A model generated the notes under the pieces. The model was not told where the DNA came from and made no database searches. It saw nothing but the letters and a program-made list of their open reading frames with translations. A stretch of 64,000 nucleotides of DNA from Bradyrhizobium ottawaense (lineage in GTDB: Bacteria > Pseudomonadota > Alphaproteobacteria > Rhizobiales > Xanthobacteraceae), in the NCBI RefSeq assembly GCF_002278135.3, contig NZ_CP029425.2, positions 310,001 through 374,000 of the forward strand, read 5' to 3'. Made by a program: the position numbers and the translations under genes. This document shows positions 1 to 64,000 of the stretch, piece by piece. Each line of letters starts with the position of its first letter. The first letter of the stretch is position 1.

Positions 1-909
1 CGGCGGCATGATCAGTTGCGTCCCGGCTTGCTGTGCGACCTCATCGAGGGCGCCGCGGATCGCCTGATTGGCCGCGACGCCGCCGGCCGCGACCAGGGCA
101 CGCGGTGCGCCGAATTTTTCGCGGAACAGTCTGAGGCCGACGCTCAGCCGGTCGGCGGTCGAATCCAGCACGGCGGCCTGAAAGCTCGCGCAGAGATCGC
201 TGACGTCCTGCGGCGTGATCTCGGCTAGCCGGCTCGCTTCAGTGCGGACTGCCGTCTTCAATCCCGACAGCGAGAAATTGGCGTCGGGGCGTCCCTGCAT
301 CGGCCGCGGAAACGCAAATCGCGTGGCATCGCCGCCTGCCGCCGCGCGCTCGACCTGCGGGCCGCCGGGATAGGGCAGGCCCAACATCTTCGCGACCTTG
401 TCGAAGGCCTCGCCGATCGCGTCGTCGACGGTGGTGCCAAGCCGTACATACTGGCCGACGCCGGTGACCGCGACGATCTGGGTATGGCCGCCCGAGGCGA
501 GGAACAGGCAGTAGGGAAATTCGATTCCGTCGGTGAGGCGCGGCGTCAGCGCATGCGCCTCCAGATGGTTCACCGCAACCAGCGGCGTGTCGTGCACCAT
601 CGCGATCGCCTTTGCGGTGGTGAGCCCGACGATGACGCCACCGATCAAGCCCGGCCCCGCCGCGGCCGCGACGCCGCCAAGCTGGGCGAAGCCGACGCCG
701 GCTTCCTGCATCGCGCGATCGATGATGCCGTCGAGCAGATCGACATGGGCACGGGCGGCGATCTCCGGCACCACGCCGCCGAAGCGGGCGTGCTCCTCGA
801 TCTGCGACCGCACGATGTTGGACAGGATCCTGCCGCTGCCGTCAGGCGCGCGCTCGACCAGTGCCGCGGCTGTCTCGTCGCAGGTTGTTTCGATGCCCAG
901 TACCAGCAT
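1..909 (-). CDS. tsaD: tRNA N6-adenosine threonylcarbamoyltransferase TsaD, 3' end cut by window edge
   Basis: This cytosolic enzyme transfers the threonylcarbamoyl group to A37 of ANN-reading tRNAs. The reverse strand reads [19 protein letters not shown] at the N terminus, then an NHLEAHA metal-binding HxxxH segment, and [15 protein letters not shown] followed by GTQLIMPP at the window edge; all are TsaD signatures. About 303 codons are present against a usual 340-360, so roughly 50 C-terminal residues lie outside. The ATG at 909 is preceded by an in-frame stop about 35 bp upstream, which fixes the start. It is divergent from hemD, 150 bp away. Confidence 0.95.
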
Positions 910-1059
910 TGGCGAATTGTTATCCAATTTGCGCCCTTGCGCTCATCCGTAAAGCAGAGTTCTGGTACGTCCGGTAGCATTCCGGGGCCAGATTGCGCAA
1001 TCGCCACGCGCGGCTTCCTCACGAATGCGTGGCCGCCAATCGGTTCGGGAACACCAGCG

Positions 1060-1806
1060 ATGTCCATTCTTGTCACACGGCCGCATCCCGACAATGAGGC
1101 GACGGCGGAAAATCTGCGCGCGCGGGGGCTTGCGGTGCTGCTTGCGCCGGTGCTCAAGTTCGAGCCGGTCGCCTTCCATGACGAGAGTGAAGCTCCCTAC
1201 GGTGCCATCCTCGTCACATCGGCCAACGCGATCCGTGCCGTCGCGCCACAATTGCAGGATCTTGGTCTGTTGGAGCTGCCGTTGTTTGCGGTCGGTGAGC
1301 ATACGGCTGCTGCGGCGCGCGACGCCGGCTTTGCCGAGGTGATCGTCGCCGGCGGCGATGCCGCGTCCTTGCGCGACAAGGTGATGCAGAGCGCACGCGA
1401 CAAGGTGCTGAAGAAAAAGAGCACGCTGCTGTATCTCGCAGGCGCGGATCTGTCGCGCGACCTCGGCGGCGAGCTCGGTGCGGAGGGGTTCAGCGTGGTC
1501 ACACAGACGACCTATCGCATGGCGCCGGTCAAGCATTTGCCGCGCGAGGTCTGCGAGGGCTTTGCCGCTCACGGCGTCGAGGCGGTGCTGCACTACTCCC
1601 GGCGCAGCGCCCGGGCGTTCCTGGATGCGGCCAGGGACGAAGGCGTCGAAATCTCGGCGCTGGCTATACCGCAATGCTGCCTGTCCGAGACTGTTGCCAG
1701 CGTGCTGCGCGATGCCGGCGCGTCGCAGGTTCTGGTGGCTGCGACACCGGACGAAAATGCCTTATTTACCACCTTGGAGCGTGCGTTGCGCACCCGTTTG
1801 GCGTAA
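1060..1806 (+). CDS. hemD: Uroporphyrinogen-III synthase
   Basis: HemD closes hydroxymethylbilane with D-ring inversion to give uroporphyrinogen III in heme, cobalamin and siroheme synthesis. The 248-residue protein begins MSILVTRPHPDNEATAE, the typical TRP start of the family, and contains the two alternating alpha/beta lobes; LLYLAGADLSRDLGGEL sits at the inter-lobe region and VEAVLHYSRRSARAFL in the second lobe. The reading frame is open far upstream, but only the ATG at 1060 gives a family-like N terminus. It is followed by a COG4223 gene and hemY, a common Rhizobiales order. hemC, often next to tsaD and hemD, is not here. Confidence 0.93.
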   Translation: MSILVTRPHPDNEATAENLRARGLAVLLAPVLKFEPVAFHDESEAPYGAILVTSANAIRAVAPQLQDLGLLELPLFAVGEHTAAAARDAGFAEVIVAGGDAASLRDKVMQSARDKVLKKKSTLLYLAGADLSRDLGGELGAEGFSVVTQTTYRMAPVKHLPREVCEGFAAHGVEAVLHYSRRSARAFLDAARDEGVEISALAIPQCCLSETVASVLRDAGASQVLVAATPDENALFTTLERALRTRLA

Positions 1807-1871
1807 GAGGTCGAGCCGAATCCGACGTAATCGGGTCCGTCCCGCGTATGGAAGTGTGAGGAACCGTCACG

Positions 1872-3107
1872 ATGGCCGACCACAAGCCTGAAGACGCAGG
1901 ATTGGCTCCTGAGTCCGGCCGTGCCAAGCGCACTCCGCCCACCATCGACCTCGAAGCCACCGAAGTCTCGACCCAGCCGCAGGAGGCGGCGGTCGAGCCG
2001 GAGGCTCACCTGGAGCCCGAGCGAGCCGCGCACGAGCAGACCAGGGTCGAGGAAGCCAAGTCCGAAGAGATCGAGTCCGAAGAGACCAAGTCCCAGCCGC
2101 AGCCTGAACGCGCTGAGGAACAGCCTTCCGTCGCGTCCGCGCCGATGTCGCCCTGGGTCATCGCGCCGTTCTCCGGCGCTGTCGCAGCGGCGGTCGTGAT
2201 CGCGGTCGGCTGGTTGCTGGGCTGGCCCGCCGTACAGGCGCCGCCGGCCGCCCCGCAAGTCACGAGCGCGACGGTCGATGCGCTGAGCGGTCGCGTTGCG
2301 GCAGTCGAAGCCAAGGCCGGCAAGCCCGCCGCTGATCCCGCCATGGCGGCGCGGATCGACGCGCTGGAGAAATCCGCAACCGGCTTGCGCAGCGACGTCG
2401 CCAATCTGCGTGCGCAGTCCGACAAGACCGCGAGCACATTGAACGATGCGAAAGCGGCGCCGCAAACTGCCGTGCCCGACCTTGCCGCTCTGAGCGACCG
2501 CATCGCCCAGCTCGAGCGCGCCAGCAAGACCGAACGTGCCGAGCTTGCGCAGCAGGGCGAGAAGATCGCCGATGCGAAGAGGATGGACGACAAGCCGCTG
2601 CGTCATGTGGTGGCGGCGGCCCTGCTCGACGTCGCCGTTCGTCACGGCGATGCTTACGAGTCGCAATTGGCCGCAGCGCGGGCGATGGCGACAAAGCCCG
2701 ATGCGCTGAAGCCGCTCGACACCTTTGCCGCGTCAGGCATTCCGACGCCGGTGGCGCTGAGCCGCGAGTTGCTCAATATCGTGCCGAAGCTGTCGCCGCC
2801 GGCGGAAGCCCAGACCAGCGGCACGGGCATCGTCGAGCGTCTCCAGGCAGGAGCCTCAAAGCTCGTCCGCATCGAGCGCACCGACGGGGTCGGCAACGAT
2901 CGCGGCGCCATCGTCGCACGGGTGACGGCAGCGGCGCTGCGCAATGATTTCGTGGAAGCGCGGCGCGAGCTCAAGACGCTGGCCGAGGCCGATCGTGCGC
3001 CGGCGCAGGCCTGGCTCGACAAGGCCGATGCCCGCGACGCTGCGCTCGCCGCTTCCCGCAAGTTCGCCGACGATGCCATGGCGGATCTCGTCAAGCCTGC
3101 TCAATAA
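1872..3107 (+). CDS. Mitofilin-like membrane protein (COG4223)
   Basis: A 411-residue single-pass inner-membrane protein. The N-terminal ~95 residues are acidic and Pro/Glu-rich (cytoplasmic), a membrane helix lies near residues 97-120 (SPWVIAPFSGAVAAAVVIAV), and the remainder is periplasmic with heptad-like helices (residues ~135-220) and a C-terminal helical region resembling mitofilin/Mic60. A GAGGA Shine-Dalgarno lies 10 bp before the ATG. It sits between hemD and hemY, as in many Rhizobiales. Related alphaproteobacterial proteins are thought to shape intracytoplasmic membranes; that role here is inferred from family only. Confidence 0.85.
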   Translation: MADHKPEDAGLAPESGRAKRTPPTIDLEATEVSTQPQEAAVEPEAHLEPERAAHEQTRVEEAKSEEIESEETKSQPQPERAEEQPSVASAPMSPWVIAPFSGAVAAAVVIAVGWLLGWPAVQAPPAAPQVTSATVDALSGRVAAVEAKAGKPAADPAMAARIDALEKSATGLRSDVANLRAQSDKTASTLNDAKAAPQTAVPDLAALSDRIAQLERASKTERAELAQQGEKIADAKRMDDKPLRHVVAAALLDVAVRHGDAYESQLAAARAMATKPDALKPLDTFAASGIPTPVALSRELLNIVPKLSPPAEAQTSGTGIVERLQAGASKLVRIERTDGVGNDRGAIVARVTAAALRNDFVEARRELKTLAEADRAPAQAWLDKADARDAALAASRKFADDAMADLVKPAQ

Positions 3108-3143
3108 AGCTTCGCGCAACAATCAGCGCGTATAGGGATCGCC

Positions 3144-4892
3144 ATGCTTCGCATCGTCCTCTTCCTTGTCCTGATCGCGCTGGCGGCGGCCGGCGCGGCC
3201 TGGGTTGCCGACCAGCCCGGCGATCTCGTCCTGACCGCGGGCAGTTTCCGCGCCTCGACCACGCTTCCCAAATTCGTGTTCCTGCTTGGCCTGTTTGCCG
3301 CGGCCGTCGTGCTGGTCTGGAGCATCGTGACGACGATCTGGCGCACGCCGGGGCGTCTGCGCCGCCGCCGCCATGACAAGCGCCACGCGCGGGGCCGCCA
3401 CGCCATCACCCACGGCCTGCTTGCGATCGGTCATGGTGACACCGCGCTCGCCCGCCGGCACGCGGAAACGGCGCGGCGACATGCCCCGAATGATCCGCTC
3501 GCGCTGCTCCTGCATGCGCAGTCAGCGCAGCTCGAAGGCAATCGCGACGAGGCGCAGCGCGTCTTCCGCGCCATGGCCGAGCGCGAGGACACGCGCCTGC
3601 TTGGCCTGCGCGGCCTGTTCATCGAAGCGCAGCGCGCCGACGATGCGGTCGGCGCCGTGATGATCGCGGAGGAAGCGATCAAGCTGTCGCCGTCCTCGAC
3701 CTGGGCCTCGCATGCGGTGCTCGGCTTCCGCTGCGCGCGTGGCGACTGGAGCGGTGCGCTTGCGATCCTCGATTCGAATCTGTCTGCGGGGCAGATCGAC
3801 AAGCAGACCTATCGCCGGCAGCGCGGCGTCCTGCTCACCGCACGCGCGCTGGAATTGGCAACCATGGACCGCGACGTCGCGCGCGAGAGCGTGATGGAGG
3901 CGATCAAGCTGGCGCCGACGCTGGTGCCGGCGGCGGTGCTCGCCGCAAAATTCGAGAGCGAGGCGCATCAGGTGCGCCGCGCCATGAAGCTGGTCGAGGC
4001 CGCCTGGATCGCGAATCCGCATCCCGATCTCGCCGATGCCTATGCCCACGTGAAGCTAGGCGATACCGCGTGGCACCGCTTGCAGCGGGTCGAGACGCTT
4101 GCGGCCAAGACGTCGGCCGACAAGCCCGGTCATGTCGAGGGCCAGCTCGCGATCGCGCGCGCCGCGATCGATGCCTCCGAGTTCGCTCGCGCGCGCGAGG
4201 TGCTCGCGCCTTATGTCAAGGATCCGACCCAGCGCGTCGCGCTGCTGATGGCCGAGATCGAGCGCACCGAGCACGGCGATGGCGGTCGCGCCCGCGCCTG
4301 GACCCTGCGCGCGGTGCGCGCCCGTCACGATCCGGCCTGGACTGCGGACGGCTACGTCAGCGACCGTTGGCGCCCGGTCTCCCCGGTCACCGGCCGGCTC
4401 GATGCGTTCCAGTGGCAGACCCCGGTCGCGAGCCTGCCTTCGGACAAGGGGACCACGATCGAATCCTCGGCCTTCGAGGAGGCCATGCTGGCGGCCCCGC
4501 CGCCGAAGCGGGTGACGGTGGCTCCCAGCGAAGGCCCGGCGGAACCGCCCGTGGCGGCACCAGCATCGGCACCGGCGTCAGTGCCGGCCGCGCAGGACAA
4601 TTTGCCCCCGATGGCCAAGGACGAGCCGGCCGTTGCGACCGCCGAACCGGTCCAGCCGGCCCCCGAGCCCGCCGAATCACCGCCGCCCGCGGCGACCCCC
4701 GTGTTCCGGAGCCGCGCCGACCTCGGCAAACCCGCGCCAGCGCCGATTCCTGCGGTCATCCCGATCGTCCGGGCCCCCGACGATCCCGGGATCGATGACG
4801 AGGGTCCGAGCGATGAATTTACGGAACAAATCGGTACACCCAAGGCTCAGGCCGGCGGCTGGCGCGGATTCTGGTCCCGCTGGGGCGCGTGA
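3144..4892 (+). CDS. hemY: Heme biosynthesis-associated TPR protein HemY
   Basis: A 582-residue HemY_N protein (the proteobacterial TPR type, unrelated to the Bacillus protoporphyrinogen oxidase of the same name). Two N-terminal membrane helices (residues ~1-22 and ~42-66) are followed by a basic RRRRHDKRHARGR stretch and TPR repeats to about residue 410; the last 170 residues are Pro/Ala-rich and probably disordered. It starts 36 bp after the COG4223 gene, so hemD, COG4223 and hemY are probably one transcription unit. The exact biochemical role of this family in heme synthesis is unsettled. Confidence 0.88.
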   Translation: MLRIVLFLVLIALAAAGAAWVADQPGDLVLTAGSFRASTTLPKFVFLLGLFAAAVVLVWSIVTTIWRTPGRLRRRRHDKRHARGRHAITHGLLAIGHGDTALARRHAETARRHAPNDPLALLLHAQSAQLEGNRDEAQRVFRAMAEREDTRLLGLRGLFIEAQRADDAVGAVMIAEEAIKLSPSSTWASHAVLGFRCARGDWSGALAILDSNLSAGQIDKQTYRRQRGVLLTARALELATMDRDVARESVMEAIKLAPTLVPAAVLAAKFESEAHQVRRAMKLVEAAWIANPHPDLADAYAHVKLGDTAWHRLQRVETLAAKTSADKPGHVEGQLAIARAAIDASEFARAREVLAPYVKDPTQRVALLMAEIERTEHGDGGRARAWTLRAVRARHDPAWTADGYVSDRWRPVSPVTGRLDAFQWQTPVASLPSDKGTTIESSAFEEAMLAAPPPKRVTVAPSEGPAEPPVAAPASAPASVPAAQDNLPPMAKDEPAVATAEPVQPAPEPAESPPPAATPVFRSRADLGKPAPAPIPAVIPIVRAPDDPGIDDEGPSDEFTEQIGTPKAQAGGWRGFWSRWGA

Positions 4893-4992
4893 GCCGCATT
4901 TCGAATCCGGTTTGTCCTTGCCAATTCGGGCCATGCCCGATATCAGGAGCGCGCGTATCGGGGCCGGCATCGCCTTGGCCCCGGCAGGGTTC

Positions 4993-5068
4993 GCCGCAAT
5001 AGCTCAGTTGGTAGAGCACGTCATTCGTAATGACGGGGTCGGGGGTTCGAATCCCTCTTGCGGCACCA
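4993..5068 (+). tRNA. tRNA-Thr (CGT anticodon)
   Basis: The 76-nt sequence folds as a cloverleaf: acceptor GCCGCAA pairs with TTGCGGC, the D arm is GCTC...GAGC, the anticodon stem CGTCA/TGACG holds the loop TTCGTAA (anticodon CGT), and the T arm GGGGG-TTCGAAT-CCCTC is standard. ACCA is encoded. CGT reads ACG threonine codons. Confidence 0.96.
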
Positions 5069-5172
5069 GCGCCTCAGGTTGTCCAGCCCGAAGAGATGGG
5101 TAACGCATCGTACCTAAGAGATGGCTGACAACCTCGTGCCGGCCGGGTGTGGGCAATGGGGCAGGCAGGGGC

Positions 5173-6819
5173 ATGGCGAACGGAACGGGGGCCGCGGATC
5201 GGAGCGACTGGGTCCGGCTGCCGGGCCTCGTCATCCTTGCGGCGTTGATCACCGCCATCGTCGCTTCCAAATCGCTCGACGCGTCGCGGCTGCACAGCCG
5301 GCTGTCCGTTCCGCCGCTCTATGACGACGTCGCCTATTTCGGCGACGCGGTCAGATGGGTGAGTGCCTTCGGAAGCCGCGGCGTCGCCGGCAGCGTCTGG
5401 GACTTGCTGCATCACCATGCGCCGTTTTCGACGCTGGTGGCGGCCACCGGTTTTTGGTCGTTTCCCGGAAGCTATCTCGGTCCTTATCTCGTTCATGCCG
5501 TGATCGTCTTCGGCTTCCTGCTCGGGATCATCTGGCTGGTTCGGCGACGGCCGGTCCTCGAGATCGCATCGTGTCTGATCGCAGCGGTGTGCGTGCCAGT
5601 GCTGTGGCACACGATCACGGAAGCGCGTCCCGATCTGCCCTCGGGACTTGCCATCGGTCTTGCCGCCGGTGCCATCGTCTACCGCGGCGTGCTCCGGCGC
5701 AGCGCCCGGTCGCTGGCTGGCCTCGGGGTCGCCTGTGCACTCGCCGCCTGCATCAAGCCGACGTCGTTCCCGGCTGCGCTCGCTCTGCTCGGCAGTGCGT
5801 TCGCGATCCGGCTGGTCGTCGATTGCATCCAGGCCGGCGGATTGCGCTTGTCGATCAGGACTGCGCTCGGCGCGCTCGTGTGGTTCGTGCTGCCGTTGAT
5901 CGCGACCACGGCCGCGCTGATCGGGCCCGCATTGGTCGAGACCGTCACCTACATTCTTATGGTGTTCGTCGGCCAGCGCGACCTCTGGACGACGGGCGAA
6001 GGTTTCTGGCCCGGGCTGCTACGTTTCTCCATCGGTGGAGAGGGACAGTTCGGCCTGCACTATTGGCTCGCCATCGGGTTGGCCTTGATGCTGCTGCGCT
6101 TCGTGCTCGCTGCGATCCGGGGCCGGGCTGCGGTGCTGGATGCCGTCGTTCTGCTCGCGACCGTGCTGATTGCCTACGCCATTCCGTCCGTTGCCGAGAT
6201 CAAGACCTACTTTTTCGGCGCAATGTTCTACGGCGTGTTCATCGTCGCGATGGTCCTCAATGGCTGCGCCATCATGGCGTCCATTGAATCGCTGCTTGCG
6301 CGCACGGCCCTTGCGACAGCCATCCGTCGCCATATGCTGACGGCGGGCCGGGTGCTTGCGCTCGCAATGGCGTTCGCGCTGTTCGTCAAGCACGTCGTGA
6401 TCGGTCAGCTCAGCGTGGCGACGCCGCTGAGCGCACAGCAGCAGGACAGCATCCGCGCATCGACCGAGCGTCTCTGGTCGCTTCTGCGCGACGTCAAGCC
6501 ACCGCCGTCGGGCCCGCTTTATGTCGGCTTTTCGAGTCCCTACCCGGTCACGCCCGCGACCATTCAGTTGTATGCGGCGCAGGCGCGGATGAATCTCGTC
6601 GTCCGCGGCGAGATGCTGCATCGAACGGCAGCGGCCACCGCAGACGCGCTTCTGCAGTCGAACATCCTCGTCGTCTCGAGCTCGATCCAGCACACGCTGG
6701 TCGGACCGCGGGTCGGCGATGATCTCATCGCCCGCATGGACGCGGAAAAGGGCGTCTGCCTGCTCGACAGCATGAGCTTTCCGGATGTGACGCTGCGGGT
6801 CTATCGGCGGGCGTGTTGA
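5173..6819 (+). CDS. Polytopic membrane protein, GT-C glycosyltransferase-like
   Basis: About 548 residues with roughly ten membrane helices. After the first helix (GLVILAALITAIVAS) comes PPLYDDVAYFGDAVRW, an acidic DD motif in the first periplasmic loop as in GT-C glycosyltransferases that use polyprenyl-linked sugars. The last ~130 residues form a soluble domain. I do not recognise a specific family member, so the acceptor and donor are unknown. The ATG at 5173 is preferred for the AGGGG just before it; a GTG at 5149 would add eight residues. It lies downstream of tRNA-Thr and appears monocistronic. Confidence 0.7.
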   Translation: MANGTGAADRSDWVRLPGLVILAALITAIVASKSLDASRLHSRLSVPPLYDDVAYFGDAVRWVSAFGSRGVAGSVWDLLHHHAPFSTLVAATGFWSFPGSYLGPYLVHAVIVFGFLLGIIWLVRRRPVLEIASCLIAAVCVPVLWHTITEARPDLPSGLAIGLAAGAIVYRGVLRRSARSLAGLGVACALAACIKPTSFPAALALLGSAFAIRLVVDCIQAGGLRLSIRTALGALVWFVLPLIATTAALIGPALVETVTYILMVFVGQRDLWTTGEGFWPGLLRFSIGGEGQFGLHYWLAIGLALMLLRFVLAAIRGRAAVLDAVVLLATVLIAYAIPSVAEIKTYFFGAMFYGVFIVAMVLNGCAIMASIESLLARTALATAIRRHMLTAGRVLALAMAFALFVKHVVIGQLSVATPLSAQQQDSIRASTERLWSLLRDVKPPPSGPLYVGFSSPYPVTPATIQLYAAQARMNLVVRGEMLHRTAAATADALLQSNILVVSSSIQHTLVGPRVGDDLIARMDAEKGVCLLDSMSFPDVTLRVYRRAC

Positions 6820-6927
6820 TCGCAGCCGGCCGGTTCGAAATTGCTCCGCGATTGTGTGAGGCCAATCACTTAACCCAGGACACCTTCCCCGTAATGTCCC
6901 GGGTACGCCAACACGGGGAGATTTCAC

Positions 6928-7320
6928 ATGCGCAAGATCATTCTGGTTGCCGCCATGGTCCTGGCTTCTGCCTCTGCCCAGGCAGACGGCTCCCGCAGCC
7001 TGTCACTGTCCGCGGCGGGCGCTCAGGCCCCTGCTCCACAAACGACGCCGACCGCCGCCACGGCGCAGGTGAGCGAAGTCGCGCCAGCCGCGGAGGCGCC
7101 GAAATATTCCGATCGTCCGCCGGCAGTGTCGCTCTCTGCGCCGGCCGCCACGGTCACGCCGGCGGCTCCCGCGGTGACCACGCCCACGACCACCCCGGCG
7201 CCGGTCGCGACAACCAAGCCCGCCACCAAGAAAACGGCAAGGGCGGACCAGCCGAAGTCCAAGCGCTGGACCGAGCGCCGCATCATCAGCGAGCTGCACC
7301 GCCACGGCATCTATTGGTAA
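6928..7320 (+). CDS. Small secreted Ala/Pro/Thr-rich protein
   Basis: A 130-residue hypothetical protein. It has a clear Sec signal peptide (MRKIILVAAMVLASASAQA, cleavage after AQA), a low-complexity Ala/Pro/Thr/Val region through residue ~105, and a basic C terminus (SKRWTERRIISELHRHGIYW). GGGGAG lies 9 bp before the ATG. The ordered basic tail is conserved-looking and may be the functional part; no function can be assigned. A strong hairpin follows the stop codon. Confidence 0.75.
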   Translation: MRKIILVAAMVLASASAQADGSRSLSLSAAGAQAPAPQTTPTAATAQVSEVAPAAEAPKYSDRPPAVSLSAPAATVTPAAPAVTTPTTTPAPVATTKPATKKTARADQPKSKRWTERRIISELHRHGIYW

Positions 7321-7338
7321 GCCGTTCGCCAAAAGCAA

Positions 7339-7363
7339 ATGGCCGGGCAAAAAGCCCGGCCAT
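7339..7363. terminator. Perfect hairpin between convergent genes
   Basis: ATGGCCGGGC and GCCCGGCCAT pair perfectly around an AAAAA loop. It lies between two converging genes and can serve both as a terminator, although there is no long T-run. The same core recurs at 46605 and 51484, so it also belongs to a repeat family. Confidence 0.7.
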
Positions 7364-7394
7364 GACGCTAGACTTTGGATCGGATCGCTGGCGT

Positions 7395-8450
7395 TTACTG
7401 CGACACCGTCTGCACCACGCTTCCGATCGGACGCGTGTTCGTGCTCGCGGTCGGCACCTTCATGTCCTTCATGATCGCTTCGTCATATTCCGGCAGCGTC
7501 TGCAGCGTCGTCTTGGCCTTCATCTGCACGACCTTGTAGCCGCCGGCCTTCAACCGCGCGAGCAGCGTCGGCAGGGCCAGTCCGGTATTCTTCTGGAAAT
7601 CGTGCATCAGGATGATGCCCTTGCCGAGCTTGTCGAGCCGGGTCATCACCGTCTCGATGATCTTTTCCGGCGTGGCGCCCTTGCGGAAGTCGAAGGAGTC
7701 GACGTCGGTCGAGAACATCGCGACGTTGCGGGTGCCGAAATAGCCCACGATCGCCGGATTATGCTGGAGCTGCGGAAAGCGGAAGAACGGCGCGGGGTTG
7801 GCACCCAGCGCGAACCTCACCGCGCTGATGCCCTTTTCGACCTCGTCCTTGGCCATCTGCTCCGTCATCTTCTTGCCGTTCAGATTGACGTGCGACCAGG
7901 TATGCGTGCCGACCGTATGGCCCTGGGCCAGCACCTGGCGCAGGATCTCCGGATGATAGGTCGCATGCTTGCCGACCGAGAAGAACAGGCCCTTGGTGCA
8001 TTCATCCGCCAGCGCCTTCAGCACATTCGGCGTGTTCACCGGCCAGGGACCGTCGTCGAAGGTCAGCACGACTTCCTTGTCGGTGAGGAAGTCGAATTGC
8101 TTGAAATGATCGAAGCCGAAGCCGGGGCCGCCGGTGGTGTCGATCTCGACCACGCGGGCGACGCCCAGCGCGTTCGGATTGGTGCAGGTCGATTTCTGCT
8201 GAACCGGCATGGCCGGGGCGGGCGCGGGTGCCTGAGCAACTGTCGTCGGCTTGGCGGCGATCGTTGCGGTGGTCTCGACGTCATCCCTGGCGGCGAGCTT
8301 CGCCGGTGCCGGCAATTGATCGGCGGCACGGGCGGCAATTGTCTTGGGAGCGGCCTGATCGGCGCGCGAGGAATAATAAAACCAACCGCCGGCGGCGATC
8401 ACGACCGCCGCAACTACACTGGCCAACATCAGGCCCAACGCATTACGCAT
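7395..8450 (-). CDS. Membrane-anchored polysaccharide deacetylase
   Basis: A carbohydrate esterase family 4 (NodB-like) protein of 351 residues. An N-terminal uncleaved anchor (residues ~4-25) and an Ala/Pro linker to ~100 precede the NodB domain. Motif 1 is VLTFDDGPWP (catalytic Asp and metal Asp), motif 2 is HTVGTHTWSH (metal histidines), and later FFRFPQL and ILMHDF correspond to motifs 3 and 5. It should de-N-acetylate an extracytoplasmic glycan such as peptidoglycan or exopolysaccharide; the substrate is not evident. The ATG at 8450 with upstream GGAAAG is chosen over a TTG at 8465. Confidence 0.9.
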   Translation of the reverse strand: MRNALGLMLASVVAAVVIAAGGWFYYSSRADQAAPKTIAARAADQLPAPAKLAARDDVETTATIAAKPTTVAQAPAPAPAMPVQQKSTCTNPNALGVARVVEIDTTGGPGFGFDHFKQFDFLTDKEVVLTFDDGPWPVNTPNVLKALADECTKGLFFSVGKHATYHPEILRQVLAQGHTVGTHTWSHVNLNGKKMTEQMAKDEVEKGISAVRFALGANPAPFFRFPQLQHNPAIVGYFGTRNVAMFSTDVDSFDFRKGATPEKIIETVMTRLDKLGKGIILMHDFQKNTGLALPTLLARLKAGGYKVVQMKAKTTLQTLPEYDEAIMKDMKVPTASTNTRPIGSVVQTVSQ

Positions 8451-8580
8451 CGCTATTCTTTCCAATTACGCAACCAAACCGGCGGAATTTCCCGCGCGAC
8501 GAGCCATTAATGCGAAGTAACAGTTAACGTGACACCAACACGACGGCGGTTGTGGAGGAATTTCAGGGCGGTGCGCCAAA

Positions 8581-8594
8581 GTGACCGACGTCAC
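8581..8594. promoter_or_regulatory. CRP/FNR-type palindrome, upstream copy
   Basis: GTGACCGACGTCAC is GTGA-N6-TCAC, the core of the Crp consensus TGTGA-N6-TCACA. It is the first of two such palindromes with centres 30 bp apart, 110 bp before the start of the Cys-rich protein gene. Confidence 0.5.
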
Positions 8595-8610
8595 AGTCGG
8601 GGTGCGGCCC

Positions 8611-8624
8611 GTGACCATCATCAC
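8611..8624. promoter_or_regulatory. CRP/FNR-type palindrome, downstream copy
   Basis: GTGACCATCATCAC is a second GTGA-N6-TCAC site, about three helical turns from the first and therefore on the same face of the DNA. It lies 80 bp before the ATG of the Cys-rich gene. Confidence 0.5.
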
Positions 8625-8703
8625 AGTGGAAACTGTTTTGCTGGAGCATCGTAGCTCCCATCAACAACGGGCACCGTTGCGACGGCGCCAATGGGAGCTT
8701 CAA

Positions 8704-9027
8704 ATGACCAAATCTCCTGACACCAAGTCTCTTAACACCAAGTCCTTCTCTGCCAGTCTCCGCGACATCAGCCTGGCGCTCGGCCTTGCCGCCATTGTCT
8801 CGCTCGTCTCGACGACCTCGAGCTTCGCCTTCTCGGCCGAGGCGCAGCAGCAGTGCACCGGCGACGCCTTCCGCCTGTGCTCGTCGGAAATCCCCAACAT
8901 CCCGAAGATCACGGCCTGTATGATGAAGCATCGCTCGGACCTGAGCGTCGGCTGCCGCGCGGTGATGGACAAGGATCTCGCCAAGGGCGCGTCGCGCAAG
9001 GTCGCTGACGCCCAGGACAAGCAGTAA
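8704..9027 (+). CDS. Secreted cysteine-rich repeat protein (GLG1-like), copy 1
   Basis: A 107-residue exported protein with a signal-type helix at residues ~18-40 (ISLALGLAAIVSLVSTTSSFAFS). The mature part has the spacing C...AFRLC...ACMMKHRSDLSVGC, matching the cysteine-rich repeat first described in Golgi protein GLG1 (PF00839-type), with four cysteines likely to form two disulfides. The ATG at 8704 has GGGAG 8 bp upstream; the open frame extends back to 8581 but without a start context. The next gene carries the same motif. Function unknown; probably periplasmic or outer-surface. Confidence 0.75.
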   Translation: MTKSPDTKSLNTKSFSASLRDISLALGLAAIVSLVSTTSSFAFSAEAQQQCTGDAFRLCSSEIPNIPKITACMMKHRSDLSVGCRAVMDKDLAKGASRKVADAQDKQ

Positions 9028-9076
9028 GAGCACGCAACACCGTCATCGTTGCGTCGGTTAGCTCCCCTCGCGAATA

Positions 9077-9099
9077 CGCCCCGGCGTCTAGCCGGGGCG
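9077..9099. terminator. GC hairpin after the first Cys-rich gene
   Basis: CGCCCCGGC pairs perfectly with GCCGGGGCG around GTCTA. There is no T-run, so it may be an attenuator, an mRNA stabiliser or a repeat remnant rather than an intrinsic terminator. Confidence 0.45.
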
Positions 9100-9198
9100 A
9101 CGCGGCGGCGTCATGCGGCCGCCAATAAAGCCGTTGCGGCTGAGGGATCGTCGCACTAGCTTCGCCCGCACATTCTTCCGGGTAAGAGGCATTACGCG

Positions 9199-9414
9199 AT
9201 GACCAGATTTCTTTTCATTCTTCTCTTGCTGCTCGGCGCGTCGGTCGCATCCGCGCAGCAGCAGCCGGGCCACGATGCCTGCGCGCGCGATGTCACCCGC
9301 TTCTGCCGCGCCGTGATGAACAATGGCGATGGCGCTGTGCTCGCCTGCCTCAAGCAGAACCGCACCAAGCTGAGCAAAGGCTGCGACAAGGTGCTGACCG
9401 AGCACGGGCAGTAG
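9199..9414 (+). CDS. Secreted cysteine-rich repeat protein (GLG1-like), copy 2
   Basis: A 71-residue protein with a textbook signal peptide (residues 1-19, cleaved after SAQ or nearby) and a single repeat: C..DVTRFC...VLACLKQNRTKLSKGC. Cysteine spacing and the K(Q/H)(N/R)...L(S)xGC ending match the protein encoded 170 bp upstream, so the two are paralogues. Its stop lies 33 bp from the stop of the convergent MFS gene. Function unknown. Confidence 0.75.
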   Translation: MTRFLFILLLLLGASVASAQQQPGHDACARDVTRFCRAVMNNGDGAVLACLKQNRTKLSKGCDKVLTEHGQ

Positions 9415-9446
9415 TGCTTCCCGTGGCCCGGATGGAGCGAAGAAAC

Positions 9447-11135
9447 CTACGTGCTGCTCCCCGCCGCGGTCGCGACCACCGGCAGCACCTCGGCGCTCGC
9501 ACGATCTGGCGTCTCATCCTTCCAGCGCACCGAGCCGAACGGACGCTCCAGCATGCGGCGGATCCGCACCGGCTCGGGACCGATATGGAAATCGATCGCC
9601 TGCTGATGCAGCGCGCGTTCGGACTGCGTCGAGCGGTTGCGCTGGCGCAGATAGTCGAACCAGGTCGGGCAATGATAGCGCTCGGTCCACAATTCGGGGT
9701 CGGCGATGTCGCGGGCGATCGACCAGCCATAGGCGCCGTTACGTTGCCGTGAGAGCTGCACGTCCTGCATCACGTTGTGGAACGCGCGCGCGTTCTCCTG
9801 TGACACGCGGTATTCGATCTCGACCACCAGAGGTCCGCTGCGCCCTGTCAGGGACAGTTTCACCTCGGGATCGGCCAGCACGTCGGCATCCTCGTTGCGG
9901 GCACCGACGCGCGGCATCGTCAGCCAGATCCCGAGCAGGGGCGAGATCAGCATCAGGCCGGCGGCGGTCAACAATGCGACCTCGACGCCGGCATAGTCGG
10001 TGAGATGGCCCCAGCCCCAGGCGCCGATGGCGATGCCGCCGGAGATCGAGGCCTGGAATGCCGCGAGCGAGCGACCGGCGACCCAGCGCGGCGCCGAGAG
10101 CTGCACGCCGATATTGAACAGCGCGATCGCGGCCATCCAGACCGCGCCGGCCAGCACCAGCGCAGTTGCCGTCAGCACCGGCTCCGTGCTCAGGGCAAGG
10201 GCAGCCATCGCGAACGCCATCGAGATGGTGCAGGCGCGGATCGCGGCCTCGCCGCTCATGCGCTTGCGCAATTCGTGGATGTTGAGCGCGCCGACCACGG
10301 CGCCCATGCCGAAGGCCCCCAGCATGATGCCGTAGGTCTGCGCACCGCCATGCAGCAGGTCGCGCGCGACCAGCGGCATCAGCGCCATGATGGCGCCGCC
10401 GATCAGGCCCATCACCAGCGTGCGCAACAGCACGATCTTGATCGGCGGCGAATTGGTGATGTAGCGGAAGCCGGAGACCATGGCGCGGTTGAGCTTTTCC
10501 CGCGGCAGGCGCGAGGGCTCGGTGTTGCGCCGCCACAGCAGCAGCACCACCAGCAGCGGCAGATAGAGGATCGCGTTGCAGGCAAACGCCGCTACCGCGC
10601 CGAGCGCCGCGACGATGACGCCGCCGACTGCGGGCCCAAAACTGCGGGCGATGTTGTAGCTGATGCCGTTCAGCGCGACGGCCGAAGGCAGCGCATCGGG
10701 CGGCACCTGTTCGTTGACCGAAGACTGCCACGCCGGGCCGAACAGCGCGTTGCCGCTGCCCACCACGAAGCAGAAGGCGAGCAGCGTCTCCGGGCTGATG
10801 AGATTGAACCCGGCCAGCACCGTCAGCGCGGTTGCGCCGGTGAGTGCAATCATCAACGAGACCAGGGTGACGATGCGGCGGTCATACATGTCGGCGATGG
10901 CGCCGGCCGGCATCGAGATCAGCATGATCGGCAGCATCAAGGCGGTCTGCACCAGCGCCACCTTGTCCGCCGAGGCCGCCATCTGCGTCATCGCCCAGGC
11001 TGCACCCACGCCCTGGATCAGGAGGCCGAGATTGGAGAGCAGGCTGGCGAGCCAGATGCGCCGGAACACGGTGTACCGCAGAGGCGCGGTGATGCCGTCG
11101 GCGGCGATTCTCTGGCGGTTCGTCTGCTCGGTCAT
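9447..11135 (-). CDS. MFS transporter with C-terminal ABM-like domain (MFS_3)
   Basis: 562 residues. Residues ~15-415 form a twelve-helix major-facilitator exporter of the MFS_3/EntS (transmembrane secretion effector) type. The last ~130 residues (GPLVVEIEYRV to the end) form a soluble ferredoxin-like domain resembling antibiotic-biosynthesis monooxygenases, as in a subgroup of MFS_3 proteins. GGAAGGGGAT directly precedes the ATG at 11135, so the longer open frame (to 11360) is not used. It is divergent from the Tat-exported hydrolase gene and probably exports a small amphipathic compound; the substrate is unknown. Confidence 0.85.
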   Translation of the reverse strand: MTEQTNRQRIAADGITAPLRYTVFRRIWLASLLSNLGLLIQGVGAAWAMTQMAASADKVALVQTALMLPIMLISMPAGAIADMYDRRIVTLVSLMIALTGATALTVLAGFNLISPETLLAFCFVVGSGNALFGPAWQSSVNEQVPPDALPSAVALNGISYNIARSFGPAVGGVIVAALGAVAAFACNAILYLPLLVVLLLWRRNTEPSRLPREKLNRAMVSGFRYITNSPPIKIVLLRTLVMGLIGGAIMALMPLVARDLLHGGAQTYGIMLGAFGMGAVVGALNIHELRKRMSGEAAIRACTISMAFAMAALALSTEPVLTATALVLAGAVWMAAIALFNIGVQLSAPRWVAGRSLAAFQASISGGIAIGAWGWGHLTDYAGVEVALLTAAGLMLISPLLGIWLTMPRVGARNEDADVLADPEVKLSLTGRSGPLVVEIEYRVSQENARAFHNVMQDVQLSRQRNGAYGWSIARDIADPELWTERYHCPTWFDYLRQRNRSTQSERALHQQAIDFHIGPEPVRIRRMLERPFGSVRWKDETPDRASAEVLPVVATAAGSST

Positions 11136-11281
11136 ATCCCCTTCCAAACGTGCTGGCAGAATGGTCTTGGAGTGATCTTGGGCGATTCCGGCAAATTCAG
11201 TGATGCCTGCGAAAGTCCTTCGCTGTCCAGTGGTTAGGCCGCTATAAGCGGTGCAAAGAGTTGGGTTGCCGGGAGGAACAT

Positions 11282-12655
11282 ATGAAGCTGTCGCGACGGA
11301 CGATCCTGCAGGGGGCAGGCAGCTTGCCTTTCGCAGTTGCGAGCTTGCGGACGGGCGCATGGGCCCAGACCGCGCCCGCCGCGGCGCCTGGCACCGAGGT
11401 GCCGCCGATCGTGTTCGTCCACGGCAATGGCGACTACGACGCGCTCTGGATGACGACCTTGTGGCGGATGGAATCCAACGGCATCGCGCGCGATCGCATG
11501 ATGGCGATCAACTTCACCGATCCCAATGCGCGCAGCGACGACACGGTTGAGCAGGCGAACCGTTCCTCGACCGAGGACCAGCGCCGCGAGCTCGCCGCTG
11601 CCATTGCCGAGTTGAAGCGCCGCACGGGCGCCTCGCGCGTGGCGCTGGTCGGCAGCTCGCGCGGCGGCTATGCGATCCGCAATGTCATCAAGAACGGCGG
11701 CGCCAGCGATGTCAGCCATGCCGTCCTGTGCGGCACACCCAATCACGGCGTGTTCGCGACCGACGACCAGCCCAACAACGAGTTCAACGGCCGTGGCGTA
11801 TTCCTGCGCGGCCTGAACGAGGGCGAGAGCGAGGTGACGCCGGGTGTCGCCTTCCTCACCTTGCGCAGCGACGGCATGGACAAATACGCCCAGGCCGACG
11901 GTCGCTTTATCGGCAAGCCGGGCACGCCGACCGGCGTCACCAATGAAGGGCCGGAGCTGAAGGGCGCCACCAATCTCGTGCTCGGCGCACTCGATCATCG
12001 CGAAGTGGCGTTCCATCCGCGCGCCTTCCGCGAGATCTACAAATTCATCGCGGGACGCGAGCCCGCGCGAATTGCGATCGTCCCGGAGCCAAGCGTCCGG
12101 CTCAGCGGCCTCATCACGGGGACGCCCGGCGGCGTGCCGACCAATCGCCCGGTGGCGGGCGCAACCGTCGATGTCTTCCGCGTCGACCCTGAAACCGGAG
12201 AGCGCAAGGGCGGTGCGCTGCACAGCGCGAAGACCGGCGCCGACGGCCGCTGGGGGCCAGCGCAGGTCGATCCCGCCTGGTCGCTCGAATTCGTCCTGGC
12301 ATCGCCCGAGATGCCGACGACGCATATCTACCGCTCGCCGTTCCCACGCTCATCCGACGTCGTGCATTTGCGCGCCGCGCGCCCGCTGGGGCCGGCCGAC
12401 AAGGACGCAGGAGCTGTCGTGATCATGTCGCGGCCGAGGGGCTATTTCGGCCTGCCGCGGGACGTGGTGCTGTTCGACGGCAAGGAGCCGGCCGACGTCA
12501 AGCCGGGCGTGCCCACGGATGCGGCAGCAACCCTGCGGCTTCCCGCCAGCGAGGTTGGGCGTAACATCGTGGCCGAGTTCGGCGAAGAACGAATTGTGGC
12601 GCGCGCCTGGCCGGCCCAGGAGAACAGGATTGCGGTCGCCGAGCTGACTTATTAG
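11282..12655 (+). CDS. Tat-exported alpha/beta hydrolase
   Basis: 457 residues. The N terminus has a twin-arginine signal (SRRTILQGAGSLPF) followed by a hydrophobic stretch, so the folded enzyme is exported to the periplasm. The hydrolase fold shows VFVHGNGDYD (oxyanion region), the nucleophile elbow VALVGSSRGGYA (Ser in GSSRGG) and LDHREVAFHP late in the domain, a candidate catalytic His. Residues ~275-457 form an all-beta C-terminal domain. The SD is GGGAGGAA. It is 36 bp upstream of the P450, suggesting co-transcription. Probably an esterase or lipase; substrate unknown. Confidence 0.8.
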   Translation: MKLSRRTILQGAGSLPFAVASLRTGAWAQTAPAAAPGTEVPPIVFVHGNGDYDALWMTTLWRMESNGIARDRMMAINFTDPNARSDDTVEQANRSSTEDQRRELAAAIAELKRRTGASRVALVGSSRGGYAIRNVIKNGGASDVSHAVLCGTPNHGVFATDDQPNNEFNGRGVFLRGLNEGESEVTPGVAFLTLRSDGMDKYAQADGRFIGKPGTPTGVTNEGPELKGATNLVLGALDHREVAFHPRAFREIYKFIAGREPARIAIVPEPSVRLSGLITGTPGGVPTNRPVAGATVDVFRVDPETGERKGGALHSAKTGADGRWGPAQVDPAWSLEFVLASPEMPTTHIYRSPFPRSSDVVHLRAARPLGPADKDAGAVVIMSRPRGYFGLPRDVVLFDGKEPADVKPGVPTDAAATLRLPASEVGRNIVAEFGEERIVARAWPAQENRIAVAELTY

Positions 12656-12691
12656 CTATTTTGCCTGCGTCACATCTCTCGGGAGAGAGCC

Positions 12692-14062
12692 ATGAATATC
12701 GCCAGCGTGCGTAGGCCCATCATCCCCCCGGCTCCCCCGCGTGCGCCCGACGACATGTCGTTCTTCGGCCGGCTTGCCGTGATCCGGCGCAACATGATCG
12801 CGACGTGGGGGCAGCCTGCTTACGAGGAAGAGGTCATCAAGGGCCGCTTCTTCCTTCGCAACAGCTTCATCCTGAATCAGCCGGATGCGATCCGGCACGT
12901 CCTGCTCAACAATTACGAGAACTATACGCGCACGCCGGCGGGCATCCGCATGCTGCGCCCGGTGCTCGGCGACGGGCTTCTGATCGCGGAAGGACACTCC
13001 TGGACGTTCCAGCGCCGGACGCTCGCGCCGGCCTTCACGCCGCGCGCCACCGCCAACCTCGTGCCGCACATGACGGCGGTGCTCGACGAGACCATCGCGA
13101 AGCTCGATACGCAGACGGGCGCGCCGGTCGATCTGCGCGAAATCATGCAGCGCATGACGCTGGAGATCGCGGGGCGCACGATGTTCTCGTTCGGCATGGA
13201 CCGGCATGGCGCGACCCTGCGCAATTTCATTATGGAGTATGCGTCCCGGCTGGGACGGCCCTACTTCCTCGACATGCTGCTGCCGGTGTCGTGGCCGAGC
13301 CCGATGGATTTTGCCCGCGCCCGTTTCCGCAAGCGCTGGACCGAGTTCGTCGCGATGCTGATCGCCGAGCGGCGCGCTGCCGGCAAGAAGGACGGCGCGC
13401 CGCCGCGCGATCTGTTCGATCTCATGGACGCGGCGCGCGATCCGGAAACCGGCAAGGGCTTTTCCGACGAGCAGCTCGTCGACGAGGTCGCGACCATGAT
13501 CCTGGCGGGTCACGAGACCACCGCAACGGCGTTGTTCTGGGCGCTCTATCTGCTCGCGCTCGATCCGGAGACGCAGGAGGAGGTGGCGTCCGAGACAAGC
13601 GGCGAGCATCTCGACAGCATGGCCGACATCGATCGCCAGAAATTCACCCGCGCGGTGATCGACGAGACCATGCGGCTCTATCCTCCCGCCTTCCTGGTCG
13701 CGCGCGCCGCACGCGAAAAGGACAATGCGGCAGGCGTCGAGATCAGCAAGGGCGACATCATCATGATCGCGCCCTGGCTTCTGCACCGTCACGAGAAGCT
13801 GTGGGATCAGCCGAACGCGTTCATTCCAAAGCGCTTCATGTCGACGGAGGCGCCCGATCGCTTCGCCTATCTGCCGTTCGGCGCAGGTCCGCGCGTCTGC
13901 ATTGGCGCGCCGTTTGCGCAAGCCGAATCCGTGCTGGCGCTGGCTCGGCTGATCGGCGCGTTCCGTGTCGAGCTCGCCGATCAGGCCAATCCCGTGATCC
14001 CGCTCGGCGTCGTCACGACCCAGCCGGACCACTCACCTATGTTCCGTATCACCCGTCGGTGA
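12692..14062 (+). CDS. Cytochrome P450
   Basis: A soluble 456-residue class I P450. The I-helix oxygen-activation motif is LAGHETTATALFWAL, the K-helix ExxR is in ETMRLYPP, and the heme loop FGAGPRVCIGAPFAQAE places the axial Cys at about residue 403. It lacks a membrane anchor. The I-helix and N terminus (dispensed after PPAPPRAPDD) resemble bacterial CYP relatives annotated as fatty-acid or terpene hydroxylases, but the substrate cannot be read from sequence. No ferredoxin or reductase gene is adjacent. A CGGGAGAGAGCC SD precedes the ATG; the Tat hydrolase is just upstream. Confidence 0.95.
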   Translation: MNIASVRRPIIPPAPPRAPDDMSFFGRLAVIRRNMIATWGQPAYEEEVIKGRFFLRNSFILNQPDAIRHVLLNNYENYTRTPAGIRMLRPVLGDGLLIAEGHSWTFQRRTLAPAFTPRATANLVPHMTAVLDETIAKLDTQTGAPVDLREIMQRMTLEIAGRTMFSFGMDRHGATLRNFIMEYASRLGRPYFLDMLLPVSWPSPMDFARARFRKRWTEFVAMLIAERRAAGKKDGAPPRDLFDLMDAARDPETGKGFSDEQLVDEVATMILAGHETTATALFWALYLLALDPETQEEVASETSGEHLDSMADIDRQKFTRAVIDETMRLYPPAFLVARAAREKDNAAGVEISKGDIIMIAPWLLHRHEKLWDQPNAFIPKRFMSTEAPDRFAYLPFGAGPRVCIGAPFAQAESVLALARLIGAFRVELADQANPVIPLGVVTTQPDHSPMFRITRR

Positions 14063-14110
14063 CAGGCGATTGCCTGGCCGATGGCGTGATTCAACCAGCA
14101 GAGTCCCGCC

Positions 14111-15520
14111 ATGAGCGACATCCAGGCCCAGTTCTCCGTTCTGAAGCAGACCGCTGACACGAAGGTGGTCGATGCGATTGCGCGTCTGATCGAGGACGGC
14201 GAAGATCACGAGCTCAACCGCGTCAATGTCCTCGATTTCGCCTCGCAACATGCCGTCGACGAAGAGCACGCGATCTCGGCCTTCCTGCACGCGGCGCGGC
14301 TCGGGTTGTTCGATCTCGGCTGGAACGTGCTGTGTCCGGGCTGCGGCGGCGTGCTCGGCGCGCACACCACGTTGAAGGCGCTCAAGCCCGACGACTATCA
14401 CTGCGCGCTCTGCGCTTGCGGCTACAAGGCCTCCGTCGACGATCAGGTCGAGGTGTCCTTCACCGTGAATCCGCGCGTGCGGCGCATCGCGGCGCACGAC
14501 CCCGACACGCTGCCGGTGTGGGAGTATTTCAAGCAGGTGTTCTGGAGCTCCGGCGTCGACTTCAACAAGGACTCATTCGCGACGCTGGCGAACGAGGTGA
14601 CGCTGGATACGATGGAGTTGCCGGCCGGCGAGAAGGCGACCATGTCGCTGCAGCTGCCTGGTGACTTCGTCATCATCTTCGAACCGGTCACGCACGCCGC
14701 CCATTTCATCGACGTCCAGGGCGAGCCGACCAGGGATCGCCAGCAGCTCGCCATCATGTACAACAAGGTGCAGGCCCCGACGGGGACCACGACCATGCGG
14801 CCGGGTCCGCTGCGGCTATCGCTGGAGAACCAGGCCGGCGTGCGCGTGCTGCCGTCGGTGTTCATCGCGGCCGAGGCGCTCCATCATCTAATCGGCAAGC
14901 GCAAGCCGTTCCTCACCGCCAAGCGGATGCTGTCGAACCAGACCTTTCGGGATGTGTTCAAGGCGGACAATCTCAGTCTCGACCAGCGGCTCCAGATCAC
15001 GTCGCTGACCTTCCTGTTCACCGATCTGAAGGGCTCGACGGCGCTCTACGAGCGCGTCGGCGACCTCGCCGCCTTCGATCTGGTGCGCGCGCATTTCCAT
15101 GCGCTGCTCGAGATCATCTCCTCCGAGAAGGGCGCGGTGGTGAAGACGATCGGCGATGCCGTGATGGCGACCTTCGTCCGCCCCGAGCATGCCATCGTCG
15201 CGGGCCTGCGGATGCGTGCGGCGATGGACCAGCTCAACAAGCGGCGCGGCACTGATGATCTCATCGTCAAGATCGGCATCCATGAAGGTCCCTGCCTCGC
15301 GGTGATGCTCAACGAGCGGCAGGATTATTTTGGCCAAACGGTCAACATCGCCGCCCGCGTGCAGAGCCTGTCGACCGCGCAGGAGATCCACATCACCGGC
15401 CCGGTGCTCGATGCGCCCGCGGTTGCAGAGGTGCTGGAGCAGCGCGCGATCAAGCCGATCCAGAAACAGGCGGCGCTGCGCGGCATCGCCGACAAGATGG
15501 TGGTGTACGAGATCCCGTGA
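14111..15520 (+). CDS. Class III adenylate/guanylate cyclase with DUF5939 N-terminal domain
   Basis: 469 residues. The N-terminal half is a DUF5939-type region with a MarR-like helical start and a zinc ribbon (C75/C78 in CPGCGG; C98, C101, C103). The class III catalytic domain spans ~300-465: LTFLFTDLKGST supplies the first metal Asp and TIGDAVMATF the second, and DYFGQTVNIAARV is the C-terminal binding motif. It would make cAMP or cGMP in the cytoplasm under control of the N-terminal sensor. There is no transmembrane segment. It starts 48 bp after the P450. Confidence 0.88.
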   Translation: MSDIQAQFSVLKQTADTKVVDAIARLIEDGEDHELNRVNVLDFASQHAVDEEHAISAFLHAARLGLFDLGWNVLCPGCGGVLGAHTTLKALKPDDYHCALCACGYKASVDDQVEVSFTVNPRVRRIAAHDPDTLPVWEYFKQVFWSSGVDFNKDSFATLANEVTLDTMELPAGEKATMSLQLPGDFVIIFEPVTHAAHFIDVQGEPTRDRQQLAIMYNKVQAPTGTTTMRPGPLRLSLENQAGVRVLPSVFIAAEALHHLIGKRKPFLTAKRMLSNQTFRDVFKADNLSLDQRLQITSLTFLFTDLKGSTALYERVGDLAAFDLVRAHFHALLEIISSEKGAVVKTIGDAVMATFVRPEHAIVAGLRMRAAMDQLNKRRGTDDLIVKIGIHEGPCLAVMLNERQDYFGQTVNIAARVQSLSTAQEIHITGPVLDAPAVAEVLEQRAIKPIQKQAALRGIADKMVVYEIP

Positions 15521-15530
15521 GCCTCAGGCG

Positions 15531-15603
15531 GTCATTCCGGGGCGATGCGCAGCATCGAACCCGGAATCTCGAGAGTTCGTGCTCTGCGCGCACACGGAAT
15601 GAC
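15531..15603. repeat. Palindromic repeat family A, copy 1
   Basis: Starts GTCATTCCGGGG and ends CGGAATGAC, with CCCGGAATCTCGAG in the middle; the arms pair. Four more copies lie at 37281, 45271, 46643 and 60801. It is a mobile-repeat type (REP/MITE-like) seen between Bradyrhizobium genes. Confidence 0.8.
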
Positions 15604-15730
15604 CGTGAACAGATTGCCGAAACGTAATGCAGCGCGCGGAACTGACGCACGTTGCGCCGGTTGAGTTTCCTGCTCATATAATGCTGGTAACGGCCGCGCC
15701 TCGCGGCTGTATCGATTTCGGTAGGATCTT

Positions 15731-16219
15731 ATGCTCGACGGCCTGCGCCAATTCATCGCCGACATTGTCGCCCCCAATGACCAGAACCGCACGTTCGGCG
15801 ACAGCGATTATCGGTTGGCGGCCACCGCGCTGCTGGTCCACGTAATCTCGCTCGACGGCCAGCCGAGCGCGGCCGAGCAGCGCAAGCTGCACAGCCTGAT
15901 CGAAAGCCATTTTAAGCTCGATCGCGGCACTGCGGATCGTCTGATTGCGGACGCCACCCAGGTCGAGGGCGAGGCGGTGGACCTCTATCACTTCACCAGC
16001 GTCATCATGCGCTCGCTCGACGAGGAGGGTCGCAAGCGCATCGTCCGGATGATGTGGGAGCTGGTCTATGCCGACGGCCAGGTCTCCGAATTCGAAGACA
16101 ACGTCGTCTGGCGCGCCTCCGACCTGCTCGGGATTTCCCAGCGCGACCGGATCGACCTGAAGCATACGGTGGCCGAGCGCGCCGGTGGTCAGGTGACGGA
16201 CAGCGCCGTCGGCGGCTGA
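15731..16219 (+). CDS. TerB-family tellurite resistance-like protein
   Basis: A 162-residue all-helical cytosolic protein. Two related halves carry the TerB pattern: an acidic loop at DGQPSAAEQRKL and a second at ADGQVSEFEDNVVWR, both with metal-binding-like Asp/Glu. TerB-like (DUF533/COG4103) proteins of this length are widespread in Rhizobiales; direct tellurite resistance is not implied. AGGA precedes the ATG by 6 bp. A strong hairpin overlaps the stop codon. Confidence 0.85.
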   Translation: MLDGLRQFIADIVAPNDQNRTFGDSDYRLAATALLVHVISLDGQPSAAEQRKLHSLIESHFKLDRGTADRLIADATQVEGEAVDLYHFTSVIMRSLDEEGRKRIVRMMWELVYADGQVSEFEDNVVWRASDLLGISQRDRIDLKHTVAERAGGQVTDSAVGG

Positions 16220-16256
16220 TCCGCGCAAACCGGCGGATGGCCGGTTGTGCGGATCA
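16217..16256 (+). terminator. Hairpin at the end of terB-like gene
   Basis: TGATCCGCGCAAACCGGC pairs with GCCGGTTGTGCGGATCA around GGATG with a single bulge. It begins at the TGA stop itself. No T-run follows. Confidence 0.6.
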
Positions 16257-16444
16257 CATGACGAAACTTTAATGTAGCTGCCGGCCGTCCGGCTCCGGAT
16301 TCGTCCGTAAAAACCCGGCTTTCCTGCTCCTCTTGACGCCCGCTCAGGCGGCCATGCGGCCGACGCCGCTTGCCTGTCGCGCACGGCTTATGCTCTCGTT
16401 CCGTCATTGCGGGGCCAAAAACTTCAATTCAAGAGACTTCGATC

Positions 16445-17224
16445 GTGGCTGAGCGGGTAACGTTGATCACCGGTGCTTCGGCGGGCATAGGTGCGGAGCT
16501 GGCGCGCGTGTTTGCCGCCAATGGACATCGCCTCGCATTGACGGCGCGGCGCGCGGATCGATTGGAGGCGCTCGCGAACGAGCTCGCCGCCAAAGGCGGC
16601 AAGAAGCCGATGATGATCGCCTGCGATCTCCAGGACCTGGACGCCGGCGAGACGATCGCGGCGGCGCTGGCCGCTGAAGGCGTCGAGCTCGACCACCTCG
16701 TCAACAATGCTGGTTTCGGCGTGTTCGGCGACGCCATCGAGCGCGATCGCGACGAGCAGATCGGGATTGTCGATGTCAACGTGCGGGCTCTGACCGATTT
16801 GTCGCTGCGCTTCGCCGATCAACTCATCAGGAACAAGGGCGGTCTTCTCAATGTCGGCTCGGTCGCGGGCTTCCTGCCCGGCCCCGGCATGGCCGTCTAT
16901 TACGCGTCCAAGGCCTACGTGATTTCCTTCACCGAAGCGCTGCGGGCCGAGCTCGCGCCGCGCGGCGTTCGGGTCACCGTGCTTTGCCCGGGTCCCGTGC
17001 CCACCGAATTCCAGGCGCGCGCCGGCGTCGGCTCCGGACATGATACGGCCCTTCTCAATGTTTCAGCCGCCGCTGTCGCGCAGGAGGCCTATCGTGGCTT
17101 GATGGCCAACAAACGGGCAGTGCTGCCTGGTCTGGGCATCAAGATTGTGCCATTTGCCCTGCGCTTCTTCCCGCGGGGCTTCATCCTGGCCGCCACCAGC
17201 CGATTCCAGAGGCAGAGGCATTAG
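16445..17224 (+). CDS. Short-chain dehydrogenase/reductase
   Basis: A 259-residue classical SDR. The Rossmann glycine motif is TGASAGIGAELA, NNAGFG follows at beta-4, the catalytic Ser is in NVGSVAG and YxxxK is YYASKAYV. The closing PGPVPTEF is the usual substrate-loop motif. NADP preference is suggested by the basic TARRADR after beta-2. The likely start is GTG 16445, because the residues before it in the open frame do not resemble an SDR. Substrate unknown. Confidence 0.85.
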   Translation: MAERVTLITGASAGIGAELARVFAANGHRLALTARRADRLEALANELAAKGGKKPMMIACDLQDLDAGETIAAALAAEGVELDHLVNNAGFGVFGDAIERDRDEQIGIVDVNVRALTDLSLRFADQLIRNKGGLLNVGSVAGFLPGPGMAVYYASKAYVISFTEALRAELAPRGVRVTVLCPGPVPTEFQARAGVGSGHDTALLNVSAAAVAQEAYRGLMANKRAVLPGLGIKIVPFALRFFPRGFILAATSRFQRQRH

Positions 17225-17291
17225 ATCTCGAAGCTCCCGTATTGGCCCGGAGCTTGCTTCGGTTTCGTTGTGTGCACGAACTCACACGAAA

Positions 17292-17306
17292 TTAACGATC
17301 GCTTAG
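17292..17306. promoter_or_regulatory. Possible CtrA half-consensus site
   Basis: TTAACGATCGCTTAG matches TTAA-N7-TTAA at seven of eight conserved positions. It lies 40 bp before the amidotransferase ATG, where a regulator would overlap the promoter. Confidence 0.35.
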
Positions 17307-17345
17307 TTATGCTGGCGGTCTGAACCGATAGCATTCGCAAAGGCC

Positions 17346-18140
17346 ATGTCGTTACGGACGGACAGGTTTGGTAGCGCAGAGGTGGTGCCCTTCCCGAGGA
17401 GGACGCCAGGCGCCGTCGCCTCCGAAACCCAATTGCCGGTTCTGATCATCCTGCACCAGGAATCCTCGACGCCGGGCCGTGTCGGCAATGCGCTGCGTGC
17501 GCTTGGCCATCGTCTCGACATCCGCCGTCCCCGCTTCGGCGATCCCCTGCCCGAGACGCTCGATCAGCATGCCGGCGCCGTGGTCTTTGGCGGTCCGATG
17601 AGCGCCAATGATTCCGACGACTATATTCGCCGCGAGATCGACTGGATCGAAATTCCGCTCCGCGAGCAGCGGCCGTTCCTCGGCATCTGCCTTGGTGCCC
17701 AGATGCTGGCGATGCAGCTCGGCGCCCGCGTCGCGCCGCATGCCGATGCGCTGACCCAGATCGGCTACTACCCGATCCGGCCCACAGCCGCGGGCCACGC
17801 GCTCTGCCCGGCCTGGCCGGCCCAGGTCTATCACTGGCATCGCGAGGGATTCGAGCTGCCTGTCGGCGCCGAGCTGCTCGCAGAAGGCGACGATTTTCCG
17901 GTGCAGGCGTTCCGCGCCGGCAATGCCTTCGGCGTGCAGTTTCATCCTGACGTGACCTACGCGATGATGCATCGCTGGACCACGCGCGGCTATGACGGCT
18001 TCAGTGCGCCCGGTGCGCGGCAGCGACATCATCATTTCGCCGATCGTGCCGTATACGATGTCGCAGAGCGTGCCTGGCTCGACCATTTCATCGACGGCTG
18101 GCTGACGCGCCGGCCGGTGCTGGCGCAAGCCGCCGAGTAA
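17346..18140 (+). CDS. Class I glutamine amidotransferase domain protein
   Basis: 264 residues with the GATase1 triad: Cys115 in FLGICLGAQM, His in GVQFHPDV, and the downstream Glu position replaced by a TYAMMH context, so the third member of the triad is not obvious. The first ~30 residues (VVPFPRRTPGAVAS) are an extension with no homology that I recognise. It resembles GuaA-like stand-alone amidotransferases used in gamma-glutamyl hydrolysis or ammonia transfer to unknown partners. It appears monocistronic. Confidence 0.82.
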   Translation: MSLRTDRFGSAEVVPFPRRTPGAVASETQLPVLIILHQESSTPGRVGNALRALGHRLDIRRPRFGDPLPETLDQHAGAVVFGGPMSANDSDDYIRREIDWIEIPLREQRPFLGICLGAQMLAMQLGARVAPHADALTQIGYYPIRPTAAGHALCPAWPAQVYHWHREGFELPVGAELLAEGDDFPVQAFRAGNAFGVQFHPDVTYAMMHRWTTRGYDGFSAPGARQRHHHFADRAVYDVAERAWLDHFIDGWLTRRPVLAQAAE

Positions 18141-18271
18141 TCGCGTGCTCGCGCAGGTTCTCGCAGGTTCTTGGCGCAGGTCCTTGGCGCAAGTCTCTGC
18201 CTCTTTCCTGGATATGCTAGGCTCACCGCCAACGAGCGCGCGAACGCGCCGGAAAGCAAAGGGAGAGCGTC

Positions 18272-19083
18272 ATGGCCTACGAGCACATTCTCTATGAGGT
18301 GAGCGACAAGATCGCGACCATCACGCTCAACCGTCCCGATCGCATGAATGCGTGGACGCCGACCATGGAGCGCGACGTGCGCCATGCGATGGAAGCGTCA
18401 AACGCCGATGACGATGTCCGCGTCATCGTGCTGACCGGCGCGGGCCGCGCCTTCTGCGCCGGCGCCGACATGGATGCGCTGAAGGGGCTCGACCCGATGA
18501 CGTCCGGCGCGCGTCGAACCTGCCGCCGTTCGACATGAACCGGCGTCCGGACTGGCAGACGCGCTACGGGTTCTATCCGTCGATCAAGAAGCCTGTGATC
18601 GCCATGCTCAACGGCGCCACGGCCGGCATTGGGCTGGTGCACGCGCTCTATTGCGACCTGCGCTTTGCCGCCGACAACACGGTGTTCACGACGGCCTTCG
18701 CGCGGCGCGGCCTGATTGCCGAGCACGGCATCAGCTGGATGCTGCCGCGCATCGTCGGTCACGCCAACGCGATGGATCTGCTGCTCTCGGCGAGGCGCGT
18801 GCCGAGCGACGAGGCGTTGCGGATCGGCCTGGTGAACCGGCTCTGCCCGCCTGACAAGCTCCGCGAGGAGACCTATGCCTATGCGCGCGATCTCGCCGAT
18901 TTCGTCTCGCCGAGCGCGATGGCCGTGATCAAGCGCCAGCTCTACGAGGTGCCGTTCCAGACGCTGGCGGAGGCAACGATCGAAGCCAACCGGGAGATGA
19001 TGGTGGCGCTCGCCGGCAGCGATTTCCGGGAAGGCGTGGCGAGCTTCATGGAGAAGCGGCCGCCGAGGTTTACGGGGAGGTAG
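18272..19083 (+). pseudogene. Enoyl-CoA hydratase/isomerase, split by a one-base deletion
   Basis: The crotonase fold is encoded in two frames. 18272-18538 gives 88 residues ending after FCAGADMDALKGLDP, then a nonsense tail. 18535-19083 gives 182 residues from MNRRPDWQTR through MLNGATAGIGL, the EHGISWMLPR segment and MEKRPPRFTGR. Between 18497 and 18535 the second frame continues the protein (DDVRRASNLPPFD), so adding one G after 18496 restores a single ~270-residue hydratase. Stop and downstream start overlap as ATGA, so two coupled half-proteins are conceivable. The second half keeps the Glu-containing EHG motif. A sequencing error cannot be excluded. Confidence 0.85.
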
Positions 19084-19203
19084 GGGGATTTCGGAGGGAG
19101 CCCGCCTTCGCCCTGCGGGCTTCGGCGAGGCAGCCTTCGCTAACTTCGCTGCGAGAGACTTCCCAAGGCTTGCCTAACCGTAGCTCGCGAAGCGAGCGAA
19201 GGC
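19084..19203. other. Intergenic spacer with short GC-rich repeats
   Basis: The 120 bp between the hydratase remnant and tRNA-Ala contain repeated GCCTTCGC/GCGAAGGC words (at ~19103, 19132 and 19196) able to pair with each other. No ORF with coding character is seen. Confidence 0.5.
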
Positions 19204-19279
<76 letters not shown>

Positions 19280-19483
19280 TTTGTTGGCCGCTCTGGTAAA
19301 CGCGACCGACAACCGGGCGCCATTTAAGTCCCCGCCAAGGTCAAGTCAAGGACGCGTGTCACCCGGTTTTAGCCATTCGGGGCGCGGACTTCCCTTGTTT
19401 GGGCGGGGGGGAACCGATATCTAGCAAAAGGCGTCAATCCCGACCGCAGCCAACGTTTTCAAAAGCCAGAGGCTTCAAAAGCC

Positions 19484-19774
19484 ATGCGTGCCGTTCTCGA
19501 CATCGTCATCATCGTGCTCGACCTCTACGTCTGGCTGCTGATCGCCTCCGCGATCCTGTCCTGGCTGATCGCCTTCAACGTCGTGAACACGCGCAACCAG
19601 TTCGTGTCGGCGGTGGCCGAGTTCCTGTACCGGATCACCGAGCCGGTGCTGGCGCCGATTCGCAACTTCCTGCCCAGTCTCGGCGGTCTCGACATCTCGC
19701 CGATCATCCTGATCCTGCTCATCATGTTCATCGAGCGGGTGATCCTGTACTACATCTACCCGAACGTGATCTGA
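19484..19774 (+). CDS. YggT family membrane protein
   Basis: A 96-residue integral membrane protein with two hydrophobic hairpins. The family signature shows as LIAFNVVNTRN...EFLYRITEPVLAPIRNFLPSLGGLDISPI, followed by a second helix. YggT relatives are linked to osmotic tolerance and cell-envelope or division functions. It is the first gene of a probable yggT-DUF167-folD operon, with 14 bp and 10 bp gaps. Confidence 0.93.
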   Translation: MRAVLDIVIIVLDLYVWLLIASAILSWLIAFNVVNTRNQFVSAVAEFLYRITEPVLAPIRNFLPSLGGLDISPIILILLIMFIERVILYYIYPNVI

Positions 19775-19788
19775 GGGGGCTGGAGCCC

Positions 19789-20133
19789 TTGGTTGCGAAC
19801 GAAGGTTGTAAGGAACCCTGGCGTTACTCGGCCGCAGGAATCAGCATCGCGCTGCGGGTGACGCCGCGCGGCGGTCGCGACGGCATCGACGGAATCGAGC
19901 AGCTGGCCGACGGCCGCAGCGTGCTCAAGGTGCGGGTGCGCGCCATCGCCGATGGCGGCGAGGCCAACAAGGCCGTTTTGGTCCTGCTGGCGAAATCGCT
20001 GGGCGTCCCCAAGGCCGGCGTAAAGCTCCTGTCCGGAGCTACCTCGCGGCTGAAGCAGATCGCGGTCGACGGCGATCCGGCACGGCTCGGCGAAGCCCTG
20101 CGCCAGCTCGTCTCGGCCCAATCGAAAGACTGA
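19789..20133 (+). CDS. DUF167 (YggU) family protein
   Basis: About 114 residues. The family core is recognisable: [51 protein letters not shown] and KQIAVDGD. No ATG begins the frame near the conserved start; a TTG at 19789, with GAGGGGG 9 bp upstream, is the best choice and places the protein 14 bp after yggT. A later start would cut into the fold. Small cytosolic protein of unknown biochemical role, almost always next to yggT. Confidence 0.85.
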
Positions 20134-20143
20134 GGGAACTAAC

Positions 20144-21028
20144 ATGACCGCCAAGATTATCGATGGAAAAGTCATCGCCGCGGAACTTCGGGCCCGCGTC
20201 GCCGACGAGGTCGCCCGCGTCAGGCGCGAGCACAATCTGGTGCCGGGACTGGCGGTCGTGCTGGTCGGCAGCGACCCCGCCAGCGAGGTTTATGTCCGCT
20301 CCAAGCACACCCAGACCCAGGCCGCTGGCATGGCCTCGTTCGAGCACAAGCTGCCGGCCGACGTCTCGCAGGCGGAGCTTCTGGCGCTGGTCGCAAAGCT
20401 CAACCGCGATCCGGCCGTGCACGGCATTCTGGTGCAACTGCCGCTTCCGAAGGGGCTGAACACCGAAGCGGTCGTCAACGCCATCGACCCTGCCAAGGAC
20501 GTCGACGGGCTGCATCCGAACAATGCCGGCCGGCTCGCCGGCGGTTTCGAAGCGCTGTCGCCCTGCACGCCGCTCGGCTGCATCATCCTGACCAAGAGCG
20601 TGCACGCCTCGCTGGAAGGCATGAACGCCATCGTCATCGGCCGCTCCAATCTGGTCGGCCGCCCGCTGGTGCAATTGCTGCTGAACGAGAACGCCACGGT
20701 GACGATCGCGCATTCGCGCTCGCGCGACCTGCCCGGCCTCGTGAAGCAGGCCGATCTCGTCTATGCCGCGGTCGGAAGACCTGAGATGGTGCGCGGCGAC
20801 TGGCTCAAGCCGGGTGCGACCGTGATCGACGTTGGCATCAACCGCATACCCAAAGAAGACGGCAAGACGCGCCTCGTCGGCGACGTCGCCTATCAGGAAG
20901 CGCTTGGTGTTGCTGGCGCGATTACGCCGGTGCCGGGCGGCGTCGGTCAGATGACGGTGGCGTGCCTGCTGGTCAACACGCTGCGCGCGGCCTGTGCGAT
21001 CGCCGAGCTACCGAAGCCGGCGGTGTAG
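20144..21028 (+). CDS. folD: Bifunctional methylene-THF dehydrogenase / methenyl-THF cyclohydrolase
   Basis: 294 residues. FolD interconverts 5,10-methylene-, 5,10-methenyl- and 10-formyl-tetrahydrofolate with NADP. Visible signatures: [17 protein letters not shown] (with the catalytic Lys in SKHTQ), [26 protein letters not shown], the NADP loop [16 protein letters not shown] and the C-terminal [13 protein letters not shown]. Length is normal. TGAGGGAAC precedes the ATG 10 bp after the DUF167 stop. Confidence 0.98.
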
Positions 21029-21039
21029 CCAAACTCTCG

Positions 21040-21175
21040 TGCCCCGGACGCAGCGCAGCGTGAAACGATGCGCTGCAGAGCCGGGGCCTAGCGGCAGCAT
21101 GGGTCCCGGCCCTGCGACGCGTCACACCGGACGATGCTACGCATCGCCGGGACATGCCGCATCGCGTCCGGGACA
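21040..21175. repeat. Palindromic intergenic element family F
   Basis: Begins GCCCCGGACGCAGCGCAG and ends ATCGCGTCCGGGAC, with internal sub-hairpins (GATGCTACGCATC). It fills the gap between the convergent folD and ppa genes. Single copy in this window. Confidence 0.6.
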
Positions 21176-21182
21176 CCAAAGC

Positions 21183-21719
21183 TCAGCCCTTCTTCTTCTT
21201 CTCGCGATCCATGCCTTCGAGGATCAGCTTGTGCGCGTCCTCCGGACCGCCCCAGCGCAGGATCTTGACCCATTTGCCCTTCTCGAGATCCTTGTAGTGC
21301 TCGAAGAAGTGCTGGATCTGCTGCAGCGTGATGTCGGGCAGGTCGGAGTACGACTTCACCTTGTCGTAGCGCTGCGTCAGCTTCGACGACGGCACCGCCA
21401 GAATCTTCTCGTCGCCGCCGGCTTCGTCTTCCATGAACAGCACGCCGACCGGGCGCACGCTCATGACCGCGCCGGGAATGATAGCGCGGGTGTTGATGAT
21501 CAGGACGTCGCAGGGGTCGCCGTCATCCGACAAGGTGTGCGGGATGAAGCCGTAGTTACCGGGGTAACGCATCGGCGTGTAGAGGAAGCGGTCGACCACC
21601 AGCGTGCCGGCCTCCTTGTCCATCTCGTATTTGATCGGTTCGCCGCCCACGGGGACTTCGATGAGGACGTTGACTTCGTGAGGTACGTTCTTCCCGATCG
21701 AGATCGCATCGATACGCAT
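21183..21719 (-). CDS. ppa: Inorganic pyrophosphatase
   Basis: A family I soluble pyrophosphatase of 178 residues that hydrolyses PPi and drives biosynthetic reactions. The substrate-binding [15 protein letters not shown] and the metal-binding signature [10 protein letters not shown] (three Asp) are intact, as is the [19 protein letters not shown] region. The C-terminal [11 protein letters not shown] tail is basic. Normal length. Confidence 0.97.
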
Positions 21720-21894
21720 TCAAGGCTCCGTTATTGCCGAGGATAAATCGCGCCCGGCAGCGATTTGGCGCTGTCATACGCGGGCTTGGCCCGCTGATCC
21801 ATCGCGTTTTTGTGAAATAATGAATCCGGAAATCACCGGCTCAAAGGCAACGGTATCGACGGAAGGGAAACGCTGCCGCTGAGCTTTCAGCAGC

Positions 21895-22404
21895 TCAATT
21901 GGTCCAAGCGAAGGCAACCTTGTCGAGCGACTTCGGCCCGAACCGCTCCGAGGAGCGGGCCACCATACGGCCCCCCAGCGCCCGGTAGAACTCGGTCGCA
22001 GGATCGTTGTCCGAGAGCGCCCAGACCACCATGCTCTTCAGCCCGCTCTGCATCAGGTCGCGGCGGGCGGAGGCGAACAGGCGGCGGCCGAAGCCGAGGC
22101 CCTGGAATTCGGGGCGCAGGTACAGCTCGTAGATCTCGCCGTCGAAATGCAGGCTGCGGGCGCGGTTGCGGCCGTAATTGGCGTAGCCCGCGATCTTGTC
22201 GCCGAACACCAGCACGCTGACGCGGCTGCCCTTGCGGATCGCGCTGTCCCACCATTGCGGGCCGCGGCGGTTGATGAGCTTTTCCAGCTCGGCGCCGGGA
22301 ATGATGCCCTGATAGGCGGAGCGCCAGGCTTCGTCATGAGTAGACGCCACCGCAGTTGCATCTGCAGCTTTGGCCGGCCGGACCTCGATCAGGGTTGTGC
22401 TCAT
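21895..22404 (-). CDS. GNAT family N-acetyltransferase
   Basis: 169 residues starting MSTTLIEVRPA at 22404. The acetyl-CoA loop is LRPEFQGLGFGRRLF (Q-x-x-G-x-G/R), preceded by the ELYL beta-4 strand and followed by VVWALSDNDPATEFYRALGG, the usual motif B. Substrate unknown. A CtrA-type site 45 bp before the start may control it. Confidence 0.88.
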   Translation of the reverse strand: MSTTLIEVRPAKAADATAVASTHDEAWRSAYQGIIPGAELEKLINRRGPQWWDSAIRKGSRVSVLVFGDKIAGYANYGRNRARSLHFDGEIYELYLRPEFQGLGFGRRLFASARRDLMQSGLKSMVVWALSDNDPATEFYRALGGRMVARSSERFGPKSLDKVAFAWTN

Positions 22405-22449
22405 GGGCGCAATCAAACCAAGTCGCCGCGCCGGCGGCAAGACCTATCG

Positions 22450-22464
22450 TTAATTATCGGTTAA
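22450..22464. promoter_or_regulatory. CtrA-type binding site
   Basis: TTAATTATCGGTTAA is a perfect TTAA-N7-TTAA, the full consensus of the alphaproteobacterial cell-cycle regulator CtrA. It lies between divergent genes, 46 bp from the GNAT start and 207 bp from the hydrolase start, so it could serve either. Confidence 0.55.
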
Positions 22465-22671
22465 CGTGTGGACTTTGTGCATCAGTATCTGAACCATGTT
22501 GTACCGAAAAAAGACAGGACGCCGACTCGAATGGCACCGGCGTGCCGTGTGTCAGTGCAAAACTCCCTCTGCGGCAACGAATGAAGGGCGAGGGCCACGC
22601 AGAAAGTCCGCCCATAGTGATTCGTTCCTACTAGTGTGGCTGTCGCTGTTCGTGCTCGCCCTCGGCCATTC

Positions 22672-23571
22672 ATGCGGCTTCTCAACATCTTCGCGCTTAT
22701 GACTCTGCTGGCCTTGCTGACTGCGCCGCCTCTGTGCGCTCAGGTCACGTTTGGCCCATCGGGCGAGGAGGGCGAACCGTTTCGCCGACAAGAGTGGCGG
22801 GTGCCGTCGCCGGATACCGACATTGCTGCGCGTGCCCTGCTGTTTCGCCCTGCCGGGGCAGGTCCGTTCCGGCTGGCGGTCGTCGCACACGCCTCGACGC
22901 AGAATAGCTTGCGTCGAGCGCAAATGCCGCAGCCGGAATATCGTGCGCTCGCCGCCTATCTCGTCGGGCGCGGTTTTGCCGTTCTGGTGCCGGAGCGGCT
23001 GGGCCATGGCGTGACCGGCGGCCGCTATGTCGAGGACCAGGGCGGATGTGACGAGGCGGATTATGCGCGTTCGGGCCGTGCAACGGCCGAGGAAATCCGG
23101 CTCGCGCTGGAGTTCTTGCGCAAGCAGGATTTTATCCGCAAGGAGGCCGCCATCGTGATCGGCCATTCCGCCGGCGGCTGGGGTGCGCTGGCGCTCGCCA
23201 ATGCCGATCCGAAGGCGATCGCCGCGATCACAGTATTTGCGCCAGGGCGCGGCGGCCATGCCAATGATGAGCCGAACCGGATCTGCGCGCCACACACGCT
23301 TCTTGCCGCCGCTGCAGAGTTCGGCAAGGGCGCGCGCATTCCTGTCACATGGCTCGTTGCAACCAATGACAGCTATTTTTCGCCGGCGTTTTCAAAGGGC
23401 CTGGCCGACGCATTTCGCGGCAGCGGCGGCAAAGTCGACTTCCACACCTTGCCGGCCGCCGGCAGCGAGGGGCACTGGATGATCGAAAGTGAGGCCGGCG
23501 TCAAAGCCGCGAGCGGGGAGCTCGTGGATGCGCTGAATAAGGGCAGGCCAACCGCGACCAAGAAGCCATGA
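22672..23571 (+). CDS. Exported alpha/beta hydrolase (dienelactone-hydrolase-like)
   Basis: 299 residues from ATG 22672: signal peptide MRLLNIFALMTLLALLTAP cleaved near CAQ. The hydrolase fold has LAVVAHAS, GFAVLVPERLGHG, and the nucleophile elbow VIGHSAGGWGA (Ser in GHSAGG); the catalytic His is in GSEGHWMIE. The open frame extends to a GTG at 22636, but this would spoil the signal peptide. It overlaps the next gene by 4 bp (ATGA), starting a four-gene unit. Confidence 0.82.
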   Translation: MRLLNIFALMTLLALLTAPPLCAQVTFGPSGEEGEPFRRQEWRVPSPDTDIAARALLFRPAGAGPFRLAVVAHASTQNSLRRAQMPQPEYRALAAYLVGRGFAVLVPERLGHGVTGGRYVEDQGGCDEADYARSGRATAEEIRLALEFLRKQDFIRKEAAIVIGHSAGGWGALALANADPKAIAAITVFAPGRGGHANDEPNRICAPHTLLAAAAEFGKGARIPVTWLVATNDSYFSPAFSKGLADAFRGSGGKVDFHTLPAAGSEGHWMIESEAGVKAASGELVDALNKGRPTATKKP

Positions 23572-24035
23572 CGCTGTATTTCCTGGTCAAATTTCTCCAT
23601 GTGCTCGGCGCCATCGTCATCCTCGGCACCGGAACCGGCATCGCCTTCTTCATGCTGATGGCGCATCGCACCGACGATGCGGAGTTCATCGCGCGCACCG
23701 CTTCGGTCGTCGTCATCGCGGACGCAATCTTCACACTGTCGGCCGTGCTCCTCCAGCCGATCACGGGCGGCTTGCTGATGATGCTCTCGGCGACGTCGAT
23801 CACCGAGCGCTGGCTGCTCGCCTCGCTCGTGTTGTATGCCGTCGCCGGCCTGTTCTGGATCCCTGTCGTCTTGATGCAGATCGAGATGCGCGATCTCGCG
23901 CGAAAGGCCGCGGAGCAGCACAAGGCGTTGCCACAACGATACTTCGTCCTGTTTCGCCGCTGGTTCGCGTTCGGCTTCCCCGGCTTCGGCGCGACGATGC
24001 TGATCCTCTGGCTGATGATTGCAAAGCCGTTTTGA
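23568..24035 (+). CDS. DUF2269 family integral membrane protein
   Basis: 155 residues with four predicted helices. LVKFLHVLGAIVILGTGTGIAFFM at the N terminus and QPITGGLLMM match the DUF2269 (COG5528) family, a heme-site-like small membrane protein with a conserved His in the first helix (KFLHVLG). Its start overlaps the hydrolase stop (ATGA). Function unknown. Confidence 0.85.
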   Translation: MTLYFLVKFLHVLGAIVILGTGTGIAFFMLMAHRTDDAEFIARTASVVVIADAIFTLSAVLLQPITGGLLMMLSATSITERWLLASLVLYAVAGLFWIPVVLMQIEMRDLARKAAEQHKALPQRYFVLFRRWFAFGFPGFGATMLILWLMIAKPF

Positions 24036-24043
24036 GAGCCGTG

Positions 24044-25363
24044 ATGAACCAGCGAACCATTCTGGTGCTCGGCGCCTCCGGCCTGATCGGCCGCTTCGTT
24101 ACGGACGATCTTCGCTCGCGTGGCTTTCGCGCGCTTGGCGTGGCGCGCAGCCTGTCGCCGGCGCAGAAGACGAGCGCGCTAGATATCGAGCTGCCGATCC
24201 TCTCGTTCGACGCGCCTGCGTTCACACGGCTATTGCGCGAGCATGCGGTGGATGTCGTCGTAAACTGTCTCGGCGTGCTCCAGGACGGCCCCGGCAGCGA
24301 CACAGGTGCCGTGCATCGCGATTTCGTTGCGCGCCTGCTTGCGGCGATCACCGACAGCGGCCGCGCGATCCGGCTGGTGCACCTCTCGATCCCCGGAGCG
24401 GCCGAAGCCGATCGCACCGCCTTCGCAACGACCAAGCGCGAGGCCGAGCGCCTGATCGCGGCCTCAGGCATTACGCACGCCATCCTGCGGCCCGGCTTCG
24501 TAATCGCACCGTCCGCTTATGGCGGCAGCGCCATGCTCCGCGCGCTCGCTGCCTTCCCACTCAACCTGCCGGACAAGGCGATGGCGACGTCGTTCCAGCC
24601 AATAGCCATCGAGGATATTTCGGGCACCATCGCCTGGCTTGCGGCGCGCGACATCGACGATGCCTCTGTAAACGCGCTGAGCTGGGATCTGATGCAGGCT
24701 GAGCCGGTCACCATGGCCGGCGTCATCAGGCAATTCCGCCTTGCGTTCGGCACGGCCGGGTGGCCGCATGTCGCGATGCCGTCCTTCATGCTCGATCTTG
24801 GCGCTAAGATCGGCGATCTCGCCAATTATCTCGGCTGGATGCCGCCGATGCGCTCCACGGCCATCGCCGAGCTGCGCCGCGGCGTGCGAGGTGATCCCTC
24901 GGCATGGATCGCCGCCACGGGCATCGCACCGAAGACGCTGGTCGATATGATTGGTCGTCATCCCGCGACCGTCCAGGACAAATGGTTCGCGCGGCTATTC
25001 CTGGTCAAGGCGCTGATCTTCGCCAGCCTCGTCATGTTCTGGCTCGTCTCCGGCTTCATCGCGCTGTTCGTGTCCTACCGTGCCGCCGCCGGCATCCTGA
25101 CGGCGCACGACTTCCCGGCCGCGCTGGTCGATCCCATCACCATCGGCACCAGCCTGATGGACATGAGCATTGGCGCGATGATTGCCTTTCGCCGCACCGC
25201 GGCGACCGGGCTCGTTGCTGGCATCGTCGCCTCGCTCGGCTATATGTTCGGTGCGGCGGTGCTGACGCCCGATCTCTGGATCGAGCCCCTCGGCGCGCTG
25301 GTGAAGACGGGGCCGGCGATCGTGCTGATGTTGGTGGCGCTCTTGTTGCTGGATAATCGCTGA
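24044..25363 (+). CDS. NAD(P)-binding SDR fused to a DoxX-like membrane domain
   Basis: 439 residues. Residues ~1-215 are an extended SDR/NmrA-like domain with VLGASGLIGRFV as the dinucleotide loop. From ~315 to the end four hydrophobic helices form a DoxX-like (quinone-associated) membrane domain. This two-part arrangement is seen in proteins annotated as SDR with DoxX-like C terminus. GAGAG precedes the ATG at 24044; a TTG at 24032 would overlap the previous stop. It shares TGATG with the downstream DCC gene, so all four genes are translationally coupled. Probably a membrane redox protein. Confidence 0.8.
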   Translation: MNQRTILVLGASGLIGRFVTDDLRSRGFRALGVARSLSPAQKTSALDIELPILSFDAPAFTRLLREHAVDVVVNCLGVLQDGPGSDTGAVHRDFVARLLAAITDSGRAIRLVHLSIPGAAEADRTAFATTKREAERLIAASGITHAILRPGFVIAPSAYGGSAMLRALAAFPLNLPDKAMATSFQPIAIEDISGTIAWLAARDIDDASVNALSWDLMQAEPVTMAGVIRQFRLAFGTAGWPHVAMPSFMLDLGAKIGDLANYLGWMPPMRSTAIAELRRGVRGDPSAWIAATGIAPKTLVDMIGRHPATVQDKWFARLFLVKALIFASLVMFWLVSGFIALFVSYRAAAGILTAHDFPAALVDPITIGTSLMDMSIGAMIAFRRTAATGLVAGIVASLGYMFGAAVLTPDLWIEPLGALVKTGPAIVLMLVALLLLDNR

Positions 25364-25770
25364 TGCCCAAATGGCCCGATGACGACGTGATCCTGTTCGA
25401 CGGCGTCTGCGTCTTCTGCTCGCGCTGGGTCCGCTTTGTCGCGCAGCGCGACGCGGCGAAGCGGTTTCGCTTCACGCCGATCCAGTCGGACTATGGAGCC
25501 CGGCTCGCGCGGACATTCGGCATCGATCCCGACGATCCCGACACCAATGCTGTGGTTCATGGCGGCGAGGCGTTTCTGAAGTCCGACGCTGCACTGACGG
25601 TATTGTCTCTGCTTCCCCGCTGGGGTTGGGTGCGCATGTTGTTCGCCGTACCGAAGCCGCTGCGGGACCCAGTGTACAACCTCATCGCGCGCAACCGCTA
25701 TCGCATCTTCGGCAAGTATGACGCGTGTTTCGTGCCTGATGCAGATTTGCGGGCGCGAGTGATCGAGTGA
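25363..25770 (+). CDS. DCC family thiol-disulfide oxidoreductase
   Basis: 135 residues of the DCC1-like (DUF393) family. The N-terminal DDVILFDGVCVFCSRWVRF carries the CxxC pair (CVFC) with the family DG motif, and AVVHGGEAFLKSDAAL and DPVYNLIARNRYRIFGK are the other conserved blocks. The start codon overlaps the preceding stop (TGATG). Likely a small cytosolic thioredoxin-like redox protein partnering with the SDR-DoxX protein upstream. Confidence 0.92.
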   Translation: MPKWPDDDVILFDGVCVFCSRWVRFVAQRDAAKRFRFTPIQSDYGARLARTFGIDPDDPDTNAVVHGGEAFLKSDAALTVLSLLPRWGWVRMLFAVPKPLRDPVYNLIARNRYRIFGKYDACFVPDADLRARVIE

Positions 25771-25795
25771 CGCGACAGCGGCGCCACAAGATTGG

Positions 25796-25936
25796 TGTCG
25801 TCCCGGCGAACGCCGGGACCCATAACCACAGGACGGAGTTTGGCGAAGACTGGAAGTTAGGGTCAATCCGCGGTACGCGCACCACGCGTGACTGAAAGAT
25901 CACGCGGTATGGGTCCCGGCGTTCGCCGGGACGACA
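25796..25936. repeat. Inverted-repeat element family C
   Basis: A 29-nt arm (25796-25824, core CCCGGCGAACGCCGGG) is repeated inverted at 25908-25936 with one internal base pair changed. Each arm is itself a small hairpin. It separates the convergent DCC and amine-oxidase genes and may terminate both. Confidence 0.75.
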
Positions 25937-25948
25937 TTGGTGGGGAGG

Positions 25949-27196
25949 TTAGCGCTTCCCGATTGCCGCCAGCACTTCCGTCGCCGCCCGTTCCCCGCTG
26001 TCCCGCGCCCCATGCGCAGTCGTGAAGAAGGTTGGCGACGTCGCCTCGCCCGCAAAAAATAGCCGGCCATCGACCGGCGCGGCCAGCACGGCGCGATCCC
26101 CGGCGTGGCCGGGCAGCGCGTGCGAATAGGAGCCTCGCGCGAACGGATCATGTGCCCAGCGCGACTCCGCGAGCGGCTTCAGCTTGCGGCGGATGTCATT
26201 GCCGAGAAAGCCGGCGATTTCGTCGATGCTGTGCGCGGCGATGGCGCCGTCGCCGGAATCTTCCAGCGCGCGGGCGAAGCTGCCGCCGAAGAAGCCTTCG
26301 ATGCAGGGCTGGCCGAACGGGCGGATGTGGTAGGTGCCCATCGCGGTGCGCATGGTGGCGCCGCGCAAGTTTGCTTCCTTGGGAAAGGCTTCGGCGTCGT
26401 CGAGCGCGAGCGTCACCTTGTCGTCGACGCCGAGCGGGAGGCCGGCCGCTGCGTCGACCTTGGACGGTAACGGCGGCGAAAAGCGGATCGTCTCATCGGC
26501 GATCAGGTTGGTCGGCACGGTGATGATCACCATGTCCGCGGTCAGCGTGCCCTGCGAAGTCTCGAGTCGGATGCGTCGGCCGGAATGATCGATCAGCGCG
26601 ACGTTGCAGTTCAGCGCCACCGGGCAGGGCGCGCCATAGGCCGCAACAAGCGCGCCATAGCCGCGGCGGACGCGCCAGTTGAGACCAGAATCCTCATAGG
26701 CGTCCCAGTCCAGCGTCGACATGTCCTTGAGTTCGCAGCCGTTGATATAGGTCGAGATCGCATCGATCATGGGATTCCAGCGATTGCCCGCCTCGAGGCT
26801 CCGGCTCGCAGGCTCATCCTTGCCCTTCTGCGCTGCTTCCCAGAGGCGCTCATAGAACGCGTCCATCGCGCCCATGAAATCGTCGCGCTCGCCTTGCGGA
26901 AACGCGTTGCCATAGGCGCGCTCGCGCCAGGGCGGCAGGTCCTTGTTGAGCTCGAAACCGAGCTGCTGCGCGATCGAAACGAAGGAGTTCTTGTCCGCCG
27001 AGTGCAGCCAGCCGCAGCCGACGTCGAAGGTCACGTCAGGTGAGGCCTGGACGGTCCAGGCGCGGCCGCCGAGCCTGTTCCGTGCCTCCAGCACGATCGC
27101 GGAGAGACCGGAGCCCGCCAGCGCGTGTGCAGCGCCGAGGCCGGCGGCACCGGCGCCAACGATCGCGACGTCCACGGAGGAGGGGAGGGAGGTCAT
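25949..27196 (-). CDS. FAD-dependent amine oxidase
   Basis: A 415-residue flavin monoamine oxidase. The ADP-binding motif is VAIVGAGAAGLGAAHALAG, followed by the EARNRLGGRAW motif of the family, VIITVPTNLI in the middle and the C-terminal FAD motif LFFAGEATSPTFFTTAHGA. It should oxidise an amine with H2O2 release; the substrate (polyamine, aromatic amine or amino acid) is not readable. A GGGAGGGAGG ribosome-binding run lies upstream of the ATG. Confidence 0.9.
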   Translation of the reverse strand: MTSLPSSVDVAIVGAGAAGLGAAHALAGSGLSAIVLEARNRLGGRAWTVQASPDVTFDVGCGWLHSADKNSFVSIAQQLGFELNKDLPPWRERAYGNAFPQGERDDFMGAMDAFYERLWEAAQKGKDEPASRSLEAGNRWNPMIDAISTYINGCELKDMSTLDWDAYEDSGLNWRVRRGYGALVAAYGAPCPVALNCNVALIDHSGRRIRLETSQGTLTADMVIITVPTNLIADETIRFSPPLPSKVDAAAGLPLGVDDKVTLALDDAEAFPKEANLRGATMRTAMGTYHIRPFGQPCIEGFFGGSFARALEDSGDGAIAAHSIDEIAGFLGNDIRRKLKPLAESRWAHDPFARGSYSHALPGHAGDRAVLAAPVDGRLFFAGEATSPTFFTTAHGARDSGERAATEVLAAIGKR

Positions 27197-27253
27197 GGGC
27201 GGGCTCTAGCACGTTCGCTGGGTGTGCTGAAGCCGGACGGGTAAACGCTTTTG

Positions 27254-27330
27254 CAGGGTGGGCAAAGGCGCTCTTGCGCCGTGCCCACCATCGTCCATTG
27301 GTGGGCACGCTTGCGCTTTGCCCACCCTAC
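27254..27330. repeat. Inverted-repeat element family B, copy 1
   Basis: GCAGGGTGGGCAAAGGCG...GTGCCCACC pairs with GGTGGGCAC...GCGCTTTGCCCACCCT. It sits between the amine oxidase and typA. A second copy is at 49515. Confidence 0.8.
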
Positions 27331-27352
27331 GGCACTACGGAGAGCGGTGGCC

Positions 27353-29179
27353 TTACGCCACCGCTTCCTTGGCCTTCTCCGCGCGCTTGCGCTCGTTCGG
27401 GTCGAGATGCTTCTTGCGCAGGCGGATCGACTTCGGGGTGACCTCGACGAGCTCGTCGTCCTCGATATAGGCGAGCGCCTTTTCCAGCGTCATGCGGATC
27501 GGCGGGGTCAGGCGCACGGCTTCGTCCTTCGAGGTCGTGCGGATGTTGGTGAGCTGCTTGCCCTTGAGCACGTTGATCTCGAGATCGTTGTCGCGGGTGT
27601 GCTCTCCGACGATCATGCCCTTGTAGACCTTCCAGCCGGGCTCGATCATCATCGGGCCGCGGTCTTCCAGCTTGAACATGGCGTAGGCCACCGCGTCGCC
27701 CTGGTCGTTTGAGATCAGGACGCCGTTGCGGCGGCCCTGGATCTCGCCCTTGTACGGGGCGTAGCCGTGGAACAGGCGGTTCATGATCGCGGTGCCGCGG
27801 GTGTCGGTGAGCAGCTCGCCCTGGTAGCCGATCAACCCACGGGTCGGCGCGTAGAACACCAGGCGCTGACGATTGCCGCCCGAGGGCTTCATCTCGATCA
27901 GCTCGGACTTGCGCTCGCTCATCTTCTGCACGACGACGCCGGAATGCTCCTCGTCGACGTCGATCACGACTTCCTCGATCGGCTCCAGGGTGGCGCCGGT
28001 GGCTTCGTCCTTCTGGAACACGACGCGCGGGCGCGACACCGAGAGCTCAAAACCCTCGCGGCGCATGGTCTCGATCAGGATCGCGAGCTGCAATTCGCCG
28101 CGGCCCGAGACTTCCATCGCGTCCTTGTCGGAGGCTTCGACGACGCGCAGCGCGACGTTGCCTTCGGCCTCGCGGAGCAGACGGTCGCGGATCATGCGGC
28201 TCGTCACCTTGTCGCCTTCAGTGCCGGCGAGCGGGGAGTTGTTGACGATGAACGACATCGACACGGTCGGCGGATCGATCGGCTGCGCCGGCAGCGGCAC
28301 TTCGACGGTCGGATCGCAGAAGGTGTCGGCGACGGTGCCCTTGGTCAGGCCGGCAATGGCGACGATGTCGCCGGCTTCGGCTTCCTCGAGCGGCGTGCGC
28401 TCGAGACCGCGGAACGCCAGGATCTTGGTGATGCGCCCGGATTCGACCAGCTTGCCCTCGGCGTTGAGCACCTTGACCTGCTGGTTCGGCTTGAGGATGC
28501 CGGACGAGATGCGGCCGGTGATGATGCGGCCGAGATAGGGGTTGGCCTCCAGGATGGTGCCGATCATCCGGAACGGACCTTCCTCGACCTTCGGCGGCGC
28601 GACGTGACGCAGGATCAGGTCGAACAGCGGCTCCATGCCCTTGTCCTTCGGACCCTCCGGGCTGTCAGCCATCCAGCCCTGCTTGGCCGACCCGTAGAGG
28701 ATCGGGAAGTCGAGCTGTTCCTCGCTGGCGTCGAGCGCGGCGAACAGGTCGAACACCTCGTTGATGACTTCGGTCGGGCGCGCGTCGGGGCGGTCGACCT
28801 TGTTGATGACGACGATTGGCTTGAGGCCGACCTTGAGCGCCTTGGAGACCACGAACTTGGTCTGCGGCAGCGGGCCTTCAGCGGCGTCCACCAGAACCAG
28901 GGCGCCGTCCACCATGTTCAGGATGCGCTCGACCTCGCCGCCGAAATCGGCGTGGCCGGGGGTGTCGACGATGTTGATGCGGGTGTCCTTCCACTGCACC
29001 GAGGCCGCCTTGGCCAGGATGGTGATGCCGCGCTCGCGCTCCAGGTCGTTGGAGTCCATGGCGCGATCGGTCACCTTCTGGTTCTCGCGGAACGTGCCGG
29101 ACTGCTGGAGGAGTTTGTCGACCAGGGTCGTCTTGCCGTGGTCGACGTGAGCGATGATGGCGACGTTACGGAGGTTCAT
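27353..29179 (-). CDS. typA: Translational GTPase TypA/BipA
   Basis: A 608-residue ribosome-binding GTPase of the EF-G-like class, active in 50S assembly and stress adaptation. G1 is [11 protein letters not shown]3 is DTPGHADF, G4 is [10 protein letters not shown]; domains II, III, V and the TypA-specific C-terminal domain follow, ending in a basic [19 protein letters not shown] tail. The ATG at 29179 ([13 protein letters not shown]) gives the family length; the longer open frame is unsupported. Confidence 0.98.
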
Positions 29180-29416
29180 GAGTGAGCTTCTTTGGTTCGA
29201 ACAATGGGTTAAGCGCGATCTCGCCGGTCGGACCGGGACCTCTTCTCGAAACAACGCTGGAAGACTGGAAACGGGGCGCTTTCCGCCCAAAAAGGAAGCC
29301 CGGCCATATCGACCGGGCAGCCTACGCGTTGCGGCGCAATATATGCAAAAACCGCCAAAAAACAATGCGTTCTTTGGGCCTTGGTTGACTGAATTTTGCC
29401 CGGGAATTCCCGGGGC

Positions 29417-29698
29417 TTAGCTGCCGTTCCGGGCCGGCGGGGCCTTTCGCCCCATGATGGCCGCCCAGATCAAGACGACGCCTCCGATGCCGATGACTAG
29501 TCCCAAAAACACCAGCGACGCGATGTCGGAGGGGATCTGGCCACCCTCGACCACCGACATTCCGCCGAACAAGAGCGCGCAGAGCCCCGGCAGCAGCATG
29601 AAGATGCCGGCGATCGCCATCAGCGCGGTCAGGCAGCCGCTGCGCTGTTGCTGGTTCTGCGGAGGCACTGCCGGTGGGCTGGGGCTGGAATCGCTCAT
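29417..29698 (-). CDS. Small two-helix membrane protein, paralogue 2 of the rSAM cluster
   Basis: 93 residues. A Pro/Gln-rich start (MSDSSPSPPAVPPQNQQQ) is followed by SGCLTALMAIAGIFMLLPGLCALLFG (first helix), a short acidic loop, and a second helix ending MGRKAPPARNGS. The first helix is nearly the same as that of the gene directly upstream (SGCVTALM...LLPGICALIF), so the two are tandem paralogues. Its ATG overlaps the upstream stop (ATGA). Last gene of the putative unit; function unknown. Confidence 0.75.
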   Translation of the reverse strand: MSDSSPSPPAVPPQNQQQRSGCLTALMAIAGIFMLLPGLCALLFGGMSVVEGGQIPSDIASLVFLGLVIGIGGVVLIWAAIMGRKAPPARNGS

Positions 29699-29922
29699 GG
29701 TCTCTTTCTCGCTGCCCTGATCAGCATCACGCCGGCAAATGCCACCAGCAGTGCGAGGGCGAGGATGGGGGTAAAGCGGGTGTCGAAGTGGGACGACTGG
29801 GTCTGGTCGAAGGCAAAGATCAAAGCGCAGATGCCGGGCAGCAGCAGGATAACCCCAAACATCACCATGAGCGCGGTGACGCATCCGCTTCGCGACGGTG
29901 GAAGTGGAGGCGTCTCGCTCAA
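29695..29922 (-). CDS. Small two-helix membrane protein, paralogue 1 of the rSAM cluster
   Basis: 75 residues, starting with TTG at 29922 (LSETPPLPPSRSG) whose first bases overlap the rSAM stop codon as TTGA; a GAGGAG lies about 10 bp before it. SGCVTALMVMFGVILLLPGICALIFAF and LALALLVAFAGVMLIRAA are the two helices. The shared SGC-TALM...LLPG-CAL core is repeated in the next gene. I do not recognise the family. The TTG overlap is unusual but is the only start that keeps the pair's alignment. Confidence 0.65.
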   Translation of the reverse strand: MSETPPLPPSRSGCVTALMVMFGVILLLPGICALIFAFDQTQSSHFDTRFTPILALALLVAFAGVMLIRAARKRP

Positions 29923-31364
29923 CGAGGCATCTCCTCGCGCTGCGTAGCTTCCCGATAAGTGTCGCCGCGCAGCGCCGCGCGAATGCCGTCGATCTTTCCG
30001 TTCCGGTAGAACAGATTGTAGGTGTCGAACGGAATGATCGCGCCTTGCTCTGTCACGAAATGGATGCAGCTTCGCTTGACGTTGCCGACGCAGAAATTGA
30101 AGCGATCGAGAAACTGCACGATGGTGACGCGGAACACGTTCTCGTAAGAGAGCCCTTCCGGCACCTGAAAGCTCGGCAGGCAGCAAAGCAATTCGCAGAC
30201 ACGCTCGCTCGTGTTCTGCGGCCCCGATGACAGTGAGAACAGATCGACGAATTTCTCCCGCAGCACCGGATATTTCTCCGGGCTGATGGTGTTGGGCATC
30301 ACGGCGACAAGCTGCTCCTGCGGAATCAGCGAGGTCAGGGGCAGCACCCTCTCGCCATTGCGCAGGCCATAGCCGATCGAGATGCTTTCGGGATTGCAGG
30401 GCAGCGGGATCATGTCCTTGTCACCGAACACGCCGGTCTCGATCACGCGCTTGCGGATCTCCGACAGCATGATGCGGTCGGTATTTTTGTCGAAATTCTC
30501 GTTGCGGCCGGCGTCCTGCACCGGCTGCAGCGTGACGCCGCGCACGCATGTCCAGGTGAGCGCGTGGCGGACGATGTCGCCGATCTCGGCATCGTTGACG
30601 CCGCGCTTGATGGTCGCGACCAGCGTGGTCGACACGCCGTAGTGCTCGAGATTTTCCAGCGCCTGCTGGCGGATTTTTCGCAAATCCGCGCCGCGCAAGT
30701 CGATCAGCGCGTCGCGCTGCAGCGAATCGAACTGGAGATAGACCTCCAGCCCGCGCCTGTTCTCGGCGAGCCGCGCCACGAAATCCTTTTCGCGGGCGAT
30801 GCGCAGGCCGTTGGTGTTGATCATGACGTGCCGGATCGGGCGGGCGCGCACCGCGTCCAGGATCTCGAAGAAATCAGGATGCAGCGTCGGTTCGCCGCCG
30901 GAGATCTGCACGAGATCGGGCTCGCCCTCGCTTGCGACTAGCGCGTCCAGCATCTTCTCGACTGTCGCGAGCGGGGTGAATTTCGTTCGTGCCGGCGAGG
31001 ATTCCGCAAAGCAGACCGGGCAGGTTAGGTTGCAGTGCTCGGTGATCTCGATCAGCGCCAGGCAGGAATGCTGCTCGTGGTCGGAACAGAGACCGCAATC
31101 ATAGGGACATCCGAATTCGGTGCGCTGCTGGAATTGCAGCGGTCGGTCACCTGGCTTGATGAAATCCTTGCACAGGCGCCAATAGGCGGCATCCGTCGAC
31201 ACCAGCGTCGACTGGACGCCGTGCTCCCTGCAGCGCTTTTCGTACCAGACCTCGTTGTCCAGGATCTGGATCTTGGTCGGCACCAGCTTCAGGCAGGTCT
31301 CGCAAAGAGATTGGGTCTGGCCCCAGAAAATATAGGGACGCGACTTACGCAACGGCGCGTTCAT
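29919..31364 (-). CDS. Radical SAM protein resembling Tes/MJ0619 tetraether-lipid synthases
   Basis: 481 residues. The radical-SAM cluster is C111-x3-C115-x2-C118 (EHCNLTCPVCF) followed by the GGEP motif. Additional clusters: N-terminal C21/C24 and C45, CPYDCGLC (86-93) plus C101, and C-terminal cysteines near 392-400 (CELLCC), in the FNFCVGNVKRSC segment and around 435. The CPYDCGLCSDHEQHSCLAL block and the RSCIHFVTEQGAIIPFDTYN ending are the recognisable features of the Tes/MJ0619 family that joins lipid tails by C-C bonds in archaea. Its ATG overlaps the Lgt-like stop by 20 bp, so they are coupled. Lipid substrate is an inference. Confidence 0.8.
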   Translation of the reverse strand: MNAPLRKSRPYIFWGQTQSLCETCLKLVPTKIQILDNEVWYEKRCREHGVQSTLVSTDAAYWRLCKDFIKPGDRPLQFQQRTEFGCPYDCGLCSDHEQHSCLALIEITEHCNLTCPVCFAESSPARTKFTPLATVEKMLDALVASEGEPDLVQISGGEPTLHPDFFEILDAVRARPIRHVMINTNGLRIAREKDFVARLAENRRGLEVYLQFDSLQRDALIDLRGADLRKIRQQALENLEHYGVSTTLVATIKRGVNDAEIGDIVRHALTWTCVRGVTLQPVQDAGRNENFDKNTDRIMLSEIRKRVIETGVFGDKDMIPLPCNPESISIGYGLRNGERVLPLTSLIPQEQLVAVMPNTISPEKYPVLREKFVDLFSLSSGPQNTSERVCELLCCLPSFQVPEGLSYENVFRVTIVQFLDRFNFCVGNVKRSCIHFVTEQGAIIPFDTYNLFYRNGKIDGIRAALRGDTYREATQREEMPR

Positions 31365-32061
31365 GCATGGGTCTCGCTTTGGGCGCCGTCGCCAGCATGA
31401 CGCCGGCGTAGAGCAAAATGGACAGCGACAGCAGGTGAAACAGGGTGAAGGGGCCGATCAGCGTGCCGTAGGGCTTGAGGAATTCCCACGCGAAGCGTTG
31501 CGCTCCATAATAGGCAAGAACCAGGTAGAAACCATTGGTGATCACAAAGGCGTTCCGGTTCACGACGGCGAGCACATAGAGCAGCGCGAATACGGCCATG
31601 GCCGCGCTCTCATAGAGCTGCACGGGATGGCGCAGCATGCCGTCGCCGAAATCATGGGCCCATGGCAGCGCCGTCGGCGTGCCATAAGTGAAGTCGTCGA
31701 GGCCTGCGAAATAGCAGCCGAGCCGGCCGATCGCGATGCCGAGCGCCAGCGGCAGCGCAAAACGGGCACCGGTCCGCGCGGCGATCCCCGCGGACCATTT
31801 GTAGAGCTCGATCGCCACGATGCCGCCGGCAATCGCGCCCTCCACCGAGCGCGCAATGCCGCTCTCGCCCGACAGCCACAGATTGGCGGAGCCGAACAGG
31901 TAGGCCCCGAGGCCCGCGCCGAACACCAGCGCGGCGATATAGGGCAGCTCAAAGGATTGCGCCGGAAACTGCAGGCGCTGCCGCGACAGCCAGTAGACGG
32001 CCGCCGCCGCCGCCAGCCACGCCAAGACGTCGAAGATGGTGTGTAGGAAAGCCCCGCTCAT
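31345..32061 (-). CDS. Lgt-like integral membrane protein
   Basis: 238 residues with about seven helices. It matches the prolipoprotein diacylglyceryl transferase family at RHPVQLYESA (144-153) and YYGAQRFAWEF (184-194, R189 corresponds to an essential Lgt Arg). The other hallmarks differ: GRLGCYFAG replaces GRxGNFxNGE, and the HGG(L/M) motif with the essential His is absent (SVEGAIAGG). It is therefore probably not the housekeeping Lgt but a phospholipid-handling relative. It is downstream of the Crp-like gene (81 bp) and overlaps the rSAM gene. Confidence 0.8.
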   Translation of the reverse strand: MSGAFLHTIFDVLAWLAAAAAVYWLSRQRLQFPAQSFELPYIAALVFGAGLGAYLFGSANLWLSGESGIARSVEGAIAGGIVAIELYKWSAGIAARTGARFALPLALGIAIGRLGCYFAGLDDFTYGTPTALPWAHDFGDGMLRHPVQLYESAAMAVFALLYVLAVVNRNAFVITNGFYLVLAYYGAQRFAWEFLKPYGTLIGPFTLFHLLSLSILLYAGVMLATAPKARPMHERAVA

Positions 32062-32142
32062 GCGGGGGATATTAGCCCAGGTTCCGGCCGTGCGGGATAG
32101 TGCGCCTGCTCGTTCTCCACGCCGGGGAAGCGAGGCGGATCG

Positions 32143-32907
32143 CTAGCTGGCCTCCCGCTCCTCGGTCGGATAGACGCCGCGCAGCACCTCCTCGAAGTGC
32201 ATTTTCACCGCGTCGTTGCACAGGCAGGCGCGAAGCCTCAGGCCGTCGCGGTTGCGAACCAGGATCGATCCGCGCCTCGTGTCGAGAATCCGTTCCGCCT
32301 TGAACGATTGAAGCACGCGGCTGGCATAGCTGCGACCAACGCCCAACAGCGTCGCAAGCTGTTCGTGGGTCAGCGGCACGCTATCCTCGTCGCCGGTGCG
32401 CTCCATCGCCGCCAAGATCCATTTGGCGGTCCGCTGTTCGATCGAATGGATCGCATTGCAGGCGGTCGACTGGAAGATCTGCGCCAGCATGCAATCGGCG
32501 TAGCGGGCAAAGATGTTGCGCAGCGACGCCGAGCGCAGCTTGGCCGCTTCCAGCTTGGCGACATGAATGCGCGCAAACGGGCCGCCGAATTTCACGCAGA
32601 TCCGGGTATAGGCCGGCAGGAATCCTTCGCTGACGATGCCGCCCACCGCGCCTTCGCGACCGACCAGGATGGTCTCGACGTCTCGGCCATCCTCGTTGGG
32701 CACGAGAAAGGTCGCGAGCGCGGGTCCGCAGGGGAAGTGGACGACCTGGACATCGTCACCGGGGCTGTAGAGCAGCTGGCTGGCGGCGGAGTTTTCGACG
32801 GTCACGTGCGGTGCGAGCAGGGCGTAGTCTGCCTGGTTCAAACGCCGCAACAAATTGTTGGCCGGACGGCTCTCGACCTCGGTCATCTTGCTGATACGCG
32901 CATCCAT
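32143..32907 (-). CDS. Crp/Fnr family transcriptional regulator
   Basis: 254 residues from ATG 32907, which has GGGAG 6 bp upstream; the open frame to 33102 lies inside the promoter. The N-terminal cyclic-nucleotide-like beta-barrel (residues ~45-140) is followed by a winged helix: PLTHEQLATLLGVGRSYASRVLQSFKAERIL is the helix-turn-helix. No FNR-type N-terminal cysteine set. It may regulate the Lgt/rSAM unit immediately downstream and, before the insertion described at 33090, probably shared its divergent promoter with the response regulator. Confidence 0.9.
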   Translation of the reverse strand: MDARISKMTEVESRPANNLLRRLNQADYALLAPHVTVENSAASQLLYSPGDDVQVVHFPCGPALATFLVPNEDGRDVETILVGREGAVGGIVSEGFLPAYTRICVKFGGPFARIHVAKLEAAKLRSASLRNIFARYADCMLAQIFQSTACNAIHSIEQRTAKWILAAMERTGDEDSVPLTHEQLATLLGVGRSYASRVLQSFKAERILDTRRGSILVRNRDGLRLRACLCNDAVKMHFEEVLRGVYPTEEREAS

Positions 32908-33089
32908 CGTGAACTCCCATCCTCCTCCCACCTTAACGAGTTCCGTGCATTCCCTGTGTGCACAAGTGGACAGACTGGAGAACGACAATGTGGTGGGTTT
33001 CGTTCCGGGAACCTCTCCGATGCGCTGTGCGCAGGCATCGTGTCGCGGCAGTCCTGATCCGACCCCCACACACAAGATGCGATCAGGGC

Positions 33090-33112
33090 TCCCTGAACGC
33101 AAAAGATAACTT
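33090..33112 (+). repeat. Left terminal inverted repeat of the recombinase element
   Basis: TCCCTGAACGCAAAAGATAA plus CTT. Its reverse complement is identical to 35295-35317. Confidence 0.9.
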
Positions 33113-33182
33113 CCGCTTTGAACGCGTCATCGTCGGCTGGCGTGATAGAGCCGTTGTTGATTTGAGACGCAAAAGGTAATAC
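33098..33182 (+). promoter_or_regulatory. Two similar sites at the element's left end, possible operators
   Basis: ACGCAAAAGATAACTTCCG (33098) and ACGCAAAAGGTAATACCG (33168) share ACGCAAAAG-TAA and lie 70 bp apart in direct orientation, the second just before the DNA-binding protein's ATG. They could be recombinase binding sites or operators for that protein. Confidence 0.4.
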
Positions 33183-33193
33183 CGTTATGTCAT

Positions 33194-33523
33194 ATGATTC
33201 GATCGACGCAAGCGCAGAAAGCCGAGCGGCTGAGGGCGGCGCGACGCTTGCTCGCGAAGAAAATCGGCATGGCGGAGGCGGCCTTGGTGCTGTCGCGCGA
33301 AAGCGGCTTGTCGCTGCGGCAGGCCTATCGCTATCTCGAAGTGGCCAAAAGCAGGGAGCGGCTCCTTCCCGCGCCGCAGCCATCAGTGACGCTCTCCCTG
33401 AAGATGCCGGCCGATCTTGCCCAAAAACTCCAGACGCATGCGACGGCTTCCAGGCTTTCGGCAAGCGAGGTGATGCGCCGAGCGGTGGCCGCTTATCTCG
33501 CGTCTGTCCGCGAAGATGGCTGA
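33194..33523 (+). CDS. Ribbon-helix-helix / HTH small DNA-binding protein
   Basis: 109 residues. The N-terminal ~50 residues look like a helix-turn-helix (AALVLSRESGLSLRQAYRYLEVAK). The C-terminal half is a ribbon-helix-helix: VTLSLKMPADLAQKLQTHATASRLSASEVMRRAVAAYL, with the beta strand and the SASEVMRRA turn. A likely repressor or accessory factor for the recombinase. Its stop overlaps the start of the next small ORF by 8 bp. Confidence 0.75.
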   Translation: MIRSTQAQKAERLRAARRLLAKKIGMAEAALVLSRESGLSLRQAYRYLEVAKSRERLLPAPQPSVTLSLKMPADLAQKLQTHATASRLSASEVMRRAVAAYLASVREDG

Positions 33524-33815
33524 GCGGCGAAAAAAACGCGACGTTCGACTCGAATTTGCGTTCGATCGCCTCGTCGCCGTCAAACTTGAACAGGTTTACG
33601 AAATTCTCGTTCCAGATCAGGTGCGCTTCGCGCGCGCTGGCGCCGATGTGACGGGAGGCGAAGATGAAGACCGCCGCGATTTACGCCAGAGTGTCGTCGG
33701 ACAAACAGAAGGAGGAGAACACGATCGCCAGTCAGACGAGCGCGCTGATCGCTTTCGCGCGCGAGCAGAACTGCGACGTGCCGGCGGAATGGGTGATCGA
33801 AGACGACGGCTATAG
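33516..33815 (+). CDS. Small ORF overlapping the recombinase start
   Basis: A 99-residue reading frame. Up to 33663 it has coding-like content (AERRKKRDVRLEFAFDRLVAVKLEQVYEILVPDQVRFARAGADV). From 33664 onward it overlaps the recombinase in a different frame and becomes Arg/Asp/Gly-rich, so the true end of the functional part is uncertain. The 8-bp start overlap with the RHH gene suggests coupling. I do not recognise it. Confidence 0.4.
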   Translation: MAERRKKRDVRLEFAFDRLVAVKLEQVYEILVPDQVRFARAGADVTGGEDEDRRDLRQSVVGQTEGGEHDRQSDERADRFRARAELRRAGGMGDRRRRL

Positions 33816-35622
33816 CGGCGCGAGCTTGTTGCGCCCCGGACTTGAACGACTGCGCGACCTCGCCGCAGAAGGGCGGATCCAAGCCGTGCTCGTCTACGCT
33901 CCCGATCGGCTGAGCCGGCGCTATGCGCATCAAATCCTTCTTATCGAAGAGTTCGCGCGCGCCGGCGTCGAAGTCTTGTTCATTCGCTCGAGACGGGCAG
34001 CGACGCCGGAAGACGAGCTGCTGCTGCAGTTTCAGGGCATGATCGCCGAATATGAACGCGCGCAAATCCTGGAACGGTCGCGGCGAGGGAAGCGCCATCG
34101 CGCCCTTCAAGGCCAAGTGAGCGTGCTTTCCGGCGCTCCGTTTGGCTATCGCTACAAGCGCAAGACCGATCACTCTGCCGCCTATTATGAGATCGACGAG
34201 CGACAGGCCGGTATCGTGCGCTGGGTCTACGAGCTTTACACCGCAAAAAGCCACAGCATCGGCGCCATCACGCGCCTGCTCAATGAGCGCCAGATTCCGA
34301 CAGCCAAAGAAACAGGCCGCTGGGAGCGCTCGACGGTCTGGGCGATGCTGCGCAATCCCGCGTATAAAGGAACGGCCTGCTTTGGCAAGACGCGGATCGC
34401 GCCGCGCATGCGTGTGACGCGGCCGTTGCGATTGCGCGGCGGCGTCGCTCCTCGCAATAGCGCAAATCATGAGCTTCCTCGCACAGAGTGGATCGAAATC
34501 CCTGTGCCGACCATCATCAGCGAAGAGACCTTCGCATTGGCGAACGAGCTTTTGGAAGCCAACAAGAAGCATGCCCCGCGACGCACGATCACGCCGAGCG
34601 CCCTGCAAGGATTGTTGAGCTGCGCCAAATGCGGCTATGGGCTCTATCGCACCTCGACCAGGTCGAGCGCTCGAACCATCCATTACTACCGCTGCTTGGG
34701 CTCGGATGGCTGGCGCCGGCTCGGCGGGCCGGTCTGCGACAGTCGCCCGACGCGCCAGGATTTGCTGGACGAGGTGGTATGGAAAGAGATCGCGCGTTTA
34801 CTTGAAGACCGACAGCTCATCGAAGACGAACTTGAGCGCCGGCTCAAGGCGGCGCGCAACTCCGATCCCACACAGCGCCGGGAGGAAACGCTTCGCCGCG
34901 ATCTTGCGCGTTCCCGGAAAAGCATCGAGCGTCTCCTCACGGCCTATCAAGAGAGCCTTCTCTCACTTGAAGAGCTGCGCAGTCGCATGCCCGATTTGCG
35001 TAGCCGCGAACAGGCTTGCTTGTCGGCGCTGCAGGCGATCGAAGACCAATCGCAGGAGCAGGAGGTTTGTCTGCGTCTCGCTGAATCCGTGACTAGCTTC
35101 CTCGAGCGCCTCCGCTCGTCCGTCGGCGCGCTCGATATAATCGAACGCCAACGCGTGCTGCGCCTTCTCGTGAAGGAAGTCCTCGTTGGCGACGACAAGA
35201 TCGTCATCCGCCACTCCATCCCCCTCCCACCCACCCCTCCCGGTGGAAAGGCGCCCGGCGCCGCCAATAGCTCCGTGACCGCTCCCCCACCGCAAAGTTA
35301 TCTTTTGCGTTCAGGGAACCATGACACCCGCACTTTCCAATGGCTCAAGCTGGCCGGCCGATGTTCTGATCGTCGAAGACGACCCGATCATCGCGATCGA
35401 TTTCGAGGACCGTCTGCTCGGGTTTGGGGTGACGGGCGTGCGGACCGTCGGCTCGGTGACGCAGGCGCTCGGCGCCATCGCCAAGCGTGCGCCCGACTTC
35501 GCGCTGCTCGACGTCGAGTTGATCCGCGAGACGAGCTTTGCGGTCGCCGCGCGGCTGGCCGCGCTGAAGATACCGTTCGTCTTCGTCACCGGCTATGGCG
35601 CCGAGGCGCGCATTCCGCCTGA
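33664..35622 (+). CDS. Large serine recombinase
   Basis: The catalytic resolvase domain (~1-145) begins AAIYARVSSDKQ with the nucleophile Ser in RVSS; DGYSGASLLRPGL, YAPDRLSRR and EYERAQILERSRRG are further motifs. A recombinase domain (~165-270), a zinc ribbon (CAKCGY, later YYRC and VCDSRPT) and a coiled coil (~375-475) follow. The element's right inverted repeat encodes SYLLRSG at residues ~545-551, and the frame has no stop inside the element: it runs a further ~100 codons into the host response-regulator gene. The native C terminus is thus lost or supplied by the host. Confidence 0.85.
   Translation: MKTAAIYARVSSDKQKEENTIASQTSALIAFAREQNCDVPAEWVIEDDGYSGASLLRPGLERLRDLAAEGRIQAVLVYAPDRLSRRYAHQILLIEEFARAGVEVLFIRSRRAATPEDELLLQFQGMIAEYERAQILERSRRGKRHRALQGQVSVLSGAPFGYRYKRKTDHSAAYYEIDERQAGIVRWVYELYTAKSHSIGAITRLLNERQIPTAKETGRWERSTVWAMLRNPAYKGTACFGKTRIAPRMRVTRPLRLRGGVAPRNSANHELPRTEWIEIPVPTIISEETFALANELLEANKKHAPRRTITPSALQGLLSCAKCGYGLYRTSTRSSARTIHYYRCLGSDGWRRLGGPVCDSRPTRQDLLDEVVWKEIARLLEDRQLIEDELERRLKAARNSDPTQRREETLRRDLARSRKSIERLLTAYQESLLSLEELRSRMPDLRSREQACLSALQAIEDQSQEQEVCLRLAESVTSFLERLRSSVGALDIIERQRVLRLLVKEVLVGDDKIVIRHSIPLPPTPPGGKAPGAANSSVTAPPPQSYLLRSGNHDTRTFQWLKLAGRCSDRRRRPDHRDRFRGPSARVWGDGRADRRLGDAGARRHRQACARLRAARRRVDPRDELCGRRAAGRAEDTVRLRHRLWRRGAHSA
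35295..35317 (+). repeat. Right terminal inverted repeat of the recombinase element
   Basis: AAGTTATCTTTTGCGTTCAG plus GGA, the exact reverse complement of 33090-33112. The last bases AGGGA lie 4 bp from the response-regulator ATG and may act as its ribosome-binding site. Confidence 0.9.
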
Positions 35623-35704
35623 ATTCTCCGGCCAGCCGCGGTTGCAGAAGCCGTGCTCGAGCGACGCGCTGGAGGCGGCGCTGAAGGTGCGCGCCCTCGA
35701 TTAG
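35321..35704 (+). CDS. Single-domain response regulator
   Basis: A 127-residue CheY-like receiver. The acidic pocket is E19/D20/D21 (VLIVEDDP), the phospho-acceptor D64 (FALLDVEL), with T90 (FVTGYG) and K110 (QKPC) conserved. No output domain, so it would act on partners. It begins 4 bp past the inserted element and so has lost its original upstream DNA, and its first 300 bp are overlapped by the recombinase frame. It ends 3 bp before the convergent phoD gene. Confidence 0.9.
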   Translation: MTPALSNGSSWPADVLIVEDDPIIAIDFEDRLLGFGVTGVRTVGSVTQALGAIAKRAPDFALLDVELIRETSFAVAARLAALKIPFVFVTGYGAEARIPPEFSGQPRLQKPCSSDALEAALKVRALD

Positions 35705-35707
35705 CGA

Positions 35708-37249
35708 TCAGGCCTGCTTCGGATCGAGCGTGGTCGACCATAGCGCGACGTCGGCGCGGTCGCGCAAGGTCACCGTCATTTGGCCCGAGGCGCCGTCGAT
35801 CTTGACGTGACCGAAGAATTGCATGCCGGCGGACGGCGGCAGGTTCTGGCTGTCCTTGCCCGGCGCCTTGACGAAGCGCACCTCGGGCCCAAACGTGTTG
35901 TCGAGCGCGTTCGGACCGAACGTGCCGGCATGCAGCGGACCCGACACGAATTCCCAGAACGGCTCGAACTCCTGGAATTGTGCCTTGTTCGGATCGTAAT
36001 AATGCGCGGCAGCGTAGTGCACGTCCGCCGTCAACCACACCGTGTTGCTGATCGGCGCCATTTTGATGAAACGCAGCATGTCGGCAATCTCGAGCTCGCG
36101 GCCGCGCACCGGGCCGTCACCCTGCGCGACCGCTTCCGAGCCGCCCTTCGGCGTGTCCGACACGACGAGGCTGAGCGGCATGTCGGAGGCGATCACCTTC
36201 CAGGTCGCGCGCGAATTGAGCAGGCCGCGCTTGAGCCAAGCGATCTGGTCCGGGCCGAGGAAGTAGCTGGCGGGGCCGTAAGCGGTGTCCAGATTGGCGC
36301 CGTTCGGGCCGCGATAGCTGCGCTCGTCGAGCACGAACACGTCGAGATGCGGGCCGTAGGAGATCTGGCGATAGACCCGGCCCGGCTCAACGATGCTCTC
36401 GCGCATCGGATACATCTCGTGGAAGGCGCGGCCCGCGCGGGCGGCGAGCAAGGCGATGTCGCGCTCCTTGTAGGCGGCCGGCAATTCCTTCGACAGCGAC
36501 CAGTTGTTGGTCACTTCGTGGTCGTCCCATTGCACGAAGATCGGCACCTCGGCATTGAAGGCGCGGAGGTTTTCGTCGGTGAGATTGTATTTGTGCGCGG
36601 CGCGGTACTCGTCCAGCGTCTCGGCGACCTTGGCCTTCTCGGGGATGGTGACGTTCTTCCAGATCTTGCCGTCGGCGAGCTTCACCTCGGATTGAATCGG
36701 GCCGTCCGCGTAGATGGTGTCGCCCGAGTGCAGGAAGAAATCCGGACGGTGCTTGCGCATCGCCGAGAAGGTGAACATGCCGCCGTCGTCGGGATTGATG
36801 CCCCAGCCCTGGCCGGCGACGTCTCCGCCCCAGACGAAGCTGACGTCGCGGCGGTCGGCCGGCGCGGTGCGGAAGCGGCCGACCACCGGCTCGCCCTCGA
36901 TCGCGCTGTGGGAGAGATCGCGGAAGCGGACGCGGTAAAAGATGTCCTGGCTAGCAGGCAGGTTCTCGATCAGCATCTTCGCGGTGAAGTCGCTCTCGGG
37001 GAGCGCTGCGATCGGCGGTAGCGCGCGGGCATCCCTGAATGACTCCGTCGTCGCCACCTCGACCAGCATCTGCGCGGGCCGATCGGTGCGCGCCCACACC
37101 ACGCCGCCGTCGACAGTGACGTCGCCCGACTGCACGCCATGAGTGACCATCGGCCGATCGGCCGCGCGCGAGAGATAGGGCATCGCCATCGTGCCGAGCG
37201 CACCGGCGCCGGTGGCAAGGAAGCGGCGGCGGGAGAATTTGATGTTCAT
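35708..37249 (-). CDS. phoD: Alkaline phosphatase D (PhoD-like), Tat substrate
   Basis: 513 residues starting at ATG 37249. A twin-arginine signal (SRRRFLATGAGALGTM) exports the folded protein to the periplasm. The PhoD N-terminal domain precedes the metallophosphatase core: VWGGDVAGQGWG (first metal site), HSGDTIYADGP, QWDDHEVTNN and WLTADVHYAAAH carry the expected Asp/His/Asn ligands. PhoD enzymes use Ca and Fe and act on phosphomono- or diesters. No pho box is obvious upstream. Confidence 0.93.
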   Translation of the reverse strand: MNIKFSRRRFLATGAGALGTMAMPYLSRAADRPMVTHGVQSGDVTVDGGVVWARTDRPAQMLVEVATTESFRDARALPPIAALPESDFTAKMLIENLPASQDIFYRVRFRDLSHSAIEGEPVVGRFRTAPADRRDVSFVWGGDVAGQGWGINPDDGGMFTFSAMRKHRPDFFLHSGDTIYADGPIQSEVKLADGKIWKNVTIPEKAKVAETLDEYRAAHKYNLTDENLRAFNAEVPIFVQWDDHEVTNNWSLSKELPAAYKERDIALLAARAGRAFHEMYPMRESIVEPGRVYRQISYGPHLDVFVLDERSYRGPNGANLDTAYGPASYFLGPDQIAWLKRGLLNSRATWKVIASDMPLSLVVSDTPKGGSEAVAQGDGPVRGRELEIADMLRFIKMAPISNTVWLTADVHYAAAHYYDPNKAQFQEFEPFWEFVSGPLHAGTFGPNALDNTFGPEVRFVKAPGKDSQNLPPSAGMQFFGHVKIDGASGQMTVTLRDRADVALWSTTLDPKQA

Positions 37250-37280
37250 GGGACGGGTCCGCTGGCTACTGTCTTGCGCT

Positions 37281-37373
37281 GTCATTCCGGAGCGCGCGAA
37301 GCGCGAATCCGGAATCTCGAGAATCCCCGGTACGCAATTGCGTGCCTGGTCCTTCGGACCATCCCGGAATGAC
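37281..37373. repeat. Palindromic repeat family A, copy 2
   Basis: GTCATTCCGGAG to CCGGAATGAC with the internal CGGAATCTCGAG and GGTCCTTCGGACC stem; divergently oriented gap upstream of phoD. Confidence 0.8.
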
Positions 37374-37423
37374 CGTGGGAGCTATATTGAGACAATGTGA
37401 CGCAGCGATAACGCGCGCAAGCG

Positions 37424-38869
37424 TTACGCGTTGCCGGCGGCCCTGAACTGGGCGCCGGCGCGCTGCAGGTTCTGCGGCAGGCTGAACAGCACCGCCTTGC
37501 GGTCGGCGACGGCGGCGTGGAACTGATCCAGCGCGATGTTGAAGGCGGTGAGCGCGGCTTCCTCGATCGCGCCGTGATCGAAGCAGCGCAGCGTGTCGCG
37601 CAGGATCTCGTCAGCCTCGGTCTGCATCTGGTCGAGCTCTTCGGTCGTCTCGCATCTGCGTGCGGCGGCGATCATGTCGAGCAGCCGTTCGCGCTGATGG
37701 TTGTTGTTGTCGCGCTCGTCCTTCTTCAGATAGCCGGCGAACCAGGCGCCGATCGAGCCCATGGCGGACAACGCCATCAGGCTCCACCAGATGTAATCGC
37801 TGTATTTGTCGAGGAAGGTCTTTTCCTCGCCATCGACGAAGGCGGCAGCGCCCGGATGCACCGGGATCACCGCATCCTTGTCGGTGTCGGGCGTTTCGAT
37901 CTTCGCCGCCAGCGGGAATTCCGTCACCAGTTGCTGGCGCACGGCGAAGAGCTGGCGCGTGAACGCTGCGATGGTGGTTTCGGACACGCCTTTGCGCGCC
38001 ACGACGTGGTGCGAGAAGCTGATGGTCTTGACCTCGTCATCCGGGCGGGCGGGCGAGCCGCCATAGGTGCCGGCGGGAATCTCGGACGCTTCGTAGACCG
38101 GGTGGTTCTGCGCGATCGCATCCGCGGACTCGATCGCGAGGAAGCTGGGCGCGCCGAAATCCTTGGTGGAGGCGGCGATCGCATCTGCCGTGATTTTGCT
38201 GTTGACCGGGCCGGCCGCGAGATAGGCGTCGGCCTTCTGGGCCTTGATCGCTTCGGCGACCTCGTTGGCCGGGAATTGCACGATCTCGACCTTGGCGGGA
38301 TCGACGTTGTATTGCTGGAGGATCACCTTGAGCAGATTGACGTTGGCCTGGGTGCGGCCGACCACGCCGACGCGATGGCCGGCGAGCTGCGAGATCTTGG
38401 TAATCTTCGCGCCCCGCTTCTTGCCTTTGCCCGGTACGGACCACAGCACCACGACGTTCTTGCGCAGGGTCGCGACCGCTTGCGCGTTCTTGGGCACGTC
38501 GAGGTCGCCGCGCACGATGGCGAGATCGACCTTGCCTTCCGCAAGCGCATTGGCGCTGGCGGTGGCGCCGTCGGTCTGGATCGGTCGCAGCCGCACCTGG
38601 CCCTTGCTCTGCGTGAAGGCCTGCGTCAGCGCCTGCACGACCTTGACGTCGTCGCTGTTGGCGGGACCGACCGCGATCTTCAACGTCACGGGCCGCATGG
38701 CGAAGTAGTAGCCGCCGACGAGTGCGCCGATGATGGCAAGCACGAGCGCAAGAGACACGAGCGCGGTCTTCCGCGCCGCGGATCGCGGCGAAGGCGGAGA
38801 GGGCGTTTCGGCCAGGTCCAATCCCCCGGTCATCGATCTCCCAAACAGGCGCTTCAGGCTCAGTTTCAT
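37424..38869 (-). CDS. TAXI family TRAP solute-binding protein with membrane anchors
   Basis: 481 residues. An N-terminal helix (~34-56) anchors it, a TAXI binding domain follows (LKIAVGPANSDDVKVVQAL, DLAIVRGDLD, VGRTQANVNLLKVIL), then a second helix near residue 360 (YIWWSLMALSAMGSIGAWFAG) and a cytoplasmic helical tail. TAXI proteins normally feed TRAP-type 4TM/12TM permeases for C4-dicarboxylate-like or amino-acid-like substrates, but no permease gene is adjacent and the double anchor is atypical; it may be a sensor rather than a transporter subunit. Confidence 0.85.
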   Translation of the reverse strand: MKLSLKRLFGRSMTGGLDLAETPSPPSPRSAARKTALVSLALVLAIIGALVGGYYFAMRPVTLKIAVGPANSDDVKVVQALTQAFTQSKGQVRLRPIQTDGATASANALAEGKVDLAIVRGDLDVPKNAQAVATLRKNVVVLWSVPGKGKKRGAKITKISQLAGHRVGVVGRTQANVNLLKVILQQYNVDPAKVEIVQFPANEVAEAIKAQKADAYLAAGPVNSKITADAIAASTKDFGAPSFLAIESADAIAQNHPVYEASEIPAGTYGGSPARPDDEVKTISFSHHVVARKGVSETTIAAFTRQLFAVRQQLVTEFPLAAKIETPDTDKDAVIPVHPGAAAFVDGEEKTFLDKYSDYIWWSLMALSAMGSIGAWFAGYLKKDERDNNNHQRERLLDMIAAARRCETTEELDQMQTEADEILRDTLRCFDHGAIEEAALTAFNIALDQFHAAVADRKAVLFSLPQNLQRAGAQFRAAGNA

Positions 38870-39016
38870 CTTGGCCGGCGATTTACGCCCGTAATTGTAG
38901 CAAATTTCTTGTCCGGCGGGGTTACATCTCCGTCATGGTTAGCGGATGGCGGAAATCCCGTATGAACCCGGGCGTCAGCGGGGTGTTAGGGTAAAGTTCC
39001 CCTGAAGGACGGAGAT

Positions 39017-39313
39017 ATGACCATGGCAGAACGGCTCTCGGCGGAGGCGCGCAGGCAGGCGCTGGGCGGACTACCCGGTTGGGGCGAGGTTCAGGGCCGG
39101 GATGCCATCGGTAAAAGCTTTATCTTCAAGGATTTCAACGAGGCGTTCGGCTTCATGACCCGCGCCGCGCTGGCCGCCGAGAAGATGGATCACCACCCCG
39201 AATGGCGCAACGTCTACAAGACGGTGGAGGTGGTTCTGTCGACCCACGACGCCGGCGGCGTCACGGCGCTCGACATCGCGCTGGCCAAGACGATGAACGC
39301 GATCGCAGGCTGA
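39017..39313 (+). CDS. phhB: 4a-hydroxytetrahydrobiopterin dehydratase (PCD)
   Basis: 98 residues. The pterin dehydratase signature shows as [47 protein letters not shown], including the catalytic histidine pair (DHHPEW). It regenerates tetrahydrobiopterin after aromatic-amino-acid hydroxylation. The start may be 39017 or 39023 (two close ATGs); a GGACGGAGA run lies upstream. No phenylalanine hydroxylase is in the window. Confidence 0.93.
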
Positions 39314-39411
39314 GACCGGCCGACGTCTTGCAGTGATCGGCCACATCCCCATCTTGTGATCAGTCGGGATGCGGCGGTCCGCCGCCCGGGCTGAACGGGA
39401 GTTTGTCGAAC

Positions 39412-39801
39412 ATGGCTGCCGAACACAGCGTCGGTTTCGAGCCGGCCGATCGGCTCGCGGAAGATCGCGAGAGCGTGCGCCGCCGCTTCTGGCGCAAGCT
39501 GAAGCGTGTCGCCGCGCAGCTGCCGTTCGCGGAAGACCTGCTTGCTGCTTATTACTGCGCGTTCGACCGGCAGACCCCGCGCCACGTCCAGGCCGCGCTG
39601 TTAGGTGCGATCGCCTATTTCATCCTGCCGTTCGATTTCGTCGCCGACGTGATGCCGGTCCTCGGCTTCGCCGACGACGCCGCCGTGCTCGCCACCGCCA
39701 TCCGCATGGTTTCCGGCCACATCACGAATGAGCATCGCGAAGCCGCGCGCGCTGTGCTGAAGCGCGGGGTGGGTGAGATGGAAGAAGGCGCGGCGCAGTA
39801 G
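39412..39801 (+). CDS. YkvA/DUF1232 family membrane protein
   Basis: 129 residues. The DUF1232 motif is ALLGAIAYFILPFDFVADVMPVLGFADDAAVL (helix plus acidic loop). N and C termini are charged. Small membrane protein of unknown function; the ATG at 39412 has GGGAG 10 bp upstream. Confidence 0.88.
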   Translation: MAAEHSVGFEPADRLAEDRESVRRRFWRKLKRVAAQLPFAEDLLAAYYCAFDRQTPRHVQAALLGAIAYFILPFDFVADVMPVLGFADDAAVLATAIRMVSGHITNEHREAARAVLKRGVGEMEEGAAQ

Positions 39802-39819
39802 GCGCGGTCTGCCAACGCT

Positions 39820-40010
39820 GTCATTCCCCGCGACCCGGCTACGCCAAGGCTTCGCCGGGGTTGAGGTCCAGGGGCGCCGAAGCTTTAGCGAAGGCGGCAG
39901 GCGGGGAATCCAGTACGCCGCGGCTCCTCGGTTCAATCGTGACTGCCTCTGGAAGACTGGATCGCCGCCCCAGCGCGCAAGTGCGTACAAGGCGGGCGAT
40001 GACAGCGAGC
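39820..40010. repeat. Palindromic intergenic element family G
   Basis: Starts TGTCATTCCCCGCG, contains GGCGGGGAATCCAGTA and ends GGGCGATGACAGC. It fills the gap between the convergent DUF1232 and TAXI genes. Confidence 0.55.
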
Positions 40011-40026
40011 GTGAGGAAGAAGCTCG

Positions 40027-41187
40027 CTACTTCTTCCCCGCCTCCACCCGCGCCTTCTCCGCGTCCCATGCCTGGAATTGCTTGAACAGCGTTTCCCTGT
40101 CCGCGTCGGACACGTTTGCGGCCGTGGGGCTCTGCTTCAGGAACGCCTCGAATCGTTGCCGTGTCACCGGCTCGACGCCGTGCTTGTCGAGCCATTGCTG
40201 CGCCACCGGCAATCTGTTCCACCCCGACAGGGGTGCCGCGAGCGAGACCTCCTTCCATTTGGGATGGAAAGGCGCGTTCTGGAGCGCCGGGAATTTCGTG
40301 AAGAACGCGTCCACGAACAGCGCGAGCTTGCGATAGCGCTCGGTGTTTGGCGCCCAGCTATAGGCCGCGAGCACCGCCGGCACCGCGATGGTGTCCACGC
40401 TCTCGCCCTCCTTGATCAGGTTCGGATAGTCCTTGGTCGTCAGCGTCGCCGGCAGATAGTCGCTCTGGAGCGGCTTTGCATAGTCAACCTTGGCAAGATG
40501 GAAGCGGCCGTCATTGTTGAAGGTCGAGACCGATTTGTACGGCTTGCCGCCGACCACGATGACGGCGTCGATCTCGCCGGCCTTCAATTTCTCCATCGCG
40601 ATGCGCTGCTCGACATAGACGAAGTTCGCCTTGATCCCGAGCCGCTCGAACACCGTGAGCGCGGTGACGAAGGTGCCGCCATTGGGCAGGTCGACGCTGA
40701 CCTTCTTGCCTTCGAGGTCTTTCAATGTCGCGATCGATTTCGGCGCGATCACCTGCATCTCTTCGTTGTAGAGCTTTGTCACATAGGTGAACTGCTTCTT
40801 GATGTCCTTGGCAAAACCCTTGCGCTCGAGATAGTCGAGCGTGTCGGCCCGCACGATGCCGAGATCGACGCCTTGCAGGAACAGGATGTCGGCAACGCTC
40901 TGCACCGAGCCGCGGCCGACGATCGGCAGCACGCGGATCTTGTTGCCGTCGTCGAGCACCGAGGCGAGGTCGGCGCCGAACTGCACGTAGGTGCCGCCGA
41001 TCGTGCCGGTGATCAGCGTGACGGTGTTGGCATTCAGCGCCTGCTTGGTCGAGGTCGAGCCGAACTGGAAGATGGCCTTCAGGCCGTCCGAGACCTTGGC
41101 CGGATCATATTCGGTCTGCTCGGCGCCGGCGGTGGAGGCATAGATCGTCATGATGGCGGCAAGTGCCATTCCAAAAGCGTTACGCAT
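40027..41187 (-). CDS. TAXI family TRAP solute-binding protein
   Basis: 386 residues, exported via signal peptide (cleaved after TAGA). NTVTLITGTIGGTYVQFGADL and IVGRGSVQSVADILFLQGVDLGIVRADTL are the TAXI hallmarks. The last 50 residues add a conserved-looking helical tail. It is a periplasmic binding protein for an unidentified substrate; no TRAP permease gene is beside it. It precedes a hypothetical gene on the same strand by 18 bp. Confidence 0.88.
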   Translation of the reverse strand: MRNAFGMALAAIMTIYASTAGAEQTEYDPAKVSDGLKAIFQFGSTSTKQALNANTVTLITGTIGGTYVQFGADLASVLDDGNKIRVLPIVGRGSVQSVADILFLQGVDLGIVRADTLDYLERKGFAKDIKKQFTYVTKLYNEEMQVIAPKSIATLKDLEGKKVSVDLPNGGTFVTALTVFERLGIKANFVYVEQRIAMEKLKAGEIDAVIVVGGKPYKSVSTFNNDGRFHLAKVDYAKPLQSDYLPATLTTKDYPNLIKEGESVDTIAVPAVLAAYSWAPNTERYRKLALFVDAFFTKFPALQNAPFHPKWKEVSLAAPLSGWNRLPVAQQWLDKHGVEPVTRQRFEAFLKQSPTAANVSDADRETLFKQFQAWDAEKARVEAGKK

Positions 41188-41205
41188 GATGTCCCCTGAA
41201 GAGTT

Positions 41206-42066
41206 CTAATTCTGAAACCGGACGAGGCGCTGGCGCGCCTCCGCCGATCCGAGTGATGCAGCCCGCTGGTACCAGTCACGTGCGGCGGATGCGTCGGCAA
41301 TGACACTTCGCGCATCGCTGGTGCCGAGCACCGTGGGATCATAGGTCTGCGCCAGCAGAAGCGCGGCCGTTGCATCTTGCGCATTGGCCGCGCGTTCGAG
41401 CAGCAGCCGCGCTGCGGCGATGTCACCGATCCTCAACAGGCCCTTCGCGCGCGTCATCAACCCTGCCAGCGTGTCGGCGTCGAGCGTCCTGACCGGCTCA
41501 GGCGGTGCAGGCTGCGCCGCGACGGGCTCCGGTGCCTGCACTGGTGCTTGCACTGGTCCTTGCGCTTGCAGCGCAACCTGATAGGCGGTCGCTATCGCTT
41601 CGCGGCTTGGCACCAGCGGTGCAGGGAGGTCCCGTGAGTCGGCGCTCGCCAGCGTCGTGTTGGACACGCGGGCCGGATCCTTGAGCGGGGTCTGCGGTGT
41701 CGCCGGCGCATTGGCCGACGCCATGGCCATGTCCGGCGCGACCCCCACCCAGCTACCGGCATTGGCGGTCAAGAAGCCGCGAAAGTCGGATTGATACAGT
41801 ACGGCCAGAACTGCCAGGGTGGACGCTGCCAGAACAGCGGCGAGAACACGCGGCACAATTCTGGAACGCAACTCCACCGGCGTATATTCGCTTGGGTCCG
41901 GCGCGCCGAGCGGATCGGACAGGAACAGCGGAATCGGATCGTCCTGCGAAAGATCGGCCCGTGCGGCGCGCGCACGGACAAAGGACGCGGTCGGTGGATG
42001 TGATGCGGCTCGATGGAAGTCGAGCGCACTCGACTCCTTCGACGGGCGGTACGCCGTCGTCTCCAT
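41206..42066 (-). CDS. Hypothetical membrane protein with Sel1-like repeats
   Basis: 286 residues from ATG 42066, with GGGGAG 8 bp upstream. A cytoplasmic N terminus, one helix (~75-100, RIVPRVLAAVLAASTLAVLAVLY), a Pro/Ala/Gln-rich linker (~125-195) and a C-terminal helical repeat region (LMTRAKGLLRIGDIAAARLLLERAANAQDATAALLLAQTYD...AARDWYQRAASLGSAEARQRL) with Sel1/TPR character. It is in the same orientation as, and directly upstream of, the second TAXI gene. Role unknown. Confidence 0.75.
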   Translation of the reverse strand: METTAYRPSKESSALDFHRAASHPPTASFVRARAARADLSQDDPIPLFLSDPLGAPDPSEYTPVELRSRIVPRVLAAVLAASTLAVLAVLYQSDFRGFLTANAGSWVGVAPDMAMASANAPATPQTPLKDPARVSNTTLASADSRDLPAPLVPSREAIATAYQVALQAQGPVQAPVQAPEPVAAQPAPPEPVRTLDADTLAGLMTRAKGLLRIGDIAAARLLLERAANAQDATAALLLAQTYDPTVLGTSDARSVIADASAARDWYQRAASLGSAEARQRLVRFQN

Positions 42067-42382
42067 GGTGATGCTCCCCATTACTAACGCAACGCAGGGG
42101 CATTCCCGGCTTCAGTCTTTTTATTGTTGTCCAGAAGTACCCCGCAAACTGGAGCCGGTAAATCGCCGTCTGAATCAGCCCAAAAAACGACGACGATTTG
42201 CGCGAATCGGGAGAGATTTGGGTTTGATTGCGGCGAGGCCGGGGAATGCACCGCAATTTTGGCGGGCATGGTTGAGGGAGCTTTACCAGGCGACGGCGCA
42301 CGAAAAAGCTGGCGCAGCTCAAGCGACGCCAGCGATTCTAGCGGTGACGGTTGTGTATGTGGCGATGGCGATGCCTACATCC
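42067..42382. other. 316-bp intergenic region without a clear gene
   Basis: No frame has convincing start, coding content and family match. It contains an A/T-rich patch (TTTTTATTGTTG near 42118) and the promoter of the divergent Sel1-like gene. The ORFs that cross it are continuations of neighbours' shadows. Confidence 0.55.
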
Positions 42383-43357
42383 TCACGGATGCAAAATCAC
42401 CTTGCCCATGGCCTGACGTCCCGCGAGCACCTTTAGTGCATCCGCCGTCTGCGCCAGCGGGAAAGTGCGGTCGACATGCGACGAGATCTTTCCTTCCGCG
42501 GTCCACTTCACGAGCTTCTCGAGATTGGCGCGGTTCTTCTCCGGATTCTGCCGCGTCCATGCGCCCCAGAACACGCCGCGGATGTCGCAGCCCTTCAGCA
42601 GCGCGAGGTTCAGCGGCATCTTCGGAATGTCGCCCGCGGCGAAACCGATCACGAGGAAGCGGCCTTCCCACGCGATCGAGCGCAGCGCCTGCTCGGCATA
42701 GGCACCACCAACCGGATCGAAGATGATGTCGACGCCCTTGCCGCCCGTGAGTTTTCGCAAGCCCTCCTTCAGATCCTCCTTGGCGTAGTTCAAGGTCAGC
42801 TCGGCGCCATGCGCCTTCGCGAATTCGAGCTTCTCGTCCGACGAAGCGCAGGCGATCACCTTCAATCCCATCAGCTTGCCGAGCTCGCAGGCGGCAAGGC
42901 CGGTGCCGCCGGCGGCGCCTAACACGGCAAGCGTCTCGCCCGGCTTCGGGCTGGCGCGATCTTCCAGCGCATGCAGCGCCGTCCCGTAGATGATGATGAT
43001 GCCGGCCGCGCGGTCGTAGTCGAGATTGTCGGGGATCTTCACGATCGACGCCGCCGGCAGCGCGATCTTCTCGCGCGCGCCGTTGTGGCCGCAGGAAGCG
43101 ACGACGCGATCGCCGACCTTCAGATCAGTCACGCCGGCGCCGATGCTCTCAATCACGCCCGCGACTTCCGCGGCCGGCGAGAACGGGAATGGCGGCTTGA
43201 TCTGGTACTTGCCCTGAATCATCAGGATGTCGAAGAAGTTCAGCGCCGCCGCCTTGATCGCGATCACCGCTTCGCCGGGACCGGCCACCGGATCCGGCAC
43301 TTCAGCCAGCACGAGATCGTCAGGCTGGCAATATTGCGAGCAGAGGATGGCTTTCAT
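42383..43357 (-). CDS. NADPH:quinone oxidoreductase family (zinc-free MDR)
   Basis: 324 residues. The medium-chain dehydrogenase fold lacks structural or catalytic zinc ligands. NADPH binding is at LAVLGAAGGTGLAACELGKLMG (A-x-x-G-x-G region), and FSPAAEVAGVIESIGAGVTDLKVGDRV is the N-terminal domain signature. It reduces quinones or alpha,beta-unsaturated carbonyls. Transcribed divergently from the dienoyl-CoA-reductase-like SDR. Confidence 0.93.
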   Translation of the reverse strand: MKAILCSQYCQPDDLVLAEVPDPVAGPGEAVIAIKAAALNFFDILMIQGKYQIKPPFPFSPAAEVAGVIESIGAGVTDLKVGDRVVASCGHNGAREKIALPAASIVKIPDNLDYDRAAGIIIIYGTALHALEDRASPKPGETLAVLGAAGGTGLAACELGKLMGLKVIACASSDEKLEFAKAHGAELTLNYAKEDLKEGLRKLTGGKGVDIIFDPVGGAYAEQALRSIAWEGRFLVIGFAAGDIPKMPLNLALLKGCDIRGVFWGAWTRQNPEKNRANLEKLVKWTAEGKISSHVDRTFPLAQTADALKVLAGRQAMGKVILHP

Positions 43358-43465
43358 GGCGGCACCTTGGGCGTTTCGAGTGGAATTATAGTTTGGCCGT
43401 TTCTGCCGGATTTAGGCACGGGCGACAATCCGGTTTCTTTGCTGGATGCCATGTTCGGCCTATCC

Positions 43466-43548
43466 TCGTCATTGCGAGCGGAGCGAAGCAATCCAGACTA
43501 TTTCCGCGGGACGGATTCCGGATTGCTTCGCTGCGCTCGCAACGACGG
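43466..43548. repeat. Inverted-repeat element family D
   Basis: TCGTCATTGCGAGCGGAGCG pairs with the inverted copy ending at 43548 (core GGATTGCTTCGCTGCGCTCG). It sits in the promoter region between two divergent genes and would lie just upstream of the SDR's ribosome-binding site. Confidence 0.75.
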
Positions 43549-43576
43549 AGCAAGAAGAAAAGGGAGGATTCAAACG

Positions 43577-44416
43577 ATGTTTGAAACAGGCCTGCTGAGG
43601 GACAAGCGCATCCTCGTCACCGGCGGCGGCTCGGGCCTCGGCGCCGCGATGGGGCGCCGTTTCCTTGCACTCGGCGCCGAGCTCGTGATCTGCGGCCGCA
43701 AGCTCGACCGGCTGGACGCAACCGCGAGCGAGATGCGCGACGAGACAGGTGGCAAGGTCACGACGATCGCCTGCGACATCCGCGACGGCGTGGCCGTCGA
43801 CAGCATGATGGAGCAGATCTGGCGCGAGGCGCCGCTCGATATCCTCGTCAACAACGCCGCTGCGACGTTCATCGCACAGAGCGAGCATCTATCGTTCCGA
43901 GCCGCCGATGCGATCCTCGCGCCGACGCTGCATGGCGCGATGTATTGCACGCTCGCTGCCGGCAGGCGCTGGATCGAGGACAAGCATGGCGGCGTCGTGC
44001 TCTCGATCCTCTCGACCTCGACCATCACCGGCCGCGCCTTCACCGTGCCGTCGGCGATGGCAAAGTCGGCGCTGCTGGCGATGACCAGAAGCCTCGCGGT
44101 GGAATGGGGGCCGAAAGCCATCCGCACCGTCGCCATCGCCCCGGGTCCGTTCCCGACCGCGGGCGCGTCGGGGCAGCTCCGCCCCGAAGGCCGTGACGAA
44201 GGCTGGACCGCGCGCAATCCGCTCGGCCGGACCGGGGAGCACAGCGAGCTTGCCGATCTCGCCAGCTTCCTGGTCTCGGACCGCGCCGGCTACATCAATG
44301 GCGAGATGGTCGTCATCGACGGTGGCGCGCATCTGCGCAGTTCCGGCGCCGAGGATTTACTGCGTTGGACCGAGACGCAATGGGCCGACCAGCGCGCCGC
44401 GCGATCCAAACCTTAA
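43577..44416 (+). CDS. SDR related to 2,4-dienoyl-CoA reductase
   Basis: 279 residues. Dinucleotide motif TGGGSGLGAAMG, NNAAATFI at beta-4, Ser in SILSTS. The usual YxxxK is replaced by PSAMAK (Ser at the Tyr position, Lys kept), as in the dienoyl-CoA reductase group, and LAVEWGPKAIR...APGPF is its typical ending. AGGGAGG lies 9 bp before the ATG at 43577. Likely role: reduction of dienoyl-CoA intermediates during unsaturated-fatty-acid degradation; the paired MDR gene is compatible. Confidence 0.85.
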   Translation: MFETGLLRDKRILVTGGGSGLGAAMGRRFLALGAELVICGRKLDRLDATASEMRDETGGKVTTIACDIRDGVAVDSMMEQIWREAPLDILVNNAAATFIAQSEHLSFRAADAILAPTLHGAMYCTLAAGRRWIEDKHGGVVLSILSTSTITGRAFTVPSAMAKSALLAMTRSLAVEWGPKAIRTVAIAPGPFPTAGASGQLRPEGRDEGWTARNPLGRTGEHSELADLASFLVSDRAGYINGEMVVIDGGAHLRSSGAEDLLRWTETQWADQRAARSKP

Positions 44417-44533
44417 GGCGCCGCTGATACCGCTAACTGCCTTCCCAAATTGGACTTTCCCGGCTATCCCTGCCGGGGGACAAAGCGCGGCCGGGCCATC
44501 TTCCAGTCACAATATTGAGGGAACCACTCCAGC

Positions 44534-45181
44534 ATGTGGCGGGTGCTATCTTTAGCTTTGATGATCGGCATGATGACGTGCGGGATCGCCGATCTTGCGC
44601 GGGCGCAGACGGCGCAACCGGCGCCGAAGGCCGCACCGAAGTCGGCGGCTCCGCCGGCCAGTACGACTGCAAAGAGCGCGGCAAAGCCCGAGAGCAAGCC
44701 TGCGGCGCCGCCCCCGGCGGTTGCGGGTGGCGCGGAGCCGACCCTGATCGGCCAGTTCGGCACCTGGGGCGCTTATTCGGCGACGCCCAACGGCAAGAAG
44801 GTCTGCTTCGCGCTGGCAAAACCCTCGTCGTCGAAGACCAATCCGCCGAATCGGCCGCGCGATCCCGCTTATGCCTTCGTCTCGACCCGTCCGGCCGAGA
44901 AGGTGAACAACGAAGTCTCGGTCATGATCGGCTACGCGCTAAAGCCGGGCTCGGAATCGTCGGTCGAGGTCGGCGGCGCCGCCTTCGCCATGTACACGCA
45001 GGGCGACGGCCTCTGGATCAAGAACGCGGCCGAGGAGGAGCGGATGGTCGAAGCCATGCGCAAATCCGCCGAGCTGGTCGTCAAGGGGGTGTCGGCCAAG
45101 GGCACCGAGACGACCGACACGTTCTCGCTGAAAGGCCTCGCCCAGGCGCTGGACAAGATCGCCCAGGATTGCCGGCGGTAA
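44534..45181 (+). CDS. Invasion-associated locus B (IalB) family protein
   Basis: 215 residues. A signal peptide (cleaved after ARAQ) is followed by an Ala/Pro/Lys-rich linker (~25-70) and the IalB domain: IGQFGTWGAYSATPNGKKVCFALAKP, SVMIGYALKPGS, and the Cys near the end (IAQDCRR). Named for a Bartonella invasion factor, but common in Rhizobiales as a periplasmic protein; the role in this organism is not defined. Confidence 0.88.
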   Translation: MWRVLSLALMIGMMTCGIADLARAQTAQPAPKAAPKSAAPPASTTAKSAAKPESKPAAPPPAVAGGAEPTLIGQFGTWGAYSATPNGKKVCFALAKPSSSKTNPPNRPRDPAYAFVSTRPAEKVNNEVSVMIGYALKPGSESSVEVGGAAFAMYTQGDGLWIKNAAEEERMVEAMRKSAELVVKGVSAKGTETTDTFSLKGLAQALDKIAQDCRR

Positions 45182-45270
45182 GCCTCTCGGCTTAGTCCTT
45201 TAAGGCTAAGCGACAGCCACGGTCGCAATCGGCTGTTCCGGTTGCTATATAGGGCCGGTTCCAAGTTTTT

Positions 45271-45352
45271 CCGTCTTTCCGGGATGGTCCGAAGGACCAG
45301 ACCCGGAATCTCGAGGTTCCGGGTTCGACGCTTCGCGCCGCCCCGGAACGAC
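45271..45352. repeat. Palindromic repeat family A, copy 3
   Basis: CCGTCTTTCCGGGATGGTCC...CCCGGAATCTCGAGGTTCCGGG...CCCCGGAACGAC, in opposite orientation to copies 1, 2, 4 and 5. It lies just upstream of rlmN. Confidence 0.75.
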
Positions 45353-45372
45353 CACCTAGTCAGGTCCATTCA

Positions 45373-46578
45373 ATGCAACCGACGACGACCGAGCCGCATA
45401 ACGCAATCCTGGTGGAGAAAACGCCACTCGAGACCTATGTGCCGCCGGCGAGGCCCTCGCTGATCGGTCTGTCGCGCACGGAGCTTGCCGATCGCCTCGG
45501 CGAGATCGGCGTCACGCCGGCGCAGCGCAAGATGCGCGTGCAGCAGCTCTGGCACTGGCTCTATTTCCGCGGCGCTCAGAGCTTCGACGACATGACCTCA
45601 ATCTCGAAGGGCATTCGCGCCGAGCTCGCGCAGCATTTTACGGTCGACCGGCCCGAAGTCGTGGCCGAGCAGATCTCCAACGACGGCACCCGGAAATGGC
45701 TGCTGCGTCTGCCGAGCGGCGACAATGTCGAGCGCGCCCATGAAGTCGAGTGCGTCTACATTCCCGAGACCGATCGCGGCACGCTCTGCGTCTCCTCGCA
45801 GGTCGGCTGCACGCTGAACTGCTCGTTCTGCCACACCGGCACCCAGCGGCTGGTGCGCAATCTCACCGCGGGTGAGATTGTCGGACAGATCATGGTGGCG
45901 CGGGATCGATTGAATGATTGGGCCGATCGCGAGGACGGCACGCGCCGCGTCACCAACATCGTGATGATGGGGATGGGCGAGCCGCTCTACAATTTCGACG
46001 CGGTGCGCGATGCGCTGCTGATCGTCGGCGACAATGAAGGCATCGGCATCTCCCGCCGGCGCATCACGCTGTCGACCTCGGGCGTGGTGCCGAACATCGT
46101 GCGCGCCGGCGAGGAGATCGGTGTCATGCTCGCGATCTCGCTGCACGCGGTGCGCGACGAGCTGCGCAACGAGCTGGTGCCGCTCAACCGCAAATATCCG
46201 ATCAAGGAGCTGCTGCAGGCCTGTCGCGATTATCCCGGCGCCTCGAATGCGCGCCGCATCACCTTCGAATATGTGATGCTCAAGGGCGTCAACGACTCGC
46301 TCGACGATGCAAAATTGCTGGTGAAGCTGCTCAAGGGCATTCACGCCAAGATCAACCTGATCCCGTTCAATCCCTGGCCCGGCACCGCGTACGAGTGTTC
46401 GGACTGGGACCAGATCGAAAAATTCTCCGAATACATCTTCAACGCCGGCTATTCCTCGCCGGTGCGCACGCCGCGCGGCCGCGACATCCTCGCCGCCTGC
46501 GGCCAGCTGAAGTCGGAGACCGAGAAGCTCAGCGCACGCGAACGCCAGGCGCTGCGCGCCATGGCGATGACGGATTGA
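45373..46578 (+). CDS. rlmN: 23S rRNA (adenine-2503-C2)-methyltransferase
   Basis: A 401-residue radical-SAM methyltransferase that methylates A2503 in the ribosomal peptidyl-transferase centre (and tRNA A37). The cluster motif is [11 protein letters not shown], and the two methyl-transfer cysteines are the C-terminal Cys in AACGQLKSE and one further upstream. Middle motifs [10 protein letters not shown] and MLKGVNDS are typical. The N-terminal ~35 residues are a variable extension; no clear SD precedes the start. Confidence 0.96.
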
Positions 46579-46604
46579 GGATGACACCGTACTCGACGTT
46601 CGTC

Positions 46605-46627
46605 ATGGCCGGGCTTGACCCGGCCAT
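46605..46627 (+). terminator. Hairpin after rlmN
   Basis: ATGGCCGGG pairs with CCCGGCCAT around CTTGA. The same core as the hairpins at 7339 and 51484. Confidence 0.5.
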
Positions 46628-46642
46628 CTGCGTTTATGAGCT

Positions 46643-46720
46643 GTCATTCCGGGGCGCGCATAGCGCGAACCCGGAATCTCGAGATTCCGGATTCGGTGCT
46701 GCGCACCGCTCCGGAATGAC
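46643..46720. repeat. Palindromic repeat family A, copy 4
   Basis: GTCATTCCGGGG...CCCGGAATCTCGAG...CCGGAATGAC, between rlmN and the small membrane protein. Confidence 0.8.
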
Positions 46721-46744
46721 GATGACACGCAACAGGTCCATCAG

Positions 46745-47239
46745 ATGTCCCTGATCGGCCGCCTCATCGTCATCTTCATCGGCTTCCTTGCCGCCTGCTT
46801 CGTCGGCGGCATGATCGTCGTCGTCGCGCTGCTGTTTCCGGAGTTCGCCGATCTCGGTGCCGGCCCCGTCGATCAGGGCACGATCGACATTTTGCTGGGC
46901 TTCGGCTTCATCTTCGTCTCCGGCTTTGCGCTGGTGCCGGCGGCGGTGATCGTTGCGATCACTGAGGCGCTCTACATCCGCAGCGTGCTCGCTTATGCCG
47001 TTGGCGGCGGCCTCGTCGGGCTTGGCTGCTATCTCGGCCTCGTTCCCTTTCACTCCGACACATTTCAGTTCGAAGGCATCGTGCGGCGCCATCTGGAGAT
47101 CATGACCGGCGCCGGCATCGTCGCCGGCGTGGTCTACTGGCTGATCGCCGGCCGCAACGCCGGCGCCTGGCGCATCCCGCCGCCCCCGCGCCAGCCACCT
47201 CCGCCGCTGCCGTCGAATTCAAGGCCGGACGCGCGATGA
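46745..47239 (+). CDS. Four-helix hypothetical membrane protein
   Basis: 164 residues with four predicted helices (~10-32, 48-72, 82-102, 122-142) and a Pro-rich cytoplasmic tail (RIPPPPRQPPPPLPS). I do not recognise a family. It lies between the family A repeat and the PAP2 gene in the same direction. Confidence 0.7.
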   Translation: MSLIGRLIVIFIGFLAACFVGGMIVVVALLFPEFADLGAGPVDQGTIDILLGFGFIFVSGFALVPAAVIVAITEALYIRSVLAYAVGGGLVGLGCYLGLVPFHSDTFQFEGIVRRHLEIMTGAGIVAGVVYWLIAGRNAGAWRIPPPPRQPPPPLPSNSRPDAR

Positions 47240-47293
47240 GTCGTGCCGCTTCCGGGGTTTCCATCCCCGTCCCACTCCGCTAAACCGCGCGCC

Positions 47294-48070
47294 ATGAACC
47301 GGACTGGACTCTTCATCGCCCTGGCGCTGTGGCTCGTGATCGGCGTTGTTTTCGGCCTCTATCCCGAGCTCGATCTCAAGCTCGCGTCGCTGTTCTTCGA
47401 CCCCCAAACCAAAACCTTTCCGCTCAAGCTGAACGACTGGGCGGGCTTTGCGCGGGACGCCGCGATGTGGGTCGCCTGGGCCTTCGTGCTGCCGTCGCTT
47501 GTGGCGCTCGTTGTCAAGATGATCCGGCCCGACCGTCCCTTGATGGTGTCGGGACGCGCGATCGTATTTCTGCTGGTCACCATCATCATGTCGGCCGGCA
47601 TCCTCACCAACCTCACCTTCAAGACCTATTGGGGCCGCCCCCGCCCGGTGGTGGTGACGGAGTTTGCCGGCGACCAGCAGTTCGTGGCGTGGTGGGATCC
47701 GCGGGGCGATTGCGTGCGCAACTGCTCGTTCTTCTCGGGCGAGGGCGCGACCGCGTTCTGGACGCTGGCGCCGGCCGCGCTGGCGCCGCCGGCATGGCGG
47801 CCGCTCGCCTATGCCGGCGCGGTGGTGTTCGGCGCCGTCACCAGCGGGTTGCGGATGGCGTTTGGTGGCCATTTCTTCACGGATGTGGCGATCGCCGGTC
47901 TCGTCAGTTTCGTCGTGATCTGGTTTGCCTACGCGCTGATTTACCGTTGGCCACGGACCCGGTTTTCGGACGAGGCGGTCGACGCCGCCCTGACCCGGCT
48001 GAACATGCCCGCCTACCGGCTCCGCCGGCGCCTGTTCAGCGGCAAGACCGGTCCCGAACCCTCGGTTTAA
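47294..48070 (+). CDS. PAP2-superfamily lipid phosphatase, altered motif
   Basis: 258 residues, six helices. Motif 1 is KTYWGRPRP (K-x6-RP). Motif 2, normally PSGH, is FFSGEGAT here: the essential His is replaced by Glu. Motif 3 is LRMAFGGHFFTDV (R-x5-H-x3-D, intact). The catalytic His of motif 3 is present but the motif 2 His is not, so activity or substrate may differ from standard phosphatidic-acid or lipid A phosphatases. The start at 47294 fits the N-terminal helix; a longer frame begins at 47243. Confidence 0.8.
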   Translation: MNRTGLFIALALWLVIGVVFGLYPELDLKLASLFFDPQTKTFPLKLNDWAGFARDAAMWVAWAFVLPSLVALVVKMIRPDRPLMVSGRAIVFLLVTIIMSAGILTNLTFKTYWGRPRPVVVTEFAGDQQFVAWWDPRGDCVRNCSFFSGEGATAFWTLAPAALAPPAWRPLAYAGAVVFGAVTSGLRMAFGGHFFTDVAIAGLVSFVVIWFAYALIYRWPRTRFSDEAVDAALTRLNMPAYRLRRRLFSGKTGPEPSV

Positions 48071-48145
48071 GCCATTAAATGGGTGCCGAGCCCCGCGAAA
48101 TTTGATATTCGCGCGGTCAACCCGTCCATGACATCAGCCCCTTGA

Positions 48146-49501
<1,356 letters not shown>

Positions 49502-49514
49502 TGCCCTCGCTGCC

Positions 49515-49603
49515 GCAGGGTGGGCAAGGCGAAAGCGTGCCCACCATCTTTCCGCGACCGAGATAGTGGTGGGCACGGCGCTCACGCGCCTTTGCCCACC
49601 CGA
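49515..49603. repeat. Inverted-repeat element family B, copy 2
   Basis: GCAGGGTGGGCAAGGCGAAAGCGTGCCCACC pairs with GTGGTGGGCACGGCGC...GCCTTTGCCCACCC. A fragment of the CGTAGCCCGGATGGAGC repeat follows at 49614. Confidence 0.8.
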
Positions 49604-49705
49604 CGATTGCGCGTAGCCCGGATGGAGCTACGCGCTTAATGACGAGGTCATGCTCGACCGTTACGGTTCCGGTCCTGTTGGAAACGGAATCGCGGAGCAT
49701 CGCGC

Positions 49706-51463
49706 ATGGTCAAGAGATCGGCACTCGCCTCTCTCATCGTCCTCGTTGGGACATCGTCATTGTCGGCCCAGACGATCTATCCGATTGATCGTGCCGAGAT
49801 CCTGGCCGGCGCGCAGTTCGACTTCAAGGTCGAGTTTCCCGGGCCGGTCGATCCGGCCAAGCTGAAGGTGACGGTGAACGGCGCGGATTATGCGACCGCG
49901 TTCGGCCGTTCGGCGACCTTCATCGAGCGCGAGGACGGCAAGGAGCAGTCGGCGCTGATTCTGCGCGACGTCACGCTGACCACGCCGGGCAGCATTGCCG
50001 TGGATGTGAGCGACGGCACGCGCCAGCGCAGCGTCACGTGGACGGTCTACGACACGGGTCCGCGCAAGGCGAAGAACGTCATCCTGTTCATCGGTGATGG
50101 CATGTCGCCGGCGCATCGGGTCGCGGCCCGAATCCTGTCCAAGGGCATTGCGGAGGGCAAGAGCCGCGGGAAGCTCGCCATCGACGACATGCCTCATATG
50201 GCACTGGTGGCGACCGCGGGCTCGGACTCGATCATCACGGACTCCGCGAACTCGGCCAGCGCCTATGCGACCGGGCACAAGAGTGCCGTCAACGCTCTCG
50301 GCGTCTATGCGGACCGCACTGCAAGCCCGTTCGACGATCCCCGGGTCGAAACCATCACGAGCCTCGCCAGGAGGCGGCTCGGCATGGCGATCGGCATCGT
50401 CACCAACACCGAGATCGAAGACGCAACGCCGGCGGCGATGGTCGCGCATACGCGCCGGCGCGCGGCCTATGACGAGATCGTCGAGCAGTTGTTCGCGGCC
50501 AGGCCGGATGTGGTGATGGGCGGCGGCAGCGCGAATTTCCTGCCGAAATCTGCCGCCGGCTCCAAGCGCAAGGACGAGACCGACTACATCGCGAAGTTTC
50601 GTGACGCAGGCTACCAGGTGGCGACCACCGCGAGCGAGCTCAGCGCTTCTGCCGCAAAGCCGGAGACGGGCAAGCTGCTCGGCCTGTTCGCCACGGGCAA
50701 CATGGACGGTGCGCTTGACCGCAAATTCCTGAGAGGTGGCGGCGTGAAGAAGTTTCCCGAGCAGCCTGACTTGACCGAGCAGGTGCAGGCAGCGCTGAGT
50801 ATCCTTGCGAAGAGCGAGGCCGGCTTCTTCCTGATGGTCGAATCCGGACTGATCGACAAATATGCGCATGTCCTCGACATGGAACGGGCCGTCTACGACA
50901 CGATCATGCTCGACAATGCGGTGCGCCAGACCCGCGAATGGGCGCGTGCGCGGGGCGATGATACCCTCATCCTGGTGCTCGCGGACCACAATCATCCCAA
51001 CGGCCTTGTCGGCACGATCAACGACGACATGAGCGCCACGCCTAACGTTTCCCTGCGCGAGCGCGTCGGCGTCTACGAGCAGGCCGGATTTCCCAATTAT
51101 CCGGCGCCCGATGCGGATGGCTATCCGTCACGCGTCGATGTCAGCCGCCGGCTCGCGATCTTCTCGGCCAGCCTGCCGGACCACTACGAGACGTTCCGCC
51201 CGAAGCTCGATAATCCCAACGAGCCCACCGTCAAGGCGGGCGACGACGGGACCTTCAAGGCCAACGACAAATACAAGGACGTCCCAGGCGCGGTGCTGCG
51301 CCCGGGCAATCTGTCGGCAATGATCGGCGCCAGCGTGCATTCGGGTGAGGACGTCATCCTCACCGCGACCGGGCCGGGCAGCGATGGTGTGCGCGGCTCG
51401 ATGGACAATACCGAAGTCTTTCGCCTCATGGTCGACGCGTTGGGGCTGGCCGCTCGGCGGTAG
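49706..51463 (+). CDS. PhoA-type alkaline phosphatase
   Basis: 585 residues, exported via signal peptide (cleaved near SAQT). A beta-rich N-terminal domain (~25-110) precedes the catalytic core: NVILFIGDGMSPAHR (metal site), TDSANSASAYATGHKS with the nucleophile Ser in the D-S-A motif, DDPRVETI and later LVLADHNHPNGLVG and HSGEDVILTATG with the metal histidines. A phosphomonoesterase in the periplasm. It differs in fold from the Tat-dependent PhoD elsewhere in this window. Confidence 0.9.
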   Translation: MVKRSALASLIVLVGTSSLSAQTIYPIDRAEILAGAQFDFKVEFPGPVDPAKLKVTVNGADYATAFGRSATFIEREDGKEQSALILRDVTLTTPGSIAVDVSDGTRQRSVTWTVYDTGPRKAKNVILFIGDGMSPAHRVAARILSKGIAEGKSRGKLAIDDMPHMALVATAGSDSIITDSANSASAYATGHKSAVNALGVYADRTASPFDDPRVETITSLARRRLGMAIGIVTNTEIEDATPAAMVAHTRRRAAYDEIVEQLFAARPDVVMGGGSANFLPKSAAGSKRKDETDYIAKFRDAGYQVATTASELSASAAKPETGKLLGLFATGNMDGALDRKFLRGGGVKKFPEQPDLTEQVQAALSILAKSEAGFFLMVESGLIDKYAHVLDMERAVYDTIMLDNAVRQTREWARARGDDTLILVLADHNHPNGLVGTINDDMSATPNVSLRERVGVYEQAGFPNYPAPDADGYPSRVDVSRRLAIFSASLPDHYETFRPKLDNPNEPTVKAGDDGTFKANDKYKDVPGAVLRPGNLSAMIGASVHSGEDVILTATGPGSDGVRGSMDNTEVFRLMVDALGLAARR

Positions 51464-51483
51464 CGGCGATGCTGTCCAAACAA

Positions 51484-51511
51484 AAATGGCCGGAATTGCT
51501 CCCGGCCATTT
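51484..51511. terminator. Bidirectional hairpin between convergent genes
   Basis: AAATGGCCGG pairs with CCGGCCATTT across an 8-nt loop; flanked by A and T tracts on the two strands, so it can terminate both the phosphatase and the OmpA gene. Confidence 0.75.
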
Positions 51512-51527
51512 GCGTTTGTGCTTGCCG

Positions 51528-53669
51528 TTACCGCGGCGGCGCGGTGCCGGCCGGAGGCGGCGGCAGCGAGGCTTGGCCGCCGTTGAGCAGCGGCGTGATG
51601 TTGCGGATGGTTACCCGACGGTTGATCGCGCTCGGCCCCTGCGTCTGCTCCTTCAGGTACTGCTCGCCGTAGCCCTGCGACGTCAGGTTCTCGGCGGGCA
51701 CACCAAACTGCTGCGTCAGCAATTCGGCCGCGGACTGCGCACGGCGGTCCGACAATGAGAGATTGTCGACCTCGTTGCCGACCGCGTCGGTGTGTCCCTC
51801 GATCAGGAACACCTCGCGCGGATTGCGCTGGATCGCCTGGTTGAGGCCGTCGGCGATCACCTGCAGCCGGGCCGCCTGGTCCGGCGGGATGGTCCACGAT
51901 CCCGTCTCGAAGATGATCGTGTTGACGTCGATGCTCGGCATCTGCATGCGAACATTGGGGCTGTAGCGGATCTCGTCGAGCGAGTAACGCCGATCGATCC
52001 GCTGCACCGGCGGTGCAACCATCGTCTGGTAGATCACGTCCGGCGACGCTTCCTGGGCGTCGACGATGTAGCGATCATAGGGAATGTTCACGACCGGCGG
52101 CGGCGCGTCGACATAGAAGCCGCCGACTGCCCGCGGATCGCGGTAGGTGTTGTCGATGATGACGAGTTCGCCCCCGCGGGGGTCCCTGCGGATTCGCCGC
52201 CGCAGCGAACCGTCCGCACCGACCACGGTGATGATCTCGCTGCCGTCGGGACGGACCACGACGGTGCGGGTTTCACCGCCGACAGTGTCGGTGCGGATGT
52301 CACGGGCGCCATAGCGGAAGCGATAGAGGTCGTTGCCGCGGACGTAAGCCTGCCCGCCCGGATCGCGGATGATGATGCGGTCCGGCTCGGTGTAGACGGT
52401 GCGGCCGCCTTCGACGACCTCGCGTCGCTGGCTGTGCATGTCGGCAATGGTGGCGCCGACCACGGCGCCGGCCACCACGCCTGCACCGATCGCGAGCGGG
52501 GTCAGGTCGCGCTGCTGCGGGCGCGGCGGAGGCGGCAAGGGCGCGGCGATCGTCGGCGCGGCCCGGAAGGCGGGCGCGACCGTCGGCGGAGCATTCCGCA
52601 CCCTGTCGGGTGGCGGCGTGGCGGCCGCCGAGCCCGGTACGGTGCTCGGTGCCGCGACGCCGGCGGGAGGCGCCGGCGGCCGTGGCGGAGCGCCAGCTTG
52701 CGGTGACGCAGGCGGAGCTCCGGCGGCGGGGCCGCTCGCAGGAGGCGTTGCGCCCTGTTGGCCGGGGGTCGGTCTCGCAGGCGGAGCTGGGGTCGCGCCG
52801 GGAGCAGGTGTCGGTGCTGCACCTGGACGTCCGGGCGGGGGCGTCGGCGTACCACCAGGAGCAGGCGTCGCCGTCGGAGCGGGCGTGGCACCGGGAGCCG
52901 GTGACCCTGCCGAGGGAGGTGCGCCGGGACGTCCGGGCGGCGGTGTGCCGGGGCGGCCGGCCGGCGGTGCGCCGGGCGTGCTGCCCGGAGCCGGCGTTGC
53001 GGTCGGCGCAGGCGTTGTCGTCGGTGCGGGTGTCGCAGTCGGGGCAGGTGTGGCGGTCGGAGCAGGCGCTCCCGGTCGCGCCGTCGGCGCTGCGGGCGCG
53101 GGAGAAGGCGTCGCCGCGGGTGCCGGGGCGGGGCGGCCCGGAGGAGTTGCGGCTGGCGGCGTCGGAGCCGGACGTGCTGCGGGAGGCTGCGGCGTCGGTG
53201 CGTGCTGCGGAGCTGCAGCAGGCGGCGGTGCCGGCGGCGTGGGAGCCGGGCGTGCCGCAGGCGGCGGTGTCGGGGCGTGCTGCTGCGGCGCCGCGGCAGG
53301 CGGCGGCGAGGGCTGCTTCGGTGCGGCAGGCGGCGGTGGTGGCGGCGGGGGGGCCGGACGGGCCGCAGGTGGCGGCGGAGGCGGTGGCGGCGCGGCGGGA
53401 CGCGGCGGTGCGGCGGCCGGCGGCGGCGCAGCGGGCGGGTGGGGCGGTGCAGCGGCGGGCGGCGGAGCGGCCGGGCGCGCGGGCCCAGCAGGCGGCGCAG
53501 CCGCGGGTCCCTTCGGCGGTTGCTTCGGTTTTCCGTCAGGGCCCGCATCTTGAGGCTGCGCCTGCGCGACCACGAGCGGCGGCGCACTTTGTGCTTGCGA
53601 TGCGGAGCTTGCGAATTGCATCGCGGTCAGAGCCGTCGTCGCGAGCAGCACGAAACGAAGATTGGTCAT
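51528..53669 (-). CDS. OmpA-family protein with a long Pro/Ala-rich segment
   Basis: 713 residues. Signal peptide (cleaved near SQAQS), a low-complexity region of about 330 residues made of Pro, Ala, Gly and Thr (tandem PAPTATPAPT and PPGRPGAPP words), two short ordered segments and a C-terminal OmpA peptidoglycan-binding domain (~600-705: TIIFETGSWTIPPDQAARLQVIADGL, IEGHTDAVGNEVDN, LSDRRAQSAAELL). The domain should bind diaminopimelate in the periplasm while the Pro-rich part spans or extends through the envelope. The Pro tract could vary in length by slippage. Confidence 0.88.
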   Translation of the reverse strand: MTNLRFVLLATTALTAMQFASSASQAQSAPPLVVAQAQPQDAGPDGKPKQPPKGPAAAPPAGPARPAAPPPAAAPPHPPAAPPPAAAPPRPAAPPPPPPPPAARPAPPPPPPPPAAPKQPSPPPAAAPQQHAPTPPPAARPAPTPPAPPPAAAPQHAPTPQPPAARPAPTPPAATPPGRPAPAPAATPSPAPAAPTARPGAPAPTATPAPTATPAPTTTPAPTATPAPGSTPGAPPAGRPGTPPPGRPGAPPSAGSPAPGATPAPTATPAPGGTPTPPPGRPGAAPTPAPGATPAPPARPTPGQQGATPPASGPAAGAPPASPQAGAPPRPPAPPAGVAAPSTVPGSAAATPPPDRVRNAPPTVAPAFRAAPTIAAPLPPPPRPQQRDLTPLAIGAGVVAGAVVGATIADMHSQRREVVEGGRTVYTEPDRIIIRDPGGQAYVRGNDLYRFRYGARDIRTDTVGGETRTVVVRPDGSEIITVVGADGSLRRRIRRDPRGGELVIIDNTYRDPRAVGGFYVDAPPPVVNIPYDRYIVDAQEASPDVIYQTMVAPPVQRIDRRYSLDEIRYSPNVRMQMPSIDVNTIIFETGSWTIPPDQAARLQVIADGLNQAIQRNPREVFLIEGHTDAVGNEVDNLSLSDRRAQSAAELLTQQFGVPAENLTSQGYGEQYLKEQTQGPSAINRRVTIRNITPLLNGGQASLPPPPAGTAPPR

Positions 53670-53855
53670 GGTGGTGAACTTCCCCGGAAGGTTCTTTGAC
53701 GAAGTGTTGGGATGAACAGCTACGCGTTAGGCCGGATTGTGGCGGGCGATGCGGTCGCGGCCCGATTTATTTCTGCACGGAAATCGCGTCACTCCGGCAA
53801 CGTTCATTGCGCATTCAGACGCTGGTTGCAATTGCCCCACATGTGATCGGCCACT

Positions 53856-54107
53856 TCATGCGCGATCCCGCGGCGGAATTGCATCCGTCGCAGGATTCGG
53901 CGTCAGCGGCCCGTTCGGCCCGCGCGATGGAATCTCTTCAGGCATGCGGCCCGGCAATTCGTCGGGCCGCGGTGGCGAGCCGGGCTCGCGCACCGGCGGC
54001 GTGATTTCAGGCTGCGGATTGCCCGGCGGAATTCCGGGTGGCGGTTCGGCTGGAGTCCCCGGTGTTGCCGGCGGAATCTCGGGCGGTTCGATCGGCATCG
54101 GCATCAT
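53856..54107 (-). CDS. Small Pro/Glu-rich hypothetical protein
   Basis: About 83 residues (MMPMPIEPPEIPPATPGTPAE...). A TTG at 54134 would extend it. Composition is biased and I see no domain; similar short Pro/Glu-rich proteins occur in Rhizobiales. The convergent or overlapping plus-strand frames here are longer but have no family match. Coding status is uncertain. Confidence 0.4.
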   Translation of the reverse strand: MMPMPIEPPEIPPATPGTPAEPPPGIPPGNPQPEITPPVREPGSPPRPDELPGRMPEEIPSRGPNGPLTPNPATDAIPPRDRA

Positions 54108-54182
54108 CGGGATCAGTTGTCCGGGGAAGGACAACGATGATGCCGCGCCGATGTTCCCTCATCGCGCCGCGCTGGATCTGCC

Positions 54183-54569
54183 TTATTCCGGCGCGTGGCA
54201 GACGGCCTCGATGTTGTGGCCATCAGGGTCGAGCACGAAGGCGCCGTAGTAATTCGCATGGTAATGCGGGCGGATGCCGGGCGGGCCGTTGTCGCGTCCG
54301 CCGGCCGCGATGGCCGCCTTGTAGAACGCGTCGACGGTGGCGCGGTCCCTGGCCGCGATCGCGACATGCACTGGCTTGTTCATGGCGCCTTCGCCGCCGA
54401 TCCAGAAATCCGGCTTGCCGTTGGCGCCGAAGCCGGCGGCGGCAGCGTGGCCGGTCTGCTCCGCCGTGACCTCCATGATCAGGCCGTAGCCGAGCGGAGC
54501 CAGCGCCTTGGCGTAGAACGCCTTGGCGCGCTCATAGTCGGAAACGGAGAAACCCAGATGGTCGATCAT
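54183..54569 (-). CDS. VOC family (glyoxalase/bleomycin-resistance fold) protein
   Basis: 128 residues from ATG 54569, with a perfect AGGAGG SD 6 bp upstream. Two beta-alpha-beta-beta-beta modules: MIDHLGFSVSDYERAKAFYAKAL and VHVAIAARDRATVDAFYKAAIAAGG, ending YYGAFVLDPDGHNIEAV. The metal ligands of glyoxalase I occupy comparable His/Glu positions. Enzyme or binding protein; substrate unknown. Confidence 0.92.
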   Translation of the reverse strand: MIDHLGFSVSDYERAKAFYAKALAPLGYGLIMEVTAEQTGHAAAAGFGANGKPDFWIGGEGAMNKPVHVAIAARDRATVDAFYKAAIAAGGRDNGPPGIRPHYHANYYGAFVLDPDGHNIEAVCHAPE

Positions 54570-54589
54570 CGTAACCTCCTTCGTCCTTG

Positions 54590-55447
54590 TCAGCGTGAGA
54601 GGAACGTATTGCTTCGCGTCTTGCGCATGATCGCAAATCCGCGCGCGACCATGTCGGCAATACAATCCTGCTGCCATTCGTTTTGTGACAGATGCTCGAT
54701 GACGACCGCGCGCGGCCATAGCGAGGGCGGCGCATCGCGGAAGAAGCCGATCAGCACGCGGTCCTCAAAACCCTCGACGTCGATCTTCAGCGAATCAATT
54801 TGCGTGACGCCGGCCTCGTCGAGAATGCGTGTCAGCCGCAGCGACGGCACCTTGATCGCCTCGGCGCTCGCCGTGCCGGTGACGACGTGAGTGGCGCCAA
54901 GATTACCGCCGCCGCTCTCGATCATCAGCTCGCCGTCGCTGTCGCCGGCGGCAGCCTGCACCAGGCGCACTTGCGCCGTCTTCGACGCGCCGTGGTTGAA
55001 CGAGAGCCGCGCGAACGTCATGGGATGCGGCTCGATCGCGACCACCTTGCCTGTGGTGCCGACCTGCCGCGCCATCACCAGCGCAAACGTGCCGACATTG
55101 GCGCCGACGTCGAGGAAGGTGCCGCCCGCCGGGGTATGCTGGCGCAGGAAGTCGAGCTCGTCGAGATTATAATCGGGATTGAACAGCGCGCCGCGCTCTG
55201 TCGCGCTGCCCTGGTGATAGAAGCGGAACGATGCGCCCTGATATTGCACGTCGACCGGGCCACCGCGCAGCAGGTTGACCAGCCGCGACATCCAGGGCCG
55301 GAACGCGCCGCGCTTCAGCCCCGACTGCTGTGCGAGGCGAATGATCGCAGCCTGCGCCGCATTGGGCGCAAACGCGCCGAACGGCGCGGACGAAGGGGCG
55401 TTGTCAGTCGTCAAGCAGGCGGTCCTCGTTGCAAGCGGCGCATGCAT
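54590..55447 (-). CDS. FkbM-family methyltransferase
   Basis: 285 residues. S-adenosylmethionine binding is at GGTFLDVGANVGTFALVMARQVG and VVAIEPHPMTFARL; the FkbM domain ends with SLKIDVEGFEDRVLIGF. Family members methylate hydroxyls of secondary metabolites or glycans, often in polysaccharide or lipid gene sets, but no neighbours support that here. Start at ATG 55447; a TTG at 55471 adds eight residues. Confidence 0.85.
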   Translation of the reverse strand: MHAPLATRTACLTTDNAPSSAPFGAFAPNAAQAAIIRLAQQSGLKRGAFRPWMSRLVNLLRGGPVDVQYQGASFRFYHQGSATERGALFNPDYNLDELDFLRQHTPAGGTFLDVGANVGTFALVMARQVGTTGKVVAIEPHPMTFARLSFNHGASKTAQVRLVQAAAGDSDGELMIESGGGNLGATHVVTGTASAEAIKVPSLRLTRILDEAGVTQIDSLKIDVEGFEDRVLIGFFRDAPPSLWPRAVVIEHLSQNEWQQDCIADMVARGFAIMRKTRSNTFLSR

Positions 55448-55487
55448 AGCCGGTTTTGCGTGGGACTCCAATCTTCACGAGAGGTCC

Positions 55488-55573
55488 GTAGCCCGGATGG
55501 AGCGCTGCGAAATCCGGGATTCTCACCGCGCTGATGGGCCTTCCCGGATTGCGCTGCGCTCCATCCGGGCTAC
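55488..55573. repeat. Palindromic repeat family E
   Basis: GTAGCCCGGATGGAGCGCTG...GCGCTGCGCTCCATCCGGGCTAC, an inverted pair between FkbM and the ABC exporter. Fragments lie at 49614 and 9424. Confidence 0.8.
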
Positions 55574-55577
55574 GAGA

Positions 55578-57533
55578 TCACGCAGCTTTCTTCGGTGCCT
55601 TGCGCTGCCGCAGAAATCGCCCGAGCAGCCTGCGCTTGCCCTTGCGTGGGATGAGGTCGATGTCGCTGACGAGCTTGGCGCCGCCCTTGCGGCGCTCCAG
55701 CACGATCTTGCGGCTGTGGAAGGCTTCCAGCTCGGCGCGATGCGCGACGCTGACGATGGTCGCCTTCGGCAGCGCGTCGGTGACCATCTTCATCATCCTG
55801 TCCTGGCTCTTCTCGTCGAGCGCCGAGGTCGCCTCGTCGAGCACGATGATGTCGGGCTTGTGCAGCAACAGCCGCGCAAAGGCGAGGCGCTGCTTCTCGC
55901 CGCCGGATAGCGTCTGGTCCCAGGGGCTTTCCTCCTCGATCTTTTCCTTGAGATGGTCGAGGCCGACCTTATGCAGGACGTCACCGATCTCCTCCAGGGT
56001 CCAGTCCTCGGCCGCACCGGGATAGGCGACCGCGCGGCGCAGTGATCCGGAGGGCACATAGGGCCGCTGCGGCAGCATGAACAGTCGGCGATCCCTGTGA
56101 AAATTGACGCTGCCGCCGCCCCAGGGCCACAGGCCTGCGATGGCGCGCACCAGCGTACTCTTGCCGGTCCCGGATTCGCCGGCGACCAGCAGCCGTTCGC
56201 CCGACTCGATCACCACCTCGGTCTCGCCGACCACGGCCGTGCCGTCGTCGAGCGAGACCGACAGATCCTTCATCTCCAGGATGGCGTCGTTGCTGGTCTC
56301 GCCGCGCTTGATGCGGCCAAAACCGTCGCCCTGCTCGGCGCGTTCGAGTCCGTCGAGCGACATCATCAGCGAGGCGATGCGGCGCGCGCAGGCGTTCCAG
56401 TCGGCAAGCCGCGGATAATTGTCGACCAGCCAGCCGAACGCGCTCTGCACGATGGTGAAGGCGGAGGCCGCCTGCATCACCTGTCCCAGCGTCATGCTGC
56501 CGTCGAGGAATTTTGGCGCGCAGAGCAAAAGCGGCACGACCGGCGCAACCAGGCTCGAGCCCTGCGACACCAACGTGGTGCGCATGTGCTGACCGGCGAG
56601 CCGCGCCCATTGCCGGAGCACGCCGGCGAAGTTGCGGTCGATGCCGTCGCGCTCTTCCTCCTCGCCGCCCAGCAGTGCGATGCTCTCGCCGTTCTCGCGC
56701 ACGCGCGTCAGCGTGTAGCGGAAATCGGCTTCGGCCTGGTTCTTGTCCTCGGAGACCTGCACGAAGCGCCGGCCGATCACCAGGATGGAGCCCGAGGCGA
56801 TCGCGGCATAGAGCATCGCGGCGATCACGAGGAAGCCGGGAATGGTGAGCGTCGAGCCGCCGAACGTGACGGTGAGCGCGCCGCCGATGGTCCAGAGCAC
56901 GATGATGAAGGTCGCGGCCGACAGCAGCGCCGAGGTGACGCCGGCGAGGAAATCGACCGGCGAATCGGTCGCGATGCGCAGATCCTCGGCAATCCGGTAT
57001 TCCGGATTCTCGTGGTCACCCTTGACGAGGTTGAGCTGGTAGTAGCGCCCGTTCGCGAGCCACCGCGTCAGCACGCTCGCCGTGAGCCAGGCCCGCCAAC
57101 GCCGCTGGATGCCCATGCGCGCGAACACCTGGATGACGCCGAGCACGATGCTGCCGATCGCAAGCGGAAAGAACATTGCGGTGAGATGGAAGACGCTCGC
57201 CGCGTCGCGCTTCTCGATGGCGTCGAAGATCGCGCGATTCCAGACGTTGATGCCGTACTGGAAAGCGACGGCCAGGACGATCAGCAGGCCGAGGCCGATC
57301 GAGAACGGCCAAGCGAGGCGATCGCCGCCCTGTCCCCAGAAGCCGCGCGCGCTGATCCAGAACCGTGTCAGCAGATAATCCTTGCGGGCCTGCTCGACCT
57401 CTTCAGGTGACAGCTCCGGGTCAGGCTCGAGCAATTCCGGCGGAGGCGGTGCGACCTTGTCGCCGTTCTCGCCGGCGATGTCGACGATGGGGGGCTTCCT
57501 GTCCTGCTCGCGTTTTCCAGCCGGCTTTTGCAT
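55578..57533 (-). CDS. SbmA/YddA-type ABC transporter, fused permease and ATPase
   Basis: 651 residues. An N-terminal acidic tail, a BacA/SbmA-like membrane domain (ABC_membrane_2 type, ~75-380) and an ATPase domain: Walker A GESGTGKST, signature LSGGEKQRL, Walker B IIVLDEATSALDE. The basic C terminus ends RKAPKKAA. Such YddA proteins handle peptides or cobalamin-like compounds, and BacA relatives matter in rhizobial symbiosis; the substrate here is unknown. The start is ATG 57533, TTG 57548 being less likely. Confidence 0.9.
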   Translation of the reverse strand: MQKPAGKREQDRKPPIVDIAGENGDKVAPPPPELLEPDPELSPEEVEQARKDYLLTRFWISARGFWGQGGDRLAWPFSIGLGLLIVLAVAFQYGINVWNRAIFDAIEKRDAASVFHLTAMFFPLAIGSIVLGVIQVFARMGIQRRWRAWLTASVLTRWLANGRYYQLNLVKGDHENPEYRIAEDLRIATDSPVDFLAGVTSALLSAATFIIVLWTIGGALTVTFGGSTLTIPGFLVIAAMLYAAIASGSILVIGRRFVQVSEDKNQAEADFRYTLTRVRENGESIALLGGEEEERDGIDRNFAGVLRQWARLAGQHMRTTLVSQGSSLVAPVVPLLLCAPKFLDGSMTLGQVMQAASAFTIVQSAFGWLVDNYPRLADWNACARRIASLMMSLDGLERAEQGDGFGRIKRGETSNDAILEMKDLSVSLDDGTAVVGETEVVIESGERLLVAGESGTGKSTLVRAIAGLWPWGGGSVNFHRDRRLFMLPQRPYVPSGSLRRAVAYPGAAEDWTLEEIGDVLHKVGLDHLKEKIEEESPWDQTLSGGEKQRLAFARLLLHKPDIIVLDEATSALDEKSQDRMMKMVTDALPKATIVSVAHRAELEAFHSRKIVLERRKGGAKLVSDIDLIPRKGKRRLLGRFLRQRKAPKKAA

Positions 57534-57586
57534 GATCGGATAACGCAAGCCAAATCAACCGGTTCCCCGAGGTTCCCGAGGCGCCT

Positions 57587-59815
57587 TTACTCGGCGGCGC
57601 CGTCGCGGACGCGCCGGATCCGGGCCGCCCGATGTAGAATTCGCGACAATTCCTCGATCGAGTACGGCTTTTGCACCAGATCGAAGCCGGCAGCGCCATC
57701 CTGCGCCAGCGCCTGGCTGTAGCCCGTGGTCAGCACGACCGGCACGCCGATGCCCCGTTGGCAGATGGCCTGCGCCAGATCGAGCCCGGTCATTCCCGGC
57801 ATGACGACGTCCGAGAACACGACATCGAAACGATCCGCGTCCATGTCGAGCTCGGCGAGTGCATCGGTGGCGTTGTCGACCAGCGTGATGCTGTAGCCGA
57901 GCTCGGTGAGGCCGTCGGCGGCGAAATTGGCAAGCTCGATATTGTCCTCGACCAGCAGCACCGACATGCCGCTGCCGGCCACCGCCGGCGCCGTGTTCGG
58001 CGCCTGCCGCTGCGGCAGCAGGTCCGCCGGCACGCGCGGCAGGTGGAGCGAGAAGGTGCTGCCGTGACCGACCTCGCTCCTAACCGTCACCTCGCCCCCG
58101 GATTGCCGGGCAAAGCCGAACACCTGGGACAGGCCGAGGCCGGTGCCGTGGCCGACCTGCTTGGTGGTGAAGAACGGCTCGAAGATGCGTTCCAGCCGGG
58201 CGGCAGGAATGCCGACTCCGGTGTCGCTGACGGTCACGCTGATGAAGCCACGGTTTGCCAAGTTCTGGTTTGCCAAGTTCTGGTTTGCCAAGCTCTGGCT
58301 TCCCAAGCTCTGGCTTCCCAAGTTCTGGTTTACCAAGGTCTGGCTGCCCGGGGCATGGGCCAGCGTGTCCGGAACGGCCGCCGCGGCCTCGACCGTGAAA
58401 ACGATCCTGCCCTTGCCCTGCATGGCATCGCGCGCGTTGGTCGCCATGTTGATCAGCGCCGTCTCGAACTGGCCGGCATCGGCGTGGACGAGGCAGGGCT
58501 CGGTGGGCAGGCGCATGGTGATCTCGATGGCCGGCCCCAGCAGCGGCGCCAGCATGTCGTGCAGCGCCTGCATCCGCTCGCCGACGTCGAACACTTCCGG
58601 CTTCAGGGTCTGACGCCGCGCAAAGGCGAGCAGCTGCGAGGTCAGCTTGGCCGCGCGCGCCACTGCGTCCGCAATGGCCGTGATGTAGCGCTGCCGCCGC
58701 TCCTCCGTCAGTTGCGGCCGGTTCAACAGGTCGACCGAGGCGCGGATCACCGTCAGCAGATTGTTGAAATCATGCGCGACGCCGCCGGTGAGCTGTCCGA
58801 GCGCCTCCAGGCGCTGGCTGTGCTTGAGTGCCTCCTCGGCCTCACGCCGCTTGGCGGCTTCGGCCTGAAGGTGCTGCGTGCGCCGCAATGCCAGCGCCAA
58901 CAGCAGAAACAGAAGTGCGGTGGCGGGAATGCCGAACACCAGATGCTGGCCCATGGTGGCGAGCCAGCGCGCGCGGATCGCCGAGGTCTCGAGCCCGGCG
59001 CTGACATAGATCGGATATTCGGCGACGCGCCGGTAGCCGATGCGGCGCTCGATCCCGTCCGACGGCCAGGCGACGGTGATGAGGCCGTGCGCGGGCCGCG
59101 CCGCGATTTCCCGGCCGACCGGTCCGGTCGGATCCAGCCGAAGGTCGCGCTCGAGCCGCGGGAACTGCGCGAGCAGCACACCGTCGGCGCGTCCCATCGC
59201 GAAGAAGCTGCCGGCATCGGAGCCGATCCGCGCATAGAAACTCTCGAAATATTCGGGGAGGACAGAGGCCTGGATCACCCCGATGAAAGTGCCGTCGTCG
59301 GAGTCGCGGCGGCGGCTCACCCCGAAGAAGCGCGCGCCCTGATAGGGCGGACGGGGCGTCAGGGCCGTGCCGATGAAGCTGCCGATGGTCTGGTCGACGT
59401 GAGCGTAGAAATAGTCGCGGTCTGCAAAGCGGAGCTCCGGCGGCGGCGAGGCGAGGCTGTTGACCAGCGCTTTGCCGTCCGCGTCGAAGATCCAGGCCGA
59501 TTTGAGCTGCGGCAGTGAATCGGTCAGCCGCCTCAGGCGGCGGTGCAGCGCCGGCTCGCGCGCGCGGATGACGTCGTCGGGAAGGCCGCGCACGACCTCG
59601 TTGAGCTCGGCCAGGCTGCGATCGATGGTCTCGAACACCTTGAGCGCGTGCTCATGCACGACGTCGAGCGTGCGCTCGATCTCCCGGTCGGCAATGTCCC
59701 TGGTCGAGGTGTAGGAGATCGCGGAGGTGATGACGAACAGCGCAACCGGCAGCGCCAGGGATGCCGCCATCATCCACTGCAACAGCCTCAGCGAATTGCG
59801 TTGCGCCCTCTGCAC
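57587..59815 (-). CDS. Hybrid sensor histidine kinase with receiver domain
   Basis: 742 residues, GTG start with GGAG 6 bp upstream. Helix at ~13-35, periplasmic dCache-like sensor (~40-285), helix at ~290-315, HisKA with the H-box GGVAHDFNNLLTV (~350), HATPase_c with N box (LINMATNARDAM), G1 (VSDTGVGIP) and G2 (GHGTGLGLSQV), and a C-terminal receiver (~616-735) with phospho-Asp in VFSDVVMPGM. Between N box and G1 (residues ~492-521) the protein is replaced by six NQNLA/SQSLG-type pentads from a 15-bp tandem repeat. Confidence 0.92.
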   Translation of the reverse strand: MQRAQRNSLRLLQWMMAASLALPVALFVITSAISYTSTRDIADREIERTLDVVHEHALKVFETIDRSLAELNEVVRGLPDDVIRAREPALHRRLRRLTDSLPQLKSAWIFDADGKALVNSLASPPPELRFADRDYFYAHVDQTIGSFIGTALTPRPPYQGARFFGVSRRRDSDDGTFIGVIQASVLPEYFESFYARIGSDAGSFFAMGRADGVLLAQFPRLERDLRLDPTGPVGREIAARPAHGLITVAWPSDGIERRIGYRRVAEYPIYVSAGLETSAIRARWLATMGQHLVFGIPATALLFLLLALALRRTQHLQAEAAKRREAEEALKHSQRLEALGQLTGGVAHDFNNLLTVIRASVDLLNRPQLTEERRQRYITAIADAVARAAKLTSQLLAFARRQTLKPEVFDVGERMQALHDMLAPLLGPAIEITMRLPTEPCLVHADAGQFETALINMATNARDAMQGKGRIVFTVEAAAAVPDTLAHAPGSQTLVNQNLGSQSLGSQSLANQNLANQNLANRGFISVTVSDTGVGIPAARLERIFEPFFTTKQVGHGTGLGLSQVFGFARQSGGEVTVRSEVGHGSTFSLHLPRVPADLLPQRQAPNTAPAVAGSGMSVLLVEDNIELANFAADGLTELGYSITLVDNATDALAELDMDADRFDVVFSDVVMPGMTGLDLAQAICQRGIGVPVVLTTGYSQALAQDGAAGFDLVQKPYSIEELSRILHRAARIRRVRDGAAE
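58252..58341 (-). repeat. Six 15-bp tandem repeats inside the kinase gene
   Basis: On the plus strand the unit GGTTTGCCAAGTTCT occurs six times with small differences (15 bp each, 90 bp total, in frame). A seventh partial unit follows. On the coding strand it gives NQNLA/SQSLG pentads. Confidence 0.9.
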
Positions 59816-60003
59816 AGTCGCTCCGTCCCTGACGGGAGCTTAACTGAATCTCGCGCGGGGAAGGAAGCAACTTGTGCCGGAACCGCTGGTTGTGCGCGTG
59901 GAACTTACGCGCACAGCGGGTCGGAGAAAATTCTACTCGAATTGACCGCGATCTCGGAATGTCCCGGCCGGACTGGCCGGGACACGAAGCATGAACCGCG
60001 CCT

Positions 60004-60786
60004 TTAGATCTGGCGCTCGACCATCTTGAGCTTCAGCTCGGCGATGGCTTCGGCCGGGTTCAGTCCCTTCGGGCAGGCCTTGGCGCAATTCATGATGGTG
60101 TGGCAGCGGTAGAGGCGGAACGGATCCTCGAGATTGTCGAGCCGCTCGCCGGTCGCCTCGTCGCGCGAATCGGACACCCAGCGATTGGCCTGGAGCAGCG
60201 CGGCGGGACCGAGATAACGTTCGCTGTTCCACCAATAGCTCGGGCACGAGGTCGAGCAGCAGGCGCACAGGATGCACTCGTAGAGGCCGTCGAGCTTCTC
60301 GCGATCCTCGTGGGTCTGGCGCCATTCCTTCTGCGGCGTCGGCGAGGTCGTCTTCAGCCACGGCTCGACCGATGCGTACTGGGCGTAGAAATTGGTGAGG
60401 TCGGGGACGAGGTCCTTCACGACCGGCTGGTGCGGCAATGGATTGATCTTCACCGCGCCGTCCTTCACGTCGTGCATCGAGCGGGTGCAAGCGAGCGTAT
60501 TCTGGCCGTCGATGTTCATGGCGCAGGAGCCGCAGACGCCTTCGCGGCAGGAGCGGCGGAAGGTCAGCGACGGGTCGATGTGATTCTTGATCCAGATCAG
60601 GCCGTCCAGCACCATCGGGCCACAATCATTGGTGTCGACGTAGTAGGTGTCGACGCTCGGATTCTTGCCGTCGTCCGGATTCCAGCGGTAGACGCGAAAC
60701 TCGCGGGTCTCGGTCGCGCCCGCGGGCTTCGGCCAGGTCTTGCCGCCGGAAATCTTGGAGTTCTTCGGAAGTGCGAATTCAACCAT
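60004..60786 (-). CDS. sdhB: Succinate dehydrogenase iron-sulfur subunit
   Basis: 260 residues. [2Fe-2S] ligands in [22 protein letters not shown], [4Fe-4S] in [13 protein letters not shown] and [3Fe-4S] in [17 protein letters not shown]. It passes electrons from SdhA to the membrane quinone site. It is the last gene of the operon, separated from sdhA by 107 bp that contain a family A repeat. Confidence 0.98.
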
Positions 60787-60800
60787 TGCTCTAACCTTTC

Positions 60801-60880
60801 GTCATTCCGGGGCGATGCGCAGCATCGAACCCGGAATCTCGAGATTCCGGGTCTGGTCCTTCGGACCATCCCGGAATGAC
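60801..60880. repeat. Palindromic repeat family A, copy 5, inside the sdh operon
   Basis: GTCATTCCGGGG...CCCGGAATCTCGAGATTCCGGG...CCGGAATGAC, the most complete copy. It lies between sdhA and sdhB and will fold in the polycistronic mRNA. Confidence 0.85.
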
Positions 60881-60893
60881 GGCTACTGTTCGC

Positions 60894-62744
60894 TCAGTAC
60901 ACACGCGCTTTCGGCGGGATGTACTGCACGTCGTTGGTCATGGTGTAGTCGTGAACCGGGCGGTACTCGATCTTGACTTTGCCGGCATCGTCCAGCCAGG
61001 CCAGCGTGTGCTTCATCCAGTTCTTGTCGTCGCGCTCGGAGAAGTCCTCGCGCGCATGCGCGCCGCGGCTCTCGGTGCGATTGGCGGCCGAGTTCATCGT
61101 CACCACCGCTTGCGAGATCAGATTGTCGAATTCGAGCGTCTCGACGAGGTCCGAATTCCACACCAGCGAGCGGTCGGACACGGCGATGTCGGTGATGCCG
61201 CTGTGGACCTTCTCGATCAAGTTCTGGCCCTCGCTCAGGACTTCGCCGGTGCGGAACACCGCGCAATTGCTCTGCATCACATGCTGCATGCCTTCGCGCA
61301 GCTTTGCGGTCGGCGTGCCGCCGGAGGCGTAGCGGTAATGGTCGAGGCGGCCGAGCGCGAGCTCGGACGAGTTCGCCGGCAGCTCCGGCTGCTTGGCATT
61401 GGGCGTCAGCTTCTCGGCGAGGCGGAGCGCTGCGGCGCGGCCGAACACGACGAGGTCGATCAGCGAGTTGGAGCCGAGGCGGTTGGCGCCGTGCACGGAG
61501 ACGCAGGCGGCCTCGCCGATCGCCATCAGGCCGGGGATGATGGCGTTGTCGTCGCCGTCCTTCTTGGTCAGGACTTCGCCGTGATAGTTGGTGGGGATGC
61601 CGCCCATGTTGTAGTGCACCGTCGGCACGATCGGGATCGGCTCGCGCGTCACGTCGACATTGGCGAAGATCTTTGCGGATTCGGAGATGCCCGGCAGCCG
61701 CTCGGCCAGCACCGCGGGATCGAGATGGTCCAGATGCAGGAAGATGTGGTCCTTCTTCTTGCCGACGCCGCGGCCCTCGCGGATCTCGATGGTCATCGCG
61801 CGCGAGACGACGTCGCGCGAAGCGAGATCCTTGGCCGACGGCGCGTAGCGCTCCATGAAGCGCTCGCCCTCGGAGTTGACGAGATAGCCGCCTTCGCCGC
61901 GCGCGCCCTCGGTGACGAGACAGCCCGAGCCGTAGATGCCGGTCGGGTGGAACTGCACGAACTCCATGTCCTGCATCGGCAGGCCGGCGCGCAGCACCAT
62001 GCCGCCGCCGTCACCGGTGCAGGTGTGGGCCGAGGTGCAGGAGGCATAGGCGCGGCCGTAGCCGCCGGTCGCCAGAATCACGGTCTGGGCGCGGAAGCGG
62101 TGCAGCGTGCCATCGTCGAGCTTGAGCGCGATGACGCCGCGGCAGGTGCCCTGGTCGTCCATGATCAGGTCGATGGCGAAGAACTCAATGAAGAACTCGG
62201 CCGCGTGGCGCAGCGACTGGCCGTACATCGTGTGCAGCATGGCGTGGCCGGTGCGGTCGGCGGCGGCGCAGGTGCGCTGCGCCTGGCCCTTGCCGTAGTC
62301 CATGGTCATGCCGCCGAACGGACGCTGGTAGATCTTGCCGTCCTCGGTGCGCGAGAACGGCACGCCCCAATGCTCGAGCTCGTAGACCGCCTCGGGCGCG
62401 TTGCGCACCATGTATTCGATCGCGTCCTGGTCGCCGAGCCAGTCCGACCCCTTCACGGTGTCGTACATGTGCCAGCGCCAGTCGTCCTTGTGCATGTTGC
62501 CGAGCGAGGCGGAGATGCCGCCCTGCGCCGCCACCGTGTGCGAACGGGTCGGAAATACCTTGGTGATGCAGGCCGTGCGCAGGCCGGCTTCGCTGCAGCC
62601 GACCACGGCGCGCAGGCCCGCGCCGCCGGCGCCGACCACGACGACGTCATAGGTGTGGTCTTCGATCGGATAGGCTTTGCCGTTGGTGGCGGGAGCGCCG
62701 TTGCCCGTGCCATTCGTTGTGGTGGCCGATGTTCCCGTAGCCAT
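60894..62744 (-). CDS. sdhA: Succinate dehydrogenase flavoprotein subunit
   Basis: 616 residues. FAD binding begins [13 protein letters not shown]; the covalent flavin His is in [10 protein letters not shown]; the active-site Arg/His region includes [12 protein letters not shown] and [23 protein letters not shown]. Oxidises succinate to fumarate in complex II. Full length. The 20-residue N-terminal Thr/Gly/Asn run is a variable addition. Confidence 0.98.
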
Positions 62745-62747
62745 GGG

Positions 62748-63152
62748 TTACACTCCGGAGGACAGTTTCAGGATCGCGTAGGTCGAGGCGAGCGCCACGG
62801 CGACCGAGAAGAAATTGTTGAGCATGATCGAGACGAGCTTCAGCTTCTCGTTATGGACGTAGTCCTCGATCACCACCTGCATGCCGATCTTCATGTGCCA
62901 GGCGCTGGCGAAGATGAAGAGGAGCAGGATCACCGCGACGGGAATGGAGCTCAGGGTCTGCGCAGCGTAGACTTGGTTGCGGCCGAGCAGCATCACGATG
63001 ATCACCAGCGCCGGGATCATCAGCAGCGTCATGGCGACGCCGGTGACGCGCTGTCGCCAGAAATCGGATGTGCCGGAATGCGCGGCACCGAGATTGCGGA
63101 CGCGGCCGAGCGGGGTCCGCAGGCTGCGCTTCGGCGTATCGGATGCGCTCAT
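62748..63152 (-). CDS. sdhD: Succinate dehydrogenase membrane anchor subunit D
   Basis: 134 residues with three helices: the N-terminal cytoplasmic ~25 residues, ALVIIVMLLGRNQ, VAVILLLFIFASAWHMKIGMQ with the heme-ligand region (WHMKIG), and the last helix. ATGA overlap with sdhC and 3 bp before sdhA. Confidence 0.93.
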   Translation of the reverse strand: MSASDTPKRSLRTPLGRVRNLGAAHSGTSDFWRQRVTGVAMTLLMIPALVIIVMLLGRNQVYAAQTLSSIPVAVILLLFIFASAWHMKIGMQVVIEDYVHNEKLKLVSIMLNNFFSVAVALASTYAILKLSSGV

Positions 63153-63547
63153 CGTCCACCTCCGTTCGCATAGGCGATGATCCAGATCAGCACCGTCAGC
63201 GCGATGCCGCCGATCAGGGCACCCCAGGTCAGCGCTTCCCGCTCATTGGCCTTGAAGCCGTAGCCGAGGTCCCACACGAAATGCCGGATGCCGCTGAGCA
63301 TATGGTGCATCAGCGCCCAAGTGTATCCGAACACGATCAGCCGCCCGATGATGCTGCCGGCGAAGGCCTGGACGTGTGCGTAAGCGGCCGGGCCGGAAGC
63401 CGCGGCAACCAGCCACCAGACCAGCAGCAGGGTTCCGAAATAGAGGGCAATCCCGGTGGCGCGATGGATGATGGACAGAGCCATCGTCAGCGTCCAGCGG
63501 TACACTTGCATGTGCGGCGAGAGGGGTCGTTCGATCCGTGCGGTCAT
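63149..63547 (-). CDS. sdhC: Succinate dehydrogenase cytochrome b556 subunit
   Basis: 132 residues, three helices. RPLSPHMQVYRWTLTMALSIIHRATGIAL is the family signature and the heme His is in MLSGIRHFVWDLG. First gene of sdhCDAB; ATGA overlap with sdhD. Confidence 0.95.
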   Translation of the reverse strand: MTARIERPLSPHMQVYRWTLTMALSIIHRATGIALYFGTLLLVWWLVAAASGPAAYAHVQAFAGSIIGRLIVFGYTWALMHHMLSGIRHFVWDLGYGFKANEREALTWGALIGGIALTVLIWIIAYANGGGR

Positions 63548-64000
63548 GGGCTTTGATGTTTTATGGCGGCCCAGCAGGGGGCGCGCGGGGATCGGAAAGG
63601 TCGGCTCTATTTACGGAGTCGATTTGGCCTGTGCAATCTCCAAATTGCCATAAATCGAACGATGGTTCAGCTCTAGAGCCTTGATGAAGCAAGGCCAATC
63701 AGGGGCTTGGTATACCAGAGCATCGGTCCGCCAACCAAACTGAGAACTCAAATTCATTACTTCGTAGCCTGCGCGAGGCGCATTGAAATCGCTATTGGAA
63801 CGCCTCTAGCCCAACGTCCGCTGCTCTCCGCTCGCACCAATCGGTCGGTGTCGGCCGTAGCCGCCTCCCAAGGGCCCAGGGCGACTCGGCTCGCCGCACG
63901 CTGGCCCAGCTTCGCTGAAAACCGCGGATATGCGCAGCCCGCATTCCACCCCAGCCGGGACGTCCGGTGCGTCGACCGGGCAACCCGGATCGCCTAAAGC
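63548..64000. other. 453-bp region upstream of sdhC, no clear gene
   Basis: It holds the sdh promoter; an A/T-rich stretch near 63630-63665 is the best candidate for its -10/-35 area but I cannot assign hexamers. Short minus- and plus-strand frames (63707-63997, 63792-63983) lack coding character. Confidence 0.5.

Follow-up and report, generated by a model that had tools for sequence, protein, structure and literature searches.

In the 64,000-nucleotide stretch of the Bradyrhizobium ottawaense genome analysed here (the window), part of an 8.59-Mb contig, a gene for an Lgt-like membrane protein lies next to that of a radical SAM enzyme resembling Tes/GDGT-MAS and those of two tiny membrane proteins, which raises the question of whether these genes act as one unit and, if so, what this unit modifies. 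The answer that we tentatively prefer, at slightly less than an even chance, is a lipid-modification unit inherited as a set, which would use phosphatidylglycerol (PG), perform radical chemistry on lipid tails and have a cysteine of the small proteins as the acceptor.

Gene arrangement at the locus

The cluster starts with the gene of a Crp/Fnr-type regulator (32907-32143; PF13545 match), located 81 bp upstream of the gene of the Lgt-like membrane protein (32061-31345; 238 aa, PF01790). These are followed by the genes of the Tes/GDGT-MAS-like radical SAM enzyme (rSAM; 31364-29919; 481 aa), small membrane protein 1 (29922-29695; 75 aa, TTG start, LPGIC motif) and small membrane protein 2 (29698-29417; 93 aa, LPGLC motif). 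All five genes are on the minus strand and, after the 81-bp gap between the first two, they overlap exactly as the sequence-only reading had claimed: by 20 bp between the Lgt-like and rSAM genes, by TTGA between the rSAM gene and that of small protein 1, and by ATGA between the two small genes. Its view of the small proteins as paralogues was likewise borne out by the own-genome search with small protein 2 (40% identity, E 2.5e-11, the next matches appearing only at E 0.2), and the rSAM cysteine layout and C-terminal IHF...IIPF motif that it had noted are present, the latter as CIHF...IIPF.

Between the Crp gene and a response regulator at 35321, the window carries genes of a ribbon-helix-helix protein and a large serine recombinase (Resolvase, Recombinase, zinc ribbon; 33194-35622, plus strand). 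Since the orthologous locus L051 has only ~170 bp at this position, the block looks like a strain-level insertion.

Distribution and inheritance of the Lgt-like and rSAM genes

Twenty rSAM relatives were taken together with their flanks, and 15 of them were orthologues at no less than 60% identity, a 29% relative (L050) not being counted. All 15 orthologous loci have an Lgt-like gene immediately upstream of that of rSAM, and no such gene is present in the flanks taken for four more distant relatives (L064-L067). L064 (2260-4565) shows another pairing within the superfamily: the end of its more distant rSAM gene (39% identity) overlaps the start of a class I methyltransferase gene. Among named relatives, those closest to the window rSAM protein belong to Bradyrhizobium. 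A pattern scan of named genomes revealed at least 576 relatives; the best 80 of these, with 52-69% identity to the first query row (L049, not the window protein), bear labels of Alpha- and Gammaproteobacteria, Planctomycetota, Caenarcaniphilales, Obscuribacterales and Methylacidiphilales, as well as of the Bacillota genera Paenibacillus, Brevibacillus, Aeribacillus and Neobacillus. The Lgt-like gene was found in 78 of the 80 loci (as a cut fragment in L102), while in the remaining two the rSAM gene starts at a contig edge. The gene order in L118 is rSAM, small gene, Lgt-like; one ORF separates the rSAM and Lgt-like genes in L087, and a small gene does so in L088.

How often these neighbours occur together, a point raised by the sequence-only reading, was determined within the family, where the rSAM clade (at least 833 bits) is present in 14 of 198 genomes and the Lgt-like profile (E<=1e-30) picks exactly the same 14; three further genomes gave distant rSAM matches only (174 to 297 bits). 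The spread is patchy: the clade occurs in 6 of the 11 genomes listed for the genus, in 3 of 289 genomes of a class-wide draw (the window's own genome counted) and in 2 of 249 genomes in the phylum of a Neobacillus (the centre genome counted). In the 14 genomes the pairwise distances of rSAM and the Lgt-like protein correlate at 0.90 (partial correlation 0.85); for rSAM and the other Lgt that these genomes encode the value is 0.55. The all-or-none co-occurrence and this correlation point to inheritance as a unit and, as the pair is also kept in distant bacteria, its clustering goes beyond chance.

The Crp-like regulator, placed by the earlier reading within the cluster, retains this position in Bradyrhizobium-type loci and loses it outside them. 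It was found near the pair in 5 of the 15 orthologous loci and in 20 of the 80 named ones, namely 19 labelled Bradyrhizobium and a bin labelled Tepidamorphus (L109), and was therefore rejected as a unit member beyond the Bradyrhizobium type. Clustering of flanking ORFs from 31 of the 80 named loci revealed no further conserved partner gene, the clusters being composed of antisense or spurious ORFs, lineage synteny, an unspecific ABC-ATPase cluster and a Bacillota small-protein family. A B12-binding radical SAM protein with DUF4070 (Pfam, L059 copy) is encoded divergently upstream of the Lgt-like gene in L059 (5464-7089) and L061 (5505-7115), neither copy having an NCBIfam match at 1e-20; being confined to these 2 of the 15 orthologous loci, it was dismissed as a conserved partner. 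In the tree, L118, a bin labelled Planctomycetota, sits among proteobacterial rows, which may reflect transfer or misbinning; the other locus with this label (L092) was outside the tree.

The Lgt paralogue and the cysteine of the small proteins

The Lgt-like protein possesses the Lgt fold and passes the PF01790 cut-off (64.1 bits versus 24.9), but falls below that of the Lgt equivalog TIGR00544 (24.8 bits versus 118.9), against which the other Lgt copy of the same genome scores 233.1 bits. Searched alone against the PDB, the Lgt-like sequence returned nothing useful. The protein is an additional copy, as a higher-scoring PF01790 protein is present in all 16 sampled genomes, with N146 (E. coli numbering) in 15 of them; the best-scoring Lgt in a planctomycete bin (L177, G493) differs from the other 15 high-scoring copies in having Cys at 146 and 151. 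The window protein keeps R113, Y185, R189 and E151, corresponding to E. coli R143, Y235, R239 and E202, and has H7 in place of Y26 and C116 in place of N146. Throughout the alignment, the essential R143, R239 and G154, together with Y235, E202, G142 and G145, are retained in all 86 ungapped rows of 87, Y26 is replaced by His in 82 of 82 ungapped rows and N146 by Cys in 86 of 86, and position 103 is occupied by E, V, A, L or I and never by H; R246 is changed to Lys, unlike in Lgt. Cys also occupies position 146 in L177, L179 and the L194 neighbour, three further Lgt homologues. An extra Lgt homologue with Cys at this position (L219, 6607-7410; G495) is situated among large genes resembling, by eye, a phage-tail or injection-type block.

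According to the accessible parts of two papers, H103 and N146 are essential in E. coli Lgt (PMC13251419, PMC4728403), H103 not being universal in true Lgt (PMC13251419). Because three essential residues (Y26, H103 and N146) are changed, transferase activity may be lost, and the protein could serve rSAM as a non-catalytic PG-binding partner for lipid presentation or scrambling. We consider this role quite improbable: the seven invariably kept residues speak against it, as do the equally uniform new His at 26 and Cys at 146, and given both, the catalysis looks changed rather than lost.

In the orthologous loci one to six small genes (six in L061) come right after the rSAM gene, and the candidate acceptor proteins comprise about 60-145 residues. 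An iterated profile gathered 81 proteobacterial-type rows from 57 of the 80 loci, in which the Cys is kept in 80 rows, preceded by Gly at -2 in 73 of the 80 and by Leu (43/80) or Gly (20/80) at -1; in a 13-row alignment only Met1, G38, C40 and G73 are invariant. The canonical lipobox is [LVI][ASTVI][GAS]C after a signal peptide. Unlike lipoprotein substrates, the small proteins do not conform to it, Leu being the commonest -1 residue, a point against the acceptor role of the Cys. A second cluster of small proteins, missed by the proteobacterial-type profile, was revealed in 15 loci, and all 14 Bacillota-labelled loci contain a small ORF with [NF]-[AT]-A-C-[FV]-G (Asn in 13), the motif falling within the last hydrophobic stretch of the proteins printed. 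In both clusters the Cys is located mostly 17-22, most commonly 20-21, residues past the last Lys/Arg; counted on the sequence, Cys32 of small protein 1 and Cys40 of small protein 2 each lie 21 residues after an arginine (Arg11 and Arg19, respectively). By the positive-inside rule, such a Cys should be at the outer face of the membrane, where the Lgt site lies.

The position was compared with that in other proteins using 57 of the 80 loci, the majority of those from Bradyrhizobium being omitted as near-copies, and 42 loci gave 44 operon proteins. When a Cys anywhere within a predicted transmembrane helix (TM) was counted, as was done initially, 44 of 44 operon proteins were positive versus 17 of 30 controls. 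A Cys 17-23 residues after K/R inside a predicted TM was found in 38 of the 44 versus 6 of 71 other small membrane proteins and 13 of 213 larger ones, a rule that is descriptive, as it was set after seeing the distances, with counts that are not independent, since the rows are related, so that its p-value serves as a guide only. A looser ORF test, covering up to three stretches per locus and one per control, detected a small Cys protein in 79 of the 80 loci versus 2 of 68 control stretches. The six operon proteins failing the distance rule, and L128, the single locus lacking a small Cys protein by the looser test, count against the acceptor model. A sister rSAM locus (L216) contains an Lgt-like gene and also encodes a small membrane protein, the Cys of which lies close to the C-terminus.

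The multiple small genes behind that of rSAM would also suit a RiPP-like pathway, in which rSAM modifies the small proteins (by thioether or C-C crosslinks at the Cys, for example) and the Lgt-like protein serves to anchor or present them, and the second-tier structural matches of rSAM, i.e., MoaA, SuiB and viperin, agree with such an activity. However, the Cys should sit at the outer end of the TM, beyond the reach of a cytosolic enzyme, and rSAM carries rubredoxin and N-cluster sites of the Tes type; we thus find this pathway very doubtful.

A possible pathway and its relation to known systems

In the pathway that we prefer, the Tes-like rSAM, taken as cytosolic, would draw phospholipid tails into its tunnel and modify them at unactivated carbons, by coupling or by forming another C-C or C-S bond, its C-terminal Fe-S site being altered. 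Next, the Lgt paralogue, with an active site expected to point outward as it does in Lgt, would move the diacylglyceryl of phosphatidylglycerol to the conserved Cys of the neighbouring tiny membrane proteins, the signal peptide not being removed. As rSAM should be cytosolic, and the Lgt site and the Cys should face outward, direct hand-off is unlikely, and rSAM would need to work on the lipid ahead of its arrival at the outer face; this topology is the main weakness of the pathway. The lipid substrate, the acceptor role of the Cys, the order of steps and the product are what we infer from the genes. In another locus (L217, 7008-9817; G689), two Tes-like radical SAM genes stand in tandem after those of two ketoacyl synthases and an acyl carrier protein, a neighbourhood that supports the lipid-modification reading as context. 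The lipid-tail role ascribed to the cluster in the sequence-only reading is sustained in part, as regards the conserved unit, the fold and the metal-site and PG-site residues, its substrate and product staying at the level of inference.

Alternatively, rSAM and the Lgt-like protein may yield a modified lipid that stays free in the membrane (such as tail-coupled, branched or thiolated PG), with the small proteins serving as unlipidated scaffolds or regulators, which stands close to the view first taken of the locus. The Tes fold together with the PG-type site is compatible with such a product, and bacterial Tes homologues have been proposed, in the accessible parts of PMC8941075 and PMC11868695, to make brGDGT-type lipids; yet the same depth of the Cys in small proteins across lineages would be left unexplained, and we regard a free lipid as rather unlikely. 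Still less probable, in our opinion, is the most specific form of the acceptor reading, by which several phyla build protein-bound unusual lipids, a Tes-like rSAM with a rewired auxiliary cluster remodelling or joining phospholipid tails and an Lgt paralogue with a new Cys/His pair linking the result to the outward-facing cysteine of uncleaved tiny proteins by a non-lipobox route. The acceptor reading, if true, would make the set a second way of lipidating membrane proteins; should the lipid reading alone hold, the set would be an added source of unusual bacterial lipids of the palaeoclimate-marker kind. The fixed Lgt partner narrows the substrate question to phosphatidylglycerol, the small proteins are candidate acceptors, and the set occurs, by record labels, in the culturable genera Bradyrhizobium, Caulobacter, Sphingomonas and Paenibacillus.

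Among known systems, Tes/GDGT-MAS (MJ0619) shares its fold with rSAM across the whole chain, and the ligand sites given for GDGT-MAS in the accessible part of PMC9433317 have counterparts in all 30 clade rows: the rubredoxin-type CX2C...CX2H (C21 C24 C45 H48 in the window protein), the N-cluster CCC+H (C86 C90 C93 H96) and the RS cluster CX3CX2C (C111 C115 C118). Unlike in Tes, C455 is replaced by Ser/Thr and C470 by Asp/Glu in 30 of 30 rows, both positions being C-terminal cluster ligands as far as the alignment can be read; Tyr459 is changed in every row (to Phe in 22 and Ile in 8), Met439 is retained in only 8, and C394 and C395 are new and invariant, the altered C-terminal cysteines of the window protein being C394, C395 and C433. 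The assignment to the Tes family made from the sequence alone thus held for the fold and the three ligand sets and failed at the C-terminal cluster and at the NCBIfam Tes equivalog NF045702, against which the window protein scores 259.7 bits and three others 265.8, 279.4 and 297.9 bits (cut-off 450). The best NCBIfam score of the window protein is to the TrsS radical SAM (seleno)protein of the same superfamily (NF045646; 298.4 bits, cut-off 490). The TrsS-like rows (L195, L204 and L208 over the 490 cut-off, the others placed by the tree) form a separate clade and, unlike the window clade, keep C455 and C470 in 18 of 18. Membership in either equivalog is ruled out by the cut-offs and the tree, which was built without Mss or acidobacterial Tes references and in which the branches of MJ0619, L004 and the L212 pair are long and of unsure placement. 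Antiphage defence was also rejected, PADLOC giving only viperin models (6e-13), weak beside the Tes match.

In the accessible part of Zeng et al. (PMC8941075), 456 bacterial Tes homologues, including proteobacterial ones, are reported and brGDGT synthesis is proposed, while that of PMC11868695 describes the bacterial homologues as lacking experimental confirmation. Mss, treated together with Ger in PMC13274423, is described in the accessible part of this paper as a bacterial tail-coupling, membrane-spanning lipid synthase, with models reported to have the Tes architecture. Among the literature matches listed, subscription papers including that on Mss being outside the scope, there was no Lgt-rSAM pair, small cysteine proteins or altered cluster. 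Taken together, the gene set looks like an undescribed lipid-modification system: its families are known, including Tes, which is not paired with an Lgt paralogue as rSAM is here, and it is their combination and the residue changes that appear new.
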